This document shows, piece by piece, positions 1 through 58,730 of a stretch of 58,730 bases of DNA. Source of the stretch: Formosa agariphila KMM 3901 (GTDB taxonomy: Bacteria > Bacteroidota > Bacteroidia > Flavobacteriales > Flavobacteriaceae); contig NZ_HG315671.1 of NCBI RefSeq assembly GCF_000723205.1, positions 2,738,209-2,796,938 on the forward strand, given 5' to 3'. The position numbers were made by a program, and so were the translations under genes. Under the pieces are notes generated by a model. The model ran no database searches, was not told the origin of the DNA, and worked only from the letters and a program-made list of their open reading frames with translations. Every line of letters starts with the position of its first letter. Positions within the stretch are counted from its first letter, which is position 1.

Positions 1-2
1 TT

Positions 3-188
3 CTACAACCATCTTTTCCCTATGGCTGTATATATAGTAGTACTATTAGAAAATCCCGTAATACTTTCTGTTTTTTCTCCATTGCTCCATTCGTAGGTTG
101 AACCCCCAGATGCTTTTAATGTCACTTCATGCACCTTATATATCGTTTAATTTTCTCCAGTATTTACATTTACCAGAGGTGTTAGGTT
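3..188 (-). pseudogene. Remnant of an Ig/PKD-like repeat protein
   Basis: Read on the minus strand, one frame gives LTPLVNVNTGEN, an in-frame TAA, then TIYKVHEVTLKASGG, STYEWSNGEKTESITGF and a short tail before a TAG. The words VTLKASGG and YEWSNGEKTESI are typical of immunoglobulin-like repeats in secreted Bacteroidota proteins. No start codon is present and a stop interrupts the frame. I read it as a decayed fragment of a surface-protein gene; it lies directly downstream of the exported protein gene that ends at 192. Confidence 0.4.
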
Positions 189-191
189 CTA

Positions 192-1445
192 TTATTGTTT
201 GTATTCAACAATCCAAGAGAATGGATAATTTTGTTTTTTAACAGTATCAATTTCCATATTAGACTTGAAAATTAATTTTGTGCCATCTGGACTTACTGAA
301 GCATGAGGTTCGTGCTTATATTTTTTATTTGTTCTTGCATATGTTTTAGTAAATCTATTAACAACAACTTCCCCTGTTACTTTTTCATCTAATTTCACTG
401 CAAAAATCTCCCTAAACGCCGCATAGTCTTGAGGTTGAGAAATATCTCCATGATCATTTATATATGCCCAACCTGGACGATTTATATTTCGACAACTTAC
501 ATGTCCACCTGACACATAACTATATTGAATTTCTTTATCATTCCCTTCTAAAGTAATACTTCTAATATAATTATCATCATTTGATACCCAAACTTCTTTC
601 CCATTTTGATCGAAACCAATATCTCCATGAGGATTGATATCTGTAAGATGTCGAAGTAAATTTAATTTTTTATCGTAGGATTTTGTCCCTTCAAATTTAC
701 CTCCACCACGTGTATTATATTGAATTAAAACATAATCACCACTCTGAGACATAGATATCCAATTAATATTTGATAATGGAGTGCCTATATTTGTTTCAGT
801 AACAATTAAATCATTTTTTATATCGTATATAACAACCCAACAATCTGTACCTGAGCTCTGCCTAGTCCCATATAATGAGATATATCTATCATCCGTTGAT
901 AAATTAGTTTCCGAAGTCCAATGTGATAAAACATTATAATTACTAAAAGTTTTTGTAAAAATTAGATTATTCTTAAAACTTATTGGATCTAACTTATAAA
1001 TTTTAAGAAAATTACTTCGTACTGAAGTACCATAATTAATCAATGGATTGGTATTACTCCACCCTAAATTACCTATATTATTATTAGATAGCAATTTATA
1101 AGTCTTACCATCTAAAATATTTGATGAACTCAATGAAATTAAAGACTGATCAGAATTCCAGGCTTGTCTTTTTGAATATGAATGAACTAAACCAATTACA
1201 TCTCCTCCAAATAGTGATAAATCGGATATACGTGTAATAGTGTTATTGAAATTTTCATCCTGAAATGGCTCTAAATAAGTTGGTAAGGACTTAGGAGGAG
1301 TGTAATTTACTTTACTCATAACAGTTTCTTTAGGATATTGCTGAGCATAAACAGCAGAGTTGCTTAACATTATAAATAGAAATAATCTAATAATAATGTG
1401 AAGCGCTTCAATTTTACTTGAAACGCGAGATTTGGTTAAGTTCAT
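192..1445 (-). CDS. Exported hypothetical protein, probable beta-propeller
   Basis: The 417-residue product starts with a basic stretch and a hydrophobic helix ending in SNSAVYAQQ, a plausible Sec signal peptide cleaved near residue 35, so it should be periplasmic or outside the cell. The body is rich in short strands with repeated W/Y, D and G patterns. The motif SPDGTKLIFKSNMEID near the C-terminus resembles a blade of TolB or WD40-like propellers, and the general look recalls oligogalacturonate-lyase-type propellers. No catalytic motif was identified. It stands alone, separated by about 950 bases from the glycosyltransferase block. It could be a polysaccharide-binding protein or a lyase-like protein; the function is not known. 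Confidence 0.6.
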   Translation of the reverse strand: MNLTKSRVSSKIEALHIIIRLFLFIMLSNSAVYAQQYPKETVMSKVNYTPPKSLPTYLEPFQDENFNNTITRISDLSLFGGDVIGLVHSYSKRQAWNSDQSLISLSSSNILDGKTYKLLSNNNIGNLGWSNTNPLINYGTSVRSNFLKIYKLDPISFKNNLIFTKTFSNYNVLSHWTSETNLSTDDRYISLYGTRQSSGTDCWVVIYDIKNDLIVTETNIGTPLSNINWISMSQSGDYVLIQYNTRGGGKFEGTKSYDKKLNLLRHLTDINPHGDIGFDQNGKEVWVSNDDNYIRSITLEGNDKEIQYSYVSGGHVSCRNINRPGWAYINDHGDISQPQDYAAFREIFAVKLDEKVTGEVVVNRFTKTYARTNKKYKHEPHASVSPDGTKLIFKSNMEIDTVKKQNYPFSWIVEYKQ

Positions 1446-2394
1446 TGTATAGATTAAATTATTAGCGTCCGTTAAATATTTGATAAAGCGGGATTTCTTT
1501 AATAGATTCCCTAACTAGTTTAAGTCTTAATTTCAACCACAAAAATAGATGTTTGAATATAAAAAATTACTTTGAAGGACAGTTTATTATCAAACAGTTA
1601 TTAAAGTAGATTCCTCACTTTATAATTAGTAGTATTACAATTCTTTACCTTTGTTCGTGTAGTATCAAAAATTCTTGTTTCAAATGCCATAAACATCTAT
1701 ATCAACATTTTAAAGTGCTAGACGTAACCCTATCAATAACACAAAGATAAAAAGTAAAAGTTGTTAAATTTAAAAGGTTCTATATAGGGGTATTATAGAG
1801 TTAAAGTCTCTGAGTGTATAACAAATAACTTCCTTATAAGCTTTTGTAAACTAAAAATATTTAAAAACATAGATGGCAAATAGAGAACATTATTAAAAGG
1901 TTTAGACATAGTCTTTCATTAAAACACATCGCAGGAGACAATCAAAAAAATTAGCATAATACCGATTTGGCACGAGTATTAAATACAATTACTATCATAA
2001 GTTACACAGCGAAAAACGAATCGAAGATAGGCATATTCTAATATGGAGTTAAAAATACACTTTAACTTTGAGGACAAACTTCAGTTTAATTAAATTCTTA
2101 GATTACCAGACAAACAATGGTCAGAATTAACTACAAAGGGGCCAGGCTAACAAATGATTGTTTTTTTCAGAACAGCACATTTCTATTACAAAACACATAA
2201 ATAAAACGGAGGGTACTGTTCATTATAAACATAATTAATAAAAACATTATTTTGTTGTGATACTAATGATTAAATATTTTAATTTGTTAACCCTTGAAAG
2301 TTATAAATATACAATTCAAAGAATAATTTTGATAATTCGAATAAAAAGATACATATTTAAATTTTACTATTTAAAAGCACTCTGAAATCTACTT
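1446..2394. other. AT-rich intergenic region, no gene recognised
   Basis: This stretch between two divergently oriented genes is very AT-rich and broken by stops in all frames. A short readable piece near 2100-2150 (RLPDKQWSELTTKG) may be old coding sequence, but I could not assign it. CAAAAATA at 1540-1547 is a possible -7 box (TAnnTTTG on the minus strand) for the exported protein gene, and TAATTTTG at 2324-2331 a possible one for the glycosyltransferase gene to the right. Neither has a well-spaced -33 box. Confidence 0.3.
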
Positions 2395-2418
2395 TTGAAT
2401 AATACAATTCCTAGCGTT

Positions 2419-3492
2419 ATGAATCATAAATTAAATGTACTTTTTGTATTACCTTCTCTTTCTGCAGGAGGAGCTCAAAGAGTTATGTCATTTGTTTCAA
2501 GAAATATTAATAAAGAGAAATTTAATACAACACTATTAATTGCTGGCTCTTCTATCGATACGGCATATGACATTAGTGGTGTAAAAGTAATTTATTTAAA
2601 TAAAACGAGACTTCTCACCGCATTGCCTTCTATAATGCAACATATTAGAAAATTGAAACCACAGGTTGTAATAAGCTCTATTTCGCATACAAATTTAGCA
2701 ATGTCAATGATTTCTCCATTATTTAAAAAAACAAAATTTATTGGAAGAGAAGCTACTATATTAAGTGAAAATAATAAAGAAGCAAATTCTAGGAGATGGT
2801 CTCCAATTCATCTTGTTTCTAATAAATTCAAAAATTTAGATGTGCTTCTTTGTCAATCTAAAGATATGGCAGAGGATATGATTCTTAACTATCAAGTGCC
2901 TAAGGAAAAAATAAGTATTATTAATAATCCAATTTCAAACTTACCACCTATAAAAACAATAAGCAAAACAACTAAAACGAAAAAATTTATAACTGTAGGT
3001 AGATTATCTGAAGTAAAAGGACATTTAAGATTATTAGAAATATTAGCGCAACTTAATTACCCTTTTAAATATACTATTATTGGTGAAGGAGAATACAAAA
3101 ATCTTATTTTCGAAAAAGCTAAAGAATTGTCTATTTTAGACAATATAGAATATATACCCTTTACGAATGAAGTAAATGCATATTTATCTAAAAATGACAT
3201 GTTTTTACAAGGCTCCTTTGTGGAAGGGTTTCCTAATGCTCTATTAGAAAGCTGTGTAGTTGGCACACCTGTTATAGCCTTTAATGTCCCTGGTGGTACT
3301 AGAGAAATTGTTGAAAATAATGTTAATGGATTTCTAGTAGAAAATGAAATTGAATTTTTGCAAAAACTTTCTGATAATCGGATTTGGAATCCAAAAGAAA
3401 TAAGAGAATCAGTGTATAAAAAATTTAATGAAGGTAAGATTATTAAGCAATATGAGGATCTAATCACTAAAACTGCGAAACAAATTAGCTAA
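2419..3492 (+). CDS. Glycosyltransferase family 4 (GT-B)
   Basis: The product resembles retaining GT4 glycosyltransferases that move a sugar from a nucleotide donor onto a lipid-linked oligosaccharide at the cytoplasmic membrane face. The N-terminal LPSLSAGGAQRV motif begins the first Rossmann domain, FITVGRLSEVKGHLRLLE begins the donor-binding domain, and EGFPNALLESCVVGTPVIA is the C-terminal E-x7-E donor motif. I chose the ATG at 2419; a TTG at 2395 in the same frame would add eight residues. It is first in a rightward run of three GT4 genes and a phosphodiesterase-like gene. The next gene starts 10 bases after its stop. The sugar specificity cannot be read from the sequence. Confidence 0.85.
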   Translation: MNHKLNVLFVLPSLSAGGAQRVMSFVSRNINKEKFNTTLLIAGSSIDTAYDISGVKVIYLNKTRLLTALPSIMQHIRKLKPQVVISSISHTNLAMSMISPLFKKTKFIGREATILSENNKEANSRRWSPIHLVSNKFKNLDVLLCQSKDMAEDMILNYQVPKEKISIINNPISNLPPIKTISKTTKTKKFITVGRLSEVKGHLRLLEILAQLNYPFKYTIIGEGEYKNLIFEKAKELSILDNIEYIPFTNEVNAYLSKNDMFLQGSFVEGFPNALLESCVVGTPVIAFNVPGGTREIVENNVNGFLVENEIEFLQKLSDNRIWNPKEIRESVYKKFNEGKIIKQYEDLITKTAKQIS

Positions 3493-3502
3493 AATTAAAA
3501 AA

Positions 3503-4555
3503 ATGACAGTAGTACATATTAATATTGGTTTAGGAGGTGGAGGTGCAGAACACATTATTTTGGAATTAGCAGAAAAGGGTAATAAAAATGGCATTAAAAA
3601 TATTGTCATTTCTTTGTCTAGTATTAACCAAATTGAACATAAATTCAAAAAAGCAGATATAGAAACACATTTTCTTAACATAAACTCTATTTCTAATCTA
3701 AAATCGAGTTTAAATCAAATTAACAACATCCTTAAGCCTTTAGACCAAGTTGTATTTCATTGCCATATGTTTCATGGATTAATGTTCGGGATTTTGTACA
3801 GTCTATTTCACAAAAAAACACCTATAGTTTTTACACTACATAATACCTTAGTTAGATTACCATATAGACGTTATCTTCTATATATATCAAAACACCTTAG
3901 AAAATTTGATATTAATTTTAGTAAAGATGGTGAAAGATGGTATTTAAAACCCATTACCGTTATAGCCAATGGTGTAGATTTTAATAAATTTGTAATATCG
4001 AAACAAAGGTCGTATAATGTAAATGAAAAATTTGTTTTTCTGTTCATTGGTAGAATTCAAGAACAAAAGAATCCTCTTTTTTTAGTTGATTTAGTAACAA
4101 AGTTATTAAAGGAAGGCAAGTCAAATTTTGAAATTCAAGTTGCGGGCGATGGAAATTTAAAAGGTGAACTAGAGGAGTTAGTTACATTAAAAAATTATGA
4201 TAAATATATTAAACTTTTAGGGTTTCAAAATAATGTGAAACAATTATTAGAAACATCTCATTGCATTATTATGCCATCATTATGGGAAGGTTTACCTGTA
4301 ACGCTAATTGAAGCATCTACTACGTTATTACCTATAATAACAACCCCCGTTGGTAGTATACCGGAATATTTTAATGATGAGAATAGTTATGTAAGTGAAT
4401 TAGATAGTTTTCACCTTCATATGATTCAAGTAATGGAAGATTATGATGGAGCTTTAATAAAAGCAAAAGTGTTGTATAAAGATAATAAATCAATTTTTGA
4501 TATAAATGAGGTGTACAAAAAGCATGAAATATTATATCGAGAGTGTTTACAATAA
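3503..4555 (+). CDS. Glycosyltransferase family 4 (GT-B)
   Basis: This 350-residue protein has the GT4 layout. GLGGGGAEHIILELAEKG at the N-terminus is the acceptor-domain glycine loop, FVFLFIGRIQEQKNPLFLVD starts the donor domain, and PSLWEGLPVTLIEASTTLLPII carries the conserved E-x7-E pair. It probably adds one sugar during repeat-unit assembly. It follows the previous GT4 gene closely and is followed after 75 bases by a third, which suggests co-transcription. Base composition is strongly AT-biased, as in the other genes of this block and unlike the proline genes at the right end. Confidence 0.85.
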   Translation: MTVVHINIGLGGGGAEHIILELAEKGNKNGIKNIVISLSSINQIEHKFKKADIETHFLNINSISNLKSSLNQINNILKPLDQVVFHCHMFHGLMFGILYSLFHKKTPIVFTLHNTLVRLPYRRYLLYISKHLRKFDINFSKDGERWYLKPITVIANGVDFNKFVISKQRSYNVNEKFVFLFIGRIQEQKNPLFLVDLVTKLLKEGKSNFEIQVAGDGNLKGELEELVTLKNYDKYIKLLGFQNNVKQLLETSHCIIMPSLWEGLPVTLIEASTTLLPIITTPVGSIPEYFNDENSYVSELDSFHLHMIQVMEDYDGALIKAKVLYKDNKSIFDINEVYKKHEILYRECLQ

Positions 4556-4630
4556 ATACCTAAATATTAATTAAATCTATAATTTCAACATAGAGAAAGA
4601 TAATATCTATTTGAACAACTAAAATATTTA

Positions 4631-5770
4631 ATGGAAAAAAAAAGAATTCTAATAGTGGCTTCACATTCAGGTTCACTAATTCATTTTAGAGGTGATTTTA
4701 TTGAAAATTTGGTCAAGAATGATTTCGAAGTTTATACTGCAGCACCAGATTACCCCATAGAGATTAAAGAAAAACTCATTACTTTAGGAGCAACTCCTAT
4801 AGCGTTCAAATTACAACGTACAGGACTAAATCCTTTCAATGATTTAAAATCGATATCTGAATTAAAGTCGATTATTAAAAATAACAATATAGATTTAGTA
4901 TTTCCTTATACAGTTAAGCCTGTTATTTATAGTTCAATTGCTGCAAATTCTTGTAACATACCTGTAATATCTTTAATTACTGGATTAGGATTTGCTTTTA
5001 CAGGTTTAACTTTTAAAGCTCGAACATTACAAAGGCTTAATGAGTTTTTATATAAAATTTCTATAAGAAAGAACAAGGTGATTGTATTTCAAAACAAAGA
5101 TGATTATCAATTATTTTTGGATAGAAAAATATTATCAAAAGACAATAAGGTAGATTTTGTAAGTGGTTCTGGAGTTAATTTAAATAGATATGAATACAGA
5201 GTTAATAATAATTTATCTGATAAAATAAGTTTTCTTTTAGTAGCTCGATTAATAAAAGAAAAAGGAATTGAATTATATATTGAAGCTGCTAAAGTATTAA
5301 AACAAAAATATCCTAATGCAGAATTCCATATTATAGGAGAACCTGATCAATCACCTTCTGCAATCAAATTAGAAAATTTACTTACTTTAAATAAGGAAGG
5401 GATAATCGTTTATCACGGAAAACAAAACAATGTTCCTGATCATCTTTACAAAAGAGATGTATTTGTATTACCAACATACTATAGGGAAGGTATACCTCGC
5501 TCTATTCTTGAAGCCTTATCTGTAGGATTACCTATAATAACAACAAACACACCTGGTTGTAAGGAAACCATAAAAAAGGACTTTAATGGTGTTTTAATAA
5601 AACCAAATAATCTAGATGAATTGATTAATTCCATGGAATTTTTTATTATAAATCCACACAAAGTCAAAGAAATGGGAGTAAACAGCCGTACTTATGCGGA
5701 AGAAAGATTTGATGTTGAAATTATTAATAACGACCTAACTTCCTTAATTAAAAATGAGATTTATGGTTAG
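4631..5770 (+). CDS. Glycosyltransferase family 4, PglA/CapM-like
   Basis: The 379-residue product begins with KRILIVASHSGSLIHFRGDF and has FPYTVKPVIYSSIAA and GLGFAFTG in the N-terminal domain. These look like PglA/CapM enzymes that add an N-acetylhexosamine to undecaprenyl-diphosphate-linked bacillosamine-type sugars. The donor domain has SFLLVARLIKEKGIELYIEA and PTYYREGIPRSILEALSVGLPII with the E-x7-E pair. That assignment would suit the PglE/PglF pair and the PglC-like transferases elsewhere in the window, but this link is inference. Its end overlaps the next gene by 17 bases, so the two are probably translationally coupled. Confidence 0.8.
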   Translation: MEKKRILIVASHSGSLIHFRGDFIENLVKNDFEVYTAAPDYPIEIKEKLITLGATPIAFKLQRTGLNPFNDLKSISELKSIIKNNNIDLVFPYTVKPVIYSSIAANSCNIPVISLITGLGFAFTGLTFKARTLQRLNEFLYKISIRKNKVIVFQNKDDYQLFLDRKILSKDNKVDFVSGSGVNLNRYEYRVNNNLSDKISFLLVARLIKEKGIELYIEAAKVLKQKYPNAEFHIIGEPDQSPSAIKLENLLTLNKEGIIVYHGKQNNVPDHLYKRDVFVLPTYYREGIPRSILEALSVGLPIITTNTPGCKETIKKDFNGVLIKPNNLDELINSMEFFIINPHKVKEMGVNSRTYAEERFDVEIINNDLTSLIKNEIYG

Positions 5771-6785
5771 TTATTTAAAAAATATATTATTTACTAATAC
5801 ATCAAATTTATCACATGTCGTTTCAATTTCAGTAATTACTCTTTTTATTCTAGCAATGATAAGCACATCTCTAAATCTGGGATGGGTTTCTCTAGTGTTA
5901 AGTATAATCTTACCGATACTAGTTGTTTTAAATATCTTCGTAAGTATTTATGGGTTATTAATTAGAAAATACTATTATATAATTGGATTAATAATTTATT
6001 TAATAAATTTCAATTCATTCTATAGTTTTTCTAATGAAAAAGGAACAGATGGCACTAAAGGTATAAGTGTCCTTTCTTATAACGCAGCAAGTTTCAGGTA
6101 CCGCTCACTACAAAGAAATGACGACATTCCATCTAAAATCATAAAATTTATAGATTCAATACAACCAGATATTTTAGCATTACAAGAATCTCATTCTATT
6201 TCAATTAGAAAATTGAAGGGTTACAACTTCATGTTTTCAGGGCATAGAAAAAATAAAGAAAAAACATTATTAACCATACACTCTAAGTTTCCAATATTAA
6301 ACACTGGTTATACAGATTTCCCTAACACTAGAAATAATGGTATTTATGCTGATATATTAATACATAAAGATACCATTAGGTTATACAATCTTCATTTACA
6401 ATCTTATCAACTAAGGAGTAATTCGTTCAAAATTAATAAAGGTATATATGATAATGTATTTAAAAAAATGAACTACACTTTTAGTCAACAAATAAAGCAA
6501 GCACAAATCGTTAGAAATAACTTAGAAAGCACTCGGAATAAAATACTAATTTGTGGAGATTTAAATACACCTCAAAATACCTTACCTTACCATATATTAG
6601 GTAAGGAATTAAATGATTCTTTTTTAAAAAAAGGGCATGGTTTAGGTACTTCTTATAATTTGAAAGGTTACCCCTTAAGACTAGATTATATTTTTTTAGA
6701 TAAGCGAATAGAAGTTGTGAGTCATACAAACTTTGATATAAAATTGTCTGACCACGAACCTGTATTAGCTAAATTTAAATTCTAA
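5754..6785 (+). CDS. Membrane-anchored endonuclease/exonuclease/phosphatase-fold protein
   Basis: Residues about 15-85 form two or three hydrophobic helices. The remainder is an EEP domain: VLSYNAASFRYR, then QPDILALQESHS with the metal-binding Glu, then ICGDLNTPQNT, then RLDYIFLD and SDHEPVLAKF with the catalytic Asp-His. EEP enzymes cleave phosphoester bonds in nucleic acids, phospholipids or inositol phosphates. The membrane segments place the catalytic domain at a membrane face, and the overlap with a glycosyltransferase gene suggests a lipid-linked or surface substrate rather than DNA. The ATG at 5754 is used; an ATG at 5763 is an alternative. Confidence 0.75.
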   Translation: MRFMVSYLKNILFTNTSNLSHVVSISVITLFILAMISTSLNLGWVSLVLSIILPILVVLNIFVSIYGLLIRKYYYIIGLIIYLINFNSFYSFSNEKGTDGTKGISVLSYNAASFRYRSLQRNDDIPSKIIKFIDSIQPDILALQESHSISIRKLKGYNFMFSGHRKNKEKTLLTIHSKFPILNTGYTDFPNTRNNGIYADILIHKDTIRLYNLHLQSYQLRSNSFKINKGIYDNVFKKMNYTFSQQIKQAQIVRNNLESTRNKILICGDLNTPQNTLPYHILGKELNDSFLKKGHGLGTSYNLKGYPLRLDYIFLDKRIEVVSHTNFDIKLSDHEPVLAKFKF

Positions 6786-6944
6786 CTGACCTCGGCTTTA
6801 AATCATAAATATCAATAGTAAAATTCATTCTACAATTATCAACTAGGCTTATATAAATAAAATTCCAAATACTTGTTTACTCTTCTTGAAAGCCTCCCAT
6901 AAATTAGAGCTGTTTCATTTTCTAATTCTAAAATATTTATCATA

Positions 6945-7500
6945 TAGAACTAATTTTTTCATATGTCAAAGGAGGTATATTACCCAGAAAATCATGAATT
7001 ATAAAAACTTGTAGTCATCCCACCACATTTATTTTGCTCACAGGCTTGACTTAAGCTTTCAAAAGTGTATTTATTTAAAACACCTCTTCTATCTTCATTT
7101 AGAGCACTCCACAAAGGTATTTTGAGTGAATTTCCCTAGCTGATGCATTTAAATTCATATTGTGCACATACTATACTCCAAATAACTGTAATATTTACCC
7201 TAAATTCTAGTCCATTATTCATTTGTAGCGCCTAATTTATTCATTAAATGTTTAAGAATCTAGATTTTATGACTACTAAGTTAAGGAGTAATATATTACT
7301 ATAAAGAGTCTTTCACTATTCAAATAGTCATTCACTTTGAAGCCAAAAAAACGTCTCTTGTTTCTAAAAACATCAATTATAAAATCCATACTCCAAGCGT
7401 GATTCAATATTTACATAACAGCAATAGGCTCTTTAATTTTTTAAGCAAACGTTTCCTGACTATTCAACCTTAAATTTATAAACTTTACATACTCGTTTAT
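6945..7500 (-). pseudogene. Decayed IS3-family transposase (OrfB) remnant
   Basis: Minus-strand frames, broken by stops and frameshifts, give readable pieces in the right order for an IS3-group OrfB integrase: KIKEPIAV, then LNHAWSMDFIIDVFRNKRRF (compare WSMDFxxD in intact OrfB), then NGLEFRVNITVIWS (DNGPEF region), then LNEDRRGVLNKYTFESLSQA (usual FNRxxRxxVLDAYLFESL) and HDFLGNIPPLTYEKL (usual HxxLGxxSPxxY). The DDE core is therefore present but destroyed. No intact relative is seen in the window. It marks an old insertion between the GT4 block and the wzc operon. Confidence 0.8.
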
Positions 7501-7570
7501 GAATTCAAAGAGGCTCGTCATTTAGAAGAGGTAAGGTTAATCACAAAATATTCTAACCAAAACAAACATG

Positions 7571-7622
7571 AATATTAAGTTATAATAGCTATAGGCTTGC
7601 CCATCTATTATAACTTAATATT
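7571..7622. repeat. Perfect 18-bp inverted repeat downstream of wzc
   Basis: AATATTAAGTTATAATAG at 7571-7588 is the exact reverse complement of 7605-7622, with a 16-base loop. It lies about 110 bases beyond the wzc stop codon on the side transcription would leave. It could work as a terminator hairpin, but no strong T-run follows on either strand. It also sits just outside the decayed IS3 fragment, so an insertion-related origin is possible. Confidence 0.6.
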
Positions 7623-7729
7623 CGTTTCTACATATTTCTTTAACTTAAAAATATGGTTTTAATTAATCTTAAATGTAGTAATCTAAATATTTTTATTATG
7701 GTGATAAGTTAATGCTCAATCAACTCAAC

Positions 7730-10093
7730 TCATCCCTTCTTCAACTGCCACCATTTTATGCTGCTATTTGGATTTTTTCCGTAACCATAACCATAGCCAT
7801 AGCCATAACTTCTTTTATGATCCACATTATTTAAAAGTATTGTCATATTTGGCAATCTTTTCTCATCAAACATCGTTTGGGCAATTTGTAGATTTCTCTT
7901 ATCTAAATAATCAGCTTTGACGACATATACAAATAAATCAGCGTATTTACTTATTAGCAGTGTATCAGTAACTAAACCAACTGCAGCAGTATCTACAATT
8001 ATGTAGTCATAATCATTCTGAACAGTATTAAAAAGATCTTCAACTCGTTTATCCATTAATAATTCCGCTGGATTGGGAGGTATAGTACCTGAAGGTATTA
8101 TATCTAAATATGGATTATCCTTTGTTTTAACAATAACATCTTTAACATCCAAGCTGTCATTACTAATATAATCTGTTAATCCTTTTTGATTTTCAATATT
8201 TAAGTACCTTGTACCTTTGGGCACTCTAATATCAGTCTCAATAAATAAAACTTTCTTTTGAGAGTGAGAAAGAGACAGTGTTAAGTTTACAGATGTATGA
8301 GATTTACCTTCTTTACTAGTTGTAGAGGTTACGAAAATAATTTTGGATTTATGAGAAATATTCTGCAGCATAAAATCAATATTAGTTCTTAAAATTCTAA
8401 AAGCTTCTGCCTTTGGAGAATAGTCTACCTTTTTAACATTTAGATTTTTTATATTAGATTTAGGTATCTCACCAATGAATGGAATACTCAAATAATTTGT
8501 TAAATCTTTTTTATTATGAATCTTATTATCTAATAAATCTTTTATGTAATAAAACATGAAAGGAAATACAAATCCAAGAACCAAAGCAGCCAGATAAGCA
8601 AACCCTTTTTTAGGACTTATAGGTTCAGCTTCACTATGAGCTACATCAATTATTTTTGCATTAGGTGGTGACATACCAAGTGTGATAGCTGACTCTTCCC
8701 TTTTTTCTAAAAGATAAAGGTATAATGACTCCTTAATCGACTGCTGTCTAGTAATATCCCTAAATTTCCTCTCTTTAGTTGGGGCTGAATAAATCTGAGC
8801 ATTTATTCTAGAATCTGTTTTTTGTAAAGAATTTAGAGTTATTTTCGTCGAAGATTTTAAATTTAATAAACTTTGTTGCAAATTATCTTTTAAAGCTTTT
8901 ATTTGATTATTTAAATTTATTACAGTCGGGTTCTTATTACTAGAGTTTTTCAAAATTCTATTTCTTTGCAACACTAAATCATTATGACTTTTAGTCACCA
9001 AAGCAATGTTCGGGTCATTTATCCCCACATTTGCAGGTAATAAATCTCCATCTGAATTATTACTACTTATATGTTCTTCCATATAATCAATCAACTGAAT
9101 TTGATTTGAAGTAGTAATTAATTGATTCTCATTTTCTTTTTCAGATTGTAAAAAAATATTCGATTGTGTTGTTAAATCTGATAGTCTATTATCTTTCTTT
9201 AGACTTTCAGCAGTTAAATCAACCTTTTCTAATTCTTCCGAGACAACTTCTAATCTATTATTAATAAAATCTGAAGAAATTTTAATAACCTCATTTTTAT
9301 CCTTTATAGCGTCTTCATTATACTTTTTAATTAATACATTTAAAAAATTTTCTGATTTGGCACTAATTTTATTACTTAAAGATAGATTGATAATATTTGA
9401 CCCGTCAGTATTTTGAATTATTAATTCTTTCTGAAACAAGTCTACTACTTTATTTACAGGAAGAAATTGCACTTTAACAATCGAGCCAATTTTGGTCCCA
9501 TAAGCACCTAGATTAGGTGTAATTATCAACTCTCCAAAAGGAGTATTATCTAGTTTATCTCCAAAATTAAACACTTTTTCAGTGGTAGATATACTCTGTT
9601 CTTCATTAGTATTATTGAAAGAAATTTTGAATTTTGAGTCCGAAATTACTGTAATATAAAATGTTGATTCTATTTGATCAATTATAGAATCATTTTTTAA
9701 GAAAGTAAAATTGAAAGGAGGATTTAGATAACTTTCTTTTTCTTTAATTCTTCCTTGAATATAAAAACTCACATTCAAATTTAAATCCTTAACTGTTTGT
9801 TCTATTAAAGTTTTAGATTTTAAAATAGCCACTTCATCAACTACATTACTAAAATTATTAGAAAACATCCCAAAATTTTGCATACTAGATATTTCTGCAA
9901 GTTGGTTATTCTGTTGCTCATCCTTAATTTTTATTATAGCTGTGCTATTATAAATGTTAGAAGTGTATCTCAAGTATAAAAATGCTAATAAAAGAAAAAA
10001 GAGCATTGATAATACAAAGTATTTCCATTTAGAAAAATATAAATTAAAATTATTTATGAATTCTTCTTTACTATCAAGTTTATTATTTTTCAT
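7730..10093 (-). CDS. wzc: Wzc-type polysaccharide co-polymerase and tyrosine autokinase
   Basis: This inner-membrane protein controls chain length and export together with Wza. The first membrane helix lies at about residues 28-48, followed by a long periplasmic Wzz-type domain with coiled-coil stretches. The second helix is at about 494-518. The cytoplasmic BY-kinase domain has Walker A TSKEGKSHT (near 590), Walker A' VLFIETDIRVP (near 616) and Walker B YDYIIVDTAA (near 694). The tail holds a tyrosine cluster of alternating Tyr-Gly (SYGYGYGYGYGK, about 759-770), the expected autophosphorylation site. At 787 residues it has the usual full length. It is the last gene of the leftward pglE-pglF-wza-wzc run, with 6 bases between it and wza. 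Confidence 0.95.
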   Translation of the reverse strand: MKNNKLDSKEEFINNFNLYFSKWKYFVLSMLFFLLLAFLYLRYTSNIYNSTAIIKIKDEQQNNQLAEISSMQNFGMFSNNFSNVVDEVAILKSKTLIEQTVKDLNLNVSFYIQGRIKEKESYLNPPFNFTFLKNDSIIDQIESTFYITVISDSKFKISFNNTNEEQSISTTEKVFNFGDKLDNTPFGELIITPNLGAYGTKIGSIVKVQFLPVNKVVDLFQKELIIQNTDGSNIINLSLSNKISAKSENFLNVLIKKYNEDAIKDKNEVIKISSDFINNRLEVVSEELEKVDLTAESLKKDNRLSDLTTQSNIFLQSEKENENQLITTSNQIQLIDYMEEHISSNNSDGDLLPANVGINDPNIALVTKSHNDLVLQRNRILKNSSNKNPTVINLNNQIKALKDNLQQSLLNLKSSTKITLNSLQKTDSRINAQIYSAPTKERKFRDITRQQSIKESLYLYLLEKREESAITLGMSPPNAKIIDVAHSEAEPISPKKGFAYLAALVLGFVFPFMFYYIKDLLDNKIHNKKDLTNYLSIPFIGEIPKSNIKNLNVKKVDYSPKAEAFRILRTNIDFMLQNISHKSKIIFVTSTTSKEGKSHTSVNLTLSLSHSQKKVLFIETDIRVPKGTRYLNIENQKGLTDYISNDSLDVKDVIVKTKDNPYLDIIPSGTIPPNPAELLMDKRVEDLFNTVQNDYDYIIVDTAAVGLVTDTLLISKYADLFVYVVKADYLDKRNLQIAQTMFDEKRLPNMTILLNNVDHKRSYGYGYGYGYGKNPNSSIKWWQLKKG

Positions 10094-10099
10094 AGCTGA

Positions 10100-10891
10100 T
10101 TATTTTATAATTAGAGCAGTGATAGTTGCTAATGTAGCGATTGCAGAAATTAAAACTACATTATTCTGATTGTAGTTAGATGACCTTATCTTCGCTTTGT
10201 TAGGCTCAACATAAATCACATCATTTTGTGTTAAATAAAAATGAGGTGAATTCATTACATTTATAGAAGTTAAATCGAATTTATAATATCTATTTTCACC
10301 GTCTATTTCTCTGATCAGAAAAACATTTTCTCTTTTCCCATAGATTGTTAAATCGCCTGCTAAACCCAAAGCTTCTGTAAGTGATACTTTTTCATCTTGC
10401 ACATTATATGTCCCCGGACGGTTAACTTCACCTAAAATAGTTACATTAAAGTTTGCTAATCTAATATTCACAATTGGATCCTTCAAATACTCCTTTAAAG
10501 TTTCCTTTAGAAAGTAATTAGCTTCACTTCGAGATAATCCTCCTAATTTAAGAGTTCCTAAAACAGGAAACTCAATATTTCCGTTTTTATCAATAAGATA
10601 AGTTTGCATCTTTAAAGTTCCTTGTGCACTTATTATGGAAGTAGCATTATACGAAACTGCAGGTAAATTAAATGGTTTAGCAGCTTCTGGATCAAGTGCT
10701 GACACATCAATGGTTAATAAATCATCTGGTTTAAATTTTATTTCAAAAGCTTCAAGGTTGTTATTAATAGCTGTAGACTGCTCATCTTGAAAATACACTA
10801 TACTTTCTCTTTTGGCCCCACATGAGACAAAAATGAAAGCGGATAAAATTAATGTGATCTTTAATAGGTAGTTTTTTAAAGGCTTTTTCAT
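10100..10891 (-). CDS. wza: Polysaccharide export outer-membrane lipoprotein Wza
   Basis: The 263-residue product starts with a lipoprotein signal ending in the lipobox-like FVSC (Cys near residue 24). A polysaccharide-export domain follows (FKPDDLLTIDVSALDPEA), then an SLBB-type domain (VTILGEVNRPGTYNV with SLTEALGLAGDLTIYGKRENV). A C-terminal hydrophobic helix (VVLISAIATLATITALII) probably crosses the outer membrane, as in E. coli Wza. It is shorter than E. coli Wza (about 380 residues), which is common in Bacteroidota. It should form the outer-membrane channel working with Wzc encoded just downstream. Confidence 0.93.
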   Translation of the reverse strand: MKKPLKNYLLKITLILSAFIFVSCGAKRESIVYFQDEQSTAINNNLEAFEIKFKPDDLLTIDVSALDPEAAKPFNLPAVSYNATSIISAQGTLKMQTYLIDKNGNIEFPVLGTLKLGGLSRSEANYFLKETLKEYLKDPIVNIRLANFNVTILGEVNRPGTYNVQDEKVSLTEALGLAGDLTIYGKRENVFLIREIDGENRYYKFDLTSINVMNSPHFYLTQNDVIYVEPNKAKIRSSNYNQNNVVLISAIATLATITALIIK

Positions 10892-10904
10892 AGGTTTTTT
10901 TTGA

Positions 10905-12818
10905 TTAATTCGTTTTACTATCTAAAACTTCAAATTTAGAATTATTTGAAATGTACTCAGGAACTATTTCCTTTATTTTAGATACGGTTTCTAGGGTTTG
11001 ACAATTAAGATTATTTTTATGTAATTCAATAATTTTTTGAGAAATGATTTGAGTATTAATTTGTTTTGATTTAGCAATCATAATTTTTTCATGATATGTA
11101 GGCTTAGTATTTTCCCCGTTGGCTAATAATTCTTCATAAATTTTCTCTCCAGGTCTTAGTCCCGTAATTTTTATATCTATATCATTAGGGTATTTTAAGC
11201 CAGAAAGGGTTATCATGTTAATTGCTAAATCAAATATTTTAACTGATTGTCCCATATCAAAAACATATATTTCTCCTCCATTCCCCATAGCTGCAGCTTC
11301 TAAAACTAAAGAACACGCTTCTGGAATAGTCATAAAATATCGCGTAATATCTTTATGGGTAACTGTTAAAGGTCCTCCTTTTTCAATTTGTTTTTTAAAT
11401 AATGGTATAACTGATCCGTTGGAACCTAATACATTCCCAAATCGGGTAATAATAAATTTAGTTTTACCAGTATTATTAAGGCAACTAATATAGAGTTCTG
11501 CAATGCGTTTAGTAGCCCCCATAACATTAGTAGGATTAACGGCTTTATCTGTAGATATCATTACAAATTTATCTACACCATATTTAACAGCTAGATTAGA
11601 GATGTTTATAGTTCCACTAATATTTACACTTACAGCTTCATACGGATTGTTTTCCATAAGCGGTACATGCTTGTAAGCTGCAGCATGGAAAATAACTTGT
11701 GGCTGTAACTTTGTAAAAATCTGATTCATCCTTACTTCATTCCTAACGTCTATAATAATGACTTCAAAATCTGGTACTTTTTTTTGAATAAATTCTTGTT
11801 GAAGTTCATATAACGGAGACTCTGCAACGTCAATAAGTATAAGTTTCTTATAACTAAATTTTGTTAGTTTTCTAGCTATTTCACTTCCTATAGAACCAGC
11901 TGCTCCAGAGACTAAGATTACTTTATCATTATATTCTCCTGTAAGTAAAGGGTTCACAATATTTATAGGTTCACGTCCAAGTAAATCTTCAATATTTACG
12001 TCTTTAATTTGACTAACTTGGAGGTCTCCATCAATCCATTGTTGAACAGGTGGAGTGATTTTAACTTTTATCGATTTGGATAGAAAGTCTTTAGTAATTT
12101 CTAATAAACGCTCTGAACTAATATCTTGAATTGAAATAATAATCTCATCGATATTATGTTTCTCAAGAAAGTCTGTAGTAATTACTTTTGGATCATAAAC
12201 CTGAAGGAGATTTATTTTCTTTCCAATTTTTTTAATATTATCATCTAAAAAACCAAAAACTTCAATAGTACTATTAGAGTCATTCGTAATGGCATCATAA
12301 GTAACCATTCCTGAAGTTCCAGCACCATAAATTAATATCACATGATCTTTATTACCTTTAAATAGGTCATCTGATTTGATGCTATGGTAAATGGATCTAA
12401 TGAAAAATTTAGCTCCAATCAAGAAAAAGACATTCAGTAATAAATGGATATAAATTATAGATCCAGGAATATCAAATAAAGTATCATAATTATATTTCCG
12501 ACTTAAATATGTTATAATTATTAGCAATGTGGCCAATAAATTAATCCCGACAATAATATTAATAACATCCCTTACTCCTGTAAATCGCACAACACCTTTA
12601 TGTGTATTTACTGCAATAAAACTTATAGCAGCAGTAACTAGCACAAAAGGGATTTGTTTTAAAAAGGTATCTATATTAAAATCGATATTAAAATTATACC
12701 TAATTATATATGCCAAAAAGAAGGTTATAGCAACTAAAACTAGGTCAAAGGCTAAAACCAACCATTTAGAAGCATATCTTTTAGATAATTTTAAAAGGAA
12801 ATTGTTTATTTTATTCAA
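10905..12818 (-). CDS. pglF: UDP-GlcNAc 4,6-dehydratase, PglF/WbpM family
   Basis: This membrane-bound nucleotide-sugar dehydratase makes a 4-keto-6-deoxy sugar nucleotide, typically from UDP-GlcNAc. Residues 1 to about 150 carry four hydrophobic helices. A first nucleotide-binding fold has IYGAGTSG (about 163). The catalytic SDR domain has SGAAGSIGSE (about 300), AAYKHVPLMENNP and STDKAVNPTNVMGATKR, where Met takes the usual Tyr position as in PglF/WbpM enzymes. The 637-residue length is normal for the long form. The 5' end overlaps the pglE-like gene by 8 bases, and the two enzymes catalyse consecutive steps. Confidence 0.92.
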   Translation of the reverse strand: MNKINNFLLKLSKRYASKWLVLAFDLVLVAITFFLAYIIRYNFNIDFNIDTFLKQIPFVLVTAAISFIAVNTHKGVVRFTGVRDVINIIVGINLLATLLIIITYLSRKYNYDTLFDIPGSIIYIHLLLNVFFLIGAKFFIRSIYHSIKSDDLFKGNKDHVILIYGAGTSGMVTYDAITNDSNSTIEVFGFLDDNIKKIGKKINLLQVYDPKVITTDFLEKHNIDEIIISIQDISSERLLEITKDFLSKSIKVKITPPVQQWIDGDLQVSQIKDVNIEDLLGREPINIVNPLLTGEYNDKVILVSGAAGSIGSEIARKLTKFSYKKLILIDVAESPLYELQQEFIQKKVPDFEVIIIDVRNEVRMNQIFTKLQPQVIFHAAAYKHVPLMENNPYEAVSVNISGTINISNLAVKYGVDKFVMISTDKAVNPTNVMGATKRIAELYISCLNNTGKTKFIITRFGNVLGSNGSVIPLFKKQIEKGGPLTVTHKDITRYFMTIPEACSLVLEAAAMGNGGEIYVFDMGQSVKIFDLAINMITLSGLKYPNDIDIKITGLRPGEKIYEELLANGENTKPTYHEKIMIAKSKQINTQIISQKIIELHKNNLNCQTLETVSKIKEIVPEYISNNSKFEVLDSKTN

Positions 12819-13932
12819 AATATTCTAAAATTAATGAAACAATTCTATCTAAATCGTCTAAAGTTAAATTAGAACCACTAGGCAAACATAAGCCTCTCTC
12901 AAACAAATCATCAGAAACACCATTTAAATAACTAGGTGCATCTTTAAAAATAGGTTGTTGGTGCATAGGTTTCCATAACGGTCTAGTTTCTATATTATCT
13001 TTTTCTAAAAATAATCTCAGACCTTCTTGATCTTTATTACTATCTAATAAGATACACGTTAACCACCTATTGGAGTAAAACCCTTCTGGCTCATCTAAAA
13101 AAGAAATACCTTTAATTTTACTTAGTTTAGAAACATAATAGTCATAATTGGCACGTCTTTTATTGACATGGTCTTCCAAAACCATCATCTGTCCTCTTCC
13201 AATACCTGCTACAATATTTGACATTCTGTAATTATATCCGATTTTAGAATGTATATAAGCGACACCTTGATCTTTAGCTTGAGTTGCTAAAAAAATGGAT
13301 TTACTTTTATCTTCTTCAGTCGGGCAAACTAATGCGCCTCCACCCGAAGTTGTAATAATTTTATTACCATTAAAGGACAGTATTGAGTAGTCTGCCAAAG
13401 TCCCACATTTTTGTCCTTTGTAAAGACTCCCTAATGCCTCGGCGCTATCTTCAACAATTGGTATGTTATAATGTGAAGCGATAGCATTAATTTCATCCTT
13501 TTTATAAGGCATACCATATAAATGAACAGCAATAATCGCTTTAGGTTTTTTACCCTTTGAAATCCGGTCTTTTATTGCGTGTTCTAATTCAATCGGGCAC
13601 ATATTCCATGTATCTCTTTCACTATCTACAAATACAGGAGTTGCACCTTGATAAACAATGGGGTTTGCTGATGCCGAAAAAGTCTTAGATTGACAGATTA
13701 TTTCATCTCCTTGCTCTACCCCCAGTAAAATTAAGGCTAAATGTAAAGCTGCTGTTCCTGAACTTACTGCCGCGATATGTTTATTTTCTTTTAAAAACAG
13801 TTTCAAATCTTCTTCAAAACCTGTAACATTAGGTCCTAAAGGAGCAATCCAGTTAGTAGAAAAAGCATCATGAATAAAGTCTAATTCGTGACCGCCCATA
13901 TGTGGCGAGGATAACCATATTTTAGAATTCAT
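12811..13932 (-). CDS. pglE: PLP sugar aminotransferase, PglE-like
   Basis: A DegT/DnrJ/EryC1/StrS family enzyme that transfers an amino group from glutamate to C4 of the PglF product. The start SKIWLSSPHMGGHELDFI and the following TNWIAPLGPNVTGFE closely match PglE-type UDP-N-acetylbacillosamine transaminases. The PLP-binding Asp is in EDSAEALGS (Asp162), and the Schiff-base Lys is Lys191 in SFNGNKIITTSGGG. At 373 residues it is full length. It is the first gene of the leftward pglE-pglF-wza-wzc run. No clear PglD acetyltransferase adjoins it, so the amine may stay free or be acylated by an enzyme encoded elsewhere. Confidence 0.9.
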   Translation of the reverse strand: MNSKIWLSSPHMGGHELDFIHDAFSTNWIAPLGPNVTGFEEDLKLFLKENKHIAAVSSGTAALHLALILLGVEQGDEIICQSKTFSASANPIVYQGATPVFVDSERDTWNMCPIELEHAIKDRISKGKKPKAIIAVHLYGMPYKKDEINAIASHYNIPIVEDSAEALGSLYKGQKCGTLADYSILSFNGNKIITTSGGGALVCPTEEDKSKSIFLATQAKDQGVAYIHSKIGYNYRMSNIVAGIGRGQMMVLEDHVNKRRANYDYYVSKLSKIKGISFLDEPEGFYSNRWLTCILLDSNKDQEGLRLFLEKDNIETRPLWKPMHQQPIFKDAPSYLNGVSDDLFERGLCLPSGSNLTLDDLDRIVSLILEYFE

Positions 13933-14337
13933 AAGTAAAATTGTTAAATAAAATTTTTAAACAATTTTTATGTCGATTTAGGGACTTGCAACATAAAAAA
14001 ATGCAAAGAAACGAACTCTTGTTTATTTGCTATTACACTAATATTGATATAAATATCTACAATAAAACAAGTGCAATTAAATAAAAACGATGAATAGCAA
14101 AAATTTACGTTAATTAAGAAACCAAAGATTAAATGACTTGATATTTTTATAAATGTTTATTGAAAAAGAATCTTTTACTGTGAATTAAATATATGTATAT
14201 ATAATTTTAATTGTCAAAAAAAACTTCTTACAATTAAATTAAAAACTAGTAGGTAAAACGAAATTTCATAACTGTGACATATAAATTACCTTTTTAATAT
14301 CACTTTAAATATAAATTTATGATATTAAAAAAAAAAT
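13933..14337. other. Intergenic region upstream of the pglE run
   Basis: AT-rich and without a recognisable gene. It should contain the promoter of the leftward pglE operon, but I found no TAnnTTTG box with a properly spaced TTTG on the minus strand. Confidence 0.3.
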
Positions 14338-14372
14338 GCGATTAAAGTACAGATTCACTGTGATTTAATCGC
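14338..14372 (-). terminator. Rho-independent terminator of the ATP-grasp/SDR pair
   Basis: GCGATTAAA (14338-14346) pairs with TTTAATCGC (14364-14372), with an inner CAG/CTG extension. On the minus strand the stem is followed by A and a run of ten T, which makes it a strong terminator for the leftward SDR gene ending at 14476. Confidence 0.85.
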
Positions 14373-14475
14373 GTTTTAAAATAATTACTTAATTATTTAT
14401 TTTAGATTATCTGATATGGAATTGTAGATAAGTAAATAGGCTTCAGTTTAACTTTACCCTTTTAACTTATACAGT

Positions 14476-15249
14476 TTACCTTACCAAATATCCTCCATCA
14501 ACAGGTATAACACATCCCGTCATGTAATCACTTGCAGATGAAGCTAACAATACCGTTAATCCTTTTAAATCATCTCCAGTTCCCCATCTTTTCATTGGCA
14601 CTCTGTTAAATACTTCCTCTGTTCTTATTTTATCGTTTATTAAAGCTGTATTTAACTGTGTATCCATATACCCAGGGGCAATAGCATTTACACAAATGCC
14701 TTTAGAAGACCAGTCGTTAGATAAAGCTTTAGTTAATTGAGCAACTCCTCCTTTTGAAGCCGCGTAGGCAGGAATGGTTATCCCTCCTAAAAAACTAATT
14801 ATAGACGCTACATTAATAATTTTACCTCCACCGTTTTTTAACATGGTATTACCTGCGTATTTACAGAAATAGAAAACAGCATCTAAATTTACTGCCATTA
14901 CTTTTTGCCATTCTTCATCTGGAAAATCTTCACTAGGATATCGTCTTTGGATACCTGCCGAATTAATTAAGATATCAATAGTACCTCCTAATATATCTAA
15001 AGCTTTAGCATAAGAATCTTTTATTTCTTCAATATTACTTATATCAGCTTTTATTGGACTTACATCCAGTCCATCATTTTTAAAATTCTCACAGATATCA
15101 AACACTCTTTCATCAAAGTCGATGATAACACTTTGAGCACCTGCCTGAGATACCGCTTCAACCATCGCCATCCCTAAATCTCCTGCACCTCCTACAATAA
15201 TTGCTTTTTTACCTTTTAAACTGAACGATTCTAAAATATTATTCGCCAT
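14476..15249 (-). CDS. Short-chain dehydrogenase/reductase, KduD-like
   Basis: A classical SDR of 257 residues. The cofactor loop is VGGAGDLG (about 19-26), the NNAG-type strand is INSAG, the catalytic pair is in YAASKGG (Tyr near 160, Lys near 164), and the C-terminus ends GCVIPVDGGYLVR. The overall form resembles 2-deoxy-D-gluconate 3-dehydrogenase (KduD) and related sugar-acid reductases, but the substrate cannot be told from the sequence. It lies 32 bases downstream of an ATP-grasp gene on the same strand, and a strong terminator follows, so these two form a compact operon. In this locus it probably acts on a sugar precursor or substituent. Confidence 0.85.
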   Translation of the reverse strand: MANNILESFSLKGKKAIIVGGAGDLGMAMVEAVSQAGAQSVIIDFDERVFDICENFKNDGLDVSPIKADISNIEEIKDSYAKALDILGGTIDILINSAGIQRRYPSEDFPDEEWQKVMAVNLDAVFYFCKYAGNTMLKNGGGKIINVASIISFLGGITIPAYAASKGGVAQLTKALSNDWSSKGICVNAIAPGYMDTQLNTALINDKIRTEEVFNRVPMKRWGTGDDLKGLTVLLASSASDYMTGCVIPVDGGYLVR

Positions 15250-15281
15250 GTTATTTTGTTTTATATAAATGTATAAGTTGA

Positions 15282-16571
15282 TTAATTAAAACTATAATTT
15301 TTAGCTTCCCAAGGTTTTACCCACTCTAAAACCATGTCGTTTCCATGGCTATCTGTAATTTCCAATATGTTCTGTAAATCTTCAATAGTTTGATTAATCT
15401 CCGAAATTGAATCCCCTGCAGTATAAATTCTAAATAGTATCTGTCTTTCTGTTCCTATAAATTCTTTCTTAACTTCATCTCCTTCTTTAAAACGTTCTAC
15501 AACAAAATGTATGTTGTCGTGTGCTTTCATTTCATCTAGTCCTTTGATTTTATCAATTTTACCTTCTTTTAGAAGTACCCATACAGAACAAGCAGATTTA
15601 CCTTTAAATGTATAATCATTTTTTTCTGAAAAATCATCCTCTCCTAAAACACCTGTAAACGCATAATTTATTAACATTTTTCGATGATCAAATCCATTAA
15701 TATGAGCAAGATGAATGTGAGGAGCTTCTCCTTGAAGCCTAAATCCCGGGTCATAGATATAGAACTCACCATTTTCAACAAAGAATTGAATACAAAGTAC
15801 GCCAGCTTGAATTTCTAACCCCTCAAACATTTTACATAATTTAGGATGAACTTTTTGTACAAACTGTTCGGTAAATCTTGAAGGATATTTAGTCCCTAAA
15901 GCTATAGGAGTTGAATCGCCTTGCAATCTTGTAAGTTGCCTATCGAAAGTAGCTGAAAGATATGGAATACCATTTCTAAATGTATAATAAACAGCCAAGT
16001 CATCGCAGTTAGTATCCATATACTTTTCTACCAATACAACACCTTTTTTAGAATGTTTAAAGGCTGTTTCTACTGTTTCAATATATTCTTCCTCGGTTCT
16101 ACAAATCTTAACACCAACTCCTCCACCGCTATCTACAGGCTTAACAATTAAAGGGTAACTAATATGATCCGGCTTTTTAATTTCAGAACCTTTGGTTAAG
16201 TATATACCTGGAATATCTTGGATGTTGTACTTTTCACAATAACGTTTAAATCCATCCTTACTACAAAAAGCTTCTACTGCTTTCTCGGTAGCATAACATG
16301 GAAAATCAAGTTTCTCACAAATTTCTCTATACGGTTTTACTAGAATGTCAGCGACTCCAACTAAAACGCCATCTACTTTTCTTTCTTTCGCAATACGTAC
16401 AATGTTATCAACATCAAAACCATCGATATCATAACTTTCCGAAGCCATCTTTTTTGCTGGAGCATTTGGATTCGGGTCAATTACAATGGTATAAACCCCC
16501 ATGGATTCAGCAACATCTACTAAGACCCCTGTTTCAGGATTACCACCTAGTATTATTAATTTTTTTTGCAT
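15282..16571 (-). CDS. ATP-grasp enzyme, carboxylate-amine ligase type
   Basis: The N-terminal ILGGNPETGVLVDVAESMG begins a pre-ATP-grasp Rossmann domain. The ATP-grasp fold follows, with YPLIVKPVDSGGGVGVKICR (nucleotide-binding Lys and glycine loop), VLVEKYMD, and a metal-binding region around FFVENGEFYIYDPGFRLQGE. ATP-grasp enzymes join a carboxylate to an amine, thiol or other nucleophile through an acyl phosphate. Inside a polysaccharide locus, attaching an amino acid to a sugar or building an unusual precursor is reasonable, but that is inference. It is the first gene of a two-gene leftward operon. Confidence 0.8.
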   Translation of the reverse strand: MQKKLIILGGNPETGVLVDVAESMGVYTIVIDPNPNAPAKKMASESYDIDGFDVDNIVRIAKERKVDGVLVGVADILVKPYREICEKLDFPCYATEKAVEAFCSKDGFKRYCEKYNIQDIPGIYLTKGSEIKKPDHISYPLIVKPVDSGGGVGVKICRTEEEYIETVETAFKHSKKGVVLVEKYMDTNCDDLAVYYTFRNGIPYLSATFDRQLTRLQGDSTPIALGTKYPSRFTEQFVQKVHPKLCKMFEGLEIQAGVLCIQFFVENGEFYIYDPGFRLQGEAPHIHLAHINGFDHRKMLINYAFTGVLGEDDFSEKNDYTFKGKSACSVWVLLKEGKIDKIKGLDEMKAHDNIHFVVERFKEGDEVKKEFIGTERQILFRIYTAGDSISEINQTIEDLQNILEITDSHGNDMVLEWVKPWEAKNYSFN

Positions 16572-17188
16572 AGATTACCTATATTAATTTCGTTGTCAAA
16601 AATAAATTGACAAGATTACTAAAGAAAAAAGATTTAATTAAAATCATAAATAAACAGACATTTTAAATTGTCTAACAAGCGTATCTAGTTAAACTCTAAC
16701 TTCTAAAAAGAGACATAATTATTTGTTACATCTATTTTTAATCTCAACATTACTAAAGCTAGACTACTCTAAAACCACTCTTACCATCAGTATAAAAAGT
16801 ATCGTAAAAGCAACAAACATCTGCTATGGGATTAATTACTCCTTACTTTAAACATGTATACATTTTTAAAGAAACAACTATCAATATTGTCATTTTTTTA
16901 ACAAATATACTTATTGTTTAAAATAAATTACAGTAATATAGTCTTATTTTTTACACATAGTAAAGCCATGTTTTAAACATCAAGTCATCATTATAAAATT
17001 AACTTTTATTAACGATTATACATCCTTACCTAAATCCTGTATTAATAAAGTATTTTATTAAAAAAAATAAAATAAACAGATGTAAATTCATAAAAAAGTA
17101 TTTAGATTTGTTAACAAGACAAGTCTGTAGATAATTACAAATATGATATTTACAGTAAAGAATTAACTTTTAAAATTATTTCTACAAA
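16572..17188. other. Divergent promoter region of the ATP-grasp and rfbF operons
   Basis: No gene is recognised in these 617 AT-rich bases. CAAAAATA at 16597-16604 reads TATTTTTG on the minus strand and could be the -7 box of the ATP-grasp gene. TAGATTTG at 17103-17110 could be the -7 box of rfbF, about 79 bases before its start. Neither has a convincing -33 TTTG at the usual spacing. Confidence 0.35.
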
Positions 17189-17956
17189 ATGAAAGTTTTA
17201 TTATTAGCCGGTGGGCTTGGAACACGTATTTCTGAAGAAACACATTTAAAGCCTAAACCTATGGTTGAAATTGGAGGAAGACCAATTTTATGGCACATCA
17301 TGAAAATGTACTCTCATTATGGTTTTAATGATTTTGTTGTCTTGTTAGGATACAAGGGGTATGTCATCAAAGAATTTTTTGCAAACTACTTTTTACACCA
17401 GTCCGATATTACGGTGGATTTAGAAGAAAATAAGATAACTATTCATGATAATAAATCAGAACCTTGGAAAATTACTTTATTAGATACTGGTATGCATAGT
17501 ATGACTGGAGGTAGGGTACTGAGAGCTCGTAAATATATTGGTGACGAACCATTCATGCTTACTTATGGAGATGGAGTGTCTGATGTTAATATTAAAGAGT
17601 TAGCAGAATACCATAAAAGTCATTCTGGTTGTATAACAATGACTTCTGTTCAGCCTGATGGAAGATTTGGTGCACTTAAAATGGACGGAGACCGTATTAG
17701 TGAGTTTTTAGAAAAACCAAAAGGAGATGGCGGTTGGATTAATGGAGGTTTCTTTGTTTGCGATCCTAAAGTTTTAGATTATTTAGACGGAGATGCTACC
17801 GTTTTTGAAAAGGAACCACTAGAAAGGATGGCAGAAGACAAAGAACTCTACGCGTTTAAACACACTGGTTTTTGGAAACCTATGGACACACTTAGAGATA
17901 AAAATCAACTTGAAGAAATGTTAGCAAATAATAAAGCAAAATGGAAAACGTGGTAG
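17189..17956 (+). CDS. rfbF: Glucose-1-phosphate cytidylyltransferase
   Basis: Makes CDP-glucose from CTP and glucose 1-phosphate, the first committed step to CDP-linked deoxy sugars. The nucleotidyltransferase signature LLAGGLGTRISEETHLKPKP is at the very N-terminus. FMLTYGDGVSDVN holds the metal-binding Asp, and FLEKPKGDGGWINGGFFV and TGFWKPMDTLRDK are family motifs. At 255 residues it has the length of RfbF. It heads a three-gene CDP-sugar operon whose genes overlap, by 16 bases with rfbG here. No rfbH (3-dehydratase) gene is nearby. Confidence 0.96.
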   Translation: MKVLLLAGGLGTRISEETHLKPKPMVEIGGRPILWHIMKMYSHYGFNDFVVLLGYKGYVIKEFFANYFLHQSDITVDLEENKITIHDNKSEPWKITLLDTGMHSMTGGRVLRARKYIGDEPFMLTYGDGVSDVNIKELAEYHKSHSGCITMTSVQPDGRFGALKMDGDRISEFLEKPKGDGGWINGGFFVCDPKVLDYLDGDATVFEKEPLERMAEDKELYAFKHTGFWKPMDTLRDKNQLEEMLANNKAKWKTW

Positions 17957-19005
17957 CATACGATGGTTTTTTCAAGGGAAAAAAAGTTTTCTTAACTGGA
18001 CATACCGGTTTTAAAGGGTCTTGGATGACTCTCTTATTACAGTCGCTTGGAGCAGATGTAACAGGTTACGCACTTTCTCCGGATCAGAAGCAAAATTTAT
18101 TCGATTATACAGGTTTAGACAAAAAAATGAATTCTCATATAGGGAATGTTAAAGATTTTTCTGTTTTACAAGATGCTATGATAAAAGCAAATCCCGATAT
18201 AGTTATTCATATGGCGGCTCAACCTTTGGTTATTGAATCTTATAAAAACCCTATAAATACCTACGAAACAAATGTAATGGGAACGGTGAATGTGCTTGAA
18301 GCAGTTCGTCAATTACCAAATGTAGATGTCTGTCTTAATATCACTACAGATAAAGTTTATAAAAATAACGAGTGGCTTTGGGGATATAGAGAAACCGATA
18401 CTTTGGGTGGGCACGATCCTTATTCTAATAGTAAGGCTTGTTCAGAATTTGTAACGCAATCGTATCGAGATTCATTTTTCACAAAGTCTAATACACTAAT
18501 TGCTACCGCAAGAGCTGGAAATGTTATTGGCGGAGGTGATTGGGCAGAAAACAGATTAGTTCCTGATTTCATCAAAGCAATACAAGCGGGAGAAGAAGTA
18601 ATAATTAGAAGTCCTAAAGCTGTGAGACCTTGGCAACATGTTCTTGATTGTCTTGGTGGATACCTTCATCTTATATGGCAATTATCATCAAATAGAGAAT
18701 TAGCAACGAGTTATAATTTTGGTCCAGAAAATGATAATATTAGAACCGTAGAATCTCTTATTAGTAAAGTTTGTAAATCGTGGGGAGAAACTGCTTCTTA
18801 TAAAATTGAAGGGAACGACACGTTTCATGAAGCCGGCTTACTAAGACTTGATATTTCTAGAGCGAGACAAGAACTAGGATGGGAACCTAAATGGGGTATG
18901 GAAAAAACGGTATCACAAATTGTCTCTTGGTATAAAGCTTTCTCCGAAGGTGAAGATGCTTTAGAACTTTGCAACACACAAATAGATGAATTCCTTTTAC
19001 AATAA
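17941..19005 (+). CDS. rfbG: CDP-glucose 4,6-dehydratase
   Basis: Extended SDR that converts CDP-glucose to CDP-4-keto-6-deoxyglucose with NAD. The cofactor loop is LTGHTGFKGSW (about 18-28), the family phrase ALSPDQKQNLFDYTGLD follows, and the catalytic motif is YSNSKACSE. RPWQHVLDCLGGYLHL is also typical of RfbG. The 354-residue length is normal. Its start overlaps the rfbF end and its stop codon shares a base with the next ATG (TAATG), so the three genes are very likely translated as a coupled unit. Confidence 0.95.
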   Translation: MENVVAYDGFFKGKKVFLTGHTGFKGSWMTLLLQSLGADVTGYALSPDQKQNLFDYTGLDKKMNSHIGNVKDFSVLQDAMIKANPDIVIHMAAQPLVIESYKNPINTYETNVMGTVNVLEAVRQLPNVDVCLNITTDKVYKNNEWLWGYRETDTLGGHDPYSNSKACSEFVTQSYRDSFFTKSNTLIATARAGNVIGGGDWAENRLVPDFIKAIQAGEEVIIRSPKAVRPWQHVLDCLGGYLHLIWQLSSNRELATSYNFGPENDNIRTVESLISKVCKSWGETASYKIEGNDTFHEAGLLRLDISRARQELGWEPKWGMEKTVSQIVSWYKAFSEGEDALELCNTQIDEFLLQ

Positions 19006-19898
19006 TGCTTGATGATATGGTGAAGCAAACCATTTTTATTACTGGAGCCGATGGTTTTTTAGGCCATCATCTAGTACAACAATTAACCAATACCTATAAC
19101 ATCATCGGTCTAGTAAGATCGCCAGAAAAACTTAAGCGTTTAAAGGTTGGGCAGATAACTTTATATAGTACCTCTGAACCTTTAGAAAATGTTTTTGAAG
19201 AACACCAACCAATTGGCATTGTACATACAGCAACAAAATATGGCAGAACAGGAGAATCTGTTCCGCGTTTACTAGATGTAAATGTAGATTTACCTGCACA
19301 TTTATTAGAGTTATCTCAAAAATACAAAACTCAGATCTTTATAAATATTGGTAGTTTTATAACCCAAGGAAAAGGTTATAATTACTTACAAGACTATGCC
19401 CTTTCTAAAAAACAGTGCAGTCAATGGCTTGAGTTGATAGCAAATAAAACGGATTCATGTAAGGTGGTCGACTTTAACCTGTACCATCCTTATGGGCCTG
19501 GAGATGCCGATAGTAAATTTGTAAGCCAAATGGTTAAGGCTATTAAAGAGAAAAATCTTTTTATTGATTTAACTCCTGGAGAACAAAAGAGAGATTTTAT
19601 TTATGTGGGCGATGTTGCCGCTGCAATTGCTGTAACTTTAAAACGCTTTGTAGATTTAGAACACGTATATACTCAAACAGATTTAGGTACAGGTTCTTCT
19701 TATTCATTACGTGATTTTCTTGAAACCTTAAAATTAGTGGCTGGTAATACTGAAACAGAACTGAAGTTTGGAGCTTTACCATATCGTGAAAATGAGATTA
19801 TGGAAGCAAAAGCAACGCCTAGTGTGTTAAATTCTTGGGGATGGAAACCTAGTTATACCATGAATCAAGGGCTTGCAGAAACTATAGCAAAGTATTAG
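19005..19898 (+). CDS. NAD(P)-dependent CDP-sugar reductase/epimerase, RfbJ (abequose synthase)-like
   Basis: Extended SDR of 297 residues with cofactor loop ITGADGFLGHHL (about 12-23) and the catalytic pair in YALSKKQ (Tyr131, Lys135). The stretches YHPYGPGDADSKF, LTPGEQKRDFIYVGDV and FGALPYRENEI resemble CDP-abequose synthase RfbJ, which reduces the 4-keto group of a CDP-deoxy sugar. Without RfbH in the window the substrate may be CDP-4-keto-6-deoxyglucose itself, giving a CDP-6-deoxyhexose instead of a 3,6-dideoxyhexose. An internal ATG at 19017 is an alternative start. A clear terminator lies about 70 bases downstream. Confidence 0.8.
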   Translation: MLDDMVKQTIFITGADGFLGHHLVQQLTNTYNIIGLVRSPEKLKRLKVGQITLYSTSEPLENVFEEHQPIGIVHTATKYGRTGESVPRLLDVNVDLPAHLLELSQKYKTQIFINIGSFITQGKGYNYLQDYALSKKQCSQWLELIANKTDSCKVVDFNLYHPYGPGDADSKFVSQMVKAIKEKNLFIDLTPGEQKRDFIYVGDVAAAIAVTLKRFVDLEHVYTQTDLGTGSSYSLRDFLETLKLVAGNTETELKFGALPYRENEIMEAKATPSVLNSWGWKPSYTMNQGLAETIAKY

Positions 19899-19970
19899 TA
19901 TAACAAATAAGCCTACAATACATTCTTCTTATTACTATATAAAATAACAGTGCTATTTATTAAATCATAT

Positions 19971-20019
19971 TTGGCCTGAATTTATAGACTTATAAGTCCA
20001 TAACTTCAGGCCAATTTTT
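19971..20019 (+). terminator. Rho-independent terminator of the rfbFG-rfbJ-like operon
   Basis: TTGGCCTGAA (19971-19980) pairs with TTCAGGCCAA (20005-20014), the right arm is followed by TTTTT, and the loop contains a small inner GACT/AGTC stem. It terminates rightward transcription from the CDP-sugar genes. It may also slow leftward transcription from the convergent glycosyltransferase gene. Confidence 0.88.
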
Positions 20020-20042
20020 ATAAATTATCTTGCAAAAGATTT

Positions 20043-21266
20043 CTAATTTAAAAGAGTGTTTTCAAAACCCAATTGAGTTAGTAGTTTCGTGATTTCAGTT
20101 TCATCTGTATTAATTTGCACTATCTTTTCGCAGTCAATACCTAAAAGTTGTAATTCTTCTTTAATCGAATTAAATGCCGTTGGGTTAATTGTAGCGATTA
20201 TTAAGTAGTCGAACTCTATATTCACGATAGAACTAAGTGGCTCTACATAATGGTCTCCAATATTCATAACATGGTGGTCTATGTCTACCCATTTTACAAT
20301 ATCAAAATAATTGCTTCTACTGTTCGCAGATAACAAATGTTGTCCAAAAGAGCCTGAGCTGTACACTACAATCTTAGAGTTCTGTTTTGTTTTTAAAAAC
20401 GGATTAAAAATAACTTGTTCAGATTTGTCATGAATTAACCCTCCAGATCTAACTAAAATGGAAGAATATAGGTAATAAAGAATTTGTGTATTTAGATTTT
20501 CTTTAGTTAAGAATGGACTTAATTTTTCTTCTAAAAATGTTTTTAATAGTCCTAATCTATAAAACTCAACTGTTGTGTTTTTTATAGATTTTAAAATAGA
20601 ATCGTTACGTTGTCTGTAATAATATAATGGTATTTTACTAATAGTCAGTTTTTTTGAAATTGACAGATACGGATACGTAATAGCAGCATCTTCACCCATG
20701 ACTATTTCCCCTGGAACGTCAAACAAAATTTTATTAAGCAATTCCCTTTTAAACAATTTACTCCATACATAAGTCGCCAATTCATGTTTACAAAACACAC
20801 CGTTATACATGGCTTTAGGTAGAATCGAATTTTTAATTTCTTCTTCGTTAAAAACACCTGTCAATAATGGCCTTACGGTTTCAATTTTACCATCAAACTC
20901 CCTAAAGTGTGCTGTAGCAACAAGATCGGAATTATTAACTTCGGCAAGTTTATAAAGAATATCAAGATAAAATTTATCAACCCAATCGTCTCCATCTATA
21001 TATGCGACATACTTTCCTTTAGCATTTCTAAGCCCTTCTTTCCTTCCGCTTAAAAGTTGACCATGTTCTTTATGTATAACTTTAATTCGGTCGTCCTTTT
21101 TCGCATATTCGTCACAAATCTCAGGACATTTATCAGGACTACCATTATCAACTAAAATCAGCTCATAATCCGTGAAAGACTGATCTAAAATACTTTCAAT
21201 GCATTTAGGAAGATAGGCTTCTATCTTATAAATTGGAACAATAACACTAATGCTAATTTCATTCAT
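20043..21266 (-). CDS. GT2 glycosyltransferase with C-terminal Rossmann-like domain
   Basis: The N-terminal 240 residues are a GT-A fold: SISVIVPIYKIEAYLPKCIE, LILVDNGSPDKCPEICDEYA and the metal-binding YIDGDDW near residue 92. From about residue 297 a second domain begins with KIVVYSSGSFGQHLL, a Rossmann-type glycine loop, followed by VDIDHHVMN and FDYLIIATINPTAFNSI. This recalls the small nucleotide-binding domains that accompany some sugar-processing enzymes. The fusion is not the ordinary short GT2 form. It is the last gene of a leftward trio with an SMP-30-like lactonase and an SDR, 8 bases from the lactonase gene. Confidence 0.8.
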   Translation of the reverse strand: MNEISISVIVPIYKIEAYLPKCIESILDQSFTDYELILVDNGSPDKCPEICDEYAKKDDRIKVIHKEHGQLLSGRKEGLRNAKGKYVAYIDGDDWVDKFYLDILYKLAEVNNSDLVATAHFREFDGKIETVRPLLTGVFNEEEIKNSILPKAMYNGVFCKHELATYVWSKLFKRELLNKILFDVPGEIVMGEDAAITYPYLSISKKLTISKIPLYYYRQRNDSILKSIKNTTVEFYRLGLLKTFLEEKLSPFLTKENLNTQILYYLYSSILVRSGGLIHDKSEQVIFNPFLKTKQNSKIVVYSSGSFGQHLLSANSRSNYFDIVKWVDIDHHVMNIGDHYVEPLSSIVNIEFDYLIIATINPTAFNSIKEELQLLGIDCEKIVQINTDETEITKLLTQLGFENTLLN

Positions 21267-21274
21267 AATCTTAA

Positions 21275-22090
21275 TTAATTTAATTCAATATAAAAAAGTC
21301 TACCACCATACTTATCATCTTTTATATTAGACTTAGCAGTCGTTACATATAAGTTTAAATTATTATCTAAACAACAAGATGTCACGTTTGGACATGGTAA
21401 TTTTCGTTCTTCTATTCTCTGACCATTTTCAGGATTCCAACGAGATACACACCCGCCACCATATTCTGCAATCCATAACATTCCCTCGTTATCCATACAC
21501 ATCCCATCTGGAATACTTTCTCCCATAAATGTTATCACGTAAGACAGGAATAAAACATCTCCTGTATCTTTATTATAAGCGTATTTTGCAACTTTTTTTG
21601 TAGGACTATCCACAAAATAAAGAGTAAATCCATCTTGTGAAAATACCAAGCCGTTAGAGATTGTTGTATTTTCAATTATAACTTTATATGTCCCTTCTGA
21701 ATACGAAAATACCTTCCCTATATGATCTTTAATTACAGGAAAACCCATTGTACCAATAATAAACCGTCCTTCAGAATCTCTAATTCCATCGTTATATCTC
21801 ACAAAATCGGGGATATCCATCTGAAAAGCTAATTGTTTTTGTAATGTATTGAAATCGACTTTAAAAAAACCATTCTTAGTAGCCACCATTACTCTTTTTT
21901 GATCCAATAAGAACACACAGCTTACAGGAGAATCTAACTTTACACTTAAAACTTCACCTGTAGAAGGGTTATAACAAAAAACCAAAAAATCTAATATAGA
22001 TACAAAATAAAGAAGACTCTCTTTACTATCGAACACAGGTCCCTCTAAGAGATCAGAATTGAGGTCAGAAATAATAGGTAACGGATTCAT
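21275..22090 (-). CDS. SMP-30/gluconolactonase-family beta-propeller
   Basis: The 271-residue product matches SMP-30/Gluconolaconase/LRE-like proteins, six-bladed propellers that hydrolyse sugar lactones with a divalent metal. Typical pieces are LLEGPVFDSKESLLYFV (metal-binding Glu), RYNDGIRDSEGRFIIGTMG (Asn and Asp), TISNGLVFSQDGFTLYFVDS and SIPDGMCMDNEGMLWIAEYGGG (Asp). No signal peptide is seen, so it should be cytoplasmic. It sits 12 bases downstream of an SDR gene; dehydrogenase plus lactonase is a usual pairing for oxidising a sugar to its acid. What it contributes to the polysaccharide is unknown. Confidence 0.85.
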   Translation of the reverse strand: MNPLPIISDLNSDLLEGPVFDSKESLLYFVSILDFLVFCYNPSTGEVLSVKLDSPVSCVFLLDQKRVMVATKNGFFKVDFNTLQKQLAFQMDIPDFVRYNDGIRDSEGRFIIGTMGFPVIKDHIGKVFSYSEGTYKVIIENTTISNGLVFSQDGFTLYFVDSPTKKVAKYAYNKDTGDVLFLSYVITFMGESIPDGMCMDNEGMLWIAEYGGGCVSRWNPENGQRIEERKLPCPNVTSCCLDNNLNLYVTTAKSNIKDDKYGGRLFYIELN

Positions 22091-22102
22091 ATAGACGTAT
22101 AA

Positions 22103-22849
22103 TTAAATATAATGTCCTCCAGTTATTCTTAATACAGAGCCTGTCGTCATCGCTGATTCATCAGAAATAAAATACATAACAGCTGGAACGTAATCTGTAG
22201 TATTTAAAATCCGCCCCATTGGAATTGCATCAGAAGCCATGTCATTTAATTCATCCTGCCCCATACCTTGCTCGTTTCTTAAACGAAGCTCGCCTTCTGT
22301 GTTAGTCCATCCCATGACTAAGTAATTAGAGCGTATGCCATATTTAGCATAATGATGTGCAATATGATTTGAAAGTGTAAGAAGGGCGCCTTTTGTAAGA
22401 GCATAAGGAGCTCTATCAAAATCTCCATAATCCATATGTGGAGATCCAAAGAAGATGATAGAACCAACTTTAAATTCCATCATAGATTTTAATACGTGTT
22501 TTATTAAGAAATAGGCTGCTTTTAAATTCAGATTAAAAACACTGTCATATACCTCCTCATCGGTTTCTATAAGAGATGAAACAGGAGTTATTCCTGCATA
22601 TAAAACTAATGTATCTATTCTACCGAATCTTTTTATGGTCTGTTTATAATAATCTTCAATATCCTGAACATTAGTCATATCTAACTTATGAAAATAAAGT
22701 TTATGTTCAGATTCCAATGCTTGCATGATGGCATTGCCTTCCTCTTGACTTCTACCACTAAAAGACACATTGTAACCTTTTTTTAAGCAAGACTTAAGGA
22801 TTTCGCGACCAACGCCCTTAGTCCCACCTAAAATCATAACTGTTTTCAT
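22103..22849 (-). CDS. Short-chain dehydrogenase/reductase
   Basis: SDR of 248 residues with cofactor loop ILGGTKGVGRE (about 6-16), LVLYAGITP in place of NNAG, and catalytic YALTK (Tyr near 147, Lys near 151). The end GSVLRITGGHYI is the usual SDR C-terminus. It is first in a leftward operon with the SMP-30-like gene and the two-domain GT2 gene, and a well-formed Bacteroidota promoter lies 39 bases upstream. The substrate is unknown; pairing with a lactonase suggests oxidation of a sugar hydroxyl. Confidence 0.85.
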   Translation of the reverse strand: MKTVMILGGTKGVGREILKSCLKKGYNVSFSGRSQEEGNAIMQALESEHKLYFHKLDMTNVQDIEDYYKQTIKRFGRIDTLVLYAGITPVSSLIETDEEVYDSVFNLNLKAAYFLIKHVLKSMMEFKVGSIIFFGSPHMDYGDFDRAPYALTKGALLTLSNHIAHHYAKYGIRSNYLVMGWTNTEGELRLRNEQGMGQDELNDMASDAIPMGRILNTTDYVPAVMYFISDESAMTTGSVLRITGGHYI

Positions 22850-22887
22850 AGATTTGTAATTTTTCTGTTATAAATTGTCACACTACT

Positions 22888-22917
22888 CAAATCTAATTAT
22901 TTAAAACTTAGTTCAAA
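22888..22917 (-). promoter_or_regulatory. Promoter of the SDR/SMP-30/GT2 operon
   Basis: On the minus strand TTTG (22914-22917) is followed after 18 bases by TAGATTTG (22888-22895). This matches the Bacteroidota housekeeping consensus TTTG-N17-20-TAnnTTTG. Transcription would start near 22881, leaving a leader of about 30 bases before the SDR start at 22849. Confidence 0.65.
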
Positions 22918-23445
22918 ATATTAATCTATATAATTAAAATAATATCGTTTAAAGTAATAATACAAGAGGTGAAACTCTTAAAGGTTCTCAATAACAAAAA
23001 CTCAGTCATTTTATGAGATTTTTGGATTTTAAATTTGTTTTCAGAAATAAGTTACCGTATCAACTAATTGTACATCTATAATATAATTTCCCATAGTTTA
23101 AGTATTGTATAGTCAAACAACACTGGACGCTATCAAATTATATTACGAACAATAAATCATAATATCTGATATCCCAATATTAGAAACTAAATTAGCTCTT
23201 TACATAAATTAATTTCACTACTTTTAAATGAAGGAATAAACATAGTTTATAAAATTTAATACTTTTAAGTCGCTGAACATTAGATTTCAGATAAAAAATA
23301 TTCCCGATTAATATCCCTAGAACTGATTCTAAACTATATATCTAATGAATTGTTTTTTTATCGATTAAATTGTTCAATTAAAATTTATTTATTGTTCATT
23401 TACATGAGCGTAACAAAGCTTATATTTTATTAAAGTAAATGTTTT
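22918..23445. other. AT-rich intergenic region, nothing recognised
   Basis: No reading frame, hairpin or repeat stands out in this stretch upstream of the first PglC-like gene. It may hold that gene's promoter, but no TAnnTTTG box with correct spacing was found. Confidence 0.3.
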
Positions 23446-24102
23446 ATGTCAAACAACTTATACTCTTCTTATTTAAAACGTGCTTTAGACCTTACTGCTT
23501 CAGTTTTGGGTTTTTTAGCATTATCACCTATATTTATTATTCTTACAATAGTTATTTGGATAGATTTTAAAACCTCACCTTTTTTCTTTCAAGAGCGACC
23601 TGGAAAAGATGAAAAAGTTTTTAAAATCATTAAGTTCAAATCCATGAATAATAAAAAGGATGCAGAAGGCAATTTGCTTTCTAACAGAGAACGAACCACA
23701 AAATTAGGAAGAGTTATTAGAAAGTACTCCTTAGACGAAATCCCTCAATTACTTAATGTTATTAATGGAGATATGAGTCTAATAGGCCCTAGACCCCTTG
23801 TCGTTCTTTATCTGCCCTATTATAACGAAATAGAACGTAAAAGACACAGTGTAAGACCTGGTATTACAGGGCTAGCACAAGTAAAGGGTCGTAACAGTTT
23901 AGTATGGGAAGAGCGATTTGCTCTAGATGTTGAATATGTAGAAAACTTAAGCCTATCATTAGATATAAAAATTCTCTATTGGACCATACAAAAATTGTTT
24001 TCAAAATCTGAAGTTGCAATTGACCAAGATGAGTTTTTAGACTGGTTTAACGTTTACCGAAAAAAACAATGGGAGGCCGATAAAACTTCTAAACTGTCTT
24101 AA
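23446..24102 (+). CDS. PglC-type phosphoglycosyltransferase (initiating sugar transferase)
   Basis: Transfers a sugar 1-phosphate from UDP-sugar to undecaprenyl phosphate to start the repeat unit at the inner membrane. It is the small monotopic form: one N-terminal re-entrant hydrophobic helix (LTASVLGFLALSPIFIILTI), then FFFQERPGKDEKVFKIIKFK, then the catalytic region YSLDEIPQLLNVINGDMSLIGPRP and RPGITGLAQVKGRN. The 218-residue length fits PglC. A PglC enzyme using UDP-diNAc-bacillosamine would suit the PglE/PglF pair, but two further initiating transferases lie within 5 kb, so specificity is uncertain. Confidence 0.92.
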   Translation: MSNNLYSSYLKRALDLTASVLGFLALSPIFIILTIVIWIDFKTSPFFFQERPGKDEKVFKIIKFKSMNNKKDAEGNLLSNRERTTKLGRVIRKYSLDEIPQLLNVINGDMSLIGPRPLVVLYLPYYNEIERKRHSVRPGITGLAQVKGRNSLVWEERFALDVEYVENLSLSLDIKILYWTIQKLFSKSEVAIDQDEFLDWFNVYRKKQWEADKTSKLS

Positions 24103-24229
24103 AAACAAACTCAATAACCCAAAGGCAAAGGGTAGTAGAATTTAAAATTTATCTAAGTGGTTAATATTTCATGTTCTTATTTTATTTCTACTTTTCTATC
24201 TAGCTTCAATCACATTAAAGTGATTATGT

Positions 24230-24452
24230 TCAGGTATTACCCTGCCAAGCACCTAACGATGCATTTTCTATAGAAGTTATAGATTCTTTATGAAATAGTT
24301 TTTGTAAGGTTTTTAATAAGATTCTTAAATCATTATTAAAACTTAAATAAGTTACATACCAGACGTCGTAAATAAAAACTTTTCTTTCCAAGACAAAGCT
24401 GTGATTTACCTGTGCCCAACCGGTAATACCTGGTCTTATTACAAATAGAAAA
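24230..24452 (-). pseudogene. C-terminal remnant of a PglC-type sugar transferase
   Basis: The minus strand has an open stretch without a start, reading LFVIRPGITGWAQVNHSFVL, ERKVFIYDVWYVTYLSF and NNDLRILLKTLQKLFHKESI before TGA at 24230-24232. RPGITGWAQV and the DVWYV segment are the conserved C-terminal half of initiating sugar transferases. The N-terminal two thirds, including the catalytic Asp-Glu region, are gone. It lies between an intact PglC gene and an NTF2-like gene and shows that a fourth initiating transferase was lost here. Confidence 0.8.
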
Positions 24453-24467
24453 ACAAATTACAATGAT

Positions 24468-24959
24468 TTATGGGAATTGTTGAAATGTCTTATATCGCTC
24501 TGGAACTGGAAATTCAGGAGTTACGCCATGCCAAAACATGTTTATAATCCACCAGCGATCCTGATAGTAAGCCAATTGAATACTTTTCATATCTTGTTTA
24601 TACGGTTTGTTATTAGCCATATCTTCCTTACTATGAAAAGCTTCGCAATGACTAAATGCATGACCAATATTTGCATATGTTTCAACTACACGTCCTACTT
24701 CTCTTTCATAAAAAGCCGTTTCTCGTGTATTATCAAACCAATAACCAATACGTTCAACATAATCATTTGGGTGTATCCACTGAGGCCTAAAATTACTATT
24801 TATATCCTTTTCATAGCCAATTTTAAAGGCTTGAGGATGAAATAGAAATTTAAAGAAATCCCAATCTCTTTTTTCACCCGACTCACCTCCTAGACAAGCA
24901 TAAAACGCTGTTATTAAATCATCAACAGTCTGAACTTTTTTTAAATATTCTTCTTTCAT
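24468..24959 (-). CDS. NTF2-like (SnoaL-type) hypothetical protein
   Basis: A 163-residue soluble protein without signal peptide. VDDLITAFYACLGGESGEKR, DWDFFKFLFHPQAFKIG, FYEREVGRVVETYANIGHAFS and IQLAYYQDRWWIINMFW resemble the cone-shaped NTF2-like fold, where the first helix, the W-x-x-F-x-x-LFHP loop and the last strand (W-x-I) are typical. Members include isomerases, dehydratases and non-catalytic binders, so no reaction can be given. It stands alone on the minus strand, upstream of the PglC remnant, which suggests they were once one operon. Confidence 0.65.
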   Translation of the reverse strand: MKEEYLKKVQTVDDLITAFYACLGGESGEKRDWDFFKFLFHPQAFKIGYEKDINSNFRPQWIHPNDYVERIGYWFDNTRETAFYEREVGRVVETYANIGHAFSHCEAFHSKEDMANNKPYKQDMKSIQLAYYQDRWWIINMFWHGVTPEFPVPERYKTFQQFP

Positions 24960-25399
24960 CTAATTCGTAATTTTGATTATAGCTTCATTTACATCTATCA
25001 AATATACCAACTCATATGAATTAGAGCAACTAAAGACTTAAAATTAGAGTAATTATTTTACTAGGTCTAGTTAAAAAAACACAGATTTACCTAACCATCA
25101 CAATCGAATTATTCTATATTTTTTTTCTATCTATAGAACTGTTCATTTATAAACCTGATATACTTAAAAAAAAGAGAAGCATTTATTATGCGTCAATATC
25201 TTATTACAGAACCAAGTCTTAGTGATTTTGAAAAAAAATGTTATCTTCATTCCTGCAAATGTATCATCGGCTTAAATAGATGATAATTATTAAAACATTT
25301 AGAATTTGTTTTAAAGTTTTTAAATTTAATTAAAGTACAGATAGACTGAACTCTAAGGAGTATATTTATCAAATTAAAAAAATAGTGATAAAGAATAAT
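24960..25399. other. Intergenic region, nothing recognised
   Basis: This AT-rich region between divergent genes contains no gene, clear promoter or hairpin that I can support. The last 50 bases include AAGGAG at about 25355, probably by chance, since Bacteroidota rarely rely on Shine-Dalgarno sequences. Confidence 0.3.
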
Positions 25400-26242
25400 A
25401 TGAGAATACTTGTTACTGGTGGGAATTCTAGTGTTTCAAGGTATGTAATACCATTACTATCTAAAGATTATGAAATAATCACAATTGGTCGTAGAGATTG
25501 TGATATTAATTTAGACCCAAATAAATCTTTAGCTGATCAGTTGCCTGATAAAGTAGATATTGTCATTCATACAGCTGCTGCATTTGGAGGAGAAACAGAT
25601 GACGAAATATATGAAACAGAAAAGTTTAATGTTCTTAATACTATGAACTTGTGTTTTCAGTTGAAGAAAATGAATGTAAAACATTTTATTCATATTTCGA
25701 GCATATTTGTCCATTTAAAAGACACATCACCATACAGCAGTATATACTCTATTTCTAAAAGGCACTCAGAAGAAATTGTTAGATTTTGTTTAAAAAGAGA
25801 AGAAATTCCATACACTATTTTAAGACCATCTCAGTTATATGGTAATGACCCTTCTTTTATATCACATCATCCATTTCTTTATCAAATCATAGACATAGCA
25901 TCCAAAGGTCAGAACGTTTCTTTATACGGAAAGCAAGGTGGAAGTGCAAACTATCTTCATATTAAAGATTTTTCGGAAGTGCTTTATAGGGTAGTTAAAA
26001 ATAATGTGTTCGGAGAATATGATTGTACTACAATGACTCCTAATACCTATTTAGAGATTACACGTCATGTTTACGAATTAACTAACAATCCTGTTACCAT
26101 TGAGTTTGTAAAAGATAAAAAAGAATCAGGTATTGTATCTAAATACAATGATACCATTTATAAAAAGGTTAACTATTATCCCAAAGTATCAATAAAGGAC
26201 GGTTTGTCTGAAATACTAAATGTAAAACAAATTGAATATTGA
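25400..26242 (+). CDS. NAD-dependent epimerase/dehydratase-like protein with degenerate glycine loop
   Basis: Extended-SDR protein of 280 residues from the ATG at 25400; a GTG at 25385 would add five. The N-terminus MRILVTGGNSSVSRYVIPLL keeps TGG but lacks the later glycines of the usual TGGxGFIG loop. The catalytic motif is present as YSISK, preceded by FIHISSIFV. ILRPSQLYGNDPSF and YLHIKDFSEVLYRVV are standard for the family. It probably acts on a nucleotide sugar (epimerase, reductase or dehydratase), but cofactor binding may be altered. It stands alone on the plus strand, convergent with a sugar transferase gene 24 bases away. Confidence 0.75.
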   Translation: MRILVTGGNSSVSRYVIPLLSKDYEIITIGRRDCDINLDPNKSLADQLPDKVDIVIHTAAAFGGETDDEIYETEKFNVLNTMNLCFQLKKMNVKHFIHISSIFVHLKDTSPYSSIYSISKRHSEEIVRFCLKREEIPYTILRPSQLYGNDPSFISHHPFLYQIIDIASKGQNVSLYGKQGGSANYLHIKDFSEVLYRVVKNNVFGEYDCTTMTPNTYLEITRHVYELTNNPVTIEFVKDKKESGIVSKYNDTIYKKVNYYPKVSIKDGLSEILNVKQIEY

Positions 26243-26266
26243 GTATTTAAGTCCCTCTATGTAAAA

Positions 26267-26875
26267 TCACTCCCCCCTAAACTCCGTTACAATATCGTTT
26301 TCTAAAGAGTATATATCCTCTTTTTTAAACACTTTATAAATGGTGAGTAGTATTATTTTAAAATCTAAAAAAAAAGAGAGGTTATTAACATACCAAACAT
26401 CTAATTCAAACTTTTTCTCCCAACTAATGGCATTTCGTCCATTTACTTGTGCCCAACCAGAAATGCCTGGTTTAATATCATGTCTATGTTTTTGGGTATC
26501 ATTATATAGCGGTAAATAATGTACTAAAAGCGGTCTAGGCCCAATTAAACTCATGTCTCCTTTTATAACATTTATAAGTTGAGGGATTTCGTCTAAAGAA
26601 TATTTTCTAACAAATCTACCCGCAGCTGTCAAACGCTCGTTTTCAGGAAGCAAATTCCCAAAGCTATCCGTTTTATCTGTCATAGATTTGAATTTAATAA
26701 TTTTAAATATTTTACCATTTTTACCTGGTCGTGCTTGTAAAAAAAAAGGGGTACCGTCATTTTTCCAATACAAAACAATAGTAATTAAAACAATTAAAGG
26801 TAATAATAGAATAAAACCTAGTATGGCTAAAATTAGGTCAAAAAAGTGTTTAAAAAACGACTTATAAAGATTCAT
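26267..26875 (-). CDS. PglC-type phosphoglycosyltransferase (initiating sugar transferase)
   Basis: The 202-residue protein has the same plan as the one encoded at 23446. A single N-terminal hydrophobic hairpin (FFDLILAILGFILLLPLIVL) is followed by FFLQARPGKNGKIFKIIKFK, then YSLDEIPQLINVIKGDMSLIGPRP, then KPGISGWAQVNGRNA. It should start a glycan on undecaprenyl phosphate. The two proteins are clearly paralogous but not identical, so they may use different sugar phosphates. It lies about 200 bases downstream of a larger WcaJ-like transferase gene on the same strand. Confidence 0.92.
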   Translation of the reverse strand: MNLYKSFFKHFFDLILAILGFILLLPLIVLITIVLYWKNDGTPFFLQARPGKNGKIFKIIKFKSMTDKTDSFGNLLPENERLTAAGRFVRKYSLDEIPQLINVIKGDMSLIGPRPLLVHYLPLYNDTQKHRHDIKPGISGWAQVNGRNAISWEKKFELDVWYVNNLSFFLDFKIILLTIYKVFKKEDIYSLENDIVTEFRGE

Positions 26876-27080
26876 GAATGGTTAATTAATTTTTAAAGAG
26901 GTACTAGTCCTAAAACGATAAGTAAATTTACTTATTTAGATTAAAATGCAATTTGAAACTTTAGTATTAAAATCTAAATCGCAGTTAGCAAGCCTACGCC
27001 CACTAAAACGCAAATGTAATAATTTAGAAAACATAGCTATAGAAATTAGAAAGAATATAGTAAACAGTAAAAGCTTCCCC

Positions 27081-28466
27081 CTACTGCCCTCTAAAAAAGA
27101 TAACAGTACTTATGGTTTTTACAACCACATTTAAATCCAAGAAGAAACTACGGCGTTTAATATAAAACAGGTCGTATTGTAATTTTATAAGACTATCAGA
27201 AACAGAAGCTCCATAACGGGCTTTTACCTGTGCCCAACCCGTTATTCCGGGTTTAACCATATGCCTAGCTTCGTAAAACGGAATCACCTCAGCCAATTCC
27301 TTCACAAATTCTGGACGTTCTGGTCGAGGCCCTATCAGGCTCATTTCGCCTTTTAATACGTTAATACATTGTGGAATCTCATCAATACGCGATTGTCTTA
27401 AAAAGCGCCCAAAAGCTGTTATTCTAGCATCGTTTTTAGAAGCCCAAACAGCACCGTTCTTTTCGGCATCCACCACCATGGTCCTGAATTTAATAATTGA
27501 AAACAATTTCCCATGTTCCCCTACGCGCTTCTGACTGTAAAATAAAGGTCCACGGTTCCCAAAAAGATTCCCAATTAAAACAAACGGTATAACTAACACC
27601 CCTAATAAGCTACAAAATATTGCAAATACCATATCAAATAGCCAACGCTGTAAGAGGTATAATTTATTATGATTATTACTATTAAACGGAAAATACTTAT
27701 AAAAATCCTTACCTAAATAGTGAACGGGTATGCGGTAAGTCATATCCTCAAAAGCTTGAGTATATTCCTTAATAGGGAACCCACGATGCAGCAAATTCAT
27801 CAGCTCCTGGTAAAGGTCAGCTGTAATTAACTCCGAATCGTACGTCGCTACAATAATTTCAGACACATCTTCCTTGGCAATAAGGCTATTCAATTCTGCA
27901 GGTTTATAGGCTGGGATTAATTTAGGTAGATCGGTCGTGTTGGGCTCACAATTAATAAATCCTACAATATTATAATTGGGATCTACCGCCTTAAAAGACG
28001 ATACGATTTCATCAATATGCTTAGGTTCCCCAACCAACAAGACATGTTTATAAAAACGCGGTGTTGTAATTAAAGTAATATAAATAGCACGCCAAAACAG
28101 CAGTGCTCCTAATATCCCTAAAAAGAAAAAGAAAATTTGAATACGCTTCTCCGGAAGAAAGGGTGTAAAATAAGGCGTTAGAAGATAAAACCCAACCACC
28201 AACATAGTCGTCATAAACACATTAGGTAAAGTCGACTGAAAGGTACTCGACTTTTGCAAGTCGTAAATCTCGAATACAGTCCCAAAAATAGTGAGATATA
28301 ACACCAAGACAATTGTCCATGACCAATTTTCATTAGAGAGGGTAAAATAATCAAAATGAAAATATGAGCTTAAACCAAATAACACGGCCAAAACGATACA
28401 GATATCTACTAAGCGCAATAAAATCTTCCGCTCAGAGATGTTAAATGATATTTGGTTTTTAGACAT
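27081..28466 (-). CDS. WcaJ-type polyprenyl glycosylphosphotransferase
   Basis: Large form of the initiating transferases. Four or five N-terminal hydrophobic helices are followed by a Rossmann-like domain (HVLLVGEPKHIDEI) and a C-terminal catalytic domain with SQKRVGEHGKLFSIIKFRTM, SRIDEIPQCINVLKGEMSLIGPRP and KPGITGWAQVKARYG. It attaches a hexose 1-phosphate to undecaprenyl phosphate. I prefer the ATG at 28466 (MSKNQISFN...), which gives 461 residues; an upstream ATG at 28508 would add an unlikely 14-residue hydrophobic leader. It is the third intact initiating transferase gene within 5 kb. Confidence 0.92.
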   Translation of the reverse strand: MSKNQISFNISERKILLRLVDICIVLAVLFGLSSYFHFDYFTLSNENWSWTIVLVLYLTIFGTVFEIYDLQKSSTFQSTLPNVFMTTMLVVGFYLLTPYFTPFLPEKRIQIFFFFLGILGALLFWRAIYITLITTPRFYKHVLLVGEPKHIDEIVSSFKAVDPNYNIVGFINCEPNTTDLPKLIPAYKPAELNSLIAKEDVSEIIVATYDSELITADLYQELMNLLHRGFPIKEYTQAFEDMTYRIPVHYLGKDFYKYFPFNSNNHNKLYLLQRWLFDMVFAIFCSLLGVLVIPFVLIGNLFGNRGPLFYSQKRVGEHGKLFSIIKFRTMVVDAEKNGAVWASKNDARITAFGRFLRQSRIDEIPQCINVLKGEMSLIGPRPERPEFVKELAEVIPFYEARHMVKPGITGWAQVKARYGASVSDSLIKLQYDLFYIKRRSFFLDLNVVVKTISTVIFFRGQ

Positions 28467-28810
28467 GGTTAGGTTAGCAATTACATAGTAAATATATACG
28501 ATTAACACCTGTTAGACAAGTCTAATTTAGTCAATCGATATAAAGCATATTTTAACGATTAATTGTCCGTCTGATGTTCTTTTGGTTGGTCAAAAACTTA
28601 TTAAGTTATTGGTTTTAAAATATCCTTATTCATAGACAACCATCTTCTTATAATCGGAATGCTGTTTTAAACGGTCACATCGCGTGCAGTCTAGTTACAT
28701 TACCACACTATTTCCCCTATTACCTTCAACCAACAACAGAAAACTAATAACGAGCAACTCATTATTAACTACTCATTACAAACTACTCAAAACTAATAAC
28801 CAGAAACCAC
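28467..28810. other. Intergenic region with low-complexity tail
   Basis: No gene is supported. The part near 28730-28810 is a loose series of AACTAATAAC/AACTACTCA words, read on the other strand as GTTATTAGTT/GAGTAGTT. It resembles the 7-bp repeats found near 44.3, 52.2 and 58.0 kb, but it is degenerate. Confidence 0.35.
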
Positions 28811-29824
28811 TTACCCCAACACGTCAATCCACTGCGCCTTCACAACCTCCCAATCAAACTGCTCTACTTTTTTACGAGCTTTTAGCGCCATAGCTTTAGT
28901 ATGTTCAGGATTTGACTTCAACGCCAAAATAGCCTCCACAAAGGCCTTACAATCATTAGGGGGTACTAAAATACCATCTACCCCAGCCTCTATTAAAAAC
29001 GGAAGACCGCCTACATTAGTCGACACTATAGGTAAACCCAAAGCCATAGCTTCAATAACACTCACGGGCATATTATCAAAATTAGTGGTATTTATAAAAA
29101 CATTATAATCCATTGCTATATGGGTCCACTCAGCTTTAGTCAGTTTTCCTGTAAAGGTTACTAAAACGCCTAAGTCTTCAGCATATGCTTTTACTACAGC
29201 CATAGAACCATCGGTATCTGGCCCTACCATACACAATTCGGCGTGTTGTCCGGCATCTAAAAGTTCCTTTAAAATATCTACAGCAAGTTTGGGGTTATAT
29301 ATGGCAGAAAAAGACCGCACCCACAACAATTTAATAGAATCTATAGGACGCGCTGTAAACGTGTAATTTTGTAATTGTAGACTATTAGGTATATACACGA
29401 CATTCGGGTAGCCATGGGCCTTAAAAACCGACTCTAAATACAAAGAAGGCGACACCATTACCTTAGCAGATTTAAACAACAGCGCACTCAACTTCGGACT
29501 ATGCACCAAACGCTGTGGCAAATTCCCTCCATGTAAAATAGGAATATAAGGTAGTTTTACGAGTCTACAACATTGACTCACCAGCAAGGCATAGTAAAAA
29601 TTCTGAGTACTATAGGTATCTATTAAGGCATTATCCATACTATATCCATGCCTTAAGGTCGCTTTAAGCATGTCTAAAAGTCGAAGCATCTTATTTTGAA
29701 CAGCCGACTTACAAACCACAGTCATACCTGCTTCTCGCAAAGCACAACTCAACCCATTCATATACGAGACATTGGTTTTATGGCTCGATAAGTTGTTTCC
29801 TAGGTATAAGACGTTTTTTTTCAT
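28811..29824 (-). CDS. Glycosyltransferase family 4
   Basis: GT-B enzyme of 337 residues. KNVLYLGNNLSSHKTNVSYM begins the acceptor domain, IPILHGGNLPQRL and VVYIPNSLQLQNY lie at the domain junction, KLLWVRSFSAIYNPKLAVDIL starts the donor domain, and FDNMPVSVIEAMALGLPIVS carries the donor-binding Glu residues. It likely adds a sugar during repeat-unit synthesis. Its 5' end overlaps the polymerase gene by 47 bases, an unusually long overlap that implies translational coupling. It is the last gene of the long leftward run from 39.4 kb. Confidence 0.88.
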   Translation of the reverse strand: MKKNVLYLGNNLSSHKTNVSYMNGLSCALREAGMTVVCKSAVQNKMLRLLDMLKATLRHGYSMDNALIDTYSTQNFYYALLVSQCCRLVKLPYIPILHGGNLPQRLVHSPKLSALLFKSAKVMVSPSLYLESVFKAHGYPNVVYIPNSLQLQNYTFTARPIDSIKLLWVRSFSAIYNPKLAVDILKELLDAGQHAELCMVGPDTDGSMAVVKAYAEDLGVLVTFTGKLTKAEWTHIAMDYNVFINTTNFDNMPVSVIEAMALGLPIVSTNVGGLPFLIEAGVDGILVPPNDCKAFVEAILALKSNPEHTKAMALKARKKVEQFDWEVVKAQWIDVLG

Positions 29825-31139
29825 GAGTCACATTTAATAAAGCAAGACCATATATAAAGGCAGGCATGGCAATTCGCATTCCCGAATGGTTAATCGTGGC
29901 AAACCAAAGACATAAAAAAGCATAAAAAAACACATTACCCTTATTTTGTGAACGATATGCTAATGGTTTAAAAATCAGAATAAGTAATATAATAACACCA
30001 AAAATACCATGCTCTGCCAAAGTACGACTCACTTCATTGTGAGAGATTACAATTTCACCTGTGTTTTCAATACGTTGATCTTTCACTCGACTAGATCCAA
30101 TACCAACAAAAGGGCTAGCTAAAAAACCTTCAATTTCTTCTATAAATAATCCTTTTCGTCCTGTAGACACATCTTCTTTTTCTCTCCCTAAAGCATCTTC
30201 ATTGGCATAGCGTTTGTCAAGCATCCCGTTGGTTTGAATAGAACTATATAAAAAAACTACAATAACCCCTATACTAAAAATACCGACCATTACAATAAGC
30301 TCATTTCGTTTGCGTCTGTTAATATACCCATAGTACAACACAAAAAATGCTATTAAAGCAATAGTTGCTCCAATTACACCACCACGACTTAATGTTACCA
30401 AAGCTCTAAAACTCATAATAATAAAGAGGCTGATATTAAATAGCTTTAAACCCAAATTAGGAGACTTCATAAAAAAACGAATGGCCAGTATAAACATACC
30501 TAATCCTAAAACTGTAGATACTTGATTCGCTCCAAACCCCCCGGCAGCATCTGTATTTGATGCTGTACTTGAAATGATTTCTTTTACATCCGGTGTATAA
30601 AAAAAATTATAGCTAGCATGTGCTATAAGCGGTAACAAAATATACAATAATACGGCCTGTAATTCTTTTAATTTTACTTTTCTATCGTAACAAAACATAG
30701 CAACAAAACCTAAGCAAATTGGCCCTGCCAACACAAATGCAATATTCTTTCTAAAGTTAGCATCGAAACTCAAGGTGGTACTTGCAATAAATATCGAAGG
30801 TACCAAACACATAATGTAAAAAAAATAAGGGTAGGCATGTCCTGAAATGCCTTTATAAAACATACCAATTATCATAAACAAGATCACCAAATACTTTGAG
30901 GCTTCATAAGAAATAGCACCACCTGTAGTACGCATAAGCACCTCTATCCCCACAAAATATCCACATGCTTTTAAAACTTCAATAGTTTTTTGAGAATCTG
31001 CAGCAATGATAACCCGAATTAAAAAATAAAAAAAGGCCCCAATAAAATAAACCTTAGCTAAAGGTTTATTAAAAAAAATTAACATGCCCAAGGTTGCATG
31101 CAATATAACGGCACTGATGTAAGTAATATCGGTTTTCAA
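29778..31139 (-). CDS. O-antigen ligase/polymerase (Wzy_C) membrane protein
   Basis: A polytopic protein of 453 residues with about ten to twelve hydrophobic helices. The large loop includes REKEDVSTGRKGLFIEEIEG, FVGIGSSRVKDQ and SHNEVSRTLAEHGIFGVIIL. The R-x-x-L-F and GxGxx...HN-x-x...EHG pattern is the Wzy_C signature of O-antigen ligases and polymerases, with the conserved His in the periplasmic loop. It would polymerise repeat units or attach chains. It is the only Wzy/WaaL-like gene recognised in the window, surrounded by glycosyltransferase genes on the same strand. Confidence 0.85.
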   Translation of the reverse strand: MKTDITYISAVILHATLGMLIFFNKPLAKVYFIGAFFYFLIRVIIAADSQKTIEVLKACGYFVGIEVLMRTTGGAISYEASKYLVILFMIIGMFYKGISGHAYPYFFYIMCLVPSIFIASTTLSFDANFRKNIAFVLAGPICLGFVAMFCYDRKVKLKELQAVLLYILLPLIAHASYNFFYTPDVKEIISSTASNTDAAGGFGANQVSTVLGLGMFILAIRFFMKSPNLGLKLFNISLFIIMSFRALVTLSRGGVIGATIALIAFFVLYYGYINRRKRNELIVMVGIFSIGVIVVFLYSSIQTNGMLDKRYANEDALGREKEDVSTGRKGLFIEEIEGFLASPFVGIGSSRVKDQRIENTGEIVISHNEVSRTLAEHGIFGVIILLILIFKPLAYRSQNKGNVFFYAFLCLWFATINHSGMRIAMPAFIYGLALLNVTHEKKRLIPRKQLIEP

Positions 31140-31219
31140 TGTTTATTAATATCTCTTATACGAGTGCGTAAGTTAATATAAATTGATAGTTTAAATAATA
31201 ATGAAAGTTAAAAGTGTCA

Positions 31220-32029
31220 CTATGAGAATATTTTTTTATAATCATCTAACGGAAATTTATAATAATAACTCTTCCCCGTAAGATAAATCAAAAAGTGAGA
31301 TACAAATACTGGTAGTACAGATTTAGAATGTTTTAAAACTTTGTCATAAACCTTATTTCGGTAGCTGCAAATTAAAAAAGGAACAGTATCTGGATAAAAA
31401 TAATTATTATGCATACTTCTCTCATCTACATTTAAATCGGTATTAAATGATATACATTCAATATTTTCCCCCACTCGGATTAACTCAAACATTTCAATTA
31501 CAGATAATGGAATCTCAGAATGTAAATAAAACATAACACAATAAGAAACGTCTATTAACACCCACTTATTTAATTCAGAGATATATACTTCATTAAAAGA
31601 ATGGCCTCCAAATTTTCCATTAGGCTGATTTCTGGCAGTTCCCCATTCTCTAACTTTAATATTATTAATGACACAAAAATTATTAAAGATTTGTGCAAAA
31701 TCACTACAAACACCACCTTTATCAGTTAACATATAGTCCAATGCATCATCTGAGGCCAAACTCAACCCAGGACCTCCTTTTATATGATTCCGCAACCAAA
31801 CACTCATTTTTTTAACGGTTTCTAAATCTTCAACAGGACGACCGGATTCAAAAATCTTTGTGTTAATGTTGAAAAAACAAATAGGCAGATCAGATTTTTT
31901 ATTCAAAGTATTATAATTTTCCATTTCTGTAATTATTGAATTTTTTGCCAATAATTTAAATCGTGTCGTGTACAGAAAAGGATGTCTTTTAATGGACCAT
32001 TTAATTTTATTAAAATCTATAAACTTCAT
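31220..32029 (-). CDS. Transglutaminase-like cysteine protein in a polysaccharide locus
   Basis: This 269-residue protein has the order of a transglutaminase-like (papain-fold) core: Cys108 in DKGGVCSDFAQIFNNFC, His143 in KFGGHSFNEVYI and Asp160 in KWVLIDVSY. It has no signal peptide and no clear membrane helix, although a hydrophobic segment lies near the C-terminus (VLPVFVSHFLIYLTG). The family includes proteases, peptide N-glycanases, amide-bond formers and acyl-transfer enzymes. Being 80 bases upstream of the polymerase gene and downstream of a GT4 gene, it may add or remove an amide-linked group on the glycan. That is inference, and the family name does not settle the reaction. Confidence 0.75.
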   Translation of the reverse strand: MKFIDFNKIKWSIKRHPFLYTTRFKLLAKNSIITEMENYNTLNKKSDLPICFFNINTKIFESGRPVEDLETVKKMSVWLRNHIKGGPGLSLASDDALDYMLTDKGGVCSDFAQIFNNFCVINNIKVREWGTARNQPNGKFGGHSFNEVYISELNKWVLIDVSYCVMFYLHSEIPLSVIEMFELIRVGENIECISFNTDLNVDERSMHNNYFYPDTVPFLICSYRNKVYDKVLKHSKSVLPVFVSHFLIYLTGKSYYYKFPLDDYKKIFS

Positions 32030-32059
32030 ATATCAACTTAAATTATAATACCGAATTCA

Positions 32060-33127
32060 TCATTTCTGGTAAATCGATAAAACTTGATCTAAAAACACCT
32101 TTTTCGAAAATTTCAGAGCTACGGTCTGTTCTAAACCTTTACCTAATTGAAATCTTAATTTCTGATCAATAATTAATAATTCTAAAGCTTGAAACAACTC
32201 ATTCTCAGATTCTGCTTGTATTAAGAGGCCTTCCCGATCATTCGATACCACTTTCCCGCAATCTCCGACATCTGTTACAACCACTGCTAATCCACCAAGA
32301 CCGTATTCTAACAAGGCTAATGGTAGACCTTCAGACTTTGAAGCTAATACACCTATATCTGCTTGAGAGATTATATTATCTGTGTCTGTACAACTCCCAT
32401 AAAAATAGACATGCCCCTTTAACCTCAAATCTACTACAATATCATTAATAGAAGCAGCATAGTCATCATTAAAGTTTTTCCCTACACAATGTAAACTCCA
32501 ATCTGGATATATCTTTAATACCTTTTTAAATGATTTTAATAGTGTAACATGATCCTTCTGTGCTCTTAAGTTTGCTAGACACAGAATTCGCTTTCCAGAT
32601 GCTCCTTTTAATGTTGTTATTTTAGGACCTTGATAAGGAATTACAAAGTTTTTCACCAACTCAACTTGTTTACAACATAAATGTTTAGCATCCCAAATTT
32701 GTAATGTCTTATTTACAGTTAAAATATGTGTAAAAAACCGCGAACAAAAGCGCAATATACCTTTCGGACGTTGATTTAAAAACTGACTATCACCGTAATG
32801 ATCATGCCAAATTAAATTTATTTTAGGATGAACTATTTTTAATAACGTGCCCATAAAGAAAGACGAGGCATGCGCATGCACAATAGTAATGTTCTCTTTT
32901 TTAATAAATCTTAATAATTTAAAAAGGGCTTTTAAATCTAATTTTTTAGTCCGCTTCAAAAACAGATAGCCCACATGTTTAGAAATTGTATTTTTTAAGA
33001 CCCCTTCCCCTCGTGTTGTGCAAATATACGACCTATCAATTTCAGCTACCAGTATATTTGCAATGGTTACGGCCATACGTTCGGCACCACCAGCCTCTAA
33101 ACTATCTATTAATTGTAATACTCTCAA
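32060..33127 (-). CDS. Glycosyltransferase family 4
   Basis: A 355-residue GT-B enzyme. MRVLQLIDSLEAGGAERMAV is a textbook GT4 N-terminus, IVHAHASSFF and LIWHDHYGDS belong to the acceptor domain, KRILCLANLRAQKDHVTLLK opens the donor domain, and SKSEGLPLALLEYGLGGLAVV carries the E-x7-E motif. It should transfer one sugar to a lipid-linked intermediate. It stands between another GT4 gene (120 bases upstream) and the transglutaminase-like gene (30 bases downstream). Confidence 0.88.
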   Translation of the reverse strand: MRVLQLIDSLEAGGAERMAVTIANILVAEIDRSYICTTRGEGVLKNTISKHVGYLFLKRTKKLDLKALFKLLRFIKKENITIVHAHASSFFMGTLLKIVHPKINLIWHDHYGDSQFLNQRPKGILRFCSRFFTHILTVNKTLQIWDAKHLCCKQVELVKNFVIPYQGPKITTLKGASGKRILCLANLRAQKDHVTLLKSFKKVLKIYPDWSLHCVGKNFNDDYAASINDIVVDLRLKGHVYFYGSCTDTDNIISQADIGVLASKSEGLPLALLEYGLGGLAVVVTDVGDCGKVVSNDREGLLIQAESENELFQALELLIIDQKLRFQLGKGLEQTVALKFSKKVFLDQVLSIYQK

Positions 33128-33248
33128 TACTAACTTTTAAAAAATTAAAATAACAAAATATCTTTTATATCTCGCTCATAAATTTCAATTAATAATCCTT
33201 TTTTTAGTAGTCTATTTTTACAGATTCACCATAAAACAGCCCACTTTA

Positions 33249-34385
33249 TTATGATTTTTTAATACCTAATAGTTTTTCAATATCACTCTCAAAGCGATCT
33301 ACAGTATACTGTTGCGACCAACATAAAGCATTTTTAGACATAGCTTCTAAATCTGAAGTGGCATACACCGCTTTAAAATGAGAAACAGCTGCATCTAAAT
33401 GATTTGGAACTATAATCCCACGTTCTCCCTCTCCAAGCATCCATGCGACACAGGATACTGCTGTTGTTACGGGTATACAACCAAAAAACATACCTTCTGC
33501 TACCGCTTTTGGCCAACCTTCACTCTTTGATAATAAGATGTTAAAATGTGCAGATAACAATGTCGTTTTTACCACAGACTTATCCTGATTCCCATGAATA
33601 TTAACACAGTTAAACAAGCCATTTTTAGATACATAATCTTCTATATTAGATCTTAATGGCCCATCGCCGAAGAGTTCTAAGCGAGAGGAAATACCGTGAT
33701 TATTTAAAGACTCTATAAACTGAATCGCTAACAAAGGTTGTTTTCCGGGTACCAACATCCCTGCATATACAAAAATTAATGCTTTAGAATAATCTTTTAC
33801 TTGATATGGTATTTTTTCTTCCTCTGTATATGTTGCAGTATAAAAAGGTTTAATGTTTTTTGTTGTATTTGGCCATTTCCCATACACCAAAACCTTCATA
33901 TTATGGGTTAAAAATGTGTTTTTAAGTATAGCCTGTTGCAAGCGATACGTCCAAGGCTGTTTACTATCTGGATCCCAATTCCCTGCATATTTAGCCGATT
34001 TTTGTTTCCAAGGAAATAATATTTGAACAAAACATGCTACTAAACTTACATTTGCAGGGCAACGTAAATGTATATGATCGGCCCAAGCCATAGCCCGAAT
34101 CATTTGAAACAAAATCAAGGGCATACAAACTAAAGCTTTAATTACATTCACAAGAGAATTAAATGCAAAAAAAGGTACATAATAGCGTTCTATAGTTTCT
34201 GTACTAAAAGGTTTTATCAAAACATCCTCTGGATAAGAAAATGGAGCTAATATCCGATGTTCTTCCGCGTATTTAAACCAAACATCCATTTCATTAACAT
34301 ACGGTGCATAAGACCAATATTTTCCATCTTTTAAAATAGTTGGAGCTAAAGAAACTACAAGTAATTTTTTTGTCCGATTATTCAT
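33249..34385 (-). CDS. Glycosyltransferase family 4
   Basis: A 378-residue GT-B type protein. The N-terminal part (LLVVSLAPTILKDGKYWSYA, HIHLRCPANVSLVACFVQIL) is less typical and has a hydrophobic segment that could dip into the membrane. The donor domain is clear: LIFVYAGMLVPGKQPLLAIQ, RLELFGDGPLRSNIEDYV and SKSEGWPKAVAEGMFFGCIPV. The E-x7-E spacing is replaced by a Trp-Pro-Lys variant (EGWPKAVAEGM) seen in some GT4 subfamilies. The start overlaps the stop of the upstream acetyltransferase gene by 4 bases, so they are translationally coupled. Confidence 0.83.
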   Translation of the reverse strand: MNNRTKKLLVVSLAPTILKDGKYWSYAPYVNEMDVWFKYAEEHRILAPFSYPEDVLIKPFSTETIERYYVPFFAFNSLVNVIKALVCMPLILFQMIRAMAWADHIHLRCPANVSLVACFVQILFPWKQKSAKYAGNWDPDSKQPWTYRLQQAILKNTFLTHNMKVLVYGKWPNTTKNIKPFYTATYTEEEKIPYQVKDYSKALIFVYAGMLVPGKQPLLAIQFIESLNNHGISSRLELFGDGPLRSNIEDYVSKNGLFNCVNIHGNQDKSVVKTTLLSAHFNILLSKSEGWPKAVAEGMFFGCIPVTTAVSCVAWMLGEGERGIIVPNHLDAAVSHFKAVYATSDLEAMSKNALCWSQQYTVDRFESDIEKLLGIKKS

Positions 34386-34933
34386 ATATAACCATTGGAA
34401 TCATTATCATTTATTTTTACTGCAGGAACTCCTAGAACTGTGGTACATTTTAAAACATCTTTTGTAACTAAAGAATTCGCTCCTATTACAGCATCATCTC
34501 CAACTGTAATTTTCCCAACAACTACTGCATTTGCACCAATATAAACATTATTACCTATAATAGGTACTCCTCGATTTTTATCTTTGCCACTAACCCCTAT
34601 AGTTACGCCTTGAGAAATATTGCAATTATTACCTATAATAACATTCGCATTTACTATAATTCCTCCAAAATGACCAATATAAAAACGTTCTCCTATAGTT
34701 GCTGAATACGGTAAAGATATCCCTGTTAAAACCTCTATTCCTTTTTGTGAAATTAAACAGAATATTAATAAAATACGCTTAATAAATAAGGGTGTTTTAC
34801 TAACATATATGGAATTAGAAACACGATACACAAATAATGCCCATAACCCCTGTTGCGTAAAAAGTAGAACCAAAGTATTGGAATCACTGTACGCTTTGTA
34901 TTTATTTAAATCCTTTTTAAAAGCTTTAAGCAT
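34382..34933 (-). CDS. Left-handed beta-helix acetyltransferase, CysE-like
   Basis: The 183-residue protein starts like a serine O-acetyltransferase (FKKDLNKYKAY). It contains hexapeptide repeats: GERFYIGHFGGIIVNANVII, GNNCNISQGVTIG, IGNNVYIGANAVVVG and IGDDAVIGANSLVTKDV. The catalytic His is in IGHFGG. In surface-polysaccharide loci this short SAT-like type usually O-acetylates a sugar with acetyl-CoA and does not make cysteine; that is the more likely role here given its overlap with a GT4 gene and its neighbour GT2. Location is cytoplasmic. Confidence 0.85.
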   Translation of the reverse strand: MLKAFKKDLNKYKAYSDSNTLVLLFTQQGLWALFVYRVSNSIYVSKTPLFIKRILLIFCLISQKGIEVLTGISLPYSATIGERFYIGHFGGIIVNANVIIGNNCNISQGVTIGVSGKDKNRGVPIIGNNVYIGANAVVVGKITVGDDAVIGANSLVTKDVLKCTTVLGVPAVKINDNDSNGYI

Positions 34934-34934
34934 A

Positions 34935-35933
34935 CTACTTAATATTTGGTTTATTAAAAATTAAACTCCACCAACCTATAGTTCTTCCCAGTGCATCGGT
35001 TAATGCCGCCTTTCTATTATTTGTTATTACATTAAAAAAACGAATTATGATTAAAACGCCATGAATAGCATACCACTTAAATTTTGCTTTAAAACTAGGG
35101 TTCGAGTATTTAACACGCCAAACATACCACCCATTTCGTAAAACCATCTTCCCATATTTAAACATATTAGGACGACCTGCAGCATCATGAAAATGACTTA
35201 ACTGTACCTTAGTGTCTATTACGTTTTTTCCATAATTTAAAGCACGAATGCTAAAATCGGCATCCTCATAAAGTCCATAGCCTTCAAAATAGGTTGAAAA
35301 GCGAATATGATCAAAAAGCGATTTTCTGAAAGACATAGACATCCCTATTAATAAATCAACTTCATAAATTTTACCCGTCAAGGGATATCCGCTTGTACGA
35401 CCATGCGAAAAATCAGGCATACAATTAGAAGGCAAACTAGATGTTAAACCTAGATAATTACGAACTCTATTTCGTAACCCTTCGGGATAGATGTACCCAT
35501 CTAATTTGTAGTACTTCTTTTTATCATAAGTTTTTCCTTTTTGTTTTTGCTCCCATCGATTTTCATTTATAGCAACTCCTCCAACACCTATTACATCTTC
35601 ATTTCTCTCAAACGTATTTATAAGGTGTTTAAAATAATCAGGCTCTAATACTGTATCATCATCTAAAAAACAAACCACATCAATATTTTCAGTGACCTTA
35701 GATATACCAAAATTTCGTTGTTTGGTTAAGCCTCTTTGATTTTCATTAACCTTAAAATACTTCAGGTTCTTAAAATTAGAATTTTGAAATAAATCGGTTG
35801 TTTCATTATTAATAGAACCATCAATAATTAGAATTTCATTAGGGTACAAAACTTGATTCTTTACTGAATTCAATAAATTCAGTAAAGCTTTAGGTCGCAT
35901 ATAGGTACAAATAATAAGTGTAAAAGACATCAT
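34935..35933 (-). CDS. Glycosyltransferase family 2
   Basis: GT-A enzyme of 332 residues. TLIICTYMRPKALLNLLNSV is the N-terminal UDP-binding strand, ILIIDGSIN follows, VCFLDDDTVLEPDYFKHLI has the metal-binding DDD, and YEDADFSIRALNYG is the ED motif with the catalytic Asp. A C-terminal hydrophobic stretch (WYAIHGVLIIIRFFNVIT) may anchor it to the membrane. It begins 4 bases inside the preceding sulfotransferase gene (ATGA) and ends 1 base before the acetyltransferase gene, a tight operon. Confidence 0.88.
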   Translation of the reverse strand: MMSFTLIICTYMRPKALLNLLNSVKNQVLYPNEILIIDGSINNETTDLFQNSNFKNLKYFKVNENQRGLTKQRNFGISKVTENIDVVCFLDDDTVLEPDYFKHLINTFERNEDVIGVGGVAINENRWEQKQKGKTYDKKKYYKLDGYIYPEGLRNRVRNYLGLTSSLPSNCMPDFSHGRTSGYPLTGKIYEVDLLIGMSMSFRKSLFDHIRFSTYFEGYGLYEDADFSIRALNYGKNVIDTKVQLSHFHDAAGRPNMFKYGKMVLRNGWYVWRVKYSNPSFKAKFKWYAIHGVLIIIRFFNVITNNRKAALTDALGRTIGWWSLIFNKPNIK

Positions 35934-36739
35934 CTGAATTGAGAATAATCGTTAATTTTATTATGAATTTCTCTTTCTTTTCTTAAAAATAAATAACAAT
36001 ACAATTTAATCCATAAAGGTGCATTTTTATACCTTTTATTTGGATCGCCTACGTTTTTATTATGTAATTTCCATTGCTCATCTTTTGGTGCAAATGAAGA
36101 ATTTATATTATGTACTTTGCCAACATCCTTAACAGTTAACTTTTTAATTTCTAAAAATTCGGATAAAGCTTCAAGCGTTTTGTTCTCTCTTAAACCTTCA
36201 TATTTAATTAATAACACATTATTTGGGAATTGAGAAGAAGAAGATAAATTGTGATAAAAATTCATTTTTTTTCTCCATTTTAAGAGAAAGTACAAAGAAT
36301 ATAGGGGTCTACAAACACGTTTTATAGTGGTTTTGATATTAGTCGTTCTAAAGTTATATATAGATTTTTCAACACTTACAAAAAGATTATATGGATCTCT
36401 CAATAAAATAATGTGCTTGTCTTTTGGAAACACTTCTATTTGCGATATACTATCTAAAAAAGGGCTCTTCAATAAAATATTACTATTTAACTTTAATAAC
36501 TCTTTTCTGTAACCATCAACAATTAATTGTAATTCAATATTTTTTGAATCTTTAGCGCGAACAAAATGATTGCTATAATTTAGTTTTTTATGAAGATCTC
36601 CAAATAATGCTGTTGATAAAGTTTCATAGCTTTCATAATTTATAGTTTTAAAATCACCTGTTTGTATAATAATCTGAGCCAAAAAATTATGTCCTGCTCT
36701 TTGAGAAAGTGAGTGTAAAAAAGTAATTTGTAAACTCAT
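35930..36739 (-). CDS. PAPS-dependent sulfotransferase
   Basis: The 269-residue protein has the two PAPS-binding elements of the sulfotransferase family. A 5'-phosphosulfate loop lies near the N-terminus (HSLSQRAGHNFLAQII, residues about 9-24). The 3'-phosphate site is KHIILLRDPYNLFVSVEKSI (about 127-146), including the RDP motif and following Ser. LLIKYEGLRENKTLEALSEF near residue 190 also fits the family. It would place sulfate on a sugar hydroxyl before export, which is common in marine polysaccharides. It overlaps the downstream GT2 gene by 4 bases. Confidence 0.82.
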   Translation of the reverse strand: MSLQITFLHSLSQRAGHNFLAQIIIQTGDFKTINYESYETLSTALFGDLHKKLNYSNHFVRAKDSKNIELQLIVDGYRKELLKLNSNILLKSPFLDSISQIEVFPKDKHIILLRDPYNLFVSVEKSIYNFRTTNIKTTIKRVCRPLYSLYFLLKWRKKMNFYHNLSSSSQFPNNVLLIKYEGLRENKTLEALSEFLEIKKLTVKDVGKVHNINSSFAPKDEQWKLHNKNVGDPNKRYKNAPLWIKLYCYLFLRKEREIHNKINDYSQFR

Positions 36740-36827
36740 GTCTTTTAATCTTTAATTTTACTCCTATATTTTTTTACTAAAGTCACTTTTACAAGAAAAT
36801 TTAGAATTCATAAGTTATTAATCCCAA

Positions 36828-37988
36828 TTACTTTAATACTGTTTTATAAAACTCAATATTTTTGTAAGCTTGTTTCTTTATATCAAAACGCTCTTCAACA
36901 AACTGTTTCGCTGCTTTACCTATCTGTAAACATAAATTTTCATCTTTTAATAACAAGACAATTTTATCCGCATAGTCCTTATGAGCTGTAGGGTGGATTA
37001 AATAGCCGCTTTTACCATCTTCCATAAGTTCTTGGGCCCAACCAATATTACTATTGACTACTGGTTTTTGCAGGGCCATTGCCTCTATGGTAACCATACC
37101 TAGTGTTTCTGCAAACGTTGGAAACACACAAACATGCGCATTTTTAATATAAGTTTGCACTTCGGTATAGGGTACTTTCCCTAGGTATTGGACATCTTTT
37201 AAATCCTCTTCCTGAAAATCTTGTTTCAGTAATTCCCAAGTTGATGGACTTTCTGTTAGAATATCGGGGGCATCACTCCCTATTAAAATTAGTTTTGCAT
37301 TTGGGACTTCTTGTTTTACCCTTTTAAAAATCCCGGGTAATTCCAATACGCCTTTCTTTCTAACTATTGTTCCAATATATAATATGGTATTGGATTTAAA
37401 TAATTTAGGTTTATCATTTTCAAAATTATCCAATTGTAAACCATAATGAATAGTTGCTATAGGTTTATTATCTGATATTTTAAATAGTTGTTTAGATAAT
37501 TGTCCTGCAAAAGCCGTGGGTGCTATATAAGCTACTGCAGCTTTTACGGCTAAAAGTTCAAATAATTTATTTTTTAGTTTTTGTTTTCGATTTTCCAAAT
37601 AACAAAAGTACCTGTCACTACCATGAAATCGCATAATTACTGGTACAGAAAACTTCATTAAGGCTGAAATCCCCGTCCAATCTGGGACTTCTAAAACATC
37701 TATATTTTCCTTAAATATTACGTTTTGAATACTACGCTGAATATGTTTTCTATACTGAAACCATTTTGCAAACCCAGACTTATCTTCAATTAAATAAAAA
37801 TGAATGCCATCTTCTTTAAATTCTAAATCTTGCTTTTGTCCATAAACAAACACATAAATTGAATGGCCTTGTTCTGCTAGTGCTTTTGTTAGATTACCTA
37901 TACTAGTTCCTAAGCCTGCAGCATGATTTACTTCCGGATGCGGGTACTCTGGAGTTAAAAATGCAATTTTTAATTTAACCTTATGCAT
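36828..37988 (-). CDS. Glycosyltransferase family 4
   Basis: A 386-residue GT-B enzyme. IAFLTPEYPHPEVNHAAGLG and SIGNLTKALAEQGHSIYVF are the N-terminal acceptor domain, VPVIMRFHGSDRYF is the junction region, TILYIGTIVRKKGVLELPGI begins the donor domain, and PTFAETLGMVTIEAMALQKPVV carries the E-x7-E motif. It probably adds a sugar in repeat-unit assembly. It starts inside the end of the upstream gene (8-base overlap) and is followed after 88 bases by the sulfotransferase gene. Confidence 0.9.
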   Translation of the reverse strand: MHKVKLKIAFLTPEYPHPEVNHAAGLGTSIGNLTKALAEQGHSIYVFVYGQKQDLEFKEDGIHFYLIEDKSGFAKWFQYRKHIQRSIQNVIFKENIDVLEVPDWTGISALMKFSVPVIMRFHGSDRYFCYLENRKQKLKNKLFELLAVKAAVAYIAPTAFAGQLSKQLFKISDNKPIATIHYGLQLDNFENDKPKLFKSNTILYIGTIVRKKGVLELPGIFKRVKQEVPNAKLILIGSDAPDILTESPSTWELLKQDFQEEDLKDVQYLGKVPYTEVQTYIKNAHVCVFPTFAETLGMVTIEAMALQKPVVNSNIGWAQELMEDGKSGYLIHPTAHKDYADKIVLLLKDENLCLQIGKAAKQFVEERFDIKKQAYKNIEFYKTVLK

Positions 37989-39378
37989 TTAATAACGCAT
38001 TTATATTTTTCCATATCGTTTCTGAAGCTTTACTAGGGTTTTCTCCTACTATTTTAGAAAACCATTTTTTTGTTATGGGTACAGGATTAATGTTATTATC
38101 TAATAACAATTGTACTTTATCCTTTAATTCAGATTTACTTTTAGCCCAAACTACAGCATTATCATTAGGCATAGATCTAAAATGGACATAATTATAATTT
38201 TGACCGATGTCTCTAATTCCTTTTTTTAGTTGAGGCTGTTCGTAATTATAGTAAATACATGGTTTATCATGTATAACAAAATCGAATACTGTAGAAGAAC
38301 AAACATTTGTTACCAGTTCTGTATGCACACACACATTAATAAGCATTTTAAAATCTTCCTTAGATGGAACAATCTGATTCCAATTTTCGCCTATAGGTTC
38401 CCAAATTGGAGCTATTGGAACAATAACATCCTTATAACGCTCCAGGACAGCATTATATCTAGCTGTGAAATCTACAGGGCATTTTCTATATATAATTCCT
38501 AAATTATAATTTTCTTTATTCAACTGTCTAACGGCCTTCGCTAAATCTTCTAAATAAAACTGATCTAAAGGTGAAGTTGTCTCATCGTCACCAGAAAAGC
38601 AGATATACTTTTTCTTAATATCTAAATTATTTTCTTTAAAAAAGTCTACTTTAGGCAATATTAAAGATGAGTCAAAATGAGGTTCAAATTGAGGTGTACC
38701 TGTAACCTTCACTTGATCTTCAGAAATAAAAGAATAATAATAAAGTAGTTCTTTTTTCATATGATCACTCCATACAAAGTAGTAATCTGTCTCCACAACC
38801 AACATCGCTTTTGGTACATTATCCCATGAATAAATAAATGTTGCGGTTGTAATTCCTAAATCTTTTGCGGCTAATAAAGGGGCTATAGCTTGGGTTGCAC
38901 GTTGACTAGTGCATAAAACCATTTCTGGTTTATGTAATTCCAATTGATTTTTACAATATTTAAATTTCGACGTAGACCGTTCTTCATTCTTTATTTTTTC
39001 TCGTAAACGAATAATATCCTTCTCTGATGAACCCAACCCTATATAACTACTTATAAAAGTACTTTTTAATATGTTTTTTATACCATTATAGGGTAATGGA
39101 AATTTATAGGTTTGATACACTTGGTCGTCAAACTTTTTAGTCCAAAAATCAAGATCTTTACTTTTTCTTACGCGACTGTACAACTGCGTCATTGCAGAAG
39201 TTTTTTTGTCTTCAATTTTCACTTCTTGAAAATCTAAATTATCCGCTAAAGAAAAATCTGTATTATTCCAATACCAAACATCAAAACCTTGTTTTTCTCC
39301 TTCATTCTTAAAATTTGTTAACGCGAAATTCCTAAGACCTACTCCATCTGGAAAGAGCACAAAAACTTTTTTAGTCAT
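37981..39378 (-). CDS. Probable GT-B-fold glycosyl- or glycerophosphotransferase-like protein
   Basis: I do not recognise a precise family for this 465-residue protein. It begins KKVFVLFPDGVGLRNFALTN. The middle has VLCTSQRATQAIAPLLAAKD and IYSWDNVPKAMLVVETDYYF, then VKVTGTPQFEPHFDSS, which resembles the G-x-P/T-Q-F linker of GT-B proteins such as CDP-glycerol glycerophosphotransferases. A C-terminal region VTNVCSSTVFDFVIHDKPCIYYNYEQP resembles their substrate-site motif (SS-x-x-x-D-x-x-x-x-K-P). It probably transfers a sugar or polyol phosphate. It is the first gene of the long leftward run and overlaps the GT4 gene by 8 bases. Confidence 0.6.
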   Translation of the reverse strand: MTKKVFVLFPDGVGLRNFALTNFKNEGEKQGFDVWYWNNTDFSLADNLDFQEVKIEDKKTSAMTQLYSRVRKSKDLDFWTKKFDDQVYQTYKFPLPYNGIKNILKSTFISSYIGLGSSEKDIIRLREKIKNEERSTSKFKYCKNQLELHKPEMVLCTSQRATQAIAPLLAAKDLGITTATFIYSWDNVPKAMLVVETDYYFVWSDHMKKELLYYYSFISEDQVKVTGTPQFEPHFDSSLILPKVDFFKENNLDIKKKYICFSGDDETTSPLDQFYLEDLAKAVRQLNKENYNLGIIYRKCPVDFTARYNAVLERYKDVIVPIAPIWEPIGENWNQIVPSKEDFKMLINVCVHTELVTNVCSSTVFDFVIHDKPCIYYNYEQPQLKKGIRDIGQNYNYVHFRSMPNDNAVVWAKSKSELKDKVQLLLDNNINPVPITKKWFSKIVGENPSKASETIWKNINALLNA

Positions 39379-39472
39379 CTTATACTATAAATTAATCTTC
39401 CAAAAATAGCATTTAAAATTGTTAGAGAAACTTTATTATAGGTTTTTTGAATTAAAATTAATTAATGAATTA

Positions 39473-39499
39473 TTGTAGGACCTTAATTATATATATTTG
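39473..39499 (+). promoter_or_regulatory. Promoter of neuB
   Basis: TATATTTG (39492-39499) matches the Bacteroidota -7 consensus TAnnTTTG, and TTG at 39473-39475 is a -33 candidate with 16 bases between. The box overlaps a TTG codon at 39497 that could otherwise be taken as the start of neuB. A transcript starting near 39506 leaves only about 20 bases before the ATG at 39527. Confidence 0.5.
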
Positions 39500-39526
39500 T
39501 CCACTATCACTTGTTTATTAGAATTC

Positions 39527-40408
39527 ATGGAAATAAAAAATTATAAAAAACCTTTTGTAATCGCAGAGATTGGTTGTAACCATAAAGGAGATATGGAAAT
39601 AGCTAAAGAACTTATTAAAGTAGCTAAAATTTTTTGTAATGCAGATGCTGTAAAGTTTCAAAAAAGGAACAATAAAGAATTGCTTACAGAAAACCAATAC
39701 AATGCACCACACCCTAATCCAGCCAACTCTTATGGCGACACTTATGGATCTCACAGAGAGTTTTTAGAATTTAACCTTGAACAACATAAAACGTTAAAAG
39801 CGTATTGCGAAGAAATTGGTATTACGTACTCTACGTCTGTTTGGGATACATCTTCTGCAAAAGAAATAGCGTCATTAAATCCTGATTTCATCAAAATTCC
39901 TTCGGCTTGTAATAATCACTTCGAGATGTTAGAATGGTTATGTGAAAATTATAAGGGAGAAATTCATATTTCTACAGGAATGACTTCTAAAAATGAAATT
40001 GATACTTTAATTAATTACTTTATAGATAAAAATAGAAATAAAGATCTTGTTGTTTATAATTGTACTTCGGGCTACCCTGTTCCCTTTAGTGATGTTTGTC
40101 TTTTAGACATTTCATTATTAATAAAAAAATATAGTGGCGTTGTAAAACATATAGGTTTTTCAGGTCACCATTTAGGTATCGCGGTAGATATTGCAGCTTT
40201 TACTTTGGGAGCAAACATTATTGAGCGACACTATACAATTGATAGAACATGGAAAGGAACTGATCACGCTGCTTCTTTAGAACCTATGGGATTAAGAAAA
40301 CTATCTAGGGATTTAACAGCCGTTTATGAAGCACTTAGCTATAAACAAAAAGATATTCTTGAAATTGAACAAGTACAAAGAGACAAACTCAAGTACCGAA
40401 AAAATTAA
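39527..40408 (+). CDS. neuB: NeuB-family nonulosonic acid synthase lacking the SAF domain
   Basis: Condenses phosphoenolpyruvate with a six-carbon sugar to make a sialic-acid-like nine-carbon sugar. Features are FVIAEIGCNHKGDMEIAKEL at the start, ADAVKFQK, STSVWDTSSAKEI, FIKIPSACNNHFEML, HISTGMTSKNEI, CTSGYPVPFSDVCLLDI, HIGFSGHH and ANIIERHYTIDR, all in the TIM-barrel order of NeuB. With the ATG at 39527 it is 293 residues and stops after the barrel, so the usual C-terminal SAF domain is missing. The Glu expected in the K-x-x-S-x-E motif is Cys (PSACNN). It faces a NeuA-KdsC fusion gene across a shared terminator. Confidence 0.85.
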   Translation: MEIKNYKKPFVIAEIGCNHKGDMEIAKELIKVAKIFCNADAVKFQKRNNKELLTENQYNAPHPNPANSYGDTYGSHREFLEFNLEQHKTLKAYCEEIGITYSTSVWDTSSAKEIASLNPDFIKIPSACNNHFEMLEWLCENYKGEIHISTGMTSKNEIDTLINYFIDKNRNKDLVVYNCTSGYPVPFSDVCLLDISLLIKKYSGVVKHIGFSGHHLGIAVDIAAFTLGANIIERHYTIDRTWKGTDHAASLEPMGLRKLSRDLTAVYEALSYKQKDILEIEQVQRDKLKYRKN

Positions 40409-40412
40409 ACAT

Positions 40413-40462
40413 AAAAAAACCAAAAGCAAAAATAATTTAAAATTTTTGCTTTTGGTTTTTTT
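40413..40462. terminator. Bidirectional terminator between neuB and neuA-kdsC
   Basis: AAAAAAACCAAAAGCAAAAA (from 40413) is complementary to TTTTTGCTTTTGGTTTTTTT (to 40462), with an 8-base AT loop. The stem has A-tracts on the left and T-tracts on the right, so it can end transcription from both converging genes. Confidence 0.9.
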
Positions 40463-40463
40463 A

Positions 40464-41621
40464 TTAAAAGCGCTTATTATATTTTAATATCCACTCGCAG
40501 GCTTCTCTAATAGCACCTTCTCCTGAATTGGATTTCAACAAAATATCTGCATACGGTTTCACATGCTCTGTTCCGTTTCCGGGAACAAACGACCAACCCA
40601 CACTACATAAGTTTGCAAGATCATTAACATCATCTCCTATATAAGCCATTTCTTCTAGATCAAGATTTCTCTTTTCCCTTAAATCGGCTAAAAAAGCATA
40701 TTTATCTTTTACACCTAAAAAAACATCTTCTATATTTAATTTTTTCATCCTAGCAGCAACTAAAGGTGAATCTTCAGAGGTCATAACCATAACTTTAACA
40801 GCATCTTGTCTTAAAATTTCAAGCCCCATTCCATCTCGCATATCAAATGTTTTTGTATGCTCGCCTTCTGCTGTATAACTAATTGTACCTTTTGTAAATA
40901 CGCCATCTACATCCAATACAAAATGGGTAATTCTTTTTGGTGCTCTTTTTTCTTTTAACCTCTGAATTAAAAGCTGCTCTACAATAACCCAATCTGCAGA
41001 CGAATCTATTTCTGTAAGCGATTCTTCACACATTCTCACAGTAGCAATCGTACCACTTATTCTATTTTCACTCTCTAAAAAAGCCTTCTTTGTTGTACAA
41101 TATACTGCACCATTTTCGATAAGCAAACCATCAAAGTCTTGCCTTCTTGGCCTTTTAAACATATTATAATTAACCGGTTCTCCGTTAGAATTCCATATAA
41201 ATCTATGAGAATTAACAACGGTTAATGCACTATTATAAGATTCTTCTACAATTTTATCGATACAATTATTTATATCGATATTAATAGTAAATGGCGAGGT
41301 TGCCTGCAATAAACACAAAACATCAAATTTAAAGTCTATGCGTTTAGAAAACTCAATCATCGCCGATTCAGTAGAAGCTAAATCATCGGCATTTTCGCTA
41401 CCCCTAACTATAACATGCACTTTATCTGTCCAATGATATTCTTTTTCAATAAAACGCACTACAGAGGTATCGTCTGTAAAGACATAAACCTCGTCTAGTT
41501 TAGAAAAAATGGCTTCTTTTAATACCCAACAAAACAATGGCCTTCCAACCATTTTCTTTTTGTTTTTATTTATAATTCCTTTAGATCCTTTTCGTATAGG
41601 AATAAAGCCTACTGTTTTCAT
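40464..41621 (-). CDS. Fused acylneuraminate cytidylyltransferase and KdsC-type HAD phosphatase
   Basis: Two enzymes in one 385-residue chain. The N-terminal 225 residues are a CMP-sugar synthetase: FIPIRKGSKGIINKNKKKMV (CTP loop, with Arg for the usual Ala), LLQATSPF, and ENGAVYCTTKKAF. From about residue 232 a HAD phosphatase follows with VLDVDGVFTKGTI (Asp237, Asp239), VMVMTSEDSPLVAARM and YIGDDVNDLANL. The same arrangement occurs in animal CMP-sialate synthetases and in nonulosonate loci of Bacteroidota. It would remove the 9-phosphate and activate the sugar with CTP. Being next to neuB, it points to sialic acid, KDN or a relative. Confidence 0.9.
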   Translation of the reverse strand: MKTVGFIPIRKGSKGIINKNKKKMVGRPLFCWVLKEAIFSKLDEVYVFTDDTSVVRFIEKEYHWTDKVHVIVRGSENADDLASTESAMIEFSKRIDFKFDVLCLLQATSPFTINIDINNCIDKIVEESYNSALTVVNSHRFIWNSNGEPVNYNMFKRPRRQDFDGLLIENGAVYCTTKKAFLESENRISGTIATVRMCEESLTEIDSSADWVIVEQLLIQRLKEKRAPKRITHFVLDVDGVFTKGTISYTAEGEHTKTFDMRDGMGLEILRQDAVKVMVMTSEDSPLVAARMKKLNIEDVFLGVKDKYAFLADLREKRNLDLEEMAYIGDDVNDLANLCSVGWSFVPGNGTEHVKPYADILLKSNSGEGAIREACEWILKYNKRF

Positions 41622-41625
41622 ACTT

Positions 41626-42405
41626 TTAAAATTTTGATGGTTTATTTAAAATAAATTTAATTCGGAAGACAAAACGTTTAAAACTATAGTAAATAGCAAC
41701 AAAAAACCTTTTAAAGGTTCCGTAAATATCTGCCAGTAATTGTTTAAAAACAGTTAATAAATAAACATCTGTATGCCATAATTGATAGTTTCCAACAACA
41801 TCATTCTTAAATCTAAAAAACACCTGTTTCCTCGTTCTTTTTATTTCGTAGCTAAAAATAGAATTTACAAACTCAATATCGTAACCAGATTCTAGAACGC
41901 GTTTACTCCACTCTTTATCTTCGAACGTAGATACATCTTCCCTAAACGGGTGTTTTTTCCAAACGTCTTTGCTAAAAGCAGATCCGGAAAAAATTAACCC
42001 TGATCTATTGGCATCATCCTTTGCTGAAACTTTATTAATATAATTTCTGTAATCATTCGGACTATGTAAGCATCTTAAACCTGCTAATTTCTGGTTTCTA
42101 TTAAATTTTTCTTTAATTAATTTAAAAAAATCATGGCTAACAGGGTAAGAATGGGCACTAAAAATTACAACAAAAGGATACTTTGCTGCATTTGCAGCTA
42201 TATTTGCACTGCCACCGTAACTAAACTGTTTCACCGTAACAACTCTAGCTCCAAATTCCTCTGCAATTTCTATACTACCGTCTGTAGACTCATTATCTAT
42301 TACTAATATTTCAGATATATCTTCTGCATATCGCTCTGTGAGATTTTTTAATAAAAAAGTTAGAGCCCTCTTTTGATTTTTATTTCTAATAACTACTGAA
42401 ATCAT
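41626..42405 (-). CDS. Glycosyltransferase family 2
   Basis: GT-A enzyme of 259 residues. MISVVIRNKNQKRALTFLLK and ILVIDNESTDGSIEIAEEFG form the nucleotide-binding strands, VVIFSAHSYPVSHDFF holds an S-x-H in place of the usual DxD, and TFEDKEWSKRVLESG is the ED motif with the catalytic Asp. The unusual SAH motif resembles the rhamnosyltransferase-type branch (FSAHS). The C-terminus has a hydrophobic/basic region that may touch the membrane. It lies 4 bases upstream of the NeuA-KdsC gene. Confidence 0.85.
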   Translation of the reverse strand: MISVVIRNKNQKRALTFLLKNLTERYAEDISEILVIDNESTDGSIEIAEEFGARVVTVKQFSYGGSANIAANAAKYPFVVIFSAHSYPVSHDFFKLIKEKFNRNQKLAGLRCLHSPNDYRNYINKVSAKDDANRSGLIFSGSAFSKDVWKKHPFREDVSTFEDKEWSKRVLESGYDIEFVNSIFSYEIKRTRKQVFFRFKNDVVGNYQLWHTDVYLLTVFKQLLADIYGTFKRFFVAIYYSFKRFVFRIKFILNKPSKF

Positions 42406-42436
42406 ATAAACAAATTGTTTAAATCCTCTACTTAAA

Positions 42437-43285
42437 TTATTTAAATAGTTTTTTAACGACTTTAAATGGTTTCATAAATATTTTTCCAATAAGGTACTCC
42501 TTTGATGATTTCAATCTTTTTTGACTTGATCTATATGTTACTGTTTTACTTAATAAAAAATCTAAAGTTTGACTGTAATTTTCTATATAGATCTCTTTAT
42601 GTTTATTAAAAATATACGATATATTGGATTCTTCATGATTCTCCATAGTATCTAATAACATTGATGTTTCAGTTCTTCTATAATAAAACAGAAATTCTTC
42701 AACAAAAGTAAATTTCCATCCTCTCTTTGTGATATTGACCCAAAATTCCCAATCCTCAAATCCTTTTATCATCTTTTCGTCATATCCACCAACTTCTTCC
42801 CAACATTCTTTTCTATAAATGGAAGAAGGCATTAATCTATTTCCATACATTATATCCTTATAATCACTTCCTGATTCCGTAAAATTTTTAAAAGTTTTAG
42901 TTTTATCATATTTAAAAAATTTCCTGTAACAAGAAACAATACCTAATGAACTATCATTTAATAAAACAGGAACTAATTTTATTAAAAAATCTATATGCAA
43001 AACATCATCAGAATCTAGAGCCAAAATAATATTCCCTTTACAATTTTTCACACCTGTATTTCTAGCACTAGGTAATCCCCCATTCTCTTTCTTGATATAA
43101 CTAAATCTTGGATCTCGTGTTAACCATACTTTAGCGACATCTTCAGTATGGTCTGGGCTACCATCATTAACAATAATACATTCCCAATTAGTATAGGTTT
43201 GTAGTAAAACAGATTCTAAGGTTTCGTCTAGAAAATGTGCTTGTTTATAACAAGGTACAATTATAGATACTTTTTCATTATTCAT
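42437..43285 (-). CDS. Glycosyltransferase family 2
   Basis: GT-A enzyme of 282 residues with VSIIVPCYKQAHFLDETLES, CIIVNDGSPDHTEDVAKVWL, ILALDSDDVLHIDFLIKLVP (DSDD metal site) and MIKGFEDWEFWVNITKRGWK (ED motif). It probably adds one sugar of the repeat unit. Its start overlaps the stop of the upstream GT2 gene by 4 bases (ATGA), which indicates translational coupling. Confidence 0.9.
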   Translation of the reverse strand: MNNEKVSIIVPCYKQAHFLDETLESVLLQTYTNWECIIVNDGSPDHTEDVAKVWLTRDPRFSYIKKENGGLPSARNTGVKNCKGNIILALDSDDVLHIDFLIKLVPVLLNDSSLGIVSCYRKFFKYDKTKTFKNFTESGSDYKDIMYGNRLMPSSIYRKECWEEVGGYDEKMIKGFEDWEFWVNITKRGWKFTFVEEFLFYYRRTETSMLLDTMENHEESNISYIFNKHKEIYIENYSQTLDFLLSKTVTYRSSQKRLKSSKEYLIGKIFMKPFKVVKKLFK

Positions 43286-44247
43286 ACATTATTTTTAAAA
43301 TAACTATTCATCTCCCTATTGTAAAATGCTCCTCCTTTATTAAAAAAGTAATATGTAAAACCAACACCATTTAATTTTAATTTTAATAAAAAATTTAACG
43401 ATTCTAAACTGTTTAATTCTTTAAAAAACAAACTTACTTCTTTATTTAATAATAGCTTTTTTATGTTTTTCAAGCATTTCTCCAAAGCAATATTACTGTT
43501 TTTTTTATCACTCTCCTTTAATAAATAGCTATAGATTTGCTTCCAAACAGATAACTCAGAGACTACATCTTTATTAGCACTTTCTTTAAACTTATGTGTT
43601 ATAGTTTGTCTATGCATTCTAGTTCTTAATAAAACCTTATCAATATTTACGCCCTTTAATCCGTTCTGCTTTAAAACTCTAAATACAAAATCTAAATCTT
43701 GAGTTCTTGTTAAACTCTCATTAAAGGTTATATCTTTTATTATTTTTCGTGAATACATAATACAAGGCGTATTCAATACAATTCCTTCTTCTAAGAAAAA
43801 ATGAGTTATATTTTCTAAAGTATCTAAATTATACGTTCTTAGATAATAGTCTTCCCCACCAAAAGTTTCAAAGCCACATAAGGCATAATCATAAACTTCA
43901 CCATTTAAACATATAGCTTCAACCTTTATTTTTATAGCATCAACAACAAAAAGATCATCGCTATCAAACCACTGCACATAATCCCCCTTACTTACCTCAA
44001 ATCCATAATTCCGAGCCCCATTACCACCAGCTAACCGGTCTGCGGGACGGAGGTGGTATTGAAAGCGGGAATCTTTAGTGCAATACTCTTCCATGAGCTG
44101 GTCGGTGCCATCGGTACTCCCATCGTCTACCACAATACATTCCCAGTTTTGGTAGGTTTGTGCCAAGACAGAGTCTAGGGTTTCCCCTATTAAATGGGCA
44201 CGGTTGTAGGTGGGGATTATTATAGACACCAGAGGTGTTGTAGGCAT
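43282..44247 (-). CDS. Glycosyltransferase family 2
   Basis: GT-A enzyme of 321 residues. VSIIIPTYNRAHLIGETLDS and CIVVDDGSTDGTDQLMEEYC are the first two strands, GDYVQWFDSDDLFVVDAIKI gives the DSDD metal-binding site, and RTQDLDFVFRVLKQNGL the acceptor-side motif. First gene of the leftward GT2/GT2/GT2/NeuA-KdsC run. The first 200 coding bases are visibly richer in GC than the rest of the gene, and the upstream region is repeat-rich, so the 5' end may have been exchanged by recombination. Confidence 0.9.
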   Translation of the reverse strand: MPTTPLVSIIIPTYNRAHLIGETLDSVLAQTYQNWECIVVDDGSTDGTDQLMEEYCTKDSRFQYHLRPADRLAGGNGARNYGFEVSKGDYVQWFDSDDLFVVDAIKIKVEAICLNGEVYDYALCGFETFGGEDYYLRTYNLDTLENITHFFLEEGIVLNTPCIMYSRKIIKDITFNESLTRTQDLDFVFRVLKQNGLKGVNIDKVLLRTRMHRQTITHKFKESANKDVVSELSVWKQIYSYLLKESDKKNSNIALEKCLKNIKKLLLNKEVSLFFKELNSLESLNFLLKLKLNGVGFTYYFFNKGGAFYNREMNSYFKNNV

Positions 44248-44310
44248 GGTTGTTGGTTGTTGGTTGCTGGTTTTCTATCAAAAAGCTAATATAAGGATTT
44301 TTGTGGATTA

Positions 44311-44345
44311 TTAGTTGTTAGTTGTTAGTTGTTAGTTGTTAGTTG
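44311..44345. repeat. Tandem 7-bp repeat (TTAGTTG)5
   Basis: Five exact TTAGTTG units stand immediately upstream of the GT2 gene that starts at 44247. The same unit recurs at 52212-52246 upstream of the four-helix bundle gene. The period is not a multiple of three and the region is non-coding. Such arrays are prone to length change by slippage. Confidence 0.9.
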
Positions 44346-44380
44346 TTAGGCTTCGACGAGCTTAGCCTATGGAACTCCAT

Positions 44381-44793
44381 CGTGATTCTGAATTATTTCA
44401 GACTCCCACTCGCTTTTAAATCACACTCCAATGAGATACCGAATCCAGTTCGGCATGATGATATCAGTAACAAAGCAATGTAAAGTCAATAAGAAAAACC
44501 ACACCCCAACGGCCTATCGAAACATCAGCGTAAAATGTACAGTGAAGCATCCGCAAAATTTTAGGCTGTTTGAGCAAGGAAATCTTGCTAAATAATAGAA
44601 AACGTATTTTAACCAATTGGTATATTTAAAAAGATAAGATATTCAAGCGAGTTCATAAAATTTAGGATGCAAGCATAACATTTAGATGAAGTTTCGTAAG
44701 CCTCGATTTACTTTGTCCTGAGCTTAGTCGAAGGGTTTGTTACTTTTTTGGGCAATGCAAAAAAGTAAAGAACAAACAATACCCCCAATCAAT
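44381..44793. repeat. Composite 414-bp repeat, copy 1
   Basis: First of three near-identical head-to-tail units. Each starts with a REP-like pair (GTGATTCTGAATTATTTCAG and CCGAATCCAGTTCGG) and has a spacer with CGGCCTATCGAAACATCAGC. Then comes a long folded element: arms AAATGT/ACATTT at 44533-44538 and 44678-44683, GCATCC/GGATGC at 44547-44552 and 44665-44670, and AAATTTTA/TAAAATTT. Last is a hairpin TTACTTTTTT/AAAAAAGTAA at 44740-44768. No coding frame runs through it. Confidence 0.9.
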
Positions 44794-45207
44794 CGTCATT
44801 CTAAATGCATTTCAGACTCCCACTCGTTTTTAAATCACACTCCTATGAGATACCAAATCCAGTTCGGCATGACGATATCAGTAACAAAGTAATATAAAGT
44901 CAATAAGAAAAACCACACCCCAACGGCCTATCGAAACATCAGCGTAAAATGTACAGTGAAGCATTCGCAAAATTTTAGGCTGTATGAGCAAGGAAATCTT
45001 GCTAAATAATAGAAAACGTATTTTAACCAATTGGTATACTTAAAAAGATAAGATATTCAAGCGAGTTCATAAAATTTAGGATGCAAGCATAACATTTAGA
45101 TGAAGTTTCGTAAGCCTAGACTTTACTTGTCCTGAGCTTAGTCGAAGGGTTTGTTACTTTTTTAGGCAATGCAAAAAAGTAAAGAACAAACAATACCCCC
45201 AATCAAT
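44794..45207. repeat. Composite 414-bp repeat, copy 2
   Basis: Head-to-tail copy of the preceding unit with only scattered base differences, for example CATTCGC for CATCCGC in the left arm and TATGAGC for TTTGAGC. The boundary is set at CGTCATTCTAAATGCATTTC, the start of the REP-like pair. Confidence 0.9.
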
Positions 45208-45596
45208 CGTCATTCTAAATTCATTTCAGACTCCCACTCGTTTTTAAATCACACTCCTATGAGATACCAAATCCAGTTCGGCATGATGATATCAGTAACA
45301 AAGTAATATAAAGTCAATAAGAAAAACCACACCCCAACGGTCTATCGAAACATCAGCGTAAAATGTACAGTGAAGCATTCGCAAAATTTTAGGCTGTATG
45401 AGCAAGGAAATCTTGCTAAATAATAGAAAACGTATTTTAACCAATTGGTATACTTAAAAAGATAAGATATTCAAGCGAGTTCATAAAATTTAGGATGCAA
45501 GCATAACATTTAGATGAAGTTTCGTAAGCCTAGACTTTTTTGTTACTTTTTTGGGCAATGCAAAAAAGTAAAGAACAAACAATACCCCCAATCAAT
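45208..45596. repeat. Composite repeat, copy 3 (25-bp deletion)
   Basis: Third unit, almost identical to copy 2 but lacking 25 bases that contain CCTGAGCTTAGTCGAAGGG just before the T-rich hairpin. The hairpin TTACTTTTTT/AAAAAAGTAA itself is kept. Confidence 0.9.
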
Positions 45597-45660
45597 CGTC
45601 ATTCTGAATTCATTTCAGAATCCCACACACTTTTAAATCGCACTCTAACGGCCTATCGAA
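45597..45660. repeat. Partial fourth copy of the composite repeat
   Basis: CGTCATTCTGAATTCATTTC with its inner palindrome (TTCTGAA/TTCAGAA) is followed by CACACTTTTAAATCGCACTC and then jumps to ACGGCCTATCGAAA, so the middle of the REP pair is deleted. The folded element does not follow. Confidence 0.75.
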
Positions 45661-45761
45661 AAACCTTTAAAACCCATTCATAATTCATTACCCCCCTTAG
45701 AGTCAGTTTCGCATCTGGTTCGCAAAACGGTCTATTTTCGAAAAATACACCCGAAGCGGTA

Positions 45762-45794
45762 TCGAACAAAGCCCGAACAAGACTCGAACAAAAC
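45762..45794. repeat. Three 11-bp direct repeats (CGAACAA core)
   Basis: TCGAACAAAGC, CCGAACAAGAC and TCGAACAAAAC follow each other without a gap. The core CGAACAA recurs every 11 bases, close to one helical turn. They stand just before the 10-bp-phased array upstream of the DUF6266 gene. Confidence 0.7.
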
Positions 45795-45810
45795 CCTTAT
45801 CTGACCAAGA

Positions 45811-45940
45811 ATCTGTTTCAAGAACGTTCAGAAGGTTTCACAACCGTTCAGCGTGTTTCAACATGTGTCAATTTGTGTCAGCGTGTATCAAAACCATTCA
45901 ATGCCTATCAATATATCCCTACAGCTGCCAATACCATTCA
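45811..45940. repeat. 10-bp-phased array of TCA-ending blocks
   Basis: Ten consecutive 10-base blocks from 45811 to 45910 each end in TCA, preceded by TT, GT, AT or TA (for example ATCTGTTTCA, AGAACGTTCA, GAAGGTTTCA, CAACCGTTCA, GCGTGTTTCA, ACATGTGTCA). After two unlike blocks one more, ATACCATTCA, falls in the same register at 45931-45940. The five-base lead-in varies. A 10-base period cannot be coding and puts each TCA on the same helix face. It ends about 65 bases before the DUF6266 start. Confidence 0.85.
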
Positions 45941-46005
45941 ACACATTGATTTTTAAATAAATAGCTTTTACATTAGTCATCTATTAACTCTAAAACCATA
46001 ACGAT

Positions 46006-46647
46006 ATGGCAATTTTCGAAAAAGGCATACTAGGCGGATTCTCCGGCAAAGTAGGCAACGTAGTAGGCTCGCGATGGCGAGGAAAAGATGTAATGCGCAG
46101 TTTACCTCAACGGGGTAATTATACACCAACTGCTAAGCAGGAGGAACAGCGTAAAAAGTTTAAGACGGTGATTTCGTTTTTAACTCCCATATTATCTGTA
46201 GTAAACATGTATTTTGGGAATAAACAAGGCGATAAATCGCGGTATAATTTGGCGGCTTCGTACCACTTACGGGAAGCTGTTATTGCCTCGGGTTTGGGGT
46301 ATGCTATGGACTATACTAAAGTGCTTATTAGTAAAGGCGATTTACGAGGTATAGACAATGGCGCCATGACAGCGGCGGCGGGGCAGACACTTAATTTTAC
46401 TTGGGTGGATAACAGTGGGCAAGGTAATGCCACAGCTTTTGATGAGTTTATGGTGGTGGCGTATGCACCAGACCTAAACACGTTTTACACCAATTTAGCA
46501 GTAGATACCCGAGATGCAACTGCTGCTAGTGTAACCTTACCACCGTTTATGGCGGGTTTTGAAGTGGAAGTCTGGGCTTCGTTTAACAAACCTGGAACCC
46601 ACCAAGCGGCGATAAGCACGTACATGGGTATGGCTACCATACTGTAA
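46006..46647 (+). CDS. DUF6266 family protein
   Basis: The 213-residue product has the DUF6266 form found in many Bacteroidota: start MAIFEKGILGGFSGKVGNVV, then GSRWRGKDVMRSLPQRGN, then FLTPILSVVNMYFGNKQGDK, RYNLAASYHLREAV, and a beta-rich C-terminal half (TLNFTWVDNSGQGNATAFDE) that resembles an Ig-like or fibronectin-like domain. No signal peptide is evident. The function is not known. GC content is clearly higher than in the glycosyltransferase genes. It lies alone in the repeat-rich island, preceded by phased repeats and followed by a terminator. Confidence 0.85.
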   Translation: MAIFEKGILGGFSGKVGNVVGSRWRGKDVMRSLPQRGNYTPTAKQEEQRKKFKTVISFLTPILSVVNMYFGNKQGDKSRYNLAASYHLREAVIASGLGYAMDYTKVLISKGDLRGIDNGAMTAAAGQTLNFTWVDNSGQGNATAFDEFMVVAYAPDLNTFYTNLAVDTRDATAASVTLPPFMAGFEVEVWASFNKPGTHQAAISTYMGMATIL

Positions 46648-46670
46648 GCTTACACCGGGACCTCTTGACA

Positions 46671-46720
46671 AAGCGCATATTTTTGTATCCGTAATCTGGT
46701 ACAGAAATATGTGCTTTTTT
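46671..46720 (+). terminator. Rho-independent terminator of the DUF6266 gene
   Basis: AAGCGCATATTT (46671-46682) plus TGTA pairs with TACA and AAATATGTGCTT ending near 46715, followed by a T-run. Stem mismatches are few (a C/T position and one bulge). Confidence 0.75.
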
Positions 46721-46834
46721 AAAGTACAGTTATTACACGAGCAAGCGGATGCCGTATTAAGTATAATCGCCACGTCCTACAATCCTAAAATCTATTTTGA
46801 TGGGTTGCAAGAGGGGTATATACTTTTTTTTTGA
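46709..46834 (+). CDS. Possible 41-residue small ORF
   Basis: An ATG inside the right arm of the terminator opens a frame reading CFFKVQLLHEQADAVLSIIA, TSYNPKIYFDGLQEGYILFF before TGA at 46832-46834. It has no recognisable domain and no promoter, and its start is buried in a hairpin. It may be a fragment of an older gene. Confidence 0.2.
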   Translation: MCFFKVQLLHEQADAVLSIIATSYNPKIYFDGLQEGYILFF

Positions 46835-46856
46835 GGTATACGGTACAGTGCAATCC

Positions 46857-47114
46857 TTAATCTATTTTTAAGTTACGCTTAGAACCATGTAACAGTAACT
46901 GATTTAAAAAACTTTTAGGAAACAACAGTACCCCGCCTAATTTGAAACTGGGAATCATGCCTAGTTTACGTAAGCGATAGATGGTACTCCTGCTTACATT
47001 TAAATGTTTCATGGTGGCATCGATTGTTAACCATTCTTCATTTTTATAAAATTCGGAATCAAAATGTAGGTCTTTGTTTAGGGCTGTTGGTGTGTTTGCT
47101 TTTGTCGTCTTCAT
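46857..47114 (-). CDS. Small helix-turn-helix (excisionase/MerR-like) protein
   Basis: The 85-residue protein contains a winged HTH of the excisionase type: EEWLTIDATMKHLNVSRSTI, YRLRKLGMIPSFKLGGVLLF and PKSFLNQLL. The W-x-x-x-x-x-x-x-L-x-V-S-x-x-T-x-Y-R pattern and the following I-P-x-x-K-L-G-G strand are typical of HTH_17 proteins of mobile elements and of small regulators. No integrase gene is present. It converges on the DUF6266 gene and sits between two repeat-rich stretches, so it is probably left from a mobile element or regulates a neighbour. Confidence 0.75.
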   Translation of the reverse strand: MKTTKANTPTALNKDLHFDSEFYKNEEWLTIDATMKHLNVSRSTIYRLRKLGMIPSFKLGGVLLFPKSFLNQLLLHGSKRNLKID

Positions 47115-47401
47115 CGTCCTATACGTTTTTAAATATTATAAATAACTAAAATTCAAGTTATTATACCTAAGATACTAATTTCAAACAGCATCTAAAAGTC
47201 TTAACCTAAAAATACGTAGGACTACGTAGATTGATAACACTCTCCAATTTTCTAAAAAAACGACGGCATTTAATACAAAGGAGCTTTGTGTAGACCCCCT
47301 TTTAACTGTATAGTAAGAATCTTAATTGGAGCTTCAATAAAACGGGCTAACTCTTTTAAATCTCGCACTGAGCAGAGTTGAAGGACGAGAAGTTTTCATT
47401 C

Positions 47402-48319
47402 CTAATACAAATAATGCTTCCCTTTTTGGATATTTATTTCACGACTCCTCATAATATCTGGACTAGCTGCTAACATTAACATTAAAGTTTTTTGGTGTTG
47501 AGCTGCCCTTTTGAACTTACCTTGAAGTTTTAATTTTAAAATATCTTTTTTCAACTGCGATATTTGTTTTTCGTGCTTGTCCGTGTTTAGTAAATTAGAA
47601 TGTTTTAATTTGAATATTCGTAACGTTTTAGAGTAATAATGCTCACTAAACTCTGTAACTTTAGACCGCACCCGATCTGCTCTATCGTGAATTACATACC
47701 CCTTTGGAACGACACCAATTTTTAACCCATGGAACAACACACGTTGGCAGTAATTATCATCTTCTCCATAATGAAAAAACAAAGGATCAAACCCTCCTAC
47801 AGTTTCTAAGCAGTGTTTAGAAATTAACCAAGCCGCCGCATTTACAAACGATACAGGATAAACAGCTGCTAAAGTATTTCCTAACACAAAGTCTGAATAA
47901 AATGGATTAGATCTATCACGAAGCATATAGCCAGAAAAATTATAGTCTAACCGTTTTTCATCTGCTGTAATATGTACAGGACTTAAAATGCCATACTCCT
48001 GATGCATGTTTTGAAATTGAACTAGCTTATCCAATACATTACTCACCAAATAGGCATCTTGGTTTAACAAAAACACTTGTTCAGCGCCTTGATCTAAAGC
48101 ATACCGAATACCTATATTATTCGCCTGACCAAAGCCTTTGTTTTCAGTTTGTGGCAAGACAATTATTTTTGGAAAGTGTTTATTAATATAATCTACCGTC
48201 TCATCTGTAGACCCATTATCTACAACCACAACGGGATAGTCTACACAACTTTTTAAGCATGTATCTAGCCATGGCATGCCATTGTAAGTGACTATGATTA
48301 TAAATGATGTGTCAATCAT
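47402..48319 (-). CDS. GT2 glycosyltransferase, rhamnosyltransferase-like
   Basis: GT-A enzyme of 305 residues. SFIIIVTYNGMPWLDTCLKS and VVVVDNGSTDETVDYINKHF are the N-terminal strands, FLLNQDAYLVSNVLDKLVQF has a NQDA site in place of DxD, and GGFDPLFFHYGEDDNYCQRV is the acceptor/ED motif. These features match the WbbL/rhamnosyltransferase branch of GT2. It is the last gene of the leftward wzm-wzt run and overlaps the preceding GT2 gene by 4 bases. Confidence 0.9.
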   Translation of the reverse strand: MIDTSFIIIVTYNGMPWLDTCLKSCVDYPVVVVDNGSTDETVDYINKHFPKIIVLPQTENKGFGQANNIGIRYALDQGAEQVFLLNQDAYLVSNVLDKLVQFQNMHQEYGILSPVHITADEKRLDYNFSGYMLRDRSNPFYSDFVLGNTLAAVYPVSFVNAAAWLISKHCLETVGGFDPLFFHYGEDDNYCQRVLFHGLKIGVVPKGYVIHDRADRVRSKVTEFSEHYYSKTLRIFKLKHSNLLNTDKHEKQISQLKKDILKLKLQGKFKRAAQHQKTLMLMLAASPDIMRSREINIQKGKHYLY

Positions 48320-49245
48320 TTTACCTTATAATAATATTTTTTAACGATACTTAAATTCTTATAAACTGACTTAATACCATTTTTTAAATTAGTTTGCTGC
48401 TTAAAGTTTGATAAAATCAATGCTAAGGAAGCTTGTAAAAAATGCTTTTTTTCTATCGAATGGGAATACGAGATCACTGTTAACGCTATAAATGCTTTTA
48501 ATTTATCAAAAGAAATTTTATTATTGCTATATTTTTTTATAAATGGGAGCAAATTAAAATCCCTCATCATTTGTTCCGAAATGACATTGTTAGAAATCCC
48601 TCCCTCATTTTTTCTATAAACAGCAGTTATTTCCGGTATCATTTTAGTTTTTCCAAAACATGAAATCAACAAAAATAAAGTTCTATCTCCAGATAATATA
48701 TTTGTTGGGAAATCTGATTTAAATAACTCTTTCTTAAACATATAAGTAGCTGTGTGAAAATGTCGCCCTTCTAAAAAATCATTGGTAACTAAAGTATCTT
48801 TAATATTCTTTTTAAAATTATGACTTGCTTTATTATTACCTTCATATTTTATCAAAGAATTAGACGCTATTGCAGAGAAATCACTATTCCCCTCCATAAA
48901 ACCAACCTGTTTTTGCAGTTTTAAAACGTCTGTCCAATAATCATCTCCTTCACACAAAGCAATATATTTTCCTCTACACTCTTGTAATGCCCAAACAAAA
49001 TTTGGAATCATACCTTTATTTGGTTGATGCTTTACATAACGTATCCAATGAGCATTCTTATGAGTACGTTTAATTTCTTCTACAATTGTTTGAGTACAGT
49101 CTGGAGAACAGTCATCTGCTATTAGTAACTCTACTTCAAAATCACACTCTTGCATTAAAACACCTTCAATAGCTTGCTTAATGTAATCTTCATGTCCATA
49201 AGTAATCATACAAACAGATACCATAATATTGGGTCTAATAATCAT
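48316..49245 (-). CDS. Glycosyltransferase family 2
   Basis: GT-A enzyme with VSVCMITYGHEDYIKQAIEG, LLIADDCSPDCTQTIVEEIK, GKYIALCEGDDYWTDVLKLQ (EGDD metal site) and SGDRTLFLLISCFGKTK. I use the ATG at 49245 (309 residues); a TTG at 49251 would add two. The related WcaA-type enzymes often start at the later Met before VSVCMITY. It begins 9 bases beyond the restored stop of the frameshifted acyltransferase and shares 4 bases with the next GT2 gene. Confidence 0.87.
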   Translation of the reverse strand: MIIRPNIMVSVCMITYGHEDYIKQAIEGVLMQECDFEVELLIADDCSPDCTQTIVEEIKRTHKNAHWIRYVKHQPNKGMIPNFVWALQECRGKYIALCEGDDYWTDVLKLQKQVGFMEGNSDFSAIASNSLIKYEGNNKASHNFKKNIKDTLVTNDFLEGRHFHTATYMFKKELFKSDFPTNILSGDRTLFLLISCFGKTKMIPEITAVYRKNEGGISNNVISEQMMRDFNLLPFIKKYSNNKISFDKLKAFIALTVISYSHSIEKKHFLQASLALILSNFKQQTNLKNGIKSVYKNLSIVKKYYYKVK

Positions 49246-49254
49246 CGACAAATT

Positions 49255-49778
49255 TTAATAGTCCCTTCTTCCTTGATTTAATTTTTTTACAGGAACCCCT
49301 ACATTAACAGACCAAGCTTCTAAATTTTTGTTACTAAACTCATTGCTCCAGTTACCGCACCTTCACTAACAACTACATTAGGAAGTATCGTTGAGTTAGC
49401 TCCAATTTGTGAATATTTTTCTAAAAATATTTCTCCTGAAATAATATGATTATGAATTGGCTTAGACATCGGACTCATTAAATAATCCCCATTAAAATCA
49501 TCTGAAGCTGAAAACAAGGTACATCGAGGTGAAAGCCCTGAAAAATCTTTCATTACAATACCATATTTTCCATATAATGCACAATAGGCAGAAATATGTA
49601 TATGAGAACCTAATGTTATTTTCCCAGATAATATACAAAAATCATCAATTCGAACATGACTCCCTATCACTAAATCTCCTGGATTATAAAGCCTAGCGAA
49701 CCTACTGATATAGACATCTGTTCCAAAGGATTTGACTCCCAACTTTTTCAGCTCATCTATTGAATAAAAAGAATTCAT
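49255..49778 (-). pseudogene. Frameshifted left-handed beta-helix acyltransferase
   Basis: The open frame (49320-49778, 152 residues) carries hexapeptide repeats (IGSHVRIDDFCILSGKITLG, HIHISAYCALYGKYGIVM, YSQIGANSTILPNVVVSEG) and stops at AMSLVTKI. One base shift in the run of five A after ACA lets the frame continue as NLEAWSVNVGVPVKKLNQGR and RDY to a stop at 49255-49257. That is the normal C-terminal end of this family. So one A seems lost, by real mutation, slippage or a sequencing error. The enzyme would N- or O-acylate a sugar, plausibly the product of the adjoining VioA-like aminotransferase, whose end it overlaps by 4 bases. Confidence 0.8.
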
Positions 49779-50836
49779 ATTAAAAATTTAGAAATTTGAT
49801 TAATTATTTTATTTTCCATACCTGCCCACAATGGCAAACATAATATCCGTGAACTTATACTCTCTGTAATTTTACAATCCACATTTTCAATATAGGGTAA
49901 ACAATTTAAACTTGGATAAAAATAACGTCTAGGATATATATGATTCGTATTCATTTTTCTTTGAACTTGTAGTAACTCACTCTCAGAATTAAAAATTATA
50001 GGATAATAACTATTATTCCATAAAGTACCTTCTCTAATTTTTAACCTTTGAAAAGAAGTCTCTTTCAATATTTCATCATACAGTTTAACTGCACGACTAC
50101 GAGTACTCATTATTTCAGTTATATGAGAAAATACAGCTAGTCCCATTGCTGCCTGTGGCTCACTCATTTTAGCATTAATACCTAAACCATGAAATGCTTC
50201 AGCTCCATCATGTCCAAAATTATGGTGATAAAACATATCGTCATAAAACTCTGGTTTACAAAATAAGGCCCCACCTTCTCCTGTATGAAATAACTTAGTA
50301 GCATGAAAACTGCACGTACTTACATCACCATATTCAAAAATAGATTTCCCTTTATATGTTACTCCAAAACAATGTGCTGCATCGTAAATTACTTTCAGAT
50401 TATATTTATCTGCAATGATTTGGATAGCTTCTATATTACATGGATTTCCAAAAACGTGAGTTGCTAATATTGCTGATGTATTAGGTGTAATTGCTGCTTC
50501 AATCTTGGTTTCGTCAATTGTTAAATATTCTGGATGAATATCGACAAAAACAGGTGTACAACCTTCCCAAACAATACTACTAGTAGTAGCCACGTAACTA
50601 AATGGAGTCGTAATAATTTCGCCTTTTAAACCTAAAGCTTTTATAGCTATTTGTAAAGGTAAAGTACCATTTGTCATGGCAATAAGGTTAGTAACCCCTA
50701 AATGAGATTGCAATTGAGCTTCAAGTTCTCTAACTAAAACACCTCGATTAGTCATCCACCCCGTTTCCCAAGCACATTTCAAAATCGCTTGATACTCTTC
50801 TTGGGGTGGTAAAAATGTTTTAGTGACGTTTATCAT
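49775..50836 (-). CDS. PLP sugar aminotransferase, VioA-like
   Basis: DegT/DnrJ/EryC1/StrS enzyme of 353 residues. TKTFLPPQEEYQAILKCAWE, TGWMTNRGVLVRELE, TTPFSYVATTSSIVWEG and YDAAHCFGVTYKGKS (PLP-contacting Asp152) lead to the Schiff-base Lys181 in SFHATKLFHTGEGG. These phrases are closest to VioA, which makes dTDP-4-amino-4,6-dideoxyglucose. An acyltransferase gene follows, as vioB follows vioA in other loci. No dTDP-glucose synthase genes (rmlA, rmlB) are in the window, so the substrate must come from elsewhere. Confidence 0.85.
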   Translation of the reverse strand: MINVTKTFLPPQEEYQAILKCAWETGWMTNRGVLVRELEAQLQSHLGVTNLIAMTNGTLPLQIAIKALGLKGEIITTPFSYVATTSSIVWEGCTPVFVDIHPEYLTIDETKIEAAITPNTSAILATHVFGNPCNIEAIQIIADKYNLKVIYDAAHCFGVTYKGKSIFEYGDVSTCSFHATKLFHTGEGGALFCKPEFYDDMFYHHNFGHDGAEAFHGLGINAKMSEPQAAMGLAVFSHITEIMSTRSRAVKLYDEILKETSFQRLKIREGTLWNNSYYPIIFNSESELLQVQRKMNTNHIYPRRYFYPSLNCLPYIENVDCKITESISSRILCLPLWAGMENKIINQISKFLI

Positions 50837-50848
50837 TTAATTATCAAA

Positions 50849-52108
50849 TTATAAGTTTTCCCATTCAAACATTGGTTTAATATAACCTGGCTCCTTACCC
50901 ATATAACTTCCAATTTCCAAACTCCCATTTATTATTGTAAAACTTATTACGTTGTCTTCAACCCATACAGCACGTTTACCATCTTTAACTAAAAAAAACT
51001 TTAAAAAGAACGTTCCTGGATTAAAAAAATATGCTGGGATTAAAGTCTTTAAATGATTTTTCCCTGTTTTTAATTTTACTTCGGATTTTAAATGATGGAA
51101 ACTAAATAAAGCATCTCCTTCATCATTTATTAAATGATAAGTAACATGATATTTCTCAGAATCTTTTTCAATTTTTAATATTGTTTCTAATACAATTTCT
51201 TCAGATTCTACAATAACAGCTTCATTTTCTCTATTAGCATTTCGCAATCCTATTTCTAAAAGTTCAAACACACCTTTTTGAATTACATCATTAAACGTTC
51301 TAACATTATTAACTATTAAATTTCCTGATTTTAAATAAAAATCTACAGCCTCATCAACCCCACCTTCAAACACAGTCATCCCATGCTCTAAAACAATAGC
51401 ACGTGTACACAAATTCTTCACAGCTGCCATATTATGACTTACAAACAACACGGTACGGCCATCGCTTTTACTTATGTCCTGCATTTTACCAATGGCTTTC
51501 TTCTGGAACTCGGCATCACCTACCGCCAATACCTCGTCAATCACTAAAATATCGGGTTCTAAAAAAGCAGCTACAGCAAAAGCTAAACGCACACGCATCC
51601 CTGAACTATAACGTTTTACAGGGGTATCGACATACCGTTCGCAACCGCTAAATGCGATAATCTCAGATTCCTTGGCTTTAATTTCAGCCTTGGTCATCCC
51701 GAGAATGGCACCGTTTAAATAGATGTTTTCACGCCCTGTTAATTCGGGATGAAACCCCGTTCCTACTTCTAGCAAACTGGCTATACGGCCGCGGGTTTTA
51801 ATCTCGCCCGTAGTCGGACTCGTTACACGAGATAATATTTTTAAAAGCGTCGATTTCCCTGCACCATTCTTACCTATAATACCTAGGACCTCGCCTTGTT
51901 GCACTTCGAAATTAATATCTTTTAATGCCCACGCATAATCGCTACTGCCTTTGGTACTGCGGTTGTTCTCTTCCCCTATTTTTAAATACGGATCCTCTTT
52001 ACCACGTACGTGGTGCCACCAACGGTTTAAATCGTGACTAATCGTACCGGTACCTATTACCCCTAAACGGTATTGTTTACTTATATTTTCGGCTTTTAAT
52101 ATAGTCAT
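50849..52108 (-). CDS. wzt: ABC polysaccharide exporter ATPase with C-terminal domain
   Basis: The nucleotide-binding domain has Walker A IIGKNGAGKSTLLK (about 78-90), signature YSSGMRVRLAF (about 166), Walker B PDILVIDEVLAVGDAEF and the switch SHNMAAVKNL. The N-terminal part has the long insertion (SHDLNRWWHHVRG) seen in O-antigen and teichoic-acid exporters. From about residue 250 there is a beta-rich Wzt C-terminal domain, which in known systems recognises the chain end. At 419 residues it is the long form. The partner permease lies 785 bases upstream on the same strand, separated by repeats and a small gene. Confidence 0.95.
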   Translation of the reverse strand: MTILKAENISKQYRLGVIGTGTISHDLNRWWHHVRGKEDPYLKIGEENNRSTKGSSDYAWALKDINFEVQQGEVLGIIGKNGAGKSTLLKILSRVTSPTTGEIKTRGRIASLLEVGTGFHPELTGRENIYLNGAILGMTKAEIKAKESEIIAFSGCERYVDTPVKRYSSGMRVRLAFAVAAFLEPDILVIDEVLAVGDAEFQKKAIGKMQDISKSDGRTVLFVSHNMAAVKNLCTRAIVLEHGMTVFEGGVDEAVDFYLKSGNLIVNNVRTFNDVIQKGVFELLEIGLRNANRENEAVIVESEEIVLETILKIEKDSEKYHVTYHLINDEGDALFSFHHLKSEVKLKTGKNHLKTLIPAYFFNPGTFFLKFFLVKDGKRAVWVEDNVISFTIINGSLEIGSYMGKEPGYIKPMFEWENL

Positions 52109-52190
52109 TAGTTGGTAGTGTTTAGTGTGAGTCGTGAATCGTTAGTTGTGAGTCGTTAGTTGTTAGTCGTAAATCGTTAGTTGTGAATCG

Positions 52191-52246
52191 TTAGTCGTTA
52201 GTCGTTAGTCGTTAGTTGTTAGTTGTTAGTTGTTAGTTGTTAGTTG
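52191..52246. repeat. Tandem 7-bp repeat array, (TTAGTCG)3(TTAGTTG)5
   Basis: Eight exact 7-base units, preceded by about 80 bases of degenerate forms (TTAGTTGTGAGTCG and TTAGTCGTAAATCG types) from 52112. The array fills the space between the wzt start and the four-helix bundle gene. Its TTAGTTG unit is the same as in the array at 44.3 kb. Confidence 0.9.
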
Positions 52247-52252
52247 TTTAAT

Positions 52253-52600
52253 TTATTTTTTAATAATATAATTTCTGTATCCTAAAATAAGTTTTTTTAC
52301 GTTTATAATTAAGGTGTACAAATCTTTATGTTCTTCTAGTAATTGTAATCTTAGTATAATTAAATATTGTGTTTCTACCTCGGCCACTGAACCCAATGCG
52401 TAATTAAGAAAATTCAACAATTCTTTATCTCCTCTTCTAGCGCTTCCTTCTGCAATATTTGAAGGCACAGATACAGCAGCGCGTCTAATTTGTGAACATA
52501 AACCATATTTTTCTGATTCTGGTAAATCTGATGTCCATTTATAAATAACAGTCACTAAATCCATACTTCGTTTCCAAACATCTAGTTCCTTATAATCCAT
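52253..52600 (-). CDS. Four-helix bundle protein (23S rRNA-intervening-sequence family)
   Basis: The 115-residue protein reads as four amphipathic helices: YKELDVWKRSMDLVTVIYKW, YGLCSQIRRAAVSVPSNIAE, GSARRGDKELLNFLNYALGS and AEVETQYLIILRLQLLEE. SQIRRAAVSVPSNIAEG is the family signature. Relatives occur in intervening sequences of 23S rRNA genes and, as Avd, in diversity-generating retroelements, but many stand alone with unknown function. It is inserted between the permease and ATPase genes of one ABC exporter and flanked on both sides by 7-bp repeats, which suggests it arrived as a small unit. Confidence 0.9.
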   Translation of the reverse strand: MDYKELDVWKRSMDLVTVIYKWTSDLPESEKYGLCSQIRRAAVSVPSNIAEGSARRGDKELLNFLNYALGSVAEVETQYLIILRLQLLEEHKDLYTLIINVKKLILGYRNYIIKK

Positions 52601-52662
52601 AATTCAAAATATTCATTAGTTTCATCACCCAATTTTAAACTTCATAAACCCGACTCACGATT

Positions 52663-52883
52663 TACGTTTACCAATTTATGATGTTCCGATTCACATTTTA
52701 TCGATTCACGTTTCCTCAATTCACGATAAACCGATTTATCGATTCACCATTCATGATTCCTCAATTCACGATAAACCATTCACGATAAACCATTCACGAT
52801 TCACCTTTCACCATTAACGATTCCTCAATTCACCATTCACCATTCACCATTCACCATTCACCATTAACGATAAACCATTCACC
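52663..52883. repeat. Degenerate and tandem CACCATT 7-bp repeats
   Basis: Five exact CACCATT units occupy 52831-52865. Before and after them are looser words of the same character (GATTCAC, CGATAAACC, ATTCACGATAAACC, GATTCCTCAATTCAC) from about 52663 to 52883. The period is mostly 7 or 14. The array lies between the permease stop and the four-helix bundle gene. Confidence 0.85.
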
Positions 52884-52892
52884 AGCCCTAAC

Positions 52893-53774
52893 CTAAACCG
52901 TATCAATAAACTTCTTCTCTGTGCTATTAAACACGATCAGTCCGAATAAAAACACCAATACGCTTACTGCGCCTATATATATAATTTGCAGACTTGATAT
53001 CTCTCCAACGCCTAGCATAATATGTCGAAACGCTTCTATAACAATAGTCATGGGATTATATGCTACAAGCCAAGAGATACTCGGTAATTTTTCTTCGAAA
53101 TATGATAACGGATACATCACTGCCGAGCCGTACATTAATAGTTGTACCCCAAAACCGACTAAAAAGGTTAAATCGCGATATTTTGTAGTCATTGATGAGA
53201 TAAGCATCCCGAAACCTAAGCCTAATAATCCCATAATGAGAACAAGAACCGGTAAGAGCAACAAACTAAGTTCTGGTCTAGCAGCATAAGCTTTGTCTGT
53301 AAACACCGTGAAATAGATATAAAACCCAATAAACACGAGCATTTGAATACCAAATTTCACCAAATTAGAGACCACTATCGACATAGGAATTATGACTCGT
53401 GGAAAATAGACTTTTCCAAAAATGGACTGGTTTTTAGTAAACGTATCGCTGGTTCCTGTTAGGCAGGCCGAAAAATAGTTCCAGGCGGTAATTCCAGCTA
53501 GGTTAAACAAAAAGGCAGGCACACCCGGTTTTACAGGGATGGCAGCCAAATTATTAAAAATAACCGTAAAGATTATAGACGTAAATAAGGGTTGAATAAA
53601 ATACCATAATGGCCCCAAAATGGTTTGCTTGTATACCGTGACAATATCACGCTTAACGAATAAAAACAGTAAATCTTTATATCGCCAAATCTCTTTAAAA
53701 TTAAGATCGATTAATTTCCGTTTAGGTGAAATGGTATATAACCAAGGTAATTCTGGTTGGTCGGCTGGATTCAA
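52893..53774 (-). CDS. wzm: ABC-2 type polysaccharide exporter permease
   Basis: Inner-membrane permease of 293 residues with six hydrophobic helices. The N-terminal cytoplasmic part has WRYKDLLFLFVKRDIVTVYK and QTILGPLWYFIQPLFTSIIF, the ABC2_membrane signature of O-antigen and teichoic-acid exporters. GKVYFPRVIIPMSIVVSNLV is the usual coupling region, and YPLSYFEEKLPSISWLVAYN followed by PMTIVIEAFRH is the conserved C-terminal loop. It moves a finished lipid-linked chain across the membrane with the ATPase encoded downstream. It is the first gene of the leftward run to 47.4 kb. Confidence 0.94.
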   Translation of the reverse strand: MNPADQPELPWLYTISPKRKLIDLNFKEIWRYKDLLFLFVKRDIVTVYKQTILGPLWYFIQPLFTSIIFTVIFNNLAAIPVKPGVPAFLFNLAGITAWNYFSACLTGTSDTFTKNQSIFGKVYFPRVIIPMSIVVSNLVKFGIQMLVFIGFYIYFTVFTDKAYAARPELSLLLLPVLVLIMGLLGLGFGMLISSMTTKYRDLTFLVGFGVQLLMYGSAVMYPLSYFEEKLPSISWLVAYNPMTIVIEAFRHIMLGVGEISSLQIIYIGAVSVLVFLFGLIVFNSTEKKFIDTV

Positions 53775-53966
53775 TGGATTTATTTTAGTTGCGCTAATAT
53801 AATAAATGCTTGCGAATTACAAATTATGAATTGGTATTAGTTGCTGGTTGAATGGTTGAATGGTTGAATGGACGAAATCTTGTATTAGAAACCTAAAACT
53901 TTAACAGCTCATAACTAAAAAGAGATTGAAGTTATATAAAATCAACAAGAAAAACCACGCTTCCAA

Positions 53967-54047
53967 CGTCATTCTGAATGCATTTCAGAATCTCAAACGC
54001 TTTAAAACCACACTCCAATGAGATACCGAATCAAGTTCGGCATGACG
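53967..54047. repeat. REP-like palindrome pair
   Basis: CGTCATTCTGAATGCATTTC with the inner palindrome ATTCTGAA/TTCAGAAT, then about 30 bases, then CCGAATCAAGTTCGGCATGACG-type sequence. The ends CGTCAT and ATGACG are complementary, so the whole unit can close into one hairpin. Five forms of this unit occur within 700 bases. Confidence 0.85.
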
Positions 54048-54099
54048 AGACTTTCAGCTAAGAACAATTCACAATCATAAAAACCAAACATCCTCCCAA

Positions 54100-54180
54100 C
54101 GTCATTCTGAATTCATTTCAGAATCTCACACGCATTAAAACCATACTCCAATGAGATACCGAATCAAGTTCAGCATGACG
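54100..54180. repeat. REP-like palindrome pair
   Basis: Same build as the unit at 53967, with TTCATTTCAGAATC in the first half and AAGTTCAGCATGACG at the end. The long structured repeat follows directly, as in the tandem units at 44.4-45.6 kb. Confidence 0.85.
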
Positions 54181-54512
54181 ATATCAGTAACAAAGCAATG
54201 TAAAATTAATAAGAAAAACCACACCCCAACGGCCTATCGAAACATCAGCGTAAAATGTACAGTGAAGCATCCGCAAAATTTTAGGCTGTTTGAGCAAGGA
54301 AATCTTGCTAAAAAATAGAAAACGTATTTTAACCAATAGGTATATTCAAAAGATGAGAGATTCAAGCGAGTTCCTAAAATTTAGGATGCAAGCATAACAT
54401 TTAGATGAAGTTTCGTAAGCCTAGACTTACTTGTCCTGAGCTTAGTCGAAGGGTTTGTTACTTTTTTGGGCAATGCAAAAAAGTAAAGAACAAACAATAC
54501 CCCCCATCCAAT
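54181..54512. repeat. Dispersed copy of the structured composite repeat
   Basis: Nearly identical to the right-hand part of the 414-bp unit: spacer, ACGGCCTATCGAAACATCAG, left arm GAAGCATCCGCAAAATTTTA, inner hairpin AGCAAG/CTTGCT, right arm with GAGTTCCTAAAATTTAGG, and the hairpin TTACTTTTTT/AAAAAAGTAA. One difference from copy 1 (CCTAAAA for CATAAAA) extends pairing with TTTTAGG. It lies about 9 kb from the tandem copies, upstream of wzm. Confidence 0.9.
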
Positions 54513-54593
54513 TGTCATTCAGAATTCATTTCAGAATCTCACACGCTTTAAAACCACACTCGAATGAGATACCGAATCAAGTTCGGCATGACG
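54513..54593. repeat. REP-like palindrome pair
   Basis: TGTCATTCAGAATTCATTTC and its partner half CCGAATCAAGTTCGG ending CATGACG. It brackets the structured repeat on its right side, while the unit at 54100 brackets it on the left. Confidence 0.85.
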
Positions 54594-54648
54594 ACACCTT
54601 CAACTTAGAACATGAAATCCCAAACATAAAAACAAATGATGAACCTAG

Positions 54649-54680
54649 CGTCATTCTGAATTTATTTCAGAATCCCACAC
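54649..54680. repeat. REP-like half unit
   Basis: CGTCATTCTGAATTTATTTC with TTCTGAA/TTCAGAA palindrome and CCCACACGC after it; the second half with CCGAAT/TTCGG is missing. Confidence 0.75.
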
Positions 54681-54730
54681 GCATAAAAACACACTCGAAT
54701 CTATAAAACCGTCCTCAATTTCGACTTCGG

Positions 54731-54895
54731 GACCCAACCGATGAAGCATCCGTAAAATAAAAAGCTGTTTGAGTACGTCATTAAGCGGACGAGTTCTTTT
54801 TATTTAGGATGTAAAACGATGTTGGGTGAATAAGAAAGTGCAGACTAGATTTTTTTGGTTCGTTTTTTTAGCAATGAAAAAAATGAACAAAACAT
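54731..54895. repeat. Diverged relative of the structured repeat, with compensatory changes
   Basis: It shares GAAGCATCCG, GCTGTTTGAG, GAGTTC and TTTAGGATG with the main repeat but has different helix sequences that still pair. ACCCAAC (54731-54737) pairs with GTTGGGT (54820-54826), where the main copies have AAATGT/ACATTT. AAATAAAAAG pairs with CTTTTTATTT, replacing AAATTTTA/TAAAATTT. GTTCGTTTTTTT (54857-54868) pairs with AAAAAAATGAAC (54876-54887), replacing TTACTTTTTT/AAAAAAGTAA. The apical part is short (CGTC/GACG). Confidence 0.8.
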
Positions 54896-55120
54896 TCACC
54901 TAACGTAATTATAAATTTATTTCATAATCTCAAACGCATAAAAACGCACTCGAACACATCATCTCAAATTCAAGTAAATCCAGACAAATTTCACCCCTTC
55001 AAAATAGAGTTTACTTATATCTACTATAACCATAGGCTATTACAAAATTCACAATAAAAGCACCTAAACATCATAAATAACATAAAAACGGGGTCAAAAA
55101 AGGCTTTAAACTGTTCAGAT
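54896..55120. other. Intergenic region upstream of proC
   Basis: Apart from a weak REP-like trace at about 54902-54935 (ATTATAAATTTATTTCATAA) I see no gene or ordered repeat before the proC promoter. Confidence 0.35.
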
Positions 55121-55149
55121 TTTGCTATTCCATATAATTTATTAGTTTG
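55121..55149 (+). promoter_or_regulatory. Promoter of proCBA
   Basis: TTTG at 55121-55124 is followed after 17 bases by TTAGTTTG (55142-55149), one base from the TAnnTTTG consensus. Transcription would begin near 55156, about 28 bases before the proC ATG. Confidence 0.55.
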
Positions 55150-55183
55150 TCCCTATCATTAATTTAAACATAAAAATAACGTA

Positions 55184-55990
55184 ATGAAATTATTAGTAAT
55201 TGGAGCGGGAAATATGGGGTTAACCTATGCCGAAGCGATGTCTAAATCGAAGCTTCTTAAAAAAAGAAACATCATGATTTTAGACAGCTCCGACGAGAAA
55301 ATCGAGAGTTTAAATAAAATCTCACATTTCGACGTCTTCAAAGACCCAAAAGACTGCGTCCCTCAAGCAGACTTAATTTTTTTAGCGGTAAAACCGTATC
55401 ATGCTGATGAATTATTCGGCAAAATGGCACCTATCGTCACTAAAGGTCAGATTGTAATCTCTTTAATGGCAGGTGTTACTATTAAGCACATTCAAGATGC
55501 TTTAGATTTAGCTAAAGTTGTACGTACCATGCCTAATCTACCTGCTAAAGTAGGAAAAGGGTTAACGTCCTACACCGCATCTGAGGAAGTATCAAGAATC
55601 GAGCTGTTAACCATTGAAAACTTATTAAACACAACAGGAAAATCGATTCAAGTAAAGAATGAAAACTTTATCGATGCCTCTACGGGAATTTCAGGAAGCG
55701 GACCAGCTTACGTATTTTACTTTATGCAAAGTATGATGGAAGCCGCATTGCAAATGGGCTTCTCGGAAAATGTATCTAAAGTATTAGTGAGCCAGACCTT
55801 TACTGGTGCAGTAGACTTGTTTAATCAAGACGATATTTCTCCTAACAGATGGATGGAACTTGTTGCATCAAAAGGAGGAACTACCCGTGCTGCCTTAGAT
55901 AGCATGGACGATAATAATGTAAATGAATTAATAAAAGAGGCTGCATTTGCCGCCTTTAATAGAGCTATAGAACTTGGAAAAGACAAATAA
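55184..55990 (+). CDS. proC: Pyrroline-5-carboxylate reductase
   Basis: Last enzyme of proline synthesis, reducing pyrroline-5-carboxylate with NAD(P)H in the cytoplasm. The Rossmann loop is LVIGAGNMGLTYAEA at the N-terminus, LIFLAVKPYHADEL and VVRTMPNLPAKVGKGLTSYT follow, and the C-terminal domain has DASTGISGSGPAYVFYFMQS and SKGGTTRAALDSMDD, the P5C reductase signature. At 268 residues the length is normal. It opens a rightward operon with proB and proA and overlaps proB by 17 bases. Confidence 0.96.
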   Translation: MKLLVIGAGNMGLTYAEAMSKSKLLKKRNIMILDSSDEKIESLNKISHFDVFKDPKDCVPQADLIFLAVKPYHADELFGKMAPIVTKGQIVISLMAGVTIKHIQDALDLAKVVRTMPNLPAKVGKGLTSYTASEEVSRIELLTIENLLNTTGKSIQVKNENFIDASTGISGSGPAYVFYFMQSMMEAALQMGFSENVSKVLVSQTFTGAVDLFNQDDISPNRWMELVASKGGTTRAALDSMDDNNVNELIKEAAFAAFNRAIELGKDK

Positions 55991-56762
55991 GAAATACAAG
56001 CAACGTATTGTCATTAAAGTTGGAACCAACGTAATGACGAATAGAGATAATAGAATTGTAAGACCCGTACTAGACCGTCTGGTAAAGCAAATTGCCGAAC
56101 TTTACGAGCGTGATATTATCACCGTACTCGTATCTTCGGGTTCAGTAATTGCAGGGATGGAAGTTTTAGGACATTCAGACATTAAAGACAAAGCTTCTAG
56201 GAGACAAGTGTATTCTGCTATTGGACAACCAAGAATGATGCGTTTGTATTATAATATTTTTCACGATTATGGTATGAAATGTGCACAGGTTTTGCCAACG
56301 AAGAATGATTTCGACCCAGGCGAACACCGTCGTAATATGCAAAACTGTTATGAGAACTTATTATCTGAAGGTGTGATTCCGATTGCGAATGAAGATGATA
56401 CCGTTTCTTTATCGCACGCGATGTTTTCGGATAATGATGAGTTGGCGTGTTTAATTGCTGAAATGATTGATGCCGATAAACTTATTATCCTAACAGATAT
56501 TGACGGTTTATATGACGGACATCCAGATGCCGAAGATTCTTCTTTAGTTGAAGAAGTGGGTATTAACGAAAACGTAAATCATTTTATAAATGATGGACTT
56601 AAAGGTGAAGCTGAAGGCCGAGGTGGTATGTTATCGAAATTAAACTACGCCAAACAATCAGCTAGAAAAAATATTCCTACGATTATTGCCAACGGAAAAA
56701 GCGAAAATACCATTATCGATATTATCGATGGTAAAGCTGTAGGAACAAAAGTAGAAATTTAA
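55974..56762 (+). CDS. proB: Glutamate 5-kinase, short form with TTG start
   Basis: Phosphorylates glutamate with ATP in the first step of proline synthesis. The amino-acid-kinase domain has QRIVIKVGTNVMTNRDNRIV, VLVSSGSVIAGMEVL, IANEDDTVSLSHAMFSDNDE, LIILTDIDGLYDGHPD and GRGGMLSKLNYAKQ. The 262 residues end after the kinase domain, so the C-terminal PUA domain of E. coli ProB is absent. The TTG at 55974 must be the start (or a rarer codon), because an in-frame TAG lies two codons upstream and no ATG occurs before the conserved KVGTNVM. The start lies inside proC, implying coupled translation. Confidence 0.95.
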   Translation: MEKTNKKYKQRIVIKVGTNVMTNRDNRIVRPVLDRLVKQIAELYERDIITVLVSSGSVIAGMEVLGHSDIKDKASRRQVYSAIGQPRMMRLYYNIFHDYGMKCAQVLPTKNDFDPGEHRRNMQNCYENLLSEGVIPIANEDDTVSLSHAMFSDNDELACLIAEMIDADKLIILTDIDGLYDGHPDAEDSSLVEEVGINENVNHFINDGLKGEAEGRGGMLSKLNYAKQSARKNIPTIIANGKSENTIIDIIDGKAVGTKVEI

Positions 56763-56771
56763 AAAACACAG

Positions 56772-57971
56772 ATGAAATTATTAAAGACCGACTTAAAAAA
56801 CAATGTTTTACAATCCATGATTAATTTAATGGATACCAATAGAGCAGAACTTTTAAGCGCGAACAAGAAAGATTTAGAAGCATTTAGTAAAGACGACCAA
56901 GCCATGTACGATCGGTTAATCGTAGATGACAAAAAGATAGATAGCATGATTACCTCGGTAAGAGAAGTTATGCAACAAGAAGACCCTATTGGACAAACAA
57001 TTTCGCATCGCGTATTAGACGACGGCTTAGAAATCACCAATAAAACAGCTCCATTTGGAACGATAATGATTATATACGAATCACGTCCAGATGTGACTAT
57101 AGAAGCCGCTGTGCTTGCTTTTAAAGCCAACAATAAGATATTCTTAAAAGGTGGTAAAGAAGCAATTCACAGTAATAAAATATTAGTCGATTTTTGGCAT
57201 AGAGCCTTAAACGAAAATGGTTTGGATAATAGTTACATTCAGCTGTTAACCTTAAACCGACAGGAAACGCAGGATTTCCTTAAAAATCCTTCAGAGAAAT
57301 TAGACTTAATCGTACCTCGTGGTGGGGAACGTTTAATTCAGTTTGTAAAGGAACATGCACGATGCGCTGTTTTAGTAAGCGGACGAGGAAATAATTTCCT
57401 ATTTGTTGATAAAACTGCCGATTGGGATAAAACCATTAAGGTAATTTTAAACGCAAAAACCGATAAAATTTCGGCTTGTAATGCTTTGGATAAAATTCTA
57501 ATTGCGAAAGATGTTCCTGATTACGAAGCTAAATTAAAAGATTTAGAAGCTATTTTAAAAGCTAAAGGTGTTGAGCTTTTAGTAGATTCTGAAACTCAAA
57601 AAATTCTTAAAGACGAGCCTATTATTCCAAATGATGACGTTTGGCATGAAGAGTTTCTCGCTTTAAAATGTTGTATTGGTACAGTGGATTCTTTAGATGA
57701 TGCCATCGAAAAAATAAACATCTATTCTGGAGGACACTCAGCAACAATTATGACGAATAGCAAAGAGAAAGCTATTCAATTTATGGAAAACGTAGATTGT
57801 GCAGCTGTATATCAAAATGCCTCTACCCGATTCACCGATGGTGGAAAAATGGGTGTAGGAGCAGAACTTGCTATTAGTACAGATAAATTACACCACAGAG
57901 GTCCGTTAGGACTGAAAGAATTGGTTACAAATAAGTATTATATTTTTGGAGACGGTCACATTCGTGAGTAA
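56772..57971 (+). CDS. proA: Glutamate-5-semialdehyde dehydrogenase
   Basis: Reduces gamma-glutamyl phosphate to the semialdehyde with NADPH. Motifs are APFGTIMIIYESRPDVTIEA, FLKGGKEAIHSNKILVD, IVPRGGERLIQFVKEHARCA and DKISACNALDKILIA with the catalytic Cys near 234. The C-terminus has AAVYQNASTRFTDGGKMGVG and LHHRGPLGLKELVTNKY. At 399 residues it is full length. It starts 9 bases after proB. ProB and ProA form a channelled complex in other bacteria, which fits the gene order. Confidence 0.96.
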   Translation: MKLLKTDLKNNVLQSMINLMDTNRAELLSANKKDLEAFSKDDQAMYDRLIVDDKKIDSMITSVREVMQQEDPIGQTISHRVLDDGLEITNKTAPFGTIMIIYESRPDVTIEAAVLAFKANNKIFLKGGKEAIHSNKILVDFWHRALNENGLDNSYIQLLTLNRQETQDFLKNPSEKLDLIVPRGGERLIQFVKEHARCAVLVSGRGNNFLFVDKTADWDKTIKVILNAKTDKISACNALDKILIAKDVPDYEAKLKDLEAILKAKGVELLVDSETQKILKDEPIIPNDDVWHEEFLALKCCIGTVDSLDDAIEKINIYSGGHSATIMTNSKEKAIQFMENVDCAAVYQNASTRFTDGGKMGVGAELAISTDKLHHRGPLGLKELVTNKYYIFGDGHIRE

Positions 57972-58001
57972 ACTTTAAAACTATATTTCTATATAAAAAT
58001 G

Positions 58002-58034
58002 AAGGCTGCCGCAAGGTGGTCTTTGTTGTTTTTT
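58002..58034 (+). terminator. Rho-independent terminator of proCBA
   Basis: AAGGCTGCC (58002-58010), loop GCAA, GGTGGTCTT (58015-58023) form a 9-bp stem with three G-T pairs, followed by TGTTGTTTTTT. It sits 30 bases past the proA stop. Confidence 0.75.
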
Positions 58035-58080
58035 GTAGTGAGTAGTGAGTAGTGAGTAGTGAGTAGTGAGTAGTGAGTAG
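58035..58080. repeat. Tandem 7-bp repeat (GTAGTGA)6
   Basis: Six exact GTAGTGA units plus GTAG begin directly after the terminator T-run and end at a REP-like word (GCTTCGACTAGCTCAGCC). This is a third 7-bp repeat sequence in the window, different from TTAGTTG and CACCATT. Confidence 0.9.
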
Positions 58081-58123
58081 GCTTCGACTAGCTCAGCCTA
58101 ACAGTTCGGTTTAAATATTTTTG

Positions 58124-58382
58124 TGTTCTCGACTCCGCTCGAACTCCATAGAAATATATGCGTTTTCAACATTTTAGAAGTAATCGATATGAGATGTTCA
58201 AAGATTAAACATGGAGATTTTAAAAGGTCTTCGAGCGGAGTCGAGAAGCTTAGCGAAACACAAAGATAGTGCGTGCTAAATTACAACGTATGTTTTGACT
58301 AAATAACATATCACTACATATAAATCTTAATGAATATTATTTATCTCATAGCTTAAACTTTAAACCTTATACAAAAAAAAAC
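58124..58382. repeat. Inverted-repeat unit, copy 1
   Basis: Left arm TTCTCGACTCCGCTCGAA near 58125 and right arm TTCGAGCGGAGTCGAGAA near 58230 are exact reverse complements about 90 bases apart. The right arm is followed by GCTTAGCGAAACACAAAGAT and AGTGCGTGCTAAATTACAAC. No coding frame runs through it. Confidence 0.85.
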
Positions 58383-58383
58383 T

Positions 58384-58652
58384 GTTCTCGACTCCGCTCG
58401 AACATCCTAGAAACGTATGGAGTCTCTATATTTCACATACAATTTGGAAAAGACGATATAAAGATTAAATCTTGAGAAGTTAAACGGTCTTCGAGCGGAG
58501 TCGAGAAGCTTAGCGAAACACAAAGATAGTGCGTGCTAAATTACAACGTATGTTTTGACTAAATAACAATATACTAACTACTAATAGTAAATCTTAATGT
58601 AACTATATTTAGTCTACTAACTAAGTACTTAAAACTTTAAACCTTATACGTA
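58384..58652. repeat. Inverted-repeat unit, copy 2
   Basis: Second head-to-tail copy. The arms TTCTCGACTCCGCTCGAA (from about 58385) and TTCGAGCGGAGTCGAGAA (from about 58490) are identical to copy 1, and so are the about 60 bases after the right arm. The sequence between the arms has diverged. The remaining 80 bases to the window edge contain no feature I can support. Confidence 0.85.
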
Positions 58653-58730
58653 AAAAAAAAACCGTGGTTACTCCGTACTACCGGCCTACGTAACCTAAGG
58701 TCCTAAGGAAACGTTATGGAAGTACTCTAA

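Follow-up and report, generated by a model that had tools for sequence, protein, structure and literature searches.

A structured intergenic repeat of Formosa agariphila with relatives across the class Bacteroidia

Introduction

What kind of element keeps its arms paired while their letters change, and is it as RNA or as DNA that it folds? The question is raised by a stretch of 58,730 nucleotides from Formosa agariphila KMM 3901 (contig NZ_HG315671.1, positions 2,738,209 to 2,796,938), hereafter the window. A first-pass annotation, made from the letters alone, described four main copies of a repeat and a relative at 54731-54895, and proposed that at least three of their helices covary, as expected of a selected RNA or DNA fold.

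Results

Five copies in the window

The words and helices of that description are present (letters and coordinates were rechecked), and all five copies match the covariance models of the element, which is ~170 to 270 bases long. With filters off, the models find the five copies at E <= 4e-14 each; owing to a short calibration these values are approximate for both models, and four of the five copies are related to sequences used for model building. No sixth copy was found in the window, as all other matches lie at E >= 0.87.

44511..44778, + strand: element copy 1, with a long apical insert
44714-44735, + strand: REP-like insert of copy 1, 5' of hairpin 2
44925..45192, + strand: element copy 2, unit of a 414-base tandem repeat
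45339..45581, + strand: element copy 3, lacking the REP-like insert
54231..54497, + strand: element copy 4
54711..54888, + strand: element copy 5, the diverged relative, with a short apical hairpin

Copies 1-3 recur in tandem with a unit of 414 bases and are 97% alike across 300 bases, and copy 4 is 88-95% alike to them. The five copies therefore amount to two independent sequences, and covariation is not decidable from them alone. All five are housed in two divergent gaps (disregarding an 83-aa ORF at 54455-54706) and are flanked by CGTC-type palindromes. A degraded copy consisting of the 3' half lies in the same genome. Compared with shuffled sequences, the fold is clearest in the main domain of copy 5 (z -3.7), followed by L081, a copy outside the window (z -2.4), and is less clear in the 44.5-kb copy (z -2.0); hairpin 2 of copy 5, taken singly, is no better than shuffles (z -0.55).

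Architecture of the fold

Copy 5 displays the parts of the fold as follows.

54711..54713, + strand: 5' arm of the foot P-1 (GTC), partner GAC at 54843-54845, read from the letters and from foot covariation in the family
54732..54738, + strand: 5' arm of P1 (ACCCAAC), 3' arm at 54821-54827
54747..54751, + strand: 5' arm of P2 (CATCC), 3' arm at 54807-54811
54755..54764, + strand: 5' arm of P3, 3' arm at 54796-54805
54765..54772, + strand: near-constant internal loop CTGTTTGA, facing GAGTT at 54791-54795
54858..54888, + strand: hairpin 2, loop at 54870-54876

The observation is confirmed and is larger than first claimed. Beyond the annotated helices there is a foot of GGC/GCC type (in the copies read GGCCTA/TAAGCC or its equivalent; absent from the minimum-energy fold of copy 5), a 12-pair stem P0 in class I copies (69 of 92), where 602 of 822 cells pair, a lone pair, also covarying, that lies between P1 and P2, and a pseudoknot in which the loop of hairpin 2 pairs with the linker in relatives. 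The arms of P1 read AAATGT/ACATTT in the other window copies and AAATTT in the commonest class, and P2 is the helix of freest sequence within the family. The most constant part of the element is its unequal internal loops, and the near-constant loop bases are compatible with the tandem G-A pairs that the annotation had proposed.

Between CTGTTTGA and GAGTT the apical part varies in length among copies, favouring about 7-11, 16-21, 36-40 and 72-75 bases of free sequence (a few rows are misread by the pattern). These favoured lengths and the free sequence suggest a guide RNA spacer, a reading that we do not claim.

Covariation and the folding strand

Matches numbered 147, some of them duplicates of one copy, and from these 115 were picked by hand (array copies left out) and 92 remained after removal of near-duplicates. 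Nearly all of these 92 copies come from outside the window; they were aligned without a structure model, they include a doubtful place in G021 and a few weak matches, and the apical mask ended early in several alignment rows. Watson-Crick cells exceed the shuffled maximum in each of five helices: 449/548 in P2 (shuffled mean 224, maximum 246; 300 shuffles), 864/919 in P3 (mean 584, maximum 624), 709/1080 in P0 (mean 469, maximum 510), 415/547 in P1 (mean 352, maximum 366) and 198/213 in the foot (mean 164, maximum 173).

Under a tree-preserving null, which is our own approximation of R-scape and not R-scape itself, 12 of 14535 column pairs are significant, nine of them in P2 or P3; the remaining three are canonical and had not been predicted beforehand. 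When only the 37 annotated pairs are considered, 17 are significant in the 92 copies and 18 in the 69 class I copies. Taken over these tests, the significant pairs comprise pairs of P2 and P3, one pseudoknot pair, two further pairs and, in one set, P0. The 92 copies and this null, rather than the five window copies, settle the question of covariation in favour of the annotation. A larger alignment without significant covarying pairs, which the annotation had named as a refuting outcome, did not materialise. Its other refuting outcome, helices lost while primary sequence is kept, is seen in some degraded copies, namely the 3' half in the host genome and copies in L169 and L175 with arms deleted or replaced.

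Within well-paired stems the wobbles comprise 33 G-T and 12 A-C, in hairpin 2 they comprise 19 and 0, and without restriction 127 and 86. This asymmetry indicates that one strand folds while single-stranded. Folding of single-stranded DNA would also give such an asymmetry.

Range among genomes and viruses

Within the family to which the host belongs, covariance models find copies in 104 of 397 genomes, in keeping with the annotation's remark on similar words in other Flavobacteriaceae; of 345 genomes drawn from the class, 41 have copies, five of the 41 belonging to that family. Presence is patchy inside the host's own genus, with no copy in G245 and at least 11 in G014 (with 9 or 10 candidates scored, copy numbers per genome are minimum values). 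Tandem arrays occur in the window and in G014, and other genomes have dispersed copies that score equally on different contigs (G643) or are closely alike (G326). Among viral contigs the strict pattern found nothing; a looser one gave 27 contigs, four of which hold seven copies at E <= 1e-7, and one further contig has a core fragment (E 0.007). No match was found in the plasmid and phage records searched.

Scans for exact words gave at least 80 stretches in named genomes; among those listed, L081 is the sole copy confirmed by the model and none of the others falls below E 0.25. In 299 family genomes such scans gave G000 and one place in G021, the latter doubtful (30 bits by the model) in a genome with at least nine other matches. 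The annotation knew of no named family, and the element is indeed missing from Rfam 15, the RNA family library searched: the window has no match at curated score and two weak ones at chance level (E 0.24 and 0.57), and across 20 loci with relatives no match falls on the element, the only hit being a tmRNA in L212 (2394-2792), outside the element at 3001-3121. Nor was the element found described in the literature searched by sequence words and topic, mostly without subscription papers. Family-wide model matches, covariation and absence from Rfam together support the core reading of a selected RNA or DNA fold that lacks a named family and is present in other Flavobacteriaceae too.

Gene context

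After merging repeats and dropping missing neighbours and six cases with a gene more than 1500 bases off, 67 intervals remained, which are not fully independent (G100 alone gives at least five). Fifty are codirectional and hold 40 copies in sense and 10 in antisense; the other 17 are convergent (10) or divergent (7). Unfiltered, the 97 cases include 50 in sense and 15 in antisense. Sense sites include a gap between his genes and a rhamnose-type sugar operon (names inferred from Pfam), and several copies occur within one operon. No common downstream gene class was found by Pfam among 116 neighbours, which carry 149 families, none in more than four of them.

Gain, loss and change at shared sites

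Which gaps are occupied differs between relatives, with gain and loss between congeners. Filled and empty sites in G100 and G301 are strongly rearranged, leaving any target duplication unreadable. Where sites are shared, identity between the copies exceeds that of the flanking blocks in seven of 11 comparisons, two of the seven by less than 2 points. The count becomes eight if two single inserts of 20-21 bases are disregarded, and nine if gaps, all of which enter the identities, are left out. The 11 exclude within-genome pairs, identical pairs, duplicate G153 rows, the repeat-rich G053/G273 and G296 regions and non-corresponding neighbour sites (L178_16495/L290, L189_4272/L206_3001); L290 enters two of them.

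Element and flanks stand at 96.1 vs 86.7% and 97.7 vs 89.0% in L180/L184, at 91.0 vs 79.8% in L188/L205 and, between different genera, at 84.2 vs 76.0% in L192/L203. The opposite is seen in L196/L290 (61 vs 72.5%) and at two sites of L189/L206 with exchanged copies (67 and 70 vs 95%), and L292/L293 is nearly level (86.7 vs 87.0%; 98.1% without one insert). In L202/L204 identity is higher over the 90 bases of 3' flank than over the element, and a further pair, G040/G262, shows 96% for the element between flanks of 57% (5') and 99% (3'). Two neighbouring copies retain the compensated pair that distinguishes them in both species. Gene conversion or transfer could also have kept copies alike.

A Y1 transposase as candidate mobiliser

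A Y1 transposase was tested as mobiliser and is unsupported. Y1_Tnp (E 1e-8) is absent from eight of ten copy-rich genomes, although for G014, which belongs to these eight, a protein search revealed a Y1 gene that is broken, and across the 397 genomes its association with the element is weak (32/104 vs 58/293; odds 1.8, p 0.029). In G320 a Y1 gene adjoins a mini-hairpin with the core loop, resembling a repeat-transposase pair. The alignment of a 98%-identical IS copy in G320 to L276 starts at about 3203-3210, inside the 3' side of the hairpin, to which the model gives 27 bits as a partial element; the case is one of an IS200-type element that inserted into a truncated copy. Twenty further Y1 loci, chosen among the highest-scoring Y1_Tnp matches, all lack the core hairpin by pattern. 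A search with the G320 Y1 reached 43 of 397 genomes; of seven of these loci examined, that of G320 has the word TGTTTGAG and six do not, one of the six (L316) having it on the other strand.

Discussion

Competing explanations

We tentatively favour, at somewhat less than even confidence, a transcribed and dispersed RNA element that acts in cis on messages, resembling ERIC in its working without being ERIC. Its sense strand, when transcribed within a message, would fold into a compound hairpin ordered as foot P-1, P0, P1, P2, P3, the near-constant CTGTTTGA/GAGTT loop and a replaceable apex, followed by a second, A/U hairpin that a pseudoknot would tie to the linker. The element is seated chiefly in gaps between codirectional genes, and by analogy with what is reported for ERIC-type elements its effect would most likely concern processing, stability or polymerase passage across the untranslated gap; phages and conjugative elements could plausibly carry it to new sites. 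The computations establish the conserved fold, the folding strand, the range, the sense bias, gain and loss between species and, at most shared sites, a slower change than in the flanks; RNA production, action in cis, the effect and the mode of spread are inferred. Against this reading stand the 17 convergent or divergent intervals, the divergent setting of the window copies, the lack of a neighbour gene family in more than four of 116, the four of 11 shared-site comparisons in which the flanks match at least as well as the element, and its patchiness within the genus.

Several of the same data suit a purely parasitic element of MITE- or REPIN-like kind, mobile but non-autonomous, whose fold serves a trans-acting enzyme as single-stranded DNA substrate and whose antisense copies were purged because they harm expression, an explanation we regard as a substantial minority possibility. 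It would account for gain and loss between congeners, dispersed like copies and arrays, strand asymmetry, copies in viral contigs and the exchanged copies of L189/L206, but no mobiliser was found, target duplications are not readable and the element changes more slowly than its flanks in most comparisons. A riboswitch-type leader of the downstream gene would suit the sense orientation and the near-constant loop with its pseudoknot; the diversity of neighbours, the presence of several copies per operon and an excess of convergent over divergent gaps make it improbable. Still less probable is that DNA repair (template switching at an imperfect palindrome) matches the arms without selection on the fold: wobble cells are few overall (20/919 in P3), but repair would erase the unequal internal loops and leaves the pseudoknot pair, the lone pair and the strand asymmetry unexplained, so that the kept unpaired bases largely contradict it. 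An integron attC-like site folding on one strand is the least credible. The attC boxes follow RYYYAAC/GTTRRRY, which ACCCAAC/GTTGGGT of copy 5 fits, and the hairpin end is variable, but the boxes are missing in the other window copies and the commonest class, and no single-gene cassettes are delimited by copies in the loci read.

Comparison with known repeats

A modular middle part of variable length is known from the BOX elements of pneumococci and is shared by the present element. ERIC (Escherichia, Yersinia, Vibrio) is likewise intergenic, an imperfect long hairpin of ~100-140 bases. According to PMC2267715, it is predicted to form a single long stem-loop and in yersiniae regulates neighbours through RNA hairpin folding. 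It differs in sequence and host group and in having inverted repeats at its ends; it has no second hairpin, pseudoknot, near-constant internal loop or class-wide range. The bcr repeats of the Bacillus cereus group are also dispersed and intergenic, some with conserved folds, and PMC3446304 places 84/165 and 62/155 copies within messages in two strains, operon gaps included; bcr1 is described in the title of a reference there as specific to that group. REP/REPIN and CGTC-tagged palindromes are intergenic too, and CGTC repeats occur in Bacteroidetes (PMC3733652). Our element is longer than REPs (20-40 bases), has no firm Y1 link, and in the copies read has no GTAG or CGTC tag at the hairpin foot. 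Like MITEs it forms dispersed non-coding copies gained and lost between relatives, but terminal inverted repeats of MITE type (ERIC, bcr1) were not found: the copies read start with GGCC and finish in an A/G-rich stretch, and the inverted foot stops ~45 bases (43 in copy 5) short of the 3' end.

Implications

To our knowledge, structured intergenic repeats have mostly been described from single genera or families, whereas this element retains its loop, five helices and often its pseudoknot across many families of a class. It is possible, though on balance doubtful, that its copies are mobile cis-acting RNAs forming one family throughout the Bacteroidia, spread among operons, phages and conjugative elements and, once within a message, kept by selection on a fold that tunes expression across untranslated intergenic gaps; if so, it would be the widest-ranging structured intergenic element of its type known to us. 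The covariance models already permit annotation of copies. If these merely travel, they would form a large non-autonomous mobile family; if they act on messages, they would amount to a widespread level of expression control that annotation of these bacteria has missed.

Copies in the Window and the Host Genome

Sequence comparison and a model scan located five copies of a dispersed, folded repeat of ~170-270 bases in the window, at ~44.5, 44.9, 45.4, 54.2 and 54.7 kb.

Copies of the element in the window
44511-44778, +, main copy 1
44925-45192, +, main copy 2
45339-45581, +, main copy 3
54231-54497, +, main copy 4
54711-54888, +, diverged relative (copy 5)

With the second covariance model described below, filters off, these copies scored E 4e-14 to 3e-18 and no further copy was found in the window, the sixth-best place having E 0.87. 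Copies 1 to 3 form a tandem array with a repeat unit of 414 bases. The five are also the only model matches in the host genome (one contig, 4.23 Mb), which additionally holds a 3' half of the element outside the window. They occupy two divergent gaps, before a DUF6266 gene and before a pyrroline-carboxylate-reductase-like gene; glycosyltransferase and ABC transporter genes lie in this region.

Other repeats occur here. A REP-like palindrome, TGTCCTGAGCTTAGTCGAAGGG, lies within the T tract 5' of hairpin 2 (the 3' A/T hairpin) in three of the four main copies (44714-44735, 45128-45149, 54432-54453), and loci L168, L220, L221 and L293 carry other palindromes near the same point. CGTC-type palindromes (CGTCATTCTGAA...TTCGGCATGACG; 45597, 53967, 54100, 54649) alternate with the element copies (exact words n = 4 vs 0 in shuffles); CGTC repeats are reported from Bacteroidetes in excerpts of PMC3733652. 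A 23S rRNA intervening-sequence protein (PF05635) is encoded at 52253-52600, with simple repeats on either side (52113-52261, 52682-52884).

Fold and Covariation

Reading of individual copies gave the anatomy. The main hairpin begins with a foot (GGC/GCC, GTC/GAC or GCC/GGC) and an internal loop, CTA/TAA, followed by P0 (~12 pairs in the commonest class), P1 (6 pairs), a loop that is often GAAG, P2 (5-6 pairs, nearly free in sequence) and P3 (10 pairs). Beyond P3, an internal loop places CTGTTTGA opposite GAGTT, and the apical part takes the form of either a short hairpin or a segment 36-40 or 72-75 bases long. In about thirty copies (e.g., loci L139, L146 and L172) this part keeps a near-constant length of 36-40 while its sequence is free; a few have about double that length. 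A linker and hairpin 2 follow 3' of the main hairpin.

The first-pass annotation had proposed that the helices covary, and this is borne out. In a MAFFT alignment of 92 non-redundant copies, made with the apical part masked and no structure model, all five helices exceeded every one of 300 shuffles. These shuffles ignore kinship, and columns were therefore also simulated on a FastTree tree (our own approximation of R-scape; 40 and 60 replicates). Under this null, 12 of 14535 column pairs passed at E 0.05, nine of them in P2 and P3; among the 69 class I copies, which have P0, seven passed (three in P2, one each in P3 and P0, two new). The new pairs, one between P1 and P2 (GC, TA, AT, CG) and one joining the linker to the hairpin-2 loop (TA, CG), were significant in both sets, and a third new pair, which closes the loop of hairpin 2, was so only with the full 92 copies.

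Where the linker contains CTTGA, the hairpin-2 loop is usually complementary to it. Among 36 copies without CTAGA-type linkers, 25 form at least five linker/loop pairs (mean 17.3, maximum 22 in 200 shuffles) and 20 at least six (mean 9.2, maximum 14), vs at least five in just 1 of 69 copies with CTAGA-type linkers.

Non-canonical cells between good pairs are G-T 33 times and A-C 12 times (p 0.001); in hairpin 2 the counts are 19 and 0, although these may trace to few events. A double-stranded cruciform should give no such asymmetry, and thus a single strand folds by itself, as RNA or single-stranded DNA.

Distribution

An exact-word scan of named genomes listed one relative among its matches, L081. 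A first covariance model, trained on L081 plus three copies from the window, had hits in 104 of the 397 genomes scanned from the host's family, in 78 of 237 genera (E 0.01), in keeping with the suggested occurrence in other Flavobacteriaceae. A second, with 56 matches as input, had hits in 41 of 345 genomes sampled from the class (E 0.001): five of the same family, two of the same order and 34 beyond. In a model scan of 578,873 bases, where L081 was the sole known copy, nothing else scored below E 0.25. As the first-pass annotation supposed, no named family emerged: the element had no Rfam match at curated scores, either in the window or in 20 loci with relatives.

A loose pattern also picked out 27 viral contigs, and copies are present in 4 of them. 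L352 encodes terminase, portal, capsid and cement proteins, and a cement gene there is flanked by gaps that each carry the element in sense orientation. On L363 a portal gene was recognized, and L356 and L368 yielded only proteins of unknown function. Elsewhere, L256-L257 (genome G468, C2:303000-335000) hold eight + strand copies and one - strand copy within ~23 kb, and three model matches there stop 46 bases short of a convergent gene's stop codon.

Gene Context and Turnover

In 67 intervals, with ORFs from a simple caller, copies were codirectional sense in 40, codirectional antisense in 10, convergent in 10 and divergent in 7, a sense excess in codirectional gaps of 40/50 (p 1.2e-5). Neighboring genes are of many kinds, including his genes, a rhamnose-type sugar operon, tatC with an ABC gene, kynureninase with a monooxygenase gene, and SIR2 with a phosphoesterase gene.

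G100 and G301 belong to one genus, and G301 lacks both copies that G100 has in its his operon; in another block one site is common, one is filled in G100 only and one in G301 only. Shared sites were compared with aligned flanking blocks, counting every gap, in 11 comparisons between genomes; the element was more alike than its flanks in seven and less in four. Pairs of different genera account for 4 of the 11 common sites, L189/L206 being additional.

Similarity of element vs flanks at shared sites
L166/L185: 80.6 vs 78.9; different genera
L178/L290: 86.9 vs 86.7 (element 96.6 without a single insert of 20-21 bases)
L180/L184, two comparisons: 96.1 vs 86.7; 97.7 vs 89.0
L188/L205: 91.0 vs 79.8
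L192/L203: 84.2 vs 76.0; different genera
L202/L204: 83.0 vs 78.2; different genera
L292/L293: 86.7 vs 87.0, element lower (98.1 without a single insert of 20-21 bases)
L196/L290: 61.2 vs 72.5, element lower; different genera
L189/L206, two sites: element lower; copies exchanged

Site gain and loss together with this comparison therefore show that copies come and go, and that many, not all, evolve slowly while present.

L189 (2833-4440) and L206 (2937-4362) have the same order of genes next to rteC, but the positions of their two element copies, along with part of the upstream flank, are interchanged. An IS200-type insertion lies within a truncated copy in L276 (~3203-3799).

Possible Mode of Action

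An RNA acting in cis within the message agrees with the sense bias, the strand-specific fold and the slow change at many shared places. Mobility, in turn, agrees with the patchiness, the arrays, the exchange, carriage on viral contigs and proximity to rteC. In action, not descent, the element may be likened to ERIC (PMC2267715) and bcr (PMC3446304) elements, as excerpts of those reports describe them. We infer that the element could be both mobile and cis-acting in the message, where its fold would produce the effect.
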